A stretch of DNA of 32,806 bases from Bacillota bacterium. Its GTDB lineage: Bacteria > Bacillota > Sulfobacillia > DUMF01. Position 1 is the first letter of the stretch. Each line of letters begins with the position of its first letter. A program made the position numbers and the translations under genes. Positions 1 through 32,806 of this stretch are shown here, one piece after another. The notes under the pieces are model-generated. The model was not told the origin of the DNA. It ran no database searches and saw only the letters and a program-made list of their open reading frames with translations. The stretch spans positions 80,376 through 113,181 of the forward strand of contig DUMF01000017.1 in assembly GCA_012840015.1 (NCBI GenBank). The letters are read 5' to 3'.

Positions 1-189
1 CGTTCAGGCGATGTCCTCACAACCTGGGCCGAGGACGTGGCGCGCGAAGTGGGCGACCTGGCAGCGTGCTGGGCGCACGTAGCGCGTGGCGACGCCAGCG
101 CGGTGTCGTATCATGCGAAGATCTCCACGGCGCGGTTCGGGTTTGCTCGCTTCGGCGAGGCCCAGGCCGGCACGGAGGTGAGCGGTTAG
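1..189 (+). CDS. C-terminal end of a phage structural protein (5' truncated by window)
   Basis: Reading frame 1 is open from the first base and stops with TAG at 187-189, giving 62 residues that end ARFGFARFGEAQAGTEVSG. The start lies outside the window. I do not recognise the family. Its place directly before tail-fibre-like genes, with the next gene starting inside its stop codon, suggests a tail or baseplate protein. The FGxxRFGE-type ending is only a weak clue. Confidence 0.6.
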   Translation, partial: RSGDVLTTWAEDVAREVGDLAACWAHVARGDASAVSYHAKISTARFGFARFGEAQAGTEVSG

Positions 190-548
190 TGGCGACACAA
201 GGAACAGTTACTCTCCTGGGGCGGCTGTGGGTGCTGGACCTGATTGCAGCCGCCTCAGGCGTTTATGTAGCAATCGGTGATGGAACTACAGAGCCTAGCC
301 AGGCCGACACGGGGCTGGCGAATGAAAGGTTCCGCAAGGCTGCCGGCATTTACCGTGACGGGGAGCAGGTTGTGGCAGAGTGTCAGGTCACCGAGGTCGA
401 AGCGAACTTCGGCTGGAAAGAGATCGGCCTCTTCGTGGGCGGTTCCGACGTGGCTGGCTCAGGCACTCTCCTGGTGCGTGCTTTGGTAGATGAAGCAAAA
501 GACGAGCTGAGAACGGTAACCGTATCGTTCGAGATCTCGCTGACTTAG
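189..548 (+). CDS. Phage tail-collar/fibre-like protein
   Basis: The protein is 119 residues when started at GTG 189, which overlaps the TAG of the preceding frame and has GGAGGTG eight bases upstream. The open frame continues further upstream, but that part lies inside the previous gene. It contains YVAIGDGTTEP near the N-terminus and WKEIGLFVGG in the middle, a pattern seen in N-terminal domains of Firmicutes and Mu-like tail-collar fibres (IGDG, EIGLF). There is no signal peptide or membrane segment. It probably forms part of the tail tip or fibre base. Family assignment rests on motif resemblance only. Confidence 0.65.
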   Translation: MATQGTVTLLGRLWVLDLIAAASGVYVAIGDGTTEPSQADTGLANERFRKAAGIYRDGEQVVAECQVTEVEANFGWKEIGLFVGGSDVAGSGTLLVRALVDEAKDELRTVTVSFEISLT

Positions 549-558
549 GGGTGAGAAT

Positions 559-903
559 ATGGTTGCGATTCTAACCACTGAACAGAGACGGGAACGCGCC
601 GAGAGGCACGTTGCCTTTATTGACGAGCAGATAAGGTTCCTCGAACAAAATTTGAGCCCGGAGGCGCGAGTCGAGCGAGAGTTTCAACGTTGGCGGCAGG
701 GTCTGTTCAGGCGATACGCCACAGCAGAGGACTCTGTGCTTGAGCAGCGGCTGGAGGAACTCAAGGCTGTGATCCGGCCTGAGACTTGGCTTATCCGCCA
801 CCGCATGTCCCGCGCCCAGGCCCGAGACGAAGCCGAGTGGCGTGCGGTGTGCGAGGTGGTCATAATCGAGTATTTGCTGGGGCTTTACCCGTGGCGGGGG
901 TGA
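559..903 (+). CDS. Phage hypothetical protein, charged helical
   Basis: The protein has 114 residues and starts at ATG 559, with GGGGTGA just upstream. It is rich in Arg and Glu, with helical stretches (QRRERAERHVAFIDEQIRF, LEQRLEELKAVI) that could form a coiled coil. No known motif is visible. It sits between two tail-tip genes, so it is probably a small tail-associated or assembly protein. Function unknown. Confidence 0.7.
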   Translation: MVAILTTEQRRERAERHVAFIDEQIRFLEQNLSPEARVEREFQRWRQGLFRRYATAEDSVLEQRLEELKAVIRPETWLIRHRMSRAQARDEAEWRAVCEVVIIEYLLGLYPWRG

Positions 904-909
904 TGGGAA

Positions 910-1050
910 GTGGCGTACCAAAAGCAGACGGTGCTTACAGGCGATTTGATCACGGCGGACTGGGGGAACTACATCCAGACGCAATACGAAGAGGCGCTGA
1001 AGGATCTTGAGGACTCGCTGTGTCTCTTCTGGATGGAGGTGGGGGCGTAA
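910..1050 (+). CDS. Small phage tail protein with the MAYxKQT..GD.ITA motif
   Basis: This 46-residue gene starts at GTG 910; GGGGTGA at 897-903 is the ribosome site. It begins (M)AYQKQTVLTGDLITADWGN. That resembles the short N-terminal module AYEKQTWxxGDxITAEKLN common at the head of Firmicutes phage tail-fibre or baseplate proteins, where a longer protein usually follows. Here it is a stand-alone short gene whose stop codon overlaps the next start (TAATG). It may be a detached fibre-anchoring module. The call rests on that motif and on the ribosome site. Confidence 0.65.
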   Translation: MAYQKQTVLTGDLITADWGNYIQTQYEEALKDLEDSLCLFWMEVGA

Positions 1051-1379
1051 TGGCTTATTTGCCAGCAAGATTATATCAAGGCCAGCCCGGAACGACCGAG
1101 ACAACCGTTTACACAGTGCCAACTGGCAAGACAGTGATTCTCAAGCAGATCGTACTTGCGAACGTGACTACTTTACCCGCAAAGGTCTCAGTGTCGCTTG
1201 TGCCGAGTGGCGGAACAGCAGGCGACGGCAATCGGCTGTGTAAGGATCTGAGTGTACCCGCGAATAGCATTGTGACTATTGATCTGAGCCAGGTGATGAC
1301 GGCTGGAGACTTCTTGAGTGCGGTGCAAGGAACGTCTGGCGCGATAACGGTAACAATCTCTGGGGTGGTGATTGGGTAA
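1050..1379 (+). CDS. Phage tail-associated protein, beta-rich
   Basis: The protein has 109 residues and starts at ATG 1050 inside the TAATG overlap with the previous stop; GGAGGTGGG precedes it. An upstream in-frame start at 1020 would overlap the previous gene. The sequence is rich in Thr, Val and Ser with alternating hydrophobic residues (TVYTVPTGKTVILKQIVLAN), as in small beta-sandwich tail or fibre proteins. It ends in the TAATG overlap with the next gene, so the cluster is translationally coupled. I cannot name a family. Confidence 0.68.
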   Translation: MAYLPARLYQGQPGTTETTVYTVPTGKTVILKQIVLANVTTLPAKVSVSLVPSGGTAGDGNRLCKDLSVPANSIVTIDLSQVMTAGDFLSAVQGTSGAITVTISGVVIG

Positions 1380-1798
1380 TGGGAATTTCAGTTTATCCAC
1401 TGCTTGATAACATGATTGTGCCTTCAAATCTTCTCATTGCGTCAGCGGATTCAGAGCGAGGCACATCTTCATCTAGCTACATCAAAGTGAAAGAAATCAG
1501 GGTTTTGAGGTCAGGGATATACCGAGTGAGCTTTGGTATAAGGTCGGACACATCAGGAACTTATGCTTACGGACGAATATATAAAAATGGAGTTGCTTAT
1601 GGCACTGAGTGGTCAGTAGGAGCATCTGGGAATCTTATTACTGAGACCGAAGATTTAGCATTTACAGCGGGCGATTTAGTGCAGCTATATCTCCGCAGAT
1701 CTGGTTCTTCTGGCGGTGCTTGGGTAGGAAACTTCCGTCTTTACGGTACTCCCTCAGCATTTTTAGTAGGTACCAATGCTGAAGTTATTACGGACTGA
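1379..1798 (+). CDS. Probable phage receptor-binding/tail-fibre tip protein
   Basis: This 139-residue protein starts at ATG 1379, overlapping the previous TAA by one base. It is Ser/Gly/Tyr-rich with many short beta-strand-like repeats (YRVSFGIRSDTSGTYAYG, VQLYLRRSGSSGG), typical of host-recognition domains at the end of tail gene clusters. Its DNA is visibly more AT-rich than the genes on both sides, suggesting replacement by recombination. A terminator follows directly, so it is the last gene of the structural unit. Function is inferred from position and composition. Confidence 0.6.
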   Translation: MGISVYPLLDNMIVPSNLLIASADSERGTSSSSYIKVKEIRVLRSGIYRVSFGIRSDTSGTYAYGRIYKNGVAYGTEWSVGASGNLITETEDLAFTAGDLVQLYLRRSGSSGGAWVGNFRLYGTPSAFLVGTNAEVITD

Positions 1799-1816
1799 AA
1801 GTGTACCAAAATCCCG

Positions 1817-1848
1817 GCAGCGCTCCTCGCGGCGCTGCTTTAGTTTTT
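1817..1848 (+). terminator. Terminator after the tail genes
   Basis: GCAGCGC at 1817-1823 pairs with GCGCTGC at 1832-1838 (7 bp stem, 8-base loop) and is followed by TTTAGTTTTT. It lies between the last tail gene and the lysis module, a usual point of late-transcript separation. Readthrough into the lysis genes remains possible. Confidence 0.7.
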
Positions 1849-1863
1849 GCGTGAGGAGGCGGT

Positions 1864-2178
1864 GTGGGAGTGCCAACCAAGGACATTGCAGAATACGGCT
1901 TGACGTTCTTCGTTGTGGCTGGCGTTCTATGGTGGGCGGCGAAAGCACTGGAGGCAAGGCGCAATGCGTCATCGGCGGTGCAGCCAACCAGCCTAGATCC
2001 GTTAAAACTCGTGATAGAAAACAACACTCAGGCTCTATGCCGCCTGACCGAGGCTGTGTCCGACTTGAAAGATGCGATCTTGCCACAACTTGCCAAGCAA
2101 GACGTTAAGCTAGACCTGCTTCTCAGCAAGGCATCGATGAGCGTGGGTGCACCTGGCAGGGAAGGTGAGAGTAGGTAG
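1864..2178 (+). CDS. Small phage membrane protein with one N-terminal TM (holin- or tether-like)
   Basis: The protein has 104 residues and starts at GTG 1864, with GAGGAGG six bases upstream. A single hydrophobic segment lies near the N-terminus (LTFFVVAGVLWWAAKALEA, about residues 13-31). A charged, probably coiled-coil region follows (TQALCRLTEAVSDLKDAILPQ and KQDVKLDLLLSKA). This layout resembles BhlA/UviB-like small phage membrane proteins and some holins or spanin-like accessory proteins. It is the first gene of the lysis module. The exact role (holin, antiholin or anchor) cannot be decided. Confidence 0.6.
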   Translation: MGVPTKDIAEYGLTFFVVAGVLWWAAKALEARRNASSAVQPTSLDPLKLVIENNTQALCRLTEAVSDLKDAILPQLAKQDVKLDLLLSKASMSVGAPGREGESR

Positions 2179-2197
2179 CAAGGGGGTGTAGCGGACA

Positions 2198-2908
2198 GTG
2201 AAGCTGATAGTTGCCACTGAGCGAGATAGAGACGCCTTCAACAAATACGTTTTGCAAAAACTCGACGCTCTCAGGGTAGGGACCGAAAAAATCCTTGAGG
2301 GCGTCACTGTTTATGTAGGACTCAATCCGCATGCCGAGCTTGCCCAGTTCAACCCGAACAACAGGAGGCCCCACTATGCGCCGGACGAGAAGTGCATTGT
2401 GATTCCCTCGCTATTTTGGGAACTAGGACAAGGCGATGTTCCAGCACAAGCCGAACTTGCAACGTTCTTCCATGAGTTGGGGCACCATTTACACTTCAGC
2501 TATATGGGCGAGGACGGCGGCCCCAAGTGGCGAGATTGGTCGGTCCTCACGGGTCAAACACTGGACTTCACCAAAAGAGACGACCTTAATTATCCGCGTA
2601 CCCCTGCTTACGAGTCCTTTGCAAACGACTTCCAACTCGCGATCACTGGTGCGTTTCCTGTGCCAGACACGCTCCGCCGCCTTCGCTGGTACGCGCGGTT
2701 GTGGGGCCAGGACTGGCGGCCGAGGATCGAGCTCTACATCGGGAAGCAGGAGGCTTTGGTATGCGGCCGCAAAGTCGACTTAGACGTCGCGCCGCTCATC
2801 ATCAAGGGGCGGACCCTGGTGCCGGTGCGCTTCATCAGCGAGTGTCTCGGGTTTGATGTCGATTGGGAGCCAAAATGGGGATATCCCGAAAAGGTCATAA
2901 TCACCTGA
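2198..2908 (+). CDS. Phage zincin-type metallopeptidase with C-terminal copper-amine-oxidase-N-like domain
   Basis: The protein has 236 residues and starts at GTG 2198; AGGGGGTG precedes it. Residues 90-98 contain a metallopeptidase zinc motif, HELGHHLHF (His92, catalytic Glu93, His96). YESFANDF follows at 138-145, whose Glu139 is a plausible third zinc ligand (gluzincin pattern). Residues about 190-225 (VDLDVAPLIIKGRTLVPVRF, then a Trp-Glu) match the copper amine oxidase N-terminal-like domain, a cell-wall-associated module common in clostridia. There is no signal peptide, so export would need phage lysis or a holin. Position between two holin-like genes and before the amidase suggests a role in lysis, wall degradation or virion release. 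The substrate is unknown. Confidence 0.72.
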   Translation: MKLIVATERDRDAFNKYVLQKLDALRVGTEKILEGVTVYVGLNPHAELAQFNPNNRRPHYAPDEKCIVIPSLFWELGQGDVPAQAELATFFHELGHHLHFSYMGEDGGPKWRDWSVLTGQTLDFTKRDDLNYPRTPAYESFANDFQLAITGAFPVPDTLRRLRWYARLWGQDWRPRIELYIGKQEALVCGRKVDLDVAPLIIKGRTLVPVRFISECLGFDVDWEPKWGYPEKVIIT

Positions 2909-2923
2909 AGGAGGTTTCTAAAC

Positions 2924-3229
2924 ATGCCCGAAGGATTGAAGGATCTAATCGTGAACGGCGTCTCTGTCGTGGCAGTGATTTACGGTGTGATAGAAGCATT
3001 GAAGCAGGCCGGTCTGTTGAGGTCCTCGATTGCGCCGCTGGTAGCGATCGGCATTGGAGTCGTCTGCAGCGTGGCAAACAGTCTTTTTCCGCAGGCAACC
3101 AGCGTTGTCTTGCTGGGGGCGGGGCTGGGCATTATGGCATCTATCGGTTACGCTGGCCTCAAGAAAGCCGCGGATAACGCGAGCGAAGCCCAGAAGAAGG
3201 TCAACGAGGGGACTGGTGTAGATGCCTAG
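2924..3229 (+). CDS. Phage holin-like protein
   Basis: The protein has 101 residues and starts at ATG 2924, with AAGGAGG upstream. It has three hydrophobic stretches: VNGVSVVAVIYGVIEAL, IAPLVAIGIGVVCSVANSLF and VVLLGAGLGIMASIGYAGL. The tail is charged and Lys-rich. This size and topology fit holins that open the membrane for an endolysin without a signal peptide. Its end overlaps the start of the amidase gene by 8 bases, so the two are co-translated. The specific holin family is not identified. Confidence 0.78.
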   Translation: MPEGLKDLIVNGVSVVAVIYGVIEALKQAGLLRSSIAPLVAIGIGVVCSVANSLFPQATSVVLLGAGLGIMASIGYAGLKKAADNASEAQKKVNEGTGVDA

Positions 3230-3872
3230 GATTGTGATCGATCCGGGGCATGGTGGCTCCGATCCCGGAGCCATTGCAGTGAACGGGCGGCCGGAGAAAG
3301 AATCAAACCTCGCGGTCGCCCTTAAAGTTTGGGAGCTACTGCAGGGATCCGACGTTCAGGTGATATTGACCAGGACCACGGACTCCGATGTTAGCCTGGC
3401 CGAACGGTGCAAGCTTGCGAACAAGCTGCAGGCTGATGCTTTCATCAGCCTGCACGCGGACTGGAGCCCTAATGCTGGCACCAAGGGGCACCACGCGATA
3501 TGTTCCATCCATGCGAAGCCGGGCGAAGGCGGCCACAAGCTGGCGACGTTGCTCGTAACTGCGCTAACGGAACACACGGGCCGCGCAGCGTTCCACAAAG
3601 GGGTCTGGCAGCGGGCAAGTGACAAGGTGCCGGGCCGGGATTATTACGCCGTGATCAGGGATACTGCAATGCCGGCTGTCATCCTTGAGAGGGGATTCTT
3701 GAGCAACAGCGAGGACGCGGCGCTGCTGTTCAACGCAGAGTTCTTGGATAAGCAGGCTCAGGCCGTCGCCGAAGCCGTAAAGCTGTACTTCGACATACAA
3801 GTTGTAGACTGGCAGGCTCGTGCCTTGGCCGCTGAGGAGAAGCTCGCGCGGGTCCGCGAAATTATCGGATAG
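3222..3872 (+). CDS. N-acetylmuramoyl-L-alanine amidase endolysin (Amidase_3)
   Basis: The protein has 216 residues and starts at ATG 3222, with GGGGACTGG-like purines upstream. It is a complete Amidase_3 domain: IDPGHGG at 6-12 (zinc ligand His10), EKxxNL at 25-30 (Glu25), ISLHAD at 75-80 (His78) and the catalytic ILERGFLSN (Glu156). The enzyme cleaves the bond between N-acetylmuramic acid and L-alanine of the stem peptide. Residues after about 190 (WQARALAAEEKLARVREIIG) form a short charged helix, not a recognised wall-binding domain. With no signal peptide, release probably depends on the preceding holin. It is the last gene of the prophage before the terminator. Confidence 0.93.
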   Translation: MPRIVIDPGHGGSDPGAIAVNGRPEKESNLAVALKVWELLQGSDVQVILTRTTDSDVSLAERCKLANKLQADAFISLHADWSPNAGTKGHHAICSIHAKPGEGGHKLATLLVTALTEHTGRAAFHKGVWQRASDKVPGRDYYAVIRDTAMPAVILERGFLSNSEDAALLFNAEFLDKQAQAVAEAVKLYFDIQVVDWQARALAAEEKLARVREIIG

Positions 3873-3891
3873 TTCCCATGGCGACTTTTCA

Positions 3892-3923
3892 CGTCCCCCG
3901 GGGAACCGGGGGCGTTTTGTGTT
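3892..3923 (+). terminator. Strong terminator after the endolysin gene
   Basis: CCCCCGG at 3895-3901 pairs with CCGGGGG around a GGAA tetraloop and is extended by a CG/CG pair beyond a bulged T. It is followed by TTTTGTGTTT. It lies 20 bases after the amidase stop and closes the late phage transcript. Confidence 0.85.
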
Positions 3924-3935
3924 TCTTAAGGTGAC

Positions 3936-4183
3936 TTGCTAATGCATTTGCAAATGTACGCCTCCGAATATTAGCAAACTTGCTCGGAATTAGACGCCTG
4001 CCGATAATGCATAAAACGTACTGGTGCAGGCGTAATAGGAAAGCAGAGTCTCTGCCCAGACATATACCTGCGCATTTGTAATCAGCAGGTTGTCGGTTCG
4101 AGCCCGACCGCCAGCTCCATGATTTTACCTGCTAAGCGATTTATGCATTTCCAAGCATCTCGGGGCACGATGGAGTTGCTAAT
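3936..4183. repeat. Short direct and inverted repeats around the attachment core
   Basis: TTGCTAAT occurs at 3936-3943 and 4176-4183, with its inverse ATTAGCAA at 3970-3977. ATGCATAA at 4007-4014 is inverted as TTATGCAT at 4141-4148. A perfect palindrome, CATTTGCAAATG, lies at 3945-3956. Such clustered short repeats are what arm-type integrase or excisionase sites look like, but their presence on both sides of the tRNA half means some may be unrelated. No gene is seen in 3924-4075. Confidence 0.4.
4075..4119 (+). other. 3' half of a tRNA-Thr(TGT) gene: probable attR
   Basis: From the anticodon loop onward the sequence is tRNA-like: TTTGTAA loop with anticodon TGT at 4077-4079, a perfect T-arm (GTCGG, TTCGAGC, CCGAC), acceptor strand CGCCAGC, discriminator T and encoded CCA at 4117-4119. 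The anticodon-stem 5' strand, D-arm and acceptor 5' strand are missing: upstream bases do not pair with TCAGC. Truncation at the anticodon loop, with phage genes on the left and host-like sequence on the right, is the standard result of integrase recombination in a tRNA gene. The intact restored tRNA-Thr should be at the other end of the prophage, left of the window. Confidence 0.82.
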
Positions 4184-4206
4184 CTTTGCCAATATACGTG
4201 CCCCGA
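4160..4206 (+). terminator. Long-loop inverted repeat followed by T-rich sequence
   Basis: TCGGGGCACG at 4160-4169 is the exact inverse of CGTGCCCCGA at 4197-4206, with a 27-base loop, followed by ATTGTTTTTATC. It could be the original terminator of the tRNA-Thr transcript, or an end of a decayed element. The large loop makes the terminator call uncertain. Confidence 0.4.
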
Positions 4207-4485
4207 ATTGTTTTTATCGGGAAAAAGGATCAGCCTAAGTTTATCTGTGGGTGTCCGAGGTGTTCGGAGGCGACCTTCAGGTTTATGGCGGCCTGTATAG
4301 CAGGCTCGCATAGGGGTGGCTGGCGAAGGTGTTTCAAAAGGTTAACAGGGTGTTTAGCCAACTTGGGTAACATTTCTTCTGTGTATCCTTGGTCAAACCG
4401 AAACACATTTACTATCCGAAGCAGGGTACGGGTGAGAATAATCTAGCAGAAAACCTGTCCTCTCTTCCAGCGGTGCGTGGACCTG
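4207..4485. other. No recognisable gene
   Basis: Short open frames exist here but none has a convincing ribosome site together with a recognisable product. The stretch lies between the attachment site and a transposase remnant and is probably decayed DNA. Confidence 0.5.
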
Positions 4486-4971
4486 TCACACCAGTGAGAT
4501 GCGGAGCTCATGTTCTATATGCTTTTTTGAATGCTGATGCTGAAGGTTCTTGGGCAGAACCTCCTTCAAGAAGGCAGCGTAGACCTCCCTAGGGAAGCAA
4601 TATCCAAGAGGTGCTGCCAACCACTCCCGATTGAACCGGTCCGTAAATTCGACCCTACCCTCCATTGTCTCGGCCAAGGTTTTGAACCGCCTGGCCATAG
4701 CATTTGTTCCGTTAGCCGTCCTATGAACCACTTTGCTACCCTATTCCTCTCGGTTCCTCTATGGATGCCGGTGAGGACTCAATGCCAAGCCATCGTAACC
4801 CTCGAGGAAGTGTTTGCTCATGTACTGGCTCCTGTGATCGTGACGCAGCTCCGAAACCTTAAAGGCGTTCACTTTTACCGCATCACAACTCCCTGGTATC
4901 TTTTGAGTTACCACTCGATAAGACCCAGGTGAGTTCATGGAAATTGTCGGGTTGCATGCCGATTCCCTCAT
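4486..4971 (-). pseudogene. Transposase/integrase-core remnant
   Basis: Reading the minus strand from 4971, one frame gives LRHDHRSQYMSKHF, close to the DHGSQY(M/T)S..F signature around the second catalytic Asp of rve-type (DDE) transposases. Two in-frame stops follow (at 4759 and shortly after), then in the same frame ANGTNAMARRFKTLAE and FNREWLAAPLGY. The latter resemble the (A)NG..ER..(K/R)TLK and FN..W....LGY..P elements of the C-terminal half of such enzymes. The N-terminal half and inverted repeats are not seen. The internal stops mean it is inactive. The IS family (IS3/IS481-like) is a guess. Confidence 0.5.
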
Positions 4972-5044
4972 TGGTTCACCAATGACGCCCTCGAGGCACT
5001 GTGGTGCTGGTTAAGCGGGGATGGACACGACGGAGATGAGGCAA

Positions 5045-5627
5045 TTGAGTGAAGTCCAGCTGAAGAACCAGCCTCTCTGCGGTACCTGGAGCCGTGGTAG
5101 TGTTTTTGGGAGGGTACCACGGAGGATCTCCGCGATGCAACTTATGATAGCGTGGACCGCCAACGTGACGTCTGAACCACCTGCCGCAGTCGGAGCTGTG
5201 AGACAAAGCCGGTACATACATGGGTTGACCAAGGAGCATAAGGCGGTTGTGATCAATATTCCCCAAGCTCGCAATTGTGGGAATTGGAGTTCTGGGGTAC
5301 GGTACCGTGGAAGAAAACCGACAAGTTAGCCAGCGTTGGCTTGACCGCGGTTCCAGCGCAAATTGTACAGGCGGTAGTGGTGAAGGAGTTCGCCGTTAAT
5401 CCTGAGTGCGAAGTGTTCAACGCAGTGCCAGCGGGAAGCCACGACGTATTCGTCGCTCGAATCATGGCGATCCACGTAAATGCGCAATTCGTGGACGGGC
5501 GGTCGATCTGCTCAAGATGGGAGCCATGGTTTACGGTAATGGTATTTACCTCTCAGCGACCAGGGTGTCCCCATTCCAAGCGACGGGCGGATGCCCATCG
5601 CCCAGCATCCGCCCGATTATGCCCTGA
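5045..5627 (+). pseudogene. Frameshifted flavin reductase (flavoredoxin-like) pseudogene
   Basis: Three plus-strand frames, read in turn, give one protein of the FMN-binding split-barrel flavin reductase family. Frame 2 carries IAWTANVTSEPPAAVGAVRQ, SRYIHGLTKEHKAVVINIP (about 5140-5270). Frame 1 carries WKKTDKLASVGLTAVPA, VNPECEVFNAVPAGSHDVFV and VAR..AIHVNAQFVDG (5305-5515). Frame 3 carries MVYGNGIYLS (about 5525-5555). The order matches NAMTIAWTG..SDPP, VNIP, KF..AGLTP, CPVN.EC, GSHD.FIGEV..V and YG.G.Y of the family. At least two frameshifts and a damaged N-terminus make it non-functional. The live enzyme would transfer electrons from NAD(P)H through FMN. Confidence 0.65.
5585..5614 (-). 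terminator. Hairpin downstream of the sulfur fusion gene
   Basis: GGGCGGATG at 5585-5593 pairs perfectly with CATCCGCCC at 5606-5614 (9 bp, 12-base loop), about 32 bases past the minus-strand stop at 5646. There is no T-run after it on either strand, so it may stabilise the mRNA 3' end rather than terminate. Confidence 0.45.
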
Positions 5628-5645
5628 TCGTAGCCTGCTCGTGTT

Positions 5646-8096
5646 CTAAATGAACAAGTTTACATTGGCCCGTTCAGCCGCCGCCAGATACGTGGCTACG
5701 CCTCCGATTTCAACGCCGTCTATGAGCTCTTGTGGCTTTATACCCATAACATCCATGGACATCTGGCAAGCTACGAGCCGTACCCCAGCTTTTTTCGCCT
5801 GTTCGATGAGCTCCTCTAGGGAAGCGATGTGTTTCTTGTTCATGACGTGTCTCATCAACCTTGGACCAATACCCAGCATATTCATTTTCGATAGGCCCAG
5901 GTACCGGCTGCCTCTGGGCATCATCATACCGAACATCCGGTCTAGAGTTCCTTTCTCCACTGGTGCCTTTGGCTGCCGCCTGAGCACGTTAAGTCCCCAA
6001 AAGGTAAAGAACATGGTCACTTTTCTTCCCATGGCGGCTGCCCCGTTGGCGATCACGAATGAAGCGATAGCGCGGTCCAAATCGTCGCTGAAGATCACTA
6101 GGGTCTTATCGAGCCCCACTTGCCCGCCATTTTCCTTCAACTTCTGATCTGTTCCGCCCTTTTTGATCAAGGCCACGTACCTGTTGTCTTCCTTCCGCGT
6201 ATAAAGCAAAGCGTTTCCTGTACCGTCACACCAAGCTTTTACATCATTCATAAACCCGGGATCCGTGGCGGTGATTTCCACTGTATCCCCTTCAGCCAGT
6301 TCCTTCATAGTCTGGTGAAGCTGAACAATAGGCCCAGGACATTGCAGACCGCACGCGTCCACCTTCAGCGTTGGTCCGGTTGTGGCGGATTCCGCCGGTT
6401 TAAGTACTTCCCCGCTTACACCTCCACCCGCGGGGCAACACTCTTCGCCCTGCTCCTGATCTTGAATGACCGAATGATATGTTTTGTATCCGCCGCTCAG
6501 GTTGTACACGCGGCTGAAACCATTCTGGGTGAGGATCCTGGCCGCCACGTATGCCCGCAGTCCAACCTGGCAGTAGACAACTATCCGCTTATCCCTGGGC
6601 AGCTTATCCAGATTCTGTCTCAACTGGCCCAGCGGAATGTTGATTCCCCCAGGTATTGAGCCCATCTGTACCTCGGCAGGTTCTCGTACGTCGAGAAGCA
6701 CGGTGTCCTCTGGATCCAGCCCGGCGACTTCGTGCCATTGCACAGTGAACACGTCTTCCTGCAGAATGTTGGATGCCACGTAACCCGCTATGTTCACCGG
6801 GTCCTTGGCAGATGAGAACGGAGGCGCATATGCCAGTTCTAGGCGGCTGAGGTCATACACCGTACCGCCAAGCCGCATTGTGGTCGCGATAGTGTCGATC
6901 CTCTTGTCCACTCCATCGCAGCCCACTATCTGGGCACCCAAGATTTCTCCGGCATCGCCGAATATGAGTTTAATGCTCATCTGGGAAGCACCTGGATAGT
7001 AGCCTGCGTGGGAGTTGGTGTGGGTGATAGAAACCCTGTACGGGCGGCCCTCGCGCTTGAGGGCGCGCTCGTTCTTGCCAACGGTAGCTACAGAGAGGTC
7101 GAAGACCTTCGCAATGGCCGTACCCTGAACCCCATCGTAATGCACTTTCCTACCGGCGATGACATCCGCTAGCAGCCTGGCCTGCCGATTTGCAGGCCCA
7201 GCCAGCGGTACCCATGTGCTGCCTTCTGTGCCGAATTCAGGCACCTCAGCCACGTCACCTATGGCATAGATATGCGGGTCCGACGTCCGAAATTGGCTAT
7301 CCACTTTGATGCCGCCTCGAGGACCCAGTTCCAGGCCTGCCTCCCTGGCTAGAGTGGCTTCCGGTCTTACCCCTATGGACAGAATTACTATGTCGGCCTC
7401 GACGGTCCGGCCACTGCTGAGTTTGACCTGGGCCTCACCAGCCTCGTCACGCACTCCAACGATTCCATCCTTCAGAACGAGCCTGACGCCTTTACTCCGC
7501 AAATGCCGCTGCACGATAGCCGCCATCTCTCGATCCAGGTTCAACATAACCTGCTCGGCCATATCTACTATGGTCACTTCGAAGCCGCGACGGCGCAGAT
7601 TTTCCGCCATCTCGAGCCCGATAAACCCTCCGCCGACAATCACTGCCCTGCCCTTCTCCGCCTTCTGGACAGCGTGGATGATGCGGTCCATATCGTCCAT
7701 GGTGCGAAGAGTGAAAACCCTGGAGGATTCAATGCCAGGGGGAACTATTGGCATAGCGCCTGGCGACAGCACCAGTACATCGTATCCCTCCGCATAGCTA
7801 CTGCCTGTCCGGTGATCAATCACCTGCACCTGCCGCTTTTCACGGTCAATTCCCACAACCTCTTGCCTGGTTCTGACGTCGATCGCATAGCGTTGGCGCA
7901 TGCCCTCCGGAGTCTGCACGACAAGGCTGTCCCTCTTGGGAATTGCTCCCCCGATGTGATAAGGCAACCCGCAGTTCGCAAACGAAATGTATTCGCCTCT
8001 CTCAAAAATAACGATTTGGGCTTTCTCGTCCAGCCTCCGCATTCGCGCCGCGAAAGTAGCACCCCCGGCCACTCCGCCCACCACAACTATCTTCAT
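5646..8096 (-). CDS. cdr: Four-domain CoA-disulfide reductase-like / rhodanese / TusA / DsrE2 fusion
   Basis: The protein has 816 residues and starts at ATG 8096; GGAGGAGGG precedes it. Residues 1-445 form an FAD/NAD(P)H pyridine-nucleotide-disulfide oxidoreductase: N-terminal GGVAGG, FANCGLPYHIGG with active Cys42 as in CoA disulfide reductases, NAD-binding VGGGFIGLE at 154-162, and YAIGDVAEV at 277-285. Residues 455-545 are a rhodanese domain with active Cys509 (VYCQVGLRAY). Residues 577-645 are a TusA domain (ACGLQCPGP, Cys582 and Cys586). Residues 662-816 are a DsrE/DsrF/DrsH2-like domain with conserved Cys777 (ACQMSMDVMG). The chain likely moves persulfide sulfur between the cysteines, reducing CoA persulfide, polysulfide or similar substrates. 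It lies downstream of an ArsR-type gene on the same strand. The natural substrate is not settled by sequence. Confidence 0.92.
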   Translation of the reverse strand: MKIVVVGGVAGGATFAARMRRLDEKAQIVIFERGEYISFANCGLPYHIGGAIPKRDSLVVQTPEGMRQRYAIDVRTRQEVVGIDREKRQVQVIDHRTGSSYAEGYDVLVLSPGAMPIVPPGIESSRVFTLRTMDDMDRIIHAVQKAEKGRAVIVGGGFIGLEMAENLRRRGFEVTIVDMAEQVMLNLDREMAAIVQRHLRSKGVRLVLKDGIVGVRDEAGEAQVKLSSGRTVEADIVILSIGVRPEATLAREAGLELGPRGGIKVDSQFRTSDPHIYAIGDVAEVPEFGTEGSTWVPLAGPANRQARLLADVIAGRKVHYDGVQGTAIAKVFDLSVATVGKNERALKREGRPYRVSITHTNSHAGYYPGASQMSIKLIFGDAGEILGAQIVGCDGVDKRIDTIATTMRLGGTVYDLSRLELAYAPPFSSAKDPVNIAGYVASNILQEDVFTVQWHEVAGLDPEDTVLLDVREPAEVQMGSIPGGINIPLGQLRQNLDKLPRDKRIVVYCQVGLRAYVAARILTQNGFSRVYNLSGGYKTYHSVIQDQEQGEECCPAGGGVSGEVLKPAESATTGPTLKVDACGLQCPGPIVQLHQTMKELAEGDTVEITATDPGFMNDVKAWCDGTGNALLYTRKEDNRYVALIKKGGTDQKLKENGGQVGLDKTLVIFSDDLDRAIASFVIANGAAAMGRKVTMFFTFWGLNVLRRQPKAPVEKGTLDRMFGMMMPRGSRYLGLSKMNMLGIGPRLMRHVMNKKHIASLEELIEQAKKAGVRLVACQMSMDVMGIKPQELIDGVEIGGVATYLAAAERANVNLFI

Positions 8097-8118
8097 GACA
8101 TACCCTCCTCCATCCCAT

Positions 8119-8146
8119 TATCCTTTTATATCGATATTAGGATATA
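8119..8146 (-). promoter_or_regulatory. Candidate ArsR operator/promoter of the sulfur fusion gene
   Basis: A perfect palindrome ATATCGATAT (8128-8137) lies in an AT-rich stretch 32 bases before the start codon, flanked by TATCC and GGATA. On the minus strand TATAAA overlaps it as a possible -10 element. The TCGA centre with AT arms recurs in front of the arsR-type gene (TATTCGAATA), suggesting a common repressor site. Confidence 0.5.
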
Positions 8147-8177
8147 AACCGTGAAAAGAGCTGCTGATCAAACAGAT

Positions 8178-8411
8178 TTACCGGCCTCCGAAGAAGATGC
8201 CCACTACTTGCCTGGCCTTTTCGCTCACCAATTGGTAATAAACCTCGGTACCACGCCTTTTGGGTTTTATCACTCCGGCGGCGCGCAGCCTAGCCAGGTG
8301 TTGCGAGACGGTGGATTGAGGCATGGCCAGGCAGCTCTGCATTTCGGATACATTCGTCTCTCCCCGTTCAGCCAGATTCTTAACTATGCATAGCCTGACG
8401 GGGTGGCCCAT
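8178..8411 (-). CDS. ArsR-family winged-helix repressor (start codon unclear)
   Basis: The conserved part is 77 residues from ATG 8411: MGHPVRLCIVKNLAERGETN, then the helix-turn-helix AMPQSTVSQHLARLRAAG and the wing KRRGTEVYYQL. It is a typical small homodimeric ArsR repressor. The same frame continues upstream with ALNEAAELLKV, exactly what family members have before (M/L)GHP(V/T)R, but ends at a TGA without ATG, GTG or TTG. Either ATG 8411 (with only AAGG before it) is used, or an ATC start near 8445, or a frameshift has removed the true start. The only metal-ligand candidates are Cys8 and Cys27. No ELCVC-type arsenic site is seen, so it may sense sulfide, persulfide or redox state. It precedes the fusion gene by 81 bases on the same strand. 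Confidence 0.82.
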   Translation of the reverse strand: MGHPVRLCIVKNLAERGETNVSEMQSCLAMPQSTVSQHLARLRAAGVIKPKRRGTEVYYQLVSEKARQVVGIFFGGR

Positions 8412-8484
8412 TACCTTGAGAAGCTCAGCTGCTTCATTTAGAGCTTTTTGATCGATGTCCTTCGTCTCGAATCACTCCCATATC

Positions 8485-8513
8485 ATTATATTCGAATACA
8501 CTGATAAAGAAAT
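8485..8513 (-). promoter_or_regulatory. Promoter and operator of the ArsR-type gene
   Basis: On the minus strand a perfect -10 box TATAAT occupies 8485-8490. The palindrome TATTCGAATA (8489-8498) overlaps it and lies in the spacer, where a repressor would block polymerase. The -35 region is weak (TTTCTT at about 8507-8512). This fits autoregulation by the ArsR-type protein. Confidence 0.55.
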
Positions 8514-8722
8514 AGGCATCTAATAGTTCTACGCAGATCACCTTATACGCGGCATCACCCGACAAGAAACCCCGATCTTCTATGGTAGGTATGCCGGCTC
8601 ATACCTAGTGACGGATTACTTTCGCGTGAACTGGCCACGCCACAATACGGGTCGGCCCAGTCAATGACCTTGGCGCATCGGTAAGAATCATGTCTATACG
8701 TAATGTAGGGAGGCCACGGCCG
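8514..8722. other. No recognisable gene; one hairpin
   Basis: The stretch between the arsR-type promoter and the feoB fragment holds an 8-bp hairpin, TAGGTATG at 8586-8593 with CATACCTA at 8600-8607. It has no T-run. The rest may be further decayed feoB sequence, but I could not read a protein from it. Confidence 0.4.
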
Positions 8723-8897
8723 GTTTTGATCTTCAGTTTCCTGGCGAAAGAACTGATGGTCAGCACGCTGGGAATCGTGAATGGCTCGGAGAGGCTTTGG
8801 CCTGAGTCTGTACAGTGTATTACTGGGCTGGTTGGTGGCTATGGTGGCATTTCAGGGGGCCACCGTCTTGGGAGGCTTTGGGCGCCACGGGCGATAG
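8723..8897 (+). pseudogene. feoB: 3' fragment of a ferrous-iron transporter gene (feoB)
   Basis: From 8723 one frame reads VLIFSFLAKELMVSTLGIV, matching the (G)F.AKE.VVSTLG(V/T)L segment of the FeoB C-terminal Gate domain. A +1 shift leads to a second frame from about 8793: GFGLSLYSVLLGWLVAMVAF, then QGATVLGGFGRHGR and TAG at 8895-8897. That corresponds to the FeoB end (LAYQTLLAWLVA..VYQGGRLLG). The large GTPase and membrane part is absent upstream. It is a dead remnant whose end overlaps the 3' end of the opposing OB-fold gene. Confidence 0.62.
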
Positions 8898-9379
8898 TAG
8901 ATAAGCATAAGAGCCGCTGCGCACAAAACCCAGAACAAGGCTAGAGCCGCCTTCCTGGGGTCGATGGGATCTGGTACGCTCGTGCCCGGCCTGGTTATCT
9001 CCACAGTATCCGCGTGTATGTCGAGGTCGCCGCCATGGGCGGGGCATGCCCTGTGGAAGGTACCCCGCACTTTCACCTGATCCCCAACGACGCGATAGCC
9101 TCCCAGGGTCCTAATGGCCCGGGCTTGCGCCGGTTCGAGTCGAACCCCTATGGCATAAGAGCCATCGAGGATGTTGACCCATGCTTCCCCGTCTCTCTGC
9201 ATTAGGTCGCCTATGGCTTCGCCAGCGATTTCCACTACCTGGCCGTCGTATCTGGATGCCTTTTCCACAAGTTCTTTCGCCTGTAAGGTTATTGCTGGTC
9301 CCACAGCATTGGCGAGCACTCTGCTGACCGGGAAGACCGAGATGAGGAGGGTCAAAACCAGAATAGCCCGCTTGTCCAC
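8852..9379 (-). CDS. Exported, membrane-anchored OB-fold-like protein
   Basis: The protein has 175 residues and starts at GTG 9379 with AGGGGGCG upstream, 4 bases after trkH ends. It has an N-terminal signal or TM segment (AILVLTLLISVFPVSRVLANA), a soluble extracytoplasmic domain and a C-terminal TM (ALALFWVLCAAALMLIYY) followed by a Lys/Arg tail. The soluble part (YDGQVVEIAGEAIGD, AWVNILDGSYAIGVR, GDQVKVRGTFHRACP) resembles the OB-fold tRNA_anti-like or NirD-like beta-barrel pattern. It is the last gene of the kinase-trk operon. Function is unknown; it may be a periplasmic-side partner of TrkH. Confidence 0.75.
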   Translation of the reverse strand: MDKRAILVLTLLISVFPVSRVLANAVGPAITLQAKELVEKASRYDGQVVEIAGEAIGDLMQRDGEAWVNILDGSYAIGVRLEPAQARAIRTLGGYRVVGDQVKVRGTFHRACPAHGGDLDIHADTVEITRPGTSVPDPIDPRKAALALFWVLCAAALMLIYYRPWRPKPPKTVAP

Positions 9380-9383
9380 CTTT

Positions 9384-10898
9384 TTATCGCCCCCTGATTA
9401 CGGCCGCGATGAAAGACACAAGACCCAACACGGAAGCGAACTCTAGCCGGCCAGCCCACATGGCGACGATGTAGACTATCTTAAGAAACGCTGGCATAGA
9501 AGGGTCCGTTACCCCTATGGACAGCCCGACGTTGCCGGTAGCCGATGCGGCCTCGAACGCCGAATCGGTCAGAGAGTAGCCTGCAGCTGCCCCCGCAGCT
9601 GTTACTATTGCGAATGTGATTATGTATAAGATCACTATAGTCATTGCGACTCTGATCTGCTTGTCCTCCATTATCACGTCCCTGACGTGATGGAACTTGT
9701 CCGTAAGGACGGCGGATCCCGGAAGAGCCATCCTTTTGATATCCTGAAGGATGGCTTTGGTTATTACCCCTACCCGTATGGCCTTAAAGCCGCCGGCGGT
9801 GGAACACGCACTGCCCCCGAGGAGCATCGCGATGGTTATGGCCAATATCGGGATCGGACCCCACTCGTATTCAATTTGCCTGGCGTAAACGCTCATAAAG
9901 CCCGTCGTGGTATGACCGGATACAAGCAGGTAGTAACCCTTACGGAACAGCTCGGTGACCCCCGCGTAGGTACCGCTTCGGGCGAGACCCCATACCGCCA
10001 GGAGACTCAAGGCCGTGGACGTGGTAGCGAAGGTGATAGTCTCGATGTTCCTGTAGATCTCCCGCCTGTTACCGGTCCATACCGCATAGTGCAACGCGAA
10101 GTTTAGGGAGCCGGCGACGAAAAAGACAATCGTGGCTAGCTCGTACGGCAGGCTATGGTAGTAAAGTATATTTTGGCTCTGAGGTGCGAACCCGCCAGTG
10201 CTCCATGCGGCCATGAACACCCATAGACCGTGCAGAAGCGCGCGGAGCGGCGTAAGTCCAATGCCCATGCCCACGATCCAGAGAACGCCCGTTCCCACCG
10301 CAAGGTAAACCAGGCTGATCACCCAAATGGCCCGAGCGGTGTGTACCACGTTGGGGAGGAGCTTCTCGTCTTTGCCCTCCCCGACATACACTGACACTGC
10401 TCCAGGTTGAGCCCTTATCAAGAAAGACAATGCCAGTACGATCATTCCCTGCCCGCCGATGTACGTCAGCAGGTGCCTCCACATGTTGAGAGAAACTGGG
10501 ACGTGATCCAGGTCCTTTATTAAGACGAGGCCGGTGGTGGTGAACCCACTCATTACGTCGAACATTGCATCCAGGAACGAGTCGTAATGACCGCTGGCGA
10601 AGTATGGTACCGCCGCCAAGCACATACACAATAGCCACGAAAAGGCCGCTGTCACCATGCCGTGGACCCATTCGAGGGGCCCTGGAGCACCATCAGGACC
10701 CTCGCACGACAGAAGCAGGGCATATCCTACGGCTAGAGACAGACAGGCACCTGTGACAAAGTCCAACGCGCTGTTGAACTCCGCAAACAGCAATGCAGTG
10801 CCCAGCGGCACCAACATACACAACGCCAGCCCCACTATCACTTTACCGCTATAGTACCCGATTACTCTGTAATCCCTAACGCGAGGACGCTTAAGCAC
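9384..10898 (-). CDS. trkH: TrkH-type potassium uptake channel subunit
   Basis: The protein has 504 residues and starts at GTG 10898 with GAGGTG upstream. It is a full-length TrkH/KtrB-like membrane protein of four repeated M1-P-M2 units. Selectivity-filter segments are visible: SGFTTTGLV, WSTGGFAP, SGHTTTGFM and ATGNVGLS. The gene carries out K+ (or Na+/K+) translocation gated by TrkA proteins bound on the cytoplasmic face. The two trkA genes lie just upstream in the same operon, which supports a complete Trk system. It is followed after 4 bases by the exported OB-fold-like gene. Confidence 0.95.
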   Translation of the reverse strand: MLKRPRVRDYRVIGYYSGKVIVGLALCMLVPLGTALLFAEFNSALDFVTGACLSLAVGYALLLSCEGPDGAPGPLEWVHGMVTAAFSWLLCMCLAAVPYFASGHYDSFLDAMFDVMSGFTTTGLVLIKDLDHVPVSLNMWRHLLTYIGGQGMIVLALSFLIRAQPGAVSVYVGEGKDEKLLPNVVHTARAIWVISLVYLAVGTGVLWIVGMGIGLTPLRALLHGLWVFMAAWSTGGFAPQSQNILYYHSLPYELATIVFFVAGSLNFALHYAVWTGNRREIYRNIETITFATTSTALSLLAVWGLARSGTYAGVTELFRKGYYLLVSGHTTTGFMSVYARQIEYEWGPIPILAITIAMLLGGSACSTAGGFKAIRVGVITKAILQDIKRMALPGSAVLTDKFHHVRDVIMEDKQIRVAMTIVILYIITFAIVTAAGAAAGYSLTDSAFEAASATGNVGLSIGVTDPSMPAFLKIVYIVAMWAGRLEFASVLGLVSFIAAVIRGR

Positions 10899-10901
10899 CT
10901 G

Positions 10902-11012
10902 TCAGCACCTCGAAGCCAGGATGCACGCCAGTACCGCGGCAGCCATGAGGACACCTACCGCGGCCATTTCCACCATGATCCCCAACAAAATGGTCCTAGA
11001 AGTCCACATCAT
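10902..11012 (-). CDS. 36-residue single-TM peptide in the trk operon
   Basis: The frame starts ATG ATG at 11012 inside the trkA stop (ATGA overlap), preceded by GGTGGGG, and ends 3 bases before the trkH start. The product begins MMWTSRTILLGIMVEMAAVG and continues as an uninterrupted hydrophobic helix rich in Ala, Val, Leu and Met to ILASRC. The Arg near the N-terminus and a short tail fit one transmembrane helix. No family is recognised. By analogy with KdpF, a small TM peptide that stabilises a K+ pump, it may be a minor subunit of the TrkH complex. The tight spacing on both sides argues that it is a real gene. Confidence 0.72.
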   Translation of the reverse strand: MMWTSRTILLGIMVEMAAVGVLMAAAVLACILASRC

Positions 11013-11674
11013 TTCCCCACCTTACCGATGCTCTTCTCCAATGTCTCTCTGGAGTGCACTGTGGTGACCGCCAACACCATGTCGTGAGGCGCTAGTACCA
11101 GATTCCCTCGAGGGAACAAAGCCTTCCCACCGCGAATCACCGAGACCAAGACACAGTCATCCGGTAGCACCAGATCCTTGATGGGCTTGTTGGCCGCTTG
11201 CGAGCCGACAGATATCTCGATTTCTGTAAGCACCAGTTCGCTTCTGGTGAAAGCGAGCAGCGCTTTCACGTCGTCGGTGGCTACCTCGCGCTCTATCAAA
11301 GAGGCGATTATGGAAGTGCTGGATACGGCGGCGTCCACTCCCAGCAGTGTGAACACCTTCTCGTTCTTGGGGTTGTTCACGCGCGCGATAGTCCTGCGCA
11401 CTCCGAATTTTCTCTTAGCCAGCTGGCAGGCGGCCAAGTTTTCTTCGTCCAATCCCGTGACGGCAGCTACGATGTCCGCGCGGTCTGCCCCGGCATCGGC
11501 CAGGTCCTGAATGCTGGTGCCATCGCCGTTGATCACCAGCACTCCGAGCTCGTCAGACAACCTGGCGGCCTTGACTGGTTCCTTCTCAATTATGCTTACG
11601 TGGTGTCCCCTGGGTAGCAGGGTCTTGGCCAGGTAATAGCCCACTTTCCCGCCACCTACGATTAACACGAACAT
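11009..11674 (-). CDS. trkA: TrkA-family potassium uptake regulator (first of two)
   Basis: The protein has 221 residues and starts at ATG 11674, with AAGGGGGG upstream. It has an N-terminal Rossmann RCK_N domain with IVGGGKVGYYLAK at 5-17 and an acidic second-strand end (IIEKEP), which favours NAD(H). A C-terminal RCK_C domain follows from about residue 135 (LTEIEISVGSQAANKPIKDL). It binds the cytoplasmic side of TrkH and gates it in response to nucleotides. Two separate half-length copies lie side by side here, unlike the single tandem E. coli TrkA. The stop overlaps the start of the small membrane peptide gene. Confidence 0.93.
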   Translation of the reverse strand: MFVLIVGGGKVGYYLAKTLLPRGHHVSIIEKEPVKAARLSDELGVLVINGDGTSIQDLADAGADRADIVAAVTGLDEENLAACQLAKRKFGVRRTIARVNNPKNEKVFTLLGVDAAVSSTSIIASLIEREVATDDVKALLAFTRSELVLTEIEISVGSQAANKPIKDLVLPDDCVLVSVIRGGKALFPRGNLVLAPHDMVLAVTTVHSRETLEKSIGKVGK

Positions 11675-11686
11675 GCGATGCCCCCC

Positions 11687-12331
11687 TTAGCTCCCCAGGA
11701 TGCTGACGGCGGTCGGGACGGCATTCGGCCGCACCGCCAGTGTAACCAGGTCTCCGGCGGCAAGAACGAAGTCGGCAGAGGGTATCGACGTAGTGGTGTC
11801 CCTGGTCACGCTTATCACCTTCAGCTTGGTCGGGATTTCCACACTGGATACTGTCTTGCCTTCACCGTTTTTTACGCGGATTTGCACGATTGCCACTTCA
11901 CCAGCACCCACAGACAGAATTCGGTGCGCATCGCCGGCTGCCAGCCAATTGGAGATCTCGCGGACTCCTTCAGCCGTTGGCGATACTGTCTCAAGCCCCA
12001 GCTCAGAATAGACTGATTCCCGGTCAGGGTCGAAGACTCTGGCCACCACTTTCGGGATGCCGAAGACTGTCTTGGCGATTTGCGCAATCATGATGTTTGT
12101 ATTATCGTTACTGGTCACTGCTGCCAGTGCATCGGCGTGGTCTGCACCAGCTTTCTTCAGCACATCCACGTCGATTCCAGTACCCCTGACAGTCAGTCCA
12201 TTAAAGCCGGGACCCAGGTTTTCGAAAGCTTCTGGATCCTCATCTACCACCACTACATCATGCTCCACGGTTGAAAAGACGGTAGCCAGCCTGGATCCCA
12301 GACTCCCACAGCCCACGATGACGATGTACAT
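11687..12331 (-). CDS. trkA: TrkA-family potassium uptake regulator (second of two)
   Basis: The protein has 214 residues and starts at ATG 12331, three bases after the TPR response-regulator gene. IVGCGSLGSRLA at 4-15 is the Rossmann glycine motif, and VVDEDPEAFENL supplies the acidic residue for NAD. A C-terminal RCK_C domain (AIVQIRVKNGEGKTVSSVEI, VISVTRD) follows. It is clearly diverged from the neighbouring TrkA, so the pair is likely an old duplication forming a hetero-octameric gating ring, or each copy responds to a different ligand. A 12-base gap separates it from the other trkA. Confidence 0.93.
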   Translation of the reverse strand: MYIVIVGCGSLGSRLATVFSTVEHDVVVVDEDPEAFENLGPGFNGLTVRGTGIDVDVLKKAGADHADALAAVTSNDNTNIMIAQIAKTVFGIPKVVARVFDPDRESVYSELGLETVSPTAEGVREISNWLAAGDAHRILSVGAGEVAIVQIRVKNGEGKTVSSVEIPTKLKVISVTRDTTTSIPSADFVLAAGDLVTLAVRPNAVPTAVSILGS

Positions 12332-12334
12332 TTG

Positions 12335-13054
12335 TTACCTGCCTGAGCAGGTTTGCCCCCCTTCCGTCTGCTCTTCGCGCTTATCTCCGAGATCGATTCC
12401 TACCGGGGAATACTTGAGCTTGCAGACCCTCTCCAGATTGGCGTTGGCTGGCCCGTAACTTGGGTCTATAGCCAGTGCCGCCCGATACAGCTTCCGCGCA
12501 TCATCTATTTCACCAAGTGATTCAAGGAGCACGCCATACAGATTGTACGGTTCGGGCGAAAGGGGTTTCGAGGCCACTGCTGCCTTCAGGGCTTCGCCGG
12601 CTTTGTGGAACTTCCTCTGGACAATGTACGCTTTGGCCTGCTCTACGAGCTGAGGCCAATCCAGCTTGTCGTGCGAAGCCGATAGTCCTTTTGGTCTCTC
12701 CAGCACCTTGCGGACCAACCCCAGGATCTCTTCGGGAGTAAACGGTTTTTGCAGGTAGTCCACTGCCCCGAGTTTCATCGCTTCCACAGCAGTCTCAATC
12801 GTGCCGTAAGCCGTTATCATGATGACTGGCTGGTCGGGCTTCATTTGCTTTATCCGGCGGAGCGTCTCGATTCCGTCCATTCCGGGCATCTTCATGTCCA
12901 ACAGCACCACATCATAGTCCTGCCTAGATAGCTTTTCGAGGGCGTGTTCTCCGTCCACAGCGGAATCAGCCGAGTAGCCCGCGCCTTCTAGACATTGCAC
13001 CAGGGTGACCCTGATGTTCTTTTCGTCGTCCGCTATCAATATAGCTTTACTCAC
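12335..13054 (-). CDS. Response regulator receiver domain with C-terminal TPR-like region
   Basis: The protein has 239 residues and starts at GTG 13054, overlapping the preceding receiver gene by 8 bases. Residues 1-120 form a CheY-like receiver: ADDEKN, phosphoacceptor Asp53 in LLDMKMPGMDG, TAYG at 82-85 and KPFTPEE with the conserved Lys. Residues about 130-210 look like TPR helices (KAGEALKAAVASKPLSPEPY, YRAALAIDPSYGPANANLER). There is no DNA-binding or enzymatic output domain, so output must be by protein contact. Being co-transcribed with trkA, the TPR tail may dock on the Trk complex or another regulator. The last 25 residues are charged and look disordered. Confidence 0.9.
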   Translation of the reverse strand: MSKAILIADDEKNIRVTLVQCLEGAGYSADSAVDGEHALEKLSRQDYDVVLLDMKMPGMDGIETLRRIKQMKPDQPVIMITAYGTIETAVEAMKLGAVDYLQKPFTPEEILGLVRKVLERPKGLSASHDKLDWPQLVEQAKAYIVQRKFHKAGEALKAAVASKPLSPEPYNLYGVLLESLGEIDDARKLYRAALAIDPSYGPANANLERVCKLKYSPVGIDLGDKREEQTEGGQTCSGR

Positions 13055-13436
13055 GCTGCGTAACCTCCTTTAAGTAAGCACCGACCGCCTGCAGCAATAC
13101 CTCAGGCGTAAACGGTTTAGTTAAGTAACCCGCAGCACCAAGGGCATAAGCCTTGGAAATGGACTCGTCATCTGCCTTTGCTGACATGACAATCACCGGG
13201 ATATGCCTGGTCTGGTGCTGGCTCTTGAGACCTTCTAGCACCAAATACCCGTCCATCTTTGGGAGCACGAGGTCCAGCAGGATCAGGTCTGGGGGGGCGT
13301 CGAGTGCTATGGCGAGCCCTTCAAGGCCGTCTTTCGCGGTGACCACCTGGTATCCAGCTTGCTTCAAACACATAGATATGACAACAGCTATATGCTCGTC
13401 GTCTTCAACTTGTAGGACCCTAGCCAAACCTATCAC
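13047..13436 (-). CDS. Single-domain response regulator (CheY/Spo0F-like)
   Basis: The protein has 129 residues and starts at GTG 13436, overlapping the kinase stop in GTGA. It is a lone receiver domain: VEDDEH, phosphoacceptor Asp55 in [18 protein letters not shown] and [10 protein letters not shown] with the conserved Lys. With no output domain it may act as a phosphate shuttle between the kinase and the TPR-bearing regulator, as Spo0F does, or by binding a target directly. It is the second gene of the operon. Confidence 0.92.
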
Positions 13437-15289
13437 TGTCCTCTCTTGGCGATGGGTACTGTGAACCTAAAGGTGCTGCCCTTTCCAGATTCGCTTTCCA
13501 CCCATATGGAGCCGCCGTGGGCTTCGATAATCTCCTTACATATGGCAAGACCAAGGCCGGCTCCACCGGTTCTCCTGTTGGGTACTTGAGTGAACGGCTC
13601 AAAAATGGTCTCACGATATTCCTCAGGAATGCCAGGCCCCATGTCTATCACAGAGACCAGGACGCTCTGGAGGTCGTGGGTGGAAGCCCTGATCGTCACG
13701 CTGCCTCCCTGGGGACTGTAACGCAGTGCGTTGGTGAGAAGGTTCGTAAGCACCAGAGCGAGCTTGTCTGCGTCTGCCCACACCCTGGGGAGCGCGGGTT
13801 GCACTTCAATATTGATCGATACGCCAGCGGAACGCGCTTGAGGCTCGAAGGTGTGAGCCACAGCCGAAATTATCTGGCCGAGATCCTCCTCTGCGCGGTG
13901 CATTTCTATACGCCCAGACTCCAACCTGGAGAGGTTCAACAGGTCACTCACCGTTTTGTTCAGGCGGTCTGCATCTTCTCGTATTATGTTAAGAAGCTCC
14001 ACTTCCTTGGCGGGCCTGTCATTACTGGACCGCGCCAGCAATCCCGCTGCCATAGCTATGCCCGTAAGAGGGGTGCGGAACTCATGAGACACGATGCTGA
14101 CAAACTTGGAACGAGCCTCATCTATTTCCTTGAGTCGGGTGACCTCGTTGAAGAGAAGCATTGCTCCCTCCGCACGCCGATCAGGGCCGGTCAGCGGAGT
14201 GATCCTGACAAGGTAGTAACGCCTACGATCTGTTCCCCCGGAGGCTGGTACCGTAAACCACATCTCCTTAAACGTCGGCCCGCCGGGTTTCTCCATAAGT
14301 CCGCGAGCCTCCGCATAAAGGCGCTCGCTGTGAGTTAGCTCGAGAAGATGAATGCCCTCGACGGGCTTCTGACGCAACCCGAAGATCTCCTGGGCTGCTC
14401 TATTCATGGTGACGATCCTGAACTCGGTATCGACCACCACGAGCCCGTCCGACATTTCGCTCAGGAAAGTCTGGACCCTTCGCAGCTGAGCCTGAAGCCC
14501 CCCCATGATTCCAATTACTTCGGCGCGAAGAGCCTGAATCTCATCATTAACTGTTTCCTGCGGAGCCAGAGCTTCCACAGAGCCACCGAACTTCCTGACA
14601 GATTTCAACTCTTCGGTTAATCGCGCCACCGGGTTGAGCACCAAAGAAGTCATGTAGTACGAAAGCACCAACGCCATGGCGATGCTAATCACCGCAGCCA
14701 GGGAAAGGGCTTTCGCCGTGCCATTGGCCGTGTGCTCAAAATATTGCGAGCTGTGGAGCATGTTGTCCTGGTTGACTGACAGGAGCCTTCCACACAGCTG
14801 CCGTATGGCGGTGAACTTTGGGTAAAGCTGGTCAATGTATAACTGCGAAGGATATGCTCTGTCCAATTTGGTACCCCTGATTTGTTCATAACCGAGAAGG
14901 TATGCGTCGTATTGAGCGCGAATGGAGTCCAAGATAGTGGCTTCTTCAGGGATAGTTACGTTATCCCGTGCCCGACTGAACCACATAAGGAAATCTGCCT
15001 GGCTGGATCTGAATATGTCGGCGGCGATACTAGAGTTATCTATCAATGATAACAGAACCGCACTGTCCTGACGTTCTAGGGCAGCTACCATGTTATCGGC
15101 TGCAACTATGCTCCTGTAGTTTTCGGATATCATGCGGCTGACGGTATCCCGCAAAGAAATGATCCTCAGGATGCTCCAGGCCGCTATGGCTAACAAAAGG
15201 AGCACCAGGATCAGATATGAGTACCACATTCTTTGTCTAAGAGTGTGAGTCATCGCTAAGAGTAAACATCGGCTATAGTTTTTGCTCAA
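13433..15289 (-). CDS. Membrane sensor histidine kinase (HAMP-PAS-HisKA-HATPase)
   Basis: The protein has 618 residues from TTG 15289, with AGGGGA just upstream; ATG 15253 is an alternative without a ribosome site. TM1 lies at about 23-43. A helical extracytoplasmic domain follows (50-185, four-helix-bundle-like). TM2 lies at 193-215, then HAMP ([16 protein letters not shown]), PAS (275-385; [20 protein letters not shown]), HisKA with [11 protein letters not shown] (His402), and HATPase with [17 protein letters not shown] and GGAGLGLAI. It autophosphorylates and should pass phosphate to the two receiver proteins encoded next. It is the first gene of the trk operon. The signal is unknown; ionic, osmotic or redox stimuli are guesses. 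Confidence 0.93.
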
Positions 15290-15960
15290 GTTCCCCTAGT
15301 TATCGGGAAGGCCCGCTAAAGGGGGCGCGGGGCACTTTTGACGCAAAATCTAGCGGTACCGCAGAGTGGGACGTTGCCGCTCACCAATGTACCTTTTTAC
15401 TGGCGAATGTAAAGATGCTGTAAAGGGGCGGTCTTGTTGTGGTATCCCATCGGGGTACCTGATAGGCCGCTTTTGGGGCGACGTGATCCTCGTGCGGTTG
15501 CTCGTAGCTTGTGCAGGAGCGCCGCGCGGGTAGCGCTGCCTGCCTGCGTGGCCTGGCACAACTGGATGCCATGGCTGAGTTTAAGAGGAGGCAAGAGGCC
15601 TGCGGCCTCCAGCGGTGCCCATCATGAGGTTGCATTTTCCCGCAGCGGCGGTAGTTTTCCCGTCGATAGGCGCCATGACATTGGTGCTATAAACTCCGAC
15701 CAGGCGAGTTTGCTGACGTTTGCCTCATCGTCTTCTTGCCTTTACTTCTGCGGGAATGTGGTGCGGGCTATTGCCGCAGAACCCTGAATTCCAAACGCGG
15801 CGTGAGCAGAACCGCTATAGATACGGAAGTGACTTGCCTGGGTGCTGTAACACCGACCAACTGGAGCCACCGCGGGCACGCCTTTCGTGCAGTTTCCTCC
15901 GTCTCGGAAGAACCCGGCGAGCGTCATTGCACGCCCACTTCTTTGACGCTCCGACCGGGG
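15290..15960. other. Gene-free stretch between the kinase and fluoride operons
   Basis: About 670 bases with no convincing coding region on either strand. Several open frames exist but have no ribosome site and look compositionally like shadows or decayed DNA. One plus-strand piece near 15440 reads GIPSGYLIGRFWG, faintly like the start of PlsY, but nothing extends it. The promoter of the kinase-trk operon should lie at the left end, and I could not fix its -35 and -10 boxes. Confidence 0.5.
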
Positions 15961-16325
15961 TTAGCTCTGCCGGAGTTCTGCCGTAGAAACGTGATGGGAT
16001 CGAGTGCTGTGGTACCACACTACGATCACCTCTTCGAGGGGTACAAGCCCATCGAGGATCATATCGTCAAGGTGGGGCAGGAATGCCTGAATACGATCTG
16101 GCCTGTCCACGATGCCCACCAGGACGGGAGGATCAGTGGGAAGGGCAAGGATCTTCGCAGTGTGCACGCGGCTGTTCGCACCGAAGCTCTCGACGCCGTG
16201 GAATACTGTCGGCTCATCCATGCCCGGCCAACGGGCTTCCTGCACAATGGCGTGGGCCAGGGAGATACCGTGCCAGGTATCACTTTGTAGATACTTAGCC
16301 GGTTGGCCGGGCCATAGATCCTCAT
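15961..16325 (-). pseudogene. DUF190-family gene with a frameshift, partner of crcB
   Basis: The start ATG 16325 has GGAGGA upstream and follows the crcB stop by one base. The first codons read MRIYGPANRLSIY; near 16280 the frame must shift by one base. The rest then reads SDTWHGISLAHAIVQEARWP, FHGVESFGANSRVHTAKILA, LVGIVDRPDRIQAFLP and GLVPLEEVIVVWYH. This is the DUF190 family (small PII-like proteins; G.GA.SR.HTAK.L signature), commonly found beside crcB. Apart from the single shift the protein is intact, so the cause is a recent mutation or a sequencing error. Confidence 0.82.
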
Positions 16326-16326
16326 G

Positions 16327-16803
16327 TCATGTTCCTCCTCCAGAAAGGATACCCCCAACCGTAATTCCCAAGAAAGCGCATGCCATTCCCCCGACAGTCG
16401 TCCCGGCTAAGTACAATGCCATTCTGAAAAACTCTCCCTCCCGTAGCATGACAACGGTCTCGAGGGAGAATGTAGAGAACGTAGTGAATGCACCCAGCAA
16501 GCCAATCGTAATGAATGCCTTCAGCTGAGGATGGATCGGAATGTTAAGGGCTACACCGTAGACTATTCCCAACCCGAGACTTCCAGACATGTTTATGAGT
16601 AGAGTACCCCATGGGAAGGATGATCCCATCGACTTGGCGAAGTACAAGGAGGCAAAGTACCTCAACACCGCGCCGATGGCTCCACCGATGCTTATTACCA
16701 GTATCATTACGGTCTCTTCTACGGTTTCAGTTCTGCCGAGGAATACCCTGCAAATACTGTCCTTCAACTTGAGAAGCAGTGTGTGAGCGGCAGTCACATC
16801 CAT
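16327..16803 (-). CDS. crcB: Fluoride exporter CrcB/FluC
   Basis: From ATG 16803 (GGGGAAGGG four bases upstream) the protein is 158 residues. The family core starts only at MILVISIGGAIGAVLRYF, where an internal ATG at 16707 would give a standard 126-residue protein. Four TM segments are visible, with the hallmarks GAxxRYF, PWGTLLINMSGSLGLG (N and G of the fluoride pore) and FTTFSTFSLE (Phe-box/Na+ site). It forms dual-topology dimers that export fluoride. A fluoride riboswitch lies upstream and a DUF190 gene downstream, all on one transcript. The 32-residue N-terminal extension is unusual and may not be translated. Confidence 0.93.
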   Translation of the reverse strand: MDVTAAHTLLLKLKDSICRVFLGRTETVEETVMILVISIGGAIGAVLRYFASLYFAKSMGSSFPWGTLLINMSGSLGLGIVYGVALNIPIHPQLKAFITIGLLGAFTTFSTFSLETVVMLREGEFFRMALYLAGTTVGGMACAFLGITVGGILSGGGT

Positions 16804-16910
16804 CAAACCCTTCCCCTCTTTTTAGACCAGTTATGTACTCCAAACGGGTACGCAAAGAAGATCCACCTTCAACCTCCCTTATAAACGGGACATTCGCCGA
16901 TATCACCAAC

Positions 16911-16978
16911 AAAAAGGCTCCTACGGATATCGTAGGAGCCATCATCTTCTAGAGAATTAAGGCGAGCCCCATCGCCTA
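16911..16978 (-). promoter_or_regulatory. Fluoride riboswitch (crcB motif) with intrinsic terminator
   Basis: Minus-strand RNA from about 16978 reads GGCGATGGGGCTCGCC, an A/U-rich link, then GATGATGGCTCCTACG. This matches the crcB-motif aptamer (GGCGAUG..GCCCGCC ... UGAUGGCCUCUAC). The 3' end runs into a terminator: GGCTCCTACG (16940-16931) pairs with CGTAGGAGCC (16925-16916) and is followed by TTTTTG. Fluoride binding should disrupt the terminator and switch crcB on. It lies 108 bases upstream of the crcB start. Confidence 0.92.
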
Positions 16979-16988
16979 TTTGTCCCTG

Positions 16989-17017
16989 ATTATCGTCTGG
17001 ACATGCAGGCCTTTCAA
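16989..17017 (-). promoter_or_regulatory. Sigma-70-type promoter of the fluoride operon
   Basis: On the minus strand TTGAAA (17017-17012) and GATAAT (16994-16989) are separated by exactly 17 bases. A start point 6-8 bases downstream falls just before the riboswitch aptamer. Confidence 0.75.
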
Positions 17018-17353
17018 CAGCTCTGAGGAGTCTTTCGTGTCTCCTACCCGGGGTCAGGTAGGCAACCTTGGAAACCTGCCTGTTTGGGCCGCATAGCACG
17101 ACAGTTCCGGTCAGATTCACAAATGCCGAGTAGGCAGATCAGGCCCCTCGAAATAGATCTAGCACAGGGAGGTATCGTGCGGTAGAAGTAGAACTCCCAT
17201 TTTAAAGGGAGTGTCTTGGGGCTTGTAGGGGGGCCTCGCCGGAGGCATGGGAGCCGGGGCACTTCATCCACTCGGAAAGTGGTGTTGGATGACCCGGCTG
17301 GGTGGTTCGAGCTGCTGTGCGAGGACTATTGGAAATGCTACGGGGGTGTTGAC
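17018..17353. other. Intergenic stretch between divergent crcB and PP-loop genes
   Basis: No convincing gene. A hairpin ACTCCC (17193-17198) / GGGAGT (17207-17212) with an 8-base loop lies here, and CCTACC/GGTAGG pair near 17043-17062. The frame of the PP-loop gene stays open back to 17216, but the translated extension (Gly/Arg-rich, then WFELLCEDYW) does not belong to the family. The promoter for the plus-strand genes was not identified. Confidence 0.45.
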
Positions 17354-18049
17354 GTGGATTGTTTTGTGTCCTGGAGCGGCGGCAAGGATTCGTGCCTGGC
17401 GTACTGGAAAGCGCGGCAAGAAGGGCTTGCGGTCCGGTATGCACTGACAATGCACGACCGCGGCGTTACCGCAGCTCACGGTCTTCCCCTTCGTGTTGTG
17501 GAGAAGCAGGTTAAGTCGCTCGGGTTGGAACTGGTGGCGGTTGACTCCGGGTGGGACGATTATGAGGACAACTTTAAGAAGGCCGTATCGGGATTGGCGA
17601 ACCGCGGTGTCGTAAGGGGGGTATTCGGGGATATCGACTTGGAAGAACATAGGCGGTGGGTAGAGCGCGTGTGCGAGGAGGCAGGAGTGGCCGCCGAACT
17701 CCCCCTGTGGGGTGCTGCTCAGGAGGATCTGTTAATGGAGTGGGTGGAAGGCGGGTTCCGAGCGGTGATCACCGCCGTAAACAGCGCCGTCCTCGACCTC
17801 CGCTGGCTCGGCAGGCCGCTCGACCGAAATACAGTAGAGGAGCTCATCGTGCTTGCCAAACGTCAGGGGTTTTCGCCCAGCGGCGAGGCGGGAGAGTATC
17901 ATACGCTAGTGTTGGGCGGCCCTCCGTTCCAGACCAACCTAGCTGTGGAACGAGCGACCCCCTGCTATGCGAGCGGCTACTGGAAACTTGAGGTCTCAGA
18001 TGTTTCTTCCTGGCCGAAAGAGGCCGGATCAGTGGAAAGCGTGTTGTGA
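17354..18049 (+). CDS. PP-loop ATPase of the diphthine-ammonia ligase (Dph6/DUF71) family
   Basis: Started at GTG 17354 (GGGGGTG eight bases upstream) the protein has 231 residues, normal for COG2102. It begins VDCFVSWSGGKDSCLAYWKA with the SGGKDS pyrophosphatase loop. GVVRGVFGDIDLEEHRRWVE and ELPLWG follow, and GFSPSGEAGEYHTLVLGGP near the end is the family's GE.GE.HT signature. Archaeal and eukaryotic relatives amidate diphthine on EF-2; bacteria lack diphthamide, so this enzyme should activate and amidate another substrate. It overlaps the next small gene by 4 bases (GTGA). Function in bacteria is unsettled. Confidence 0.88.
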   Translation: MDCFVSWSGGKDSCLAYWKARQEGLAVRYALTMHDRGVTAAHGLPLRVVEKQVKSLGLELVAVDSGWDDYEDNFKKAVSGLANRGVVRGVFGDIDLEEHRRWVERVCEEAGVAAELPLWGAAQEDLLMEWVEGGFRAVITAVNSAVLDLRWLGRPLDRNTVEELIVLAKRQGFSPSGEAGEYHTLVLGGPPFQTNLAVERATPCYASGYWKLEVSDVSSWPKEAGSVESVL

Positions 18050-18357
18050 ACCTCTCTCTTAGCAGGGATGAGAAGGCTGAGATGAGCTTGCGGCGTGCTG
18101 CGCCAGAGAACGCACCCGCGTGGAAGCAGGTGACGTGTACCGGTACTCTGAATGAGGCGGTTGAAGCATTGGCCGAGCCCAGGAAAGGCTATCCCTGGGA
18201 TGACATTCTGGTTGAGGTTTGTGAGGCTGGGAAAAGGCTCAGACATCTCGGCTACACTGGCTACTTTTCATGTATGGCGCTGGCACTGGGACTAGTCGAG
18301 AGGCTCCGCGTGTATGGCTGCTTCGTGGTCAGACCCCGGTCGAGAACTGCTAGATAA
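18046..18357 (+). CDS. Small hypothetical protein coupled to the PP-loop ATPase
   Basis: The protein has up to 103 residues from GTG 18046, overlapping the previous stop (GTGA). ATG 18082 is an alternative with weak upstream purines. It contains three Cys residues and moderately hydrophobic helices (LNEAVEALAEP, ILVEVCEAGKRLRHLGYTGY, CMALALGLVERLRVYGCFVV). I do not recognise a family. The 4-base coupling suggests that it works with the ATPase, or that the pair is simply co-transcribed. The C-terminal end is Arg-rich. Confidence 0.55.
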   Translation: MNLSLSRDEKAEMSLRRAAPENAPAWKQVTCTGTLNEAVEALAEPRKGYPWDDILVEVCEAGKRLRHLGYTGYFSCMALALGLVERLRVYGCFVVRPRSRTAR

Positions 18358-18427
18358 CCCCGTGATGCAGGAGGCCCACCTAGAAACAGGAGGTGCCTGG
18401 TGACACCAACTTCAGCGCCTGCCGCCG

Positions 18428-20143
18428 TTACTCTGTCTCGAGTAGCTCCTTGAGCCCTCTCAAACGTATACTGAGTCCGTAGTCGGGTGAGGGTGCCCAT
18501 TTACCGCCCAGGTCTTCGACGTAACGGGCTGTTCCATACAGCTTGGGGAAATGCCTCGGGTCAGGGGTGTGGGCTAAGGGGTATCCGGGTGCTCCCGCAT
18601 ACAGTGCCAAGTGATCCACGTGGGCCTTTACTCCGGTAGCCCAATCAGGGAAGCGTTGATGAGCTTCGGGGTCTTCATTTGACCCTCCTGCGGAGGTTTT
18701 CAAGCCGCACGGGTTGTGAAAGGACTCCCATACCACCCCTGTGAACCTGCCGAAGTTTGTTTCCTTGGCTGCCTGGCAGAAAGCTACCTCTGGTCTAATG
18801 CCGACTTTCTGACAGTATTCCCAGTACAAAGGCGCCAAAGAAATGAATGTCGCTGTAGCGTTATGCGAAGCTGCCCATTTCTGGGCCTGTTCTACTGTCG
18901 CCCGCGGTTTCCCCGTGATGGGCGTTTTGACTATGACAGCGAGTGCTTTGTCGGCTGCTCCATCGTTAGCTCCAGTGAGTGTAGCCCCATCGATGTAAAG
19001 TCCGGGAGAATACGCAGTGCCTGAAATCGAAGGAGACCAGAGTTCTAGGGCATCGGTACAAGCTGCGTCTCGCATCATTGAAGCGAGCGCCCCTCTGGTC
19101 ACGTTATGTGAATACGCAAACACGACAAAACCGTCCGCAGTTACACCTACCGCTGCTCTCGGTAGTTGAGGCGTCGCTACATCTGTGACGATTTGCCCCG
19201 CCGAGAGGATAATGCTGTACGCCGACAAATCGAGAGTTGCTGCCTTAAGCTTGTCCAAGAGAGGGTTAGAACTCAGCACAGGTGCCGCCTTCGCTGAAGA
19301 AGTGCCGCTCGCCGTACCGGCCATCGCGCTCCCTGGAGTGATTGCGGAGACTGTTACTCCTGGTGTCCTACAGTAAGCGGTCGGTAACACCCTCAGATCC
19401 GTGTCGGGCCTATTCAGATTCATTCGTACTATGAGCAGGTCGGTCGCTTCACTTTGCCCTTCTCGAGACCCATAACGGTGCCGTTCGGACCAAACCATCG
19501 GCCTAAGATCGGGCCGCAAAAGACGCATGATAGTGGCGCACGCTTCCGCTCTGGTAGTGCTGCCTTTCGGCCGGAATGTTCCGTCGGGATAGCCGTCCAT
19601 CAAGCCGTGGCCCAGGGTAACTGCCGCACTCGCCATGTCGTTCTTGTCCCCCAGGTCGGAGAAAGTTATCAGCCGACCAGTTTTGGAAAGTTCCGCTTCT
19701 AAACCGGCTGCCCGCACGAGCAAAGAAGCCATTTCGGAACGAGGGATCGGCTTGGCCGGATCGAGCTTGTACCCGTACTCGACTGGCCTGAGCATTCCCA
19801 CGCTGACTGCGGTAGATATATAGGGATATGACCATCGAGACTTATCCACGTCGTTGAAGGTTGGGACATTCGCTGAACCCGCGGAAACCGAAAGCCCTTT
19901 TGCCCTAACCAAGACGGTGATAAATTCTTCTCTAGAGATCGTCCTGTCTGGTCTGAAAGAGCCGTCTTCGTATCCGTCGATGAACCCCTTTTCAGCCATA
20001 AATTGCAGGAAGTCTGCCGCCCAGTGGCCTGCCACATCAGCGAATTGCGGAGCCGCGCAAGGTGCGGGAGACTTCGGCGCGAGTATAACGATGCACGAGA
20101 CTATCGTAAAGACCGCGATCGCCAGCTTATGGGTATTACGCAC
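18428..20143 (-). CDS. S-layer-homology wall protein with C-terminal glucosaminidase-like domain
   Basis: Started at GTG 20143 (GGGAGGGG eight bases upstream) the protein has 571 residues. The frame runs further upstream, but those residues precede the signal peptide (KLAIAVFTIVSCIVILAPKS). Three SLH domains follow: FADVAGHWAADFL, FNDVDKSRWSYPYI and FSDLGDKNDMASAAV, with FRPDRTISREE and FRPKGSTTRAE motifs, anchoring it to wall polysaccharide. A middle region (AAVGVTADGFVVFAYS, then a Cys-Thr-Asp stretch) resembles the NAGPA/phosphodiester glycosidase fold. The C-terminus (FCQAAKETNFGRFTGVV, NPCGLK, FPDWATGVKAHVDHLALYAG) is like GH73 glucosaminidases, with the Glu of AKETNFG as likely catalytic acid. 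It should trim or remodel peptidoglycan. Confidence 0.85.
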   Translation of the reverse strand: MRNTHKLAIAVFTIVSCIVILAPKSPAPCAAPQFADVAGHWAADFLQFMAEKGFIDGYEDGSFRPDRTISREEFITVLVRAKGLSVSAGSANVPTFNDVDKSRWSYPYISTAVSVGMLRPVEYGYKLDPAKPIPRSEMASLLVRAAGLEAELSKTGRLITFSDLGDKNDMASAAVTLGHGLMDGYPDGTFRPKGSTTRAEACATIMRLLRPDLRPMVWSERHRYGSREGQSEATDLLIVRMNLNRPDTDLRVLPTAYCRTPGVTVSAITPGSAMAGTASGTSSAKAAPVLSSNPLLDKLKAATLDLSAYSIILSAGQIVTDVATPQLPRAAVGVTADGFVVFAYSHNVTRGALASMMRDAACTDALELWSPSISGTAYSPGLYIDGATLTGANDGAADKALAVIVKTPITGKPRATVEQAQKWAASHNATATFISLAPLYWEYCQKVGIRPEVAFCQAAKETNFGRFTGVVWESFHNPCGLKTSAGGSNEDPEAHQRFPDWATGVKAHVDHLALYAGAPGYPLAHTPDPRHFPKLYGTARYVEDLGGKWAPSPDYGLSIRLRGLKELLETE

Positions 20144-20330
20144 TGGGAGCCCCTCCCTGTGCTGCCCGATAGTACTGCCGATGGAATGCAGCCGCATACA
20201 TGGTACCACATCCTCCCTTTTCCGGATTGTAAAGAAGATGCTACATCGAACGGGTGTGTTAGACCTTTCAGAAATTTGAAGTTTCGAAGAAGGAGTTCGG
20301 CCTTAAGCGTAGAAATTACCTTCTAGCGCA

Positions 20331-20342
20331 GTGATATATCAC
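20331..20342. promoter_or_regulatory. Palindromic operator upstream of the GntR gene
   Basis: GTGATATATCAC is a perfect 12-base palindrome ending 27 bases before the GntR start. Position and symmetry suit an autoregulatory site for the dimeric FCD regulator. It also lies about 190 bases upstream of the divergent wall-protein gene. Confidence 0.5.
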
Positions 20343-20369
20343 AATGTACGGAGGAGTGAGGTGGTTTAA

Positions 20370-21011
20370 GTGGATCTCAGCCTCCGGGATCGGGCTTATC
20401 AGCTCATAAAGAGATCGATCGTCCAAAACCAGATTGAGCCTGGTGACGTGATTTCCGTAAGCGATCTTATGAGTCGTTTCAAGTTGGGTAGGACGCCGGT
20501 GCGCGAAGCGCTGCTCAAGCTGCACGACGAAGGTGTTGTGCACATAATCCCTAGAAAAGGCATAGTCGTTCCGGGTATCAGCAGCCATCGGATAAGGGAC
20601 CTTATGGAGCTCCGGATGGCACTGGAGACGTTCGCCGTGGAGAAAATCTGTTCTATGCGGGACCGACCGGAGATCGGACGGCTTCACGAGAAGCTTGGAC
20701 AAATCCTTCTGGTGCAACGGGAGGCGCTGGATAGACACGACGAGGATTTGTTCACTTCGAAGGACGAGGAGATGCACATAGCCGTCATCGAAGCGAGCGG
20801 GAATATAGAGTTTATCAATACAATCGACAGGATCCGGCAGGAAGTGCTTCGGGCCGGGTTTACGGGTTTCGCGGTTTCGGTGGACCAAGAAGAAGCGTTC
20901 CGCGAACACGAGGCAATAGTGAAGGCAATTCGTGATGGAGATACAACAAAAGCTAGAGATAGCGTGAGGATACATTTGACGCGAAACAAAAGATTGGTGT
21001 TAGCGTGCTAG
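20370..21011 (+). CDS. GntR-family regulator, FCD subfamily
   Basis: The protein has 213 residues and starts at GTG 20370 (GGAGGAGTGAGG upstream). The N-terminal winged helix reads LRDRAYQLIKRSIVQNQIEP, then GRTPVREALLKLHDEGVV and IPRKGIVV (about 5-70). The C-terminal all-helical FCD ligand domain carries LMELRMALETFAVEKI, a metal/ligand motif EMHIAVIEASGN, FREHEAIVKAI and IHLTRN, with three His. FCD regulators bind carboxylic acids such as lactate, gluconate or amino-acid-derived acids. It abuts the dehydrogenase gene and heads the livK-F cluster, so it is the probable local repressor. Confidence 0.92.
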   Translation: MDLSLRDRAYQLIKRSIVQNQIEPGDVISVSDLMSRFKLGRTPVREALLKLHDEGVVHIIPRKGIVVPGISSHRIRDLMELRMALETFAVEKICSMRDRPEIGRLHEKLGQILLVQREALDRHDEDLFTSKDEEMHIAVIEASGNIEFINTIDRIRQEVLRAGFTGFAVSVDQEEAFREHEAIVKAIRDGDTTKARDSVRIHLTRNKRLVLAC

Positions 21012-21031
21012 CAAAGAAGGGAGTTGGTAGC

Positions 21032-22000
21032 TTGAAAAAGATCTTCGCAACATCCAGCGAGTTCGGGATCCACTCGCAAAAATTGATAGACGATTTTCTC
21101 GGACCGCTGGGTATAAGCCTGGTCAGATACGAGCATCGTGGGCCCATGAGCGAGGAAGACCTTCTCAAAATCTCTCCAGAATATGAGGCCATTGCGGCCT
21201 ATTCCATGGATGCCATAACGGAGAAGGTGTTGGATCACTTTCCGAAACTGAAGATCGTGGCGCGTCATGGGATCGGTTTCGACACAGTGGATATAAAAGC
21301 GGCAGCTAGAAGGGGCATATTCGTTACCAATACTCACGAAGGGGCATTCGAGGAGAGAGCAGTGTCCGATCTCACAATGGGGCTTCTGCTCGCTCTTGCC
21401 AGGAGAATCATCGATCTCTCTGCTTCGACAAAGGCTGGAAACTGGGAACGACCGTTGACCGCAGACCTATGGGGCAGCACTCTGGGCGTTATAGGCCTCG
21501 GGCGGATAGGGAAGATGACTGCTTTGAAGGCCAAGGCATTTGGAATGAATGTGATAGCTTACGATATTTTTCAAGACGAGGAATTCGCTTCAGCACACGA
21601 AATAACGTATGTTTCGCTGGACGAGCTGCTGAGAAGGTCTGACTTTGTAACCCTTCACTGCCCGCTTACTGAGGAGAATAAGGGGCTTATCGGTGAAAGA
21701 GAACTATCTCTCATGAAACCGGGTGCCTTCCTGATCAACTGTGCCCGTGGAGCGCTGGTTGACGAAAACGCGCTCTATGAGGCTCTAAAAAGCGGCAAGC
21801 TGGGGGGAGCCGGGCTCGACGTATACTCCAAGGAGCCTCCTAAATCGAACAAGCTGTTAGAACTACCCAATGTAATTGCAATGCCTCACGTCGGCGCATA
21901 CACCCATAAAACGATGAATGCAATGGACATGCTCGTGGTGAAGTCGTGCGCTGACGCTTTGCGCGGGCTACGGCCTGCTAACGTAGTCAACGGCCTCTGA
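21032..22000 (+). CDS. D-isomer-specific 2-hydroxyacid dehydrogenase
   Basis: Started at TTG 21032 (AAGGGAG eight bases upstream) the protein has 322 residues; GTG 21005 would overlap the regulator. The NAD-binding motif GLGRIG lies at 155-160. The catalytic set is complete: Arg239 in NCARGALVDE, Glu268 in DVYSKEPP and His286 in MPHVGAYT. The enzyme interconverts a 2-keto acid and a D-2-hydroxy acid. It is of the short phosphoglycerate/glycerate/hydroxypyruvate dehydrogenase type, without an ACT domain. Placement between an FCD regulator and a Liv-type transporter suggests catabolism of an imported hydroxy or keto acid. The substrate cannot be read from sequence. Confidence 0.92.
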   Translation: MKKIFATSSEFGIHSQKLIDDFLGPLGISLVRYEHRGPMSEEDLLKISPEYEAIAAYSMDAITEKVLDHFPKLKIVARHGIGFDTVDIKAAARRGIFVTNTHEGAFEERAVSDLTMGLLLALARRIIDLSASTKAGNWERPLTADLWGSTLGVIGLGRIGKMTALKAKAFGMNVIAYDIFQDEEFASAHEITYVSLDELLRRSDFVTLHCPLTEENKGLIGERELSLMKPGAFLINCARGALVDENALYEALKSGKLGGAGLDVYSKEPPKSNKLLELPNVIAMPHVGAYTHKTMNAMDMLVVKSCADALRGLRPANVVNGL

Positions 22001-22099
22001 TCGTCACTCTTATGTGGGGGTGATACCGGAGAAAAGGCGAGCTCAAAGGAAATTCAACGTAAATTACCGGCACATTAGAGCTATTAAGGGGGGACATTG

Positions 22100-23260
22100 A
22101 TGAAGCGCTGGATTGCTGGTGTAACCGCGTTAGTTTTAATGTTAGGTTCGGCTCTGTTGGCGTCTGGGTGTTCTTCCGGTTCTAAGACAATTAAGATCGG
22201 CCACGCAGTTGCCTTGACCGGTGACGCTTCGGTATTCGGACAGTCAGAGCACACGGGGCTCAAGATCGCCGTAGAAGAAATTAACAAAAAAGGCGGGATT
22301 TTGGGTAAACAGGTTGAACTCGTGGCTGCCGATACCAGGGCCGATCCGACTGAAACGGTAAACGCAGTTCGACGATTGGTAGAGCAAGAGAAGGTCGTGG
22401 CAATAATCGGCGTGGCTCAGAGCGGTGTTGCCATGGCAGCTACGCCCATCGTGACTCAGGCTAAGGTACCGATGATTTCCACGACGAGCACAAATCCCTA
22501 CGTTACAGTAGACAAGAGCGGTAAACTCCAGAAATACGTTTTCCGTGTCTGCTTCATCGACCCATACCAAGGTACCGTGGCTGCCGAGTTCGCTTACAAC
22601 AGGTTGAATGCCCGTAAAGCTGCAATTATGTACGATGTAGGCAGCGACTATTCGCAATGGCTGGCGAAGTACTTCGAAGATGCTTTCACGAAGCTCGGTG
22701 GCACCGTAGTTGGCAAAGAGGCATACCGCACTGGAGAGCTGGATTTCCGCGCACCCCTTGGTAAGTTGAAGGAGACTGAACCCGACGTACTGTTCCTGCC
22801 GTTGACGCAGAAAGATGCGGCCCTGGCGGTAAACCAGGCAAGAGAGCTTGGTATCAAGGCTACCTTCCTCGGTGGAGATAACTGGGGTAGCCCGGATATA
22901 TTGAAGCTAGGCGGCAGTGCGCTTGAGGGCTCATACTTCATCAACCTGGCCTCTTTGGATGACCCTGGCATCAAGAAGTGGATCGAACAAAACCAGAGCC
23001 GTTTCGGTGGTCCCGTGGTAAGGAATGCTCTGTTAGCCTATGATGCCATGCTTTGGCTGGCAGATGCGATTAACCGTGCTAAGACCACCGACGGGGACAA
23101 GATAGTGGAGGCTTTGGAGCAAACAAAGGACTTGCCCGTGCTTACAACCGACAAGTTTAGTGTGGACCCGAAAACGCACAACCCTCTAAACAGGGCTGCT
23201 TACATCACGAAGATCCAGAACGGGCAGTTCGTCTTCTTCGAGAGATTCGAGCCTCACTGA
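22100..23260 (+). CDS. livK: Branched-chain amino acid-type ABC transporter substrate-binding lipoprotein
   Basis: The protein has 386 residues from ATG 22100 (AAGGGGGG upstream; an in-frame TTG sits directly before). The lipobox LLASGC places the lipidated cysteine at residue 24, so the mature protein is membrane-tethered. The rest is a Peripla_BP_6 fold: KIGHAVALTGDASVFGQSE, GLKIAVEEINKKGGILGKQV, IGVAQSGVAMAATPI and VFRVCFIDPYQG. Ligands in this family are branched-chain or other amino acids, amides, urea or aromatic acids. It heads livH-M-G-F on the same strand. Confidence 0.93.
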   Translation: MKRWIAGVTALVLMLGSALLASGCSSGSKTIKIGHAVALTGDASVFGQSEHTGLKIAVEEINKKGGILGKQVELVAADTRADPTETVNAVRRLVEQEKVVAIIGVAQSGVAMAATPIVTQAKVPMISTTSTNPYVTVDKSGKLQKYVFRVCFIDPYQGTVAAEFAYNRLNARKAAIMYDVGSDYSQWLAKYFEDAFTKLGGTVVGKEAYRTGELDFRAPLGKLKETEPDVLFLPLTQKDAALAVNQARELGIKATFLGGDNWGSPDILKLGGSALEGSYFINLASLDDPGIKKWIEQNQSRFGGPVVRNALLAYDAMLWLADAINRAKTTDGDKIVEALEQTKDLPVLTTDKFSVDPKTHNPLNRAAYITKIQNGQFVFFERFEPH

Positions 23261-23272
23261 CGTAAGCTGACT

Positions 23273-23300
23273 GGTCTCCTGGGGCTCTACCCAGGAGACC
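23273..23300 (+). terminator. Perfect 11-bp hairpin between livK and livH
   Basis: GGTCTCCTGGG (23273-23283) pairs perfectly with CCCAGGAGACC (23290-23300) around GCTCTA, and no T-run follows. It probably protects the livK mRNA 3' end or partly attenuates readthrough, giving more binding protein than membrane subunits. The hairpin ends 18 bases before the livH start. Confidence 0.65.
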
Positions 23301-23318
23301 TGATTGGGGGAGCTCAAA

Positions 23319-24188
23319 GTGTTTCTTCAAACACTCATTACCGGTCTAGCTATCGGTGGAGTATATGCCCTGATGGCTGTCGGCTATTCGCTGGTGTTCT
23401 CGATCTTGAACTTCAGCAACTTCGCACATGGCGTTGTGATCATGCTCGGTGCGTATTTCGGTTATTACATGTGCACGCTCTTTCACCTCCCAATCAGCCT
23501 GGCGACTACTGGCGCAATGCTGGGTGCTGGACTTTTGGCCATCGCAAACGAGAAGCTTGCATACAGACCTCTCAGACTCCGCTCGGCGGTGCCGCTATAC
23601 TTCATGATCAGTGCAATGGGCGCTTCGATGTTCCTCGAGAACATGGTATACGTTACGGTAGGTGCGCATTTCTTCTCATACCCAGAGGTATTCAAAGGTT
23701 CCCTCAGCATTCTCCACGCCAAGATCGGGCTCTTGGATGTGGTGGCGCTCTGCGTATCAGCCGTTGCAATAACGGGCCTTACGCTCTTTTTGAATAAGGC
23801 CAAACTAGGCATAGCGATTCGAGCGGCTTCCCGGGACATGACCGTGGCGGGGGCGTTAGGGGTAAACATCGATAAACTACTCTCCGTGGTGTTTTTCATC
23901 GCCGGTGCTTTTGCAGGAATAGCTGGTGTCTTTTTGGGTGTGAAATACATGGTATACCCCACGATGGGCTGGATTACCAACAAGGCTTATATCGCAGCAG
24001 TCATCGGTGGTATCGGAAGCTTGCCCGGGGCCGTGATAGGTGGGATCATACTCGGAGTGGTTGAAAGTTTCGTCGCTACTTACGTGTCTACGGCATTGAG
24101 AGACGTGTTTAGCTTCTCTCTCCTCGTAGTATTGCTGATGGTTATGCCTTCCGGGCTGCTCGGCAAAACCCTGGAAGAGAAAGTCTGA
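23319..24188 (+). CDS. livH: Liv-type ABC transporter permease LivH
   Basis: Started at GTG 23319 (GGGGGAG six bases upstream) the protein has 289 residues; TTG 23304 gives five more without a better site. Typical LivH features are visible: FLQTLITGLAIGGVYALMAV, the FSILNFSNFAHG motif, and the cytoplasmic loop GIAIRAASRDMTVAGALGVN, the EAA-like contact with the ATPases. About eight TM helices are seen. It forms the membrane pore with LivM. The gene ends 17 bases before livM. Confidence 0.93.
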   Translation: MFLQTLITGLAIGGVYALMAVGYSLVFSILNFSNFAHGVVIMLGAYFGYYMCTLFHLPISLATTGAMLGAGLLAIANEKLAYRPLRLRSAVPLYFMISAMGASMFLENMVYVTVGAHFFSYPEVFKGSLSILHAKIGLLDVVALCVSAVAITGLTLFLNKAKLGIAIRAASRDMTVAGALGVNIDKLLSVVFFIAGAFAGIAGVFLGVKYMVYPTMGWITNKAYIAAVIGGIGSLPGAVIGGIILGVVESFVATYVSTALRDVFSFSLLVVLLMVMPSGLLGKTLEEKV

Positions 24189-24205
24189 TTCAGGAGGACG
24201 TCGTT

Positions 24206-25078
24206 ATGGGATACGCTTTGGGAGTACTTACTCTCAGCTGCATCCAGGGGATAGCCGCCTTAGGTTTGGCCATATTTACCGGGTTTACGGGGCAGTTTTC
24301 CCTTGGACACGCTGCGTTCATGGGGATCGGTGCTTACACGGCGGCGTTATTGACCTACTTTGCTGGCGTGCCGTTCGTGATCGCCGTAGTAGCGGGAGCA
24401 CTTGCGGCCACGGTGATATCCCTGGTAATTGGGGTGCCCACGCTGAAAGCCAAACTGCGTAGCGACTATTTCGCTATCGCCATCATGGGGTTCGGCGAGG
24501 CAGTCCGGGTGATCCTCGAGAACCTGCAAATCACACAGGGGGCGAGGGGGCTTCCGGGAATAACCAGGTACACGAACCTACCTGTGGCGCTTCTGGCGCT
24601 AGCCATCATGGCATGGCTCGCTCGAAACTTCATACTATCCAAGTACGGTTGGAGAGCCATAGCGGTCCGCGAGGACCCCGTAGCAGCTGAGATGATGGGG
24701 ATAGATCTGTTCAGGACCAAGCTGCTATCCCTGGGTGCGAGCGCTTTCTTCAGTGGCGTGGCTGGCGGTTTATTGGCTCATTACTTGATGTTTATCCAGC
24801 CTGTCATGTTCACTAACGTGCAATCCACGCAGCTGATTGCTGCCGTGGTTGCGGGCGGCATTGGCAGTTTGACCGGCCCCGTTCTGGCAGCAGCGATCTT
24901 CATCATCATTCCCGAGCTCCTCAGGGTGGCCAACATGTGGCGGTTGGTCATTTACGGATTGATGCTCATTCTTATCATGGTTTTCAGGCCTGCCGGTCTG
25001 ATGGGCTATCACGAACTGAGTTTAGAATGGCTGCGGGGACTTGGACGCCGGAACAGGAGGTTGACCACAAATGCGTGA
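24206..25078 (+). CDS. livM: Liv-type ABC transporter permease LivM
   Basis: The protein has 290 residues and starts at ATG 24206 (AGGAGGACG upstream). Hallmarks are FTGQFSLGHAAFMGIGAY, LKAKLRSDYFAIAIMGFGE and the coupling loop WRAIAVREDPVAAEMMGID. It ends VFRPAGLMGYHE, as in most LivM proteins. It pairs with LivH; its end overlaps livG by 8 bases. Confidence 0.93.
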   Translation: MGYALGVLTLSCIQGIAALGLAIFTGFTGQFSLGHAAFMGIGAYTAALLTYFAGVPFVIAVVAGALAATVISLVIGVPTLKAKLRSDYFAIAIMGFGEAVRVILENLQITQGARGLPGITRYTNLPVALLALAIMAWLARNFILSKYGWRAIAVREDPVAAEMMGIDLFRTKLLSLGASAFFSGVAGGLLAHYLMFIQPVMFTNVQSTQLIAAVVAGGIGSLTGPVLAAAIFIIIPELLRVANMWRLVIYGLMLILIMVFRPAGLMGYHELSLEWLRGLGRRNRRLTTNA

Positions 25079-25844
25079 TACCATGATGTTGGAATTGCGA
25101 GGGGTCTCCAAGAGTTTCGGCGGAATCAAGGCGATAACTGACCTGAGTATGGAAGTAGCCGAAGGCGAGATCGTGGGCCTCATCGGGCCTAATGGGGCCG
25201 GTAAGACCACAGTGTTCAATCTCGTGACAGGGGTGTACAGACCCGACTCAGGCGAGATCGTCTTCAGGGGGGAGAGCGTCGGGGGTTTACCTCCTCACGT
25301 GATAGTATCTAAGGGTGTGGCTCGCACCTTTCAAAACATAAGGCTCTTCAACAACTTGTCTGTCCTGGATAACGTGAAGATAGCTCTACACAGCCAGCCA
25401 GAATATGGCCTTGGTGCAGCACTGGCCGGGCTCGGGAAGGTGGCTATCGAGAATAAAAGGATAGTAGCCAAAGCCAGGGAGTTTCTGGACATGGTAGGGC
25501 TTTCCGATAGGGCTAAGTTGCGAGCTGGAGCATTGCCTTACGGACTGGCCCGAAGGCTCGAAATCGCGAGAGCCTTGGCCCTCAATCCGAGGCTCCTGCT
25601 GTTGGACGAGCCAGCTGCGGGCATGAATCCAGATGAGATAGCGGATTTGAAAGAGCTAATCCTGAAGATCCATAAAGATTTCAATCTCACCATAGTGCTT
25701 ATAGAGCACCGGATGGACCTGGTAATGGCCACTTGCCCAAGGCTGGTAGTGCTGAACTTTGGCACTAAGATCGCCGAGGGCTCTCCAGAAGAAATACAGA
25801 CCAACCCTCAAGTCCTTCAAGCCTACCTTGGGGAGGACTACTAA
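25071..25844 (+). CDS. livG: Liv-type ABC transporter ATPase LivG
   Basis: The protein has 257 residues and starts at ATG 25071, overlapping livM by 8 bases, with AGGAGG upstream. Walker A is GPNGAGKT (39-46), the Q-loop is FQNIRLF and Walker B is LLLLDE (175-180). The H-loop is IEHRMD (His213). The signature is LPYGLARRLEIARAL, replacing the usual LSGGQ or the LSYGxQR common in LivG, a mild variation. The extended C-terminus (EGSPEEIQTNPQVLQAYLGE) is diagnostic for LivG. It energises import together with LivF. Confidence 0.94.
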   Translation: MRDTMMLELRGVSKSFGGIKAITDLSMEVAEGEIVGLIGPNGAGKTTVFNLVTGVYRPDSGEIVFRGESVGGLPPHVIVSKGVARTFQNIRLFNNLSVLDNVKIALHSQPEYGLGAALAGLGKVAIENKRIVAKAREFLDMVGLSDRAKLRAGALPYGLARRLEIARALALNPRLLLLDEPAAGMNPDEIADLKELILKIHKDFNLTIVLIEHRMDLVMATCPRLVVLNFGTKIAEGSPEEIQTNPQVLQAYLGEDY

Positions 25845-25845
25845 G

Positions 25846-26556
25846 ATGTTGAAGATCGAGAATTTGAGCGTGTATTACGGAAAAATTCGTGCGCTTAACA
25901 ATGTATCCCTCGAAGTGCGTGACGGGGAAATCGTATCCCTGATCGGAGCGAACGGAGCCGGGAAATCCACATTGATCTGGACCGTGGCAGGCTGTATCAA
26001 GCCGCTCTCGGGTAGGATAACGCTCGACGGCAAGGAAATACCCCCGTTACCACACGTAGCCGCAGCTATGGGTATTGGCCTATCTCCGGAGCGCAGGAGG
26101 TTGTTCCCTAACTTGACCGTAAGAGAGAACCTGCTGATGGGTGCCTTCCTGCGCAACGACAAAGAAGGCATCGAGCGCGACGCGAAGGCGATGTACGAGC
26201 TCTTCCCCGTACTTGCCAAAAGGAAGGAGCAATACGCAGGTACCCTAAGCGGTGGTGAACAACAGATGCTTGCAATTGCCAGGGCACTCATGTCCAAACC
26301 CAAGCTATTGTTGCTCGATGAACCGTCGCTGGGCTTATCTCCTCTGCTCACTTCGGAAGTGTTCAGAAAGATAACGGAGGTCAACCAAACAGGGGTCACA
26401 GTTTTGCTCGTTGAGCAGAACGCCAAGAAAGCGTTGAAAGTGGCCCACAGGGCTTATGTTATTGAGGCAGGACGGATTACCATGGAGGATTCTGCGAGTA
26501 AACTACTTGAAAGCGACCACGTGCGCAGAGCATATCTCGGGGTACGTGGGGAGTGA
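25846..26556 (+). CDS. livF: Liv-type ABC transporter ATPase LivF
   Basis: Started at ATG 25846, one base after the livG stop with GGGGAGG upstream, the protein has 236 residues. The open frame extends upstream, but that part overlaps livG. Walker A is GANGAGKS (34-41), the signature LSGGEQQ (134-140) and Walker B LLLLDEPSLGLSP, then LVEQNAKKAL with the family's Gln in place of the H-loop His. It ends the Liv cluster; 64 bases later comes the phosphoesterase gene, with a weak hairpin at 26591-26608 between them. Confidence 0.94.
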   Translation: MLKIENLSVYYGKIRALNNVSLEVRDGEIVSLIGANGAGKSTLIWTVAGCIKPLSGRITLDGKEIPPLPHVAAAMGIGLSPERRRLFPNLTVRENLLMGAFLRNDKEGIERDAKAMYELFPVLAKRKEQYAGTLSGGEQQMLAIARALMSKPKLLLLDEPSLGLSPLLTSEVFRKITEVNQTGVTVLLVEQNAKKALKVAHRAYVIEAGRITMEDSASKLLESDHVRRAYLGVRGE

Positions 26557-26620
26557 AGCATAACTGCACCCTTATTGGTACCATCGATGTAAGGAAGCCA
26601 GCTTCCTTGGGGGTAGGTAG

Positions 26621-27511
26621 GTGCGGTCTTTAAACAAGCGAGCTCGGGCCGTAGCGTTGCTAACGGCCTTATCCTCCGTCCTAATATTGGGCTTGATGGG
26701 GAACAACTGGATTGAAGTGTCACATTACCAAGTCTCGGTGAAGTCCCTGCCGCGTGCACTGGATGGGCTCAAGATTGTGCACTTGAGTGATTTACACGGT
26801 AAGACCTTTGGCCGCGCCAATTCCGTTCTAGCCAATCTGATTTTAGCTGAAAACCCTGACCTTGTGGTATGTTCTGGAGATATGGTCGATGCCCTCGATG
26901 CGGATGGTTCTGGGTTCATTTCCCTGGTACGGGCACTTGCGGGCCGATGCCCAGTGTACTACGTTCTGGGAAATCACGAGCTAGCACTGCGAGAACGTGA
27001 GGACACGAGGGCTGCCTATCAAGCTGTTGCGCGAGAAGCCGGGAGGCTCAGGGTAACCCTCTTGGAGAATTCCGCTGCCGTTCTGGAGCGTGGTGAGGCG
27101 CGGCTGGCCATCTACGGTCTGACATACCCAAGCGGCCAAGGCGTAACGTTTGGATCAGGGCCGGCAAATGCTGGATTGAGCGTTCAGTTCATCCGGGATT
27201 CTGTCGGGAATCCACCTGAGGACATTCCAGTTATCCTCATATCACATGATCCCAAATGGTTCGAAGTGTATGCAGCATGGGGAGCAGACCTTGTGCTTTG
27301 TGGACACCTTCACGGGGGAATCATCAGAGTTCCTGGTAAAGGCGGCCTGTTGTCTCCCGATCGGATCCTTTTTCCCAAATGCGACGCCGGGTTATACTCA
27401 ATGGGCTCCAGCACGATGCACGTGAGCAGGGGCCTGGGTATCTCCGGGATTCCCTTCAGAATCTTTAATCGTCCCGACCTTTCCGTAATTACTCTCAGGA
27501 GCGAGTCGTAA
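26621..27511 (+). CDS. Membrane-anchored metallophosphoesterase (YkuE/YaeI-like)
   Basis: The protein has 296 residues and starts at GTG 26621 (GGGGGTAGGTAG upstream). One N-terminal TM (VALLTALSSVLILGLMG) anchors the enzyme. The calcineurin-like metal-binding motifs are all present: SDLHG (Asp57, His59), SGDMVD (Asp87), GNHE (117-120), ISHDP (His209) and CGHLHGG (His229, His231). Relatives hydrolyse phospholipid-linked or nucleotide diphosphate substrates at the membrane. It sits between two ABC transporter sets, on the same strand, but its link to either is unproven. The substrate is unknown. Confidence 0.9.
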   Translation: MRSLNKRARAVALLTALSSVLILGLMGNNWIEVSHYQVSVKSLPRALDGLKIVHLSDLHGKTFGRANSVLANLILAENPDLVVCSGDMVDALDADGSGFISLVRALAGRCPVYYVLGNHELALREREDTRAAYQAVAREAGRLRVTLLENSAAVLERGEARLAIYGLTYPSGQGVTFGSGPANAGLSVQFIRDSVGNPPEDIPVILISHDPKWFEVYAAWGADLVLCGHLHGGIIRVPGKGGLLSPDRILFPKCDAGLYSMGSSTMHVSRGLGISGIPFRIFNRPDLSVITLRSES

Positions 27512-27633
27512 GAAATCCTCAGCGTACCTTGTCCCCAGGCGGGCAAGCCTATCCCAGTTGACCGGACGTTATCCTGCTCGGGTTCATATCCTGTGTTTAG
27601 CGACGTAGCTTAAGGGGGGTACTTGCAGACATC

Positions 27634-28710
27634 ATGAGCACGATGTTGAAGAAGCTAAGTGTGTGCCTATTGGCGGCGGTATTGATTGCGTCCGGGTGTG
27701 CTTCCAGGCAAAGCGGAGGGGGAAAGGGTGAATCCGCGTCTTCGGACCTGCTTAAGCCCCTCGACCCGCCTGCCAAGGTACGGGTAGGAATGAAAGGGGT
27801 TCCATCCGATGCCGGGGTTATCATTGGCCTGTACAAAGGGTACTTCAAGGAACTTGGGTTGGACGTCGAAGTGTTCTCATTCAACTCCGGGCAAGAAATG
27901 ATAAACCCTCTGGCTGGGGGGCATCTGGACGTAGGGATGGCTGTGACGGATGCAGCTATGTTCAACGCTTTTTTAAGGCAAATACCCGTGAAAATCGTGG
28001 CGGATAAGGGCTACAACATTCCCGGGCGGGCCTACTACCAGCTAGTCATCAGAAAAGACCTCGAGAACCAGATAAAGGATTATAAGGACCTCAAAGGACG
28101 GACTCTGGCCGTGGTGGCTACCGCTTCTTTGGACGAGATATGCCTGGACCGTGCGTTGAAGGCAGGGGGATTCAGCACGATAAGCCCAGAAGTGAAAATA
28201 ACGGTAATCAAATCTTTCCCAGACATGCTGGCAGCCCTGGCAAACAAGTCCATCGATGGTGCCATGTTAATTGAGCCATGGATTGCTCAAGGAGAAAAGA
28301 TGGGAGTGCTGAAACGCTTCCGTGACCCGTCGGAGTTCGATCGGGATGCACAGATAGCTATCGTCATTTATGGTGACGGCATCCTAAAGCGTCCAGAAGT
28401 CGCAAAACGCTTCATGGTGGGATATCTGAAAGCGCTCAGAGACTATAACGACGCTTTCGTGAAGAACAAGGGTACTGAACAAGTGATAGACATACTTGCC
28501 AGCAAGTCCCTGACCAAAGACAAGGAGATGTACCGTCTGATGAATCCTGCGGGCTTGAACCCCAACGGATACGTAAACGTTAAGGGTCTGGAGGCAGATG
28601 TCAAGTGGTATGAAGAGAGAGGGCTGCTGAAGGGCGATTTGAAAGTAGAAGAAGTGGTAGATAACCAGTTTGTAGATTCCGCTATTCAAGCAATAGGCAA
28701 ATACCAGTGA
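27634..28710 (+). CDS. Substrate-binding lipoprotein of a nitrate/sulfonate/taurine-type ABC importer
   Basis: The protein has 358 residues and starts at ATG 27634 (AAGGGGGG 13 bases upstream, somewhat far). The lipobox LIASGC puts the lipidated cysteine at residue 22. An SsuA/TauA/NMT1-like periplasmic fold follows: DAGVIIGLYKGYFKELGLDV, GGHLDVGMAVTDAAMF, DLKGRTLAVVATASLDEICL and SIDGAMLIEPWI. Ligands in the family include sulfonates, nitrate, pyrimidine precursors and aromatic acids. Permease and ATPase genes follow. The ligand cannot be read from sequence. Confidence 0.92.
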   Translation: MSTMLKKLSVCLLAAVLIASGCASRQSGGGKGESASSDLLKPLDPPAKVRVGMKGVPSDAGVIIGLYKGYFKELGLDVEVFSFNSGQEMINPLAGGHLDVGMAVTDAAMFNAFLRQIPVKIVADKGYNIPGRAYYQLVIRKDLENQIKDYKDLKGRTLAVVATASLDEICLDRALKAGGFSTISPEVKITVIKSFPDMLAALANKSIDGAMLIEPWIAQGEKMGVLKRFRDPSEFDRDAQIAIVIYGDGILKRPEVAKRFMVGYLKALRDYNDAFVKNKGTEQVIDILASKSLTKDKEMYRLMNPAGLNPNGYVNVKGLEADVKWYEERGLLKGDLKVEEVVDNQFVDSAIQAIGKYQ

Positions 28711-28757
28711 CCTAATGCACTAGTACGCTTTGTACATTGATCGTGGAGGGGAAGAGC

Positions 28758-29570
28758 GTGAGCCGCGAATCGAGTCTGATGCCAGAAGCCTCGCTGAGGA
28801 CGGACCTGCCAGCAACCTTTGCGCAGCAGCGCACAGGGATGTGGGGTAAGTTATCCCCGCTGTTGTGGGTCGTACTTTGGGAGATGGGTTCCAGGATGGG
28901 AATTCTGGACCAGAGGTTCTTCTCAGCACCTTCGAAAGTAGCACTTAGCTTTATTCAGCTCACGTTGAGTGGCGAGCTCGTAGCGAACGTCGTTGCTACC
29001 TTGTGGAGGGTGGCCCTGGGTTTTGCTCTGGGAGCAGTACCCGGGGTGGTGCTGGGCATGGGAATGGGGTTGTTCAGGATCCTCAGAGAGCTTTTGGAGC
29101 CAACGATGTCTCTGGCGTTTCCGCTGCCTAAGCTCGCGCTTTTTCCCCTCATTTTGCTCATATTTGGAATCGGCGATACTTCAAAAGCAATAATAGTCGC
29201 CGTCGGCGTATTCTTCTTGGTGCTCTTCAACAGTATGACGGGGGTACTTACTATAGACGAGAACTACCTCAACGTTGCCAGAAGCTTTAAAGCCACGAAG
29301 CTCGATATGTTCTGGACAGTGGCCTTCCCGGGTGCGCTGCCCATGATCTTTACGGGCCTGCGGCTTGGGATGGGAACGGCGATGCTCCTCATAGTCTCTG
29401 CCGAATTCGTGGGGGCGAGGACCGGCATCGGCTACATGATATGGGAGTCCTGGGACATGTTTGACATCGAAAGGATGTTCGTGGGGCTCATTGTCACTGC
29501 CGGCATTGGATATGCATTGAACGCTTCGATAAGGTTGGTCGAGAGGATGGTCATGCCATGGAGAGGATGA
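28758..29570 (+). CDS. Permease of a nitrate/sulfonate/taurine-type ABC importer
   Basis: Started at GTG 28758 (GGAGGGGAA four bases upstream) the protein has 270 residues; an upstream in-frame TTG (28737) has no ribosome site. The BPD_transp_1 features are LWRVALGFALGAVPGVVLGM, PLPKLALFPLILLIFGIGD and the coupling loop NYLNVARSFKATKLDMFWTV (EAA-type). About six TM helices are visible, as in SsuC/TauC. Its stop overlaps the ATPase start by 13 bases. Confidence 0.92.
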   Translation: MSRESSLMPEASLRTDLPATFAQQRTGMWGKLSPLLWVVLWEMGSRMGILDQRFFSAPSKVALSFIQLTLSGELVANVVATLWRVALGFALGAVPGVVLGMGMGLFRILRELLEPTMSLAFPLPKLALFPLILLIFGIGDTSKAIIVAVGVFFLVLFNSMTGVLTIDENYLNVARSFKATKLDMFWTVAFPGALPMIFTGLRLGMGTAMLLIVSAEFVGARTGIGYMIWESWDMFDIERMFVGLIVTAGIGYALNASIRLVERMVMPWRG

Positions 29571-30322
29571 CTAAGATAAGGATCACTGGGGTTCACAAGA
29601 GCTTCACAGGCCCGAATGGCCCGATCGAGGTGCTCCGCGATGTCAACCTCGATGTGGATGAAGGGGAGTTCGTTTGTCTCGTCGGGCCGTCAGGTTGTGG
29701 AAAAACCACACTATTGAGGATGATCGGCGGGCTAGAACCCGTGACGGCAGGTAGCATAACGATTTCGGCCAACGGTCATAAGCCTGAAAGTGCAATGGTA
29801 TTTCAAGACCACTGCATATTTCCGTGGTTCACCGTAAAGGAGAATATCGAATACGGTCTCAGGATAAAGCGGATGCCACGGGACACCAGGGAGGCCATCT
29901 GCCGAAAACTCGTTGAGATGACGGGGCTCAGAGGGTTCGAAGAGGCATATCCTTACCAGCTTTCGGGCGGCATGAAACAAAGAGTCAACGTCGCGAGGGC
30001 TGTGGCCATCGACCCAGACGTGCTCCTCATGGACGAACCTTTCGGAGCTCTCGACGAACATACGCGCATGCTCATGCAATTCGAGCTGCTGCAGATATGG
30101 GAGGGCTCGGGGAAAACAGTTATCTTTGTGACACACAGTGTGGACGAGGCAATAAACCTTGCCGACCGGGTAGTAGTCATGACAGCTCGTCCTGGCAGGG
30201 TCAAGACAATCGTCCCCATCGACATCCAACGCCCTCGACACCCAACGGAAATACGATGGCACCGCTCCTACCCCGAACTGTTGACTAGAATATGGCACGC
30301 TTTACAGGAAGAGGTCACTTGA
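29558..30322 (+). CDS. ATPase of a nitrate/sulfonate/taurine-type ABC importer
   Basis: The protein has 254 residues and starts at ATG 29558, inside the permease gene. Walker A is GPSGCGKT (43-50), the Q-loop FQDHCIFPW, the signature LSGGMKQR (135-142), Walker B LLMDEPFGALDEHTR and the H-loop THSVDEA. The sequence is typical of SsuB/TauB/NrtD. It overlaps the convergent pyruvate-kinase-domain gene by 8 bases at its 3' end, so the two transcripts collide there. Confidence 0.94.
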   Translation: MERMTKIRITGVHKSFTGPNGPIEVLRDVNLDVDEGEFVCLVGPSGCGKTTLLRMIGGLEPVTAGSITISANGHKPESAMVFQDHCIFPWFTVKENIEYGLRIKRMPRDTREAICRKLVEMTGLRGFEEAYPYQLSGGMKQRVNVARAVAIDPDVLLMDEPFGALDEHTRMLMQFELLQIWEGSGKTVIFVTHSVDEAINLADRVVVMTARPGRVKTIVPIDIQRPRHPTEIRWHRSYPELLTRIWHALQEEVT

Positions 30323-30890
30323 TACTACGCGGCTTGCATATCACCTCGCGCACTTCTGTCTCGAAAAATTCTCTGGCATGGGCGGGTCGCAGGACGATCG
30401 CTGTATCCGCGCCTCTGCTTGTTCCGCCCACTGCGACTACGTCCTTGCCGTATGGAATCAGCCCCGCATCGAGGGCCATAGTGGCGATCTCCAGGCAAAC
30501 CTTCGTGCCTTGACCAAACAGACGCAGCGTGTAGGAGATGATACCACCCACATATATACCACCGAACTTGCGAGCGGCGGCACGTTCCACGTTAGCGAAA
30601 AGGTGCGTGGTGGTCAACAGGCTAGCTCCAGCCGCCTCGAGCTCGGCCCGCGTGGATGCATCCATTTCGTCGTGACCGGGTGCCTCGAAACCGACATGAT
30701 GCGTCACGACCACGAGTTTGAGGCCATTTCCCAGGAAATGACGCGTGGTGGCACCTGTATTGGAGGCCACCACGATATGTTCGATCCCCAGTTCCTTGGC
30801 TCTCGCGCACGCGAGCTTGGCCACTGACTCTGTATTCGCTGGACCCGGCTGCTCAAAGTATACCGTCGATACCTTATAAGTTGTAGACAC
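30315..30890 (-). CDS. Stand-alone pyruvate kinase C-terminal (alpha/beta) domain protein
   Basis: The protein has 191 residues and starts at GTG 30890. It resembles the C-terminal alpha/beta domain of pyruvate kinase without the catalytic barrel (COG1751-like): ARAKELGIEHIVVASNTGAT, LKLVVVTHHVGFEAPG and CLEIATMALDAGLIPYGKDV, then VGGTSRGADTAIVLRPAHA. In pyruvate kinase this domain binds allosteric effectors. The function of the solo family is not established; it may act as a sensor or binding protein. It lies 25 bases downstream of the amidohydrolase on the same strand and is probably co-transcribed with it. Confidence 0.85.
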   Translation of the reverse strand: MSTTYKVSTVYFEQPGPANTESVAKLACARAKELGIEHIVVASNTGATTRHFLGNGLKLVVVTHHVGFEAPGHDEMDASTRAELEAAGASLLTTTHLFANVERAAARKFGGIYVGGIISYTLRLFGQGTKVCLEIATMALDAGLIPYGKDVVAVGGTSRGADTAIVLRPAHAREFFETEVREVICKPRSIK

Positions 30891-30915
30891 CCATAGTCGA
30901 CCTCCTTAGTAACAT

Positions 30916-32082
30916 TCAAACGCTGTTCTCGCCCCTCAGAAAGGCCTCAGCGAATGCCACGTGTAGCTTCACCCCGTATTCCAGCACGTCTTCATCTATG
31001 TCGTAGCAAGGGTGATGCTGGGGGTAGGTCGTACCCTTAGCCTTATTGCCTACGCCGAGAAATGCATAGGTGGCCGGCACCTTCGAGGCATAAAAAGAGA
31101 AATCCTCGCTGCCTGTAACCGGCTCAAGGCACGCCAGGCACGCTTCACCAAGTTCACGACGGGCGACTCTCTGTGCCAGCTCAGTGAGGCCCGGATCGTT
31201 TACAGTAACGGGGCAAGCACGTGAATATTCCAACTCCACCGTAGCACGGTGTGCTTCAGCCGTCAGCCGTGCCACCCTGCGCACCTTTTCCTCTATCAGA
31301 TCTTGCACTTCCGGGTCGAAACATCTCACTGAGCCATCTATGGTGGTCTCATCCGCGATAACGTTAAACCTCGTTCCTCCGTGGATCTGCCCCACATTAA
31401 GTACGACCGGTTTGCGCGCGTCGAGCTCCTTGCAAACGATCGATTGGAGCCCGAGTACCGTTAAAGCGGCAGGTACGATTGTATCTACTCCCTCCTGCGG
31501 AGCGGAGCCATGGCCTCCCTTCCCTTTGAATGTAATCTTAAAGATATCGGCAGACGCCATTCTAGGCCCTGGTTCTATCGAAACTTTGCCTGCTGGAAGG
31601 GCGCTCCATACGTGGATGCCAAACACCGCATGCACGCCTTCCAATGCTCCAGCTTCAATCATCGCCTTAGCCCCCTGGCACAGCTCTTCTGCCGGCTGAA
31701 AAAGGAAGAGAACGCGCCCGGGAAGCGAGGAGGCTCGTTCTGCGAGTAACTTTGCCGCTCCCAGAAGCATCGCTATATGAGCGTCGTGCCCGCACGCGTG
31801 CATGAAGCCTGGGTTCTCCGAGGCGAAGGGCAGTCCAGTTTCCTCGTGCTGCTGTAGTCCATCAATATCAGCCCTCAGTCCCACGGTCTTTCCCGGTTGG
31901 CCACCACGGAGCTGCCCAATTACACCTGTGCCTGCGACCCTTCTGGTCTCAATTCCTAGTTCGCCGAGGATCTGTTCGATGCGTGCTGCCGTCTTCACTT
32001 CATGCCAACTAGGTTCAGGGTACCTGTGAAACTCCCTACGCCTTTCCACCGTCCATGACTTGATTTCCAAAGGGATGTTCAT
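30916..32082 (-). CDS. M20-family amidohydrolase (HipO/N-acyl amino acid hydrolase-like)
   Basis: The protein has 388 residues and starts at ATG 32082. Metal-binding motifs of the M20D amidohydrolases are complete: ADIDGL, MHACGHDAH (Cys97, His99), QPAEE (catalytic Glu132, metal-binding Glu133), GIHVW (His157) and QHHPCYDID near the C-terminus. The dimerisation lid region (FKGKGGHGSAPQEGVD) is present. Such enzymes release amino acids from N-acyl or N-carbamoyl derivatives. With two amino-acid- or anion-type transporters nearby, a role in using an imported acyl amino acid is plausible but unproven. A TTTTTTTT stretch lies upstream of its start. Confidence 0.93.
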   Translation of the reverse strand: MNIPLEIKSWTVERRREFHRYPEPSWHEVKTAARIEQILGELGIETRRVAGTGVIGQLRGGQPGKTVGLRADIDGLQQHEETGLPFASENPGFMHACGHDAHIAMLLGAAKLLAERASSLPGRVLFLFQPAEELCQGAKAMIEAGALEGVHAVFGIHVWSALPAGKVSIEPGPRMASADIFKITFKGKGGHGSAPQEGVDTIVPAALTVLGLQSIVCKELDARKPVVLNVGQIHGGTRFNVIADETTIDGSVRCFDPEVQDLIEEKVRRVARLTAEAHRATVELEYSRACPVTVNDPGLTELAQRVARRELGEACLACLEPVTGSEDFSFYASKVPATYAFLGVGNKAKGTTYPQHHPCYDIDEDVLEYGVKLHVAFAEAFLRGENSV

Positions 32083-32171
32083 ATTGCAACAGCCTCTTTT
32101 TTTTGAGAATGGTTTGTGTTAACAATAAAAATTCTCGCCATGCGTGGGCTTTTCCTTCCACCTCCTGATCT

Positions 32172-32200
32172 TTGGCGAGCATGGTTGTAGGTGTTATACT
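32172..32200 (+). promoter_or_regulatory. Candidate promoter P1 of the tRNA cluster
   Basis: TTGGCG (32172-32177) and TATACT (32195-32200) are separated by 17 bases, about 90 bases before tRNA-Tyr. Confidence 0.6.
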
Positions 32201-32245
32201 TGGAGAGAGCCAAAAAACAGTGCTGATAGCGTTCGTTAAATGCTA

Positions 32246-32274
32246 TTGCAATCGAAAATCAAACGGTGTAACAT
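32246..32274 (+). promoter_or_regulatory. Candidate promoter P2 of the tRNA cluster
   Basis: TTGCAA (32246-32251) and TAACAT (32269-32274) are separated by 17 bases. The expected start lies about ten bases before the tRNA-Tyr gene. Tandem promoters suit stable RNA genes. Confidence 0.5.
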
Positions 32275-32291
32275 ATCTTGTGCGGAAACGC

Positions 32292-32377
32292 GGAGAGGTA
32301 CCCAAGTGGCTAAAGGGGGCAGACTGTAAATCTGTTGGCTGACGCCTTCGGTGGTTCGAATCCACCCCTCTCCACCA
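32292..32377 (+). tRNA. tRNA-Tyr(GUA)
   Basis: It is 86 bases with a long variable arm (type II, as expected for bacterial tRNA-Tyr). GGAGAGG pairs with CCTCTCC, the anticodon GTA lies at 32326-32328, the T-arm carries GGTTCGAATCC, and the CCA is encoded. Confidence 0.97.
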
Positions 32378-32394
32378 TTAATAAGTATTTACGT

Positions 32395-32471
<77 letters not shown>

Positions 32472-32521
32472 AAGAAAATTCCGGTAAGTCCGTGGATATA
32501 TCGATATATCATTTCATTGGT

Positions 32522-32597
<76 letters not shown>

Positions 32598-32691
32598 TTT
32601 TTTTGAGCTCCGTTTGCAGGAACTTCATGGAAGGAATCATATTATTTGTTAACGGAGGTAAGCATATTAGCTACGGACGAGGAGGATTAAA

Positions 32692-32806
32692 ATGGCGAAG
32701 AAGAAGTTCGAGAGGACGAAACCGCACGTAAACATAGGGACGATTGGGCATATAGACCATGGGAAGACGACGTTGACGTCAGCGATAACGAAGGTATTGT
32801 CTGCGG
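32692..32806 (+). CDS. tuf: Elongation factor Tu (5' part only)
   Basis: The start ATG 32692 has GAGGAGG upstream and the frame runs off the window after 38 codons. The product begins [19 protein letters not shown], then HIDHGKTT, the P-loop of EF-Tu (usually HVDHGKTT). EF-Tu carries aminoacyl-tRNA to the ribosome. tRNA genes directly before tuf are a conserved bacterial arrangement, and rpmG, secE and nusG would be expected further right. Confidence 0.97.

Follow-up and report, generated by a model that had tools for sequence, protein, structure and literature searches.

Zinc metallopeptidases of the M23 and M15 types are common as phage lysins, and small HExxH zincins without a signal peptide, such as ImmA/IrrE (M78), are also found in phages. 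The closest concept to the protein considered here is Listeria Mtz, a metzincin of phage origin that is found in prophages near holin-lysin genes and that acts with Tim to make cells more sensitive to phage lysis (PMC8235301). In a C. difficile phage, the endolysin CD16/50L carries a CWB2-like, host-derived binding domain and is exported through the holin (PMC9045149). The Cu_amine_oxidN1 domain (PF07833, hereafter CuAO) is reported to be frequent in cell-wall hydrolases (PMC4137172).

The window (the whole stretch of DNA analysed, 32,806 nucleotides, G000:C13:80376-113181) encodes a protein, hereafter the window protein, that joins a putative zincin to a CuAO unit in a prophage lysis module. 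As with Mtz, a predicted metallopeptidase lies by prophage holin-lysin genes, with a proposed accessory, envelope-acting role in lysis. However, Mtz has a metzincin motif and a signal peptide and is partnered by a lipoprotein (Tim), whereas the window protein has none of these, and displays instead an HExxH motif with a downstream Glu and a fused CuAO unit; no Mtz-Tim pair occurs at the locus, where the gene is flanked by one for a small one-segment protein and one for a holin. The window protein is not a member of the Mtz group. With CD16/50L it shares the combination of a phage lysis enzyme and a host-type surface module, but CD16/50L hydrolyses peptidoglycan and has a different binding module, and binding by the CuAO unit is here a prediction. 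Unlike ImmA/IrrE, the window protein has no M78 match, is encoded away from the repressor, and carries a CuAO unit. Its C-terminal unit scores above the family cut-off of the PF07833 (stalk domain) proteins of Bacillota, from which it differs by its single repeat, the lack of a signal peptide and its location in a prophage lysis module.

No published description of a zincin-CuAO family or of this layout was found, in a literature search thin on subscription papers. A previous reading based on the sequence alone (the sequence-only reading) had considered such a metallopeptidase a non-standard lysis component; what is new is the family and its layout only, because zinc metallopeptidase lysins (M23, M15) and the phage-linked metzincin cited above are already known.

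A two-domain gene in a prophage lysis module

The relevant features are the following, with positions in the window unless a contig is given.
1864..2178, + strand: protein of 104 aa, a single hydrophobic segment near its N-terminus, holin-like in topology only
2198..2908, + strand: gene for the two-domain protein, 236 aa (ORF, GTG start)
About residues 1-172 of the 2198..2908 protein, + strand: predicted zincin-like N-domain
2471..2488, + strand: HELGHH at residues 92-97, an HExxH motif with predicted zinc-binding and catalytic roles (sequence, conservation)
2612..2614, + strand: Glu139 in AYESFANDF, predicted as the third zinc ligand of a gluzincin-like site (conservation, alignment)
2723..2872, + strand: single Cu_amine_oxidN1 repeat (PF07833), residues 176-225 (Pfam E=2.1e-14)
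2924..3229, + strand: holin, phrog_1299 (E=2.7e-10)
3222..3872, + strand: endolysin, N-acetylmuramoyl-L-alanine amidase, Amidase_3 (Pfam E=6e-46)
4074..4120, + strand: attR, a 47-bp exact copy of the tRNA-Thr(TGT) 3' part, prophage right end
G000:C13:45463-45509: attL in tRNA-Thr(TGT), repeat partner ~39 kb from attR

An integrase gene adjoins the attL/tRNA-Thr site, and an XRE repressor, a terminase-like protein, a portal, a Mu-F-like head protein, an XkdF-type protease, capsid-region genes, a tape measure and tail genes are found between the att sites, the integrase and terminase being assigned from their sequences. The att repeat, the integrase and the phage structural genes therefore place the gene in a complete-looking siphovirus-type prophage of 39 kb, 1.2 kb from its right end. 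Two further proteins of this prophage can be mentioned: upstream of the window, the Mu-F-like head protein (L031:971-1993) has a C-terminal stretch resembling a PBECR3 nuclease domain (E=2e-4, short of the Pfam cut-off), and a 102-aa HEAYH protein, probably ImmA-like, adjoins the XRE repressor (L064:5834-6142).

The genes at 1864-2178, 2198-2908, 2924-3229 and 3222-3872 follow each other tightly on a single strand, with the holin and the Amidase_3 endolysin directly 3' of the two-domain gene, in agreement with the lysis-module placement initially proposed. Two flanking holin-like genes had also been suggested: the downstream one has a genuine holin match, but a second holin was not confirmed in the upstream one (1864-2178), which shows the topology only, has no family match in Pfam or PHROG and does not resemble the BhlA holin found in a related cassette described below.

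Domain assignment

The two-domain ORF previously read at 2198-2908 was confirmed, with its HELGHH motif and a CuAO unit scoring 53.8 bits against PF07833 (curated cut-off 24.2). This match covers model positions 52-101 of 108, the second half of a two-repeat model, and thus corresponds to one repeat. The same cut-off is passed by both prophage homologues presented in the next section (37.9 and 26.3 bits), and the existence of full-length homologues with both domains indicates that the fusion is more than a chance ORF. In PHROGs, the CuAO part weakly matched a family of the function-unknown class; no match to the PHROG lysis families of known phage endolysins was obtained with the window protein, nor any PHROG match with the zincin-CuAO proteins of the two homologues.

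Searches of Pfam, PHROGs, NCBIfam and the PDB returned nothing for the zincin part. In particular, no match to Peptidase_M78 (ImmA/IrrE) was recorded in Pfam up to E=1, nor to ATLF, SprT or other Pfam zincins, which were limited to sub-threshold matches in one distant relative (L021). The metzincin signature HExxHxxGxxH/D is absent, as HELGHHLHFSY lacks both the Gly at +7 and the His/Asp at +10, while the gluzincin pattern of an HExxH motif followed by a conserved downstream Glu is present in the sequence (H92, E93, H96, E139). AlphaFold models built with four sequences were of low confidence, both for the window protein (pLDDT 40) and for an exported zincin relative (pLDDT 52), and Foldseek returned noise only and no useful PDB match. 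From its motif and the conservation of this motif, the window protein is probably a zincin. Its N-terminus has no hydrophobic segment and no signal peptide.

Homologues in other prophages

Single-sequence scans of the collections with the window protein returned no relatives, and the protein was absent from the 153 other genomes searched in its class. A weak match in genome G424 was homologous over the entire N-domain, with an alignment score of 81 as compared to at most 49 in 500 shuffles. A three-sequence profile built from this match and run across that class, blind to gene context, gave matches in seven genomes, two of which correspond to true two-domain homologues: L078 in G553 (223 aa, 30% identity to the window protein, BLASTP E=6e-27) and L077 in G540 (225 aa, 32% identity, BLASTP E=8e-31). 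The same domain pair, sought in other Bacillota prophages as the sequence-only reading had advised, was thus found. Residues common to all three prophage-type proteins include H92, E93, G95, H96, H99, E139, F141, A142 and D144, among others, so that the four predicted catalytic residues (H92, E93, H96, E139) are kept in each of them; N-terminal inspection revealed a signal peptide in none of the three.

L078 belongs to a podovirus-like prophage, with a terminase small subunit, a portal/head-tail connector, a major head protein and an internal virion protein-like gene upstream, and is located directly 5' of a BhlA holin followed by an Amidase_2 gene. L077 is directly 5' of a phrog_1299 holin followed by an M23 peptidase, its other side being the contig end. 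The order zincin-CuAO, holin, wall hydrolase is therefore found in three cassettes, with holins of two families, hydrolases of three, and virions of at least two types (siphovirus-like and podovirus-like). Since both homologues were retrieved by a context-blind sequence profile, their lysis context represents independent evidence, and this conserved adjacency to a holin and an endolysin in independent phages assigns the protein to the lysis module.

These three are the only known prophage-type members, and scans of the phage and viral-contig collections yielded none. A two-domain profile run across the phylum mostly drew host CuAO proteins, and was therefore replaced by a zincin-only profile; across 398 genomes, this profile detected no prophage-type member beyond those already known. 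Several candidates were discarded: L025-L027, retrieved from viral contigs with the pattern FHELGHHLHF, are phage proteins with a different C-terminus, no CuAO and local matches only; Acetoanaerobium and Paenibacillus plasmid matches, which extended over both parts, came from proteins that have CuAO only or are unrelated; and a match in phage MTATph1 was restricted to CuAO. A profile comparison with the window protein on both sides, being circular, was set aside.

Distant exported zincins and a chromosomal branch

The stretch from HExxH to Glu resembles that of mostly exported Bacillota zincins (hhalign probability 97%, residues 88-151; L011-L014, L018, L020-L022, L024, L051 and L052), a group characterized by HExGHHLH...EETFAED that has no Pfam family of its own. 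The HExxH region and the downstream Glu motif are shared, but these zincins are mostly 340-490 aa long, chromosomal, with N-terminal hydrophobic segments and without CuAO, and their N-terminal half is not detectably common with that of the window protein. The alignment score (76.8) exceeds those of 60 shuffles keeping HELGHH (at most 45.8) and of 60 shuffles keeping residues 85-103 (at most 72.8), and the Glu region therefore adds signal. Glu139, previously put forward as a plausible ligand, gains weight from this alignment and from its invariance in the three prophage-type proteins.

Chromosomal relatives were found in five genomes (L030:8597-9415; L049:8525-9130; L074:2839-3627; L075:8410-9183; L076:7869-8729), divergent from an XRE/S24-type repressor and with similar neighbours. 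They have the same N-domain as the window protein, no holin neighbour and no signal peptide. HExGH is kept in L030 only, while HELGR, QKLGR, RELGR and YKLSC are found among the four others. The conservation of His92, Glu93 and His96, which had been proposed as decisive for the zincin assignment, thus holds in all three prophage-type proteins and all 11 distant exported relatives, but is lost in 4/5 members of the chromosomal branch. Judging from their sequences, these proteins look like domesticated, catalytically dead descendants, possibly pseudo-enzymes with a regulatory role. A weak CuAO-like tail is present in three of the five (L030, L074 and L075, the last two below the Pfam cut-off), and because this decayed branch carries it too, such a tail alone is not proof of wall binding.

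CuAO units in the host and in other phages

CuAO units occur at eight other loci of the host genome, mostly on exported proteins. The host unit closest to the phage one, by a modest margin over the others, is the C-terminal end of a 775-aa exported Ig-like protein (L065:11896-15666, G000:C11), which bears C-terminal CuAO repeats, adjoins an SLH protein and a subtilase, and is a candidate host surface-layer protein. An S-layer is plausible in this host, because it has several SLH proteins.

A secreted protein of G142 (L058:5022-6373, C29) combines two CuAO repeats with a glucosaminidase domain after a small holin-like gene, and represents a further CuAO-bearing enzyme of lysis type. Moorella phage MTATph1 CDS0084 (L009:7989-10034), annotated as hypothetical, is an apparently exported protein of ~680 aa with several CuAO-like repeats. 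In G140, an unclassified small HELGH protein (L061:1688-2176, C26) has a holin and an Amidase_2-glucosaminidase lysin as neighbours, with no detectable relation to the relatives of the window protein.

A proposed role in host exit

Because two other, unrelated viruses also carry it just before the genes responsible for bursting the cell, the zincin-CuAO protein probably provides an additional, little-known means of host exit. In the reading that we favour, and that we hold to be reasonably probable, the protein serves temperate phages as an accessory lysis metallopeptidase, released by the holin, held by its CuAO unit, and cutting envelope proteins. It would be made late, together with the holin and the amidase, and, lacking a signal peptide, would build up in the cytoplasm until the holin opens the membrane and lets it out alongside the endolysin. 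The CuAO unit, a module of the host's own exported proteins, would then retain the enzyme in the envelope, where the predicted HExxH/Glu139 zinc site may cut envelope proteins, preferentially S-layer or wall-associated proteins, and thus loosen the cell for burst and virion release. Wall association and substrate, both already suggested in the sequence-only reading, stay at the level of prediction, as do zinc binding and catalysis.

Alternatively, the enzyme could act as a second endolysin, a peptidoglycan endopeptidase cutting stem peptides or crosslinks with CuAO as its cell-wall-binding domain. This is unlikely, even though the gene adjoins a holin and an amidase and PF07833 often occurs in fusion with peptidoglycan hydrolases (PMC4137172; the glucosaminidase protein L058): the protein has no similarity to known peptidoglycan peptidase families, and peptidoglycan is a less likely substrate because each cassette already has its own hydrolase, an amidase in the present phage and an M23 endopeptidase in that of L077. 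The position of the gene after tail-region genes and the CuAO units of the large exported MTATph1 CDS0084 would fit a protein of the virion or tail tip, with its gene closing the tail module, that helps entry by cutting the surface layer, but its location directly 5' of the holin in all three cassettes, across two virion types and with no conserved structural neighbour, makes this improbable. A cytoplasmic regulatory protease or host-takeover factor (removing a repressor, for example) at a moron site by the lysis genes, for which the relatives divergent beside an S24-type repressor in five genomes and the missing signal peptide would speak, is likewise improbable, as these relatives mostly lack the active site and therefore do not act as proteases, the prophage carries a separate small HExxH protein adjoining its XRE repressor, and all three active-site-bearing members are at lysis genes.

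Returning to the accessory-lysis reading, a broader and more tentative proposal is that some Bacillota phages have a dedicated envelope-proteolysis step in lysis, in which a CuAO-anchored zincin, let out together with the endolysin, dismantles an S-layer or wall-protein coat. If true, this step would be a functional parallel of the outer-membrane step performed by spanins in phages of Gram-negative bacteria. To our knowledge, how a phage gets past the coat at lysis when its Gram-positive host is S-layered or heavily covered with protein is largely unexplored. A conserved, unmodelled metallopeptidase directly upstream of the holin and endolysin in unrelated phages makes this question testable, and the zincin-CuAO family may supply new anchored proteases for surface-coated bacteria.
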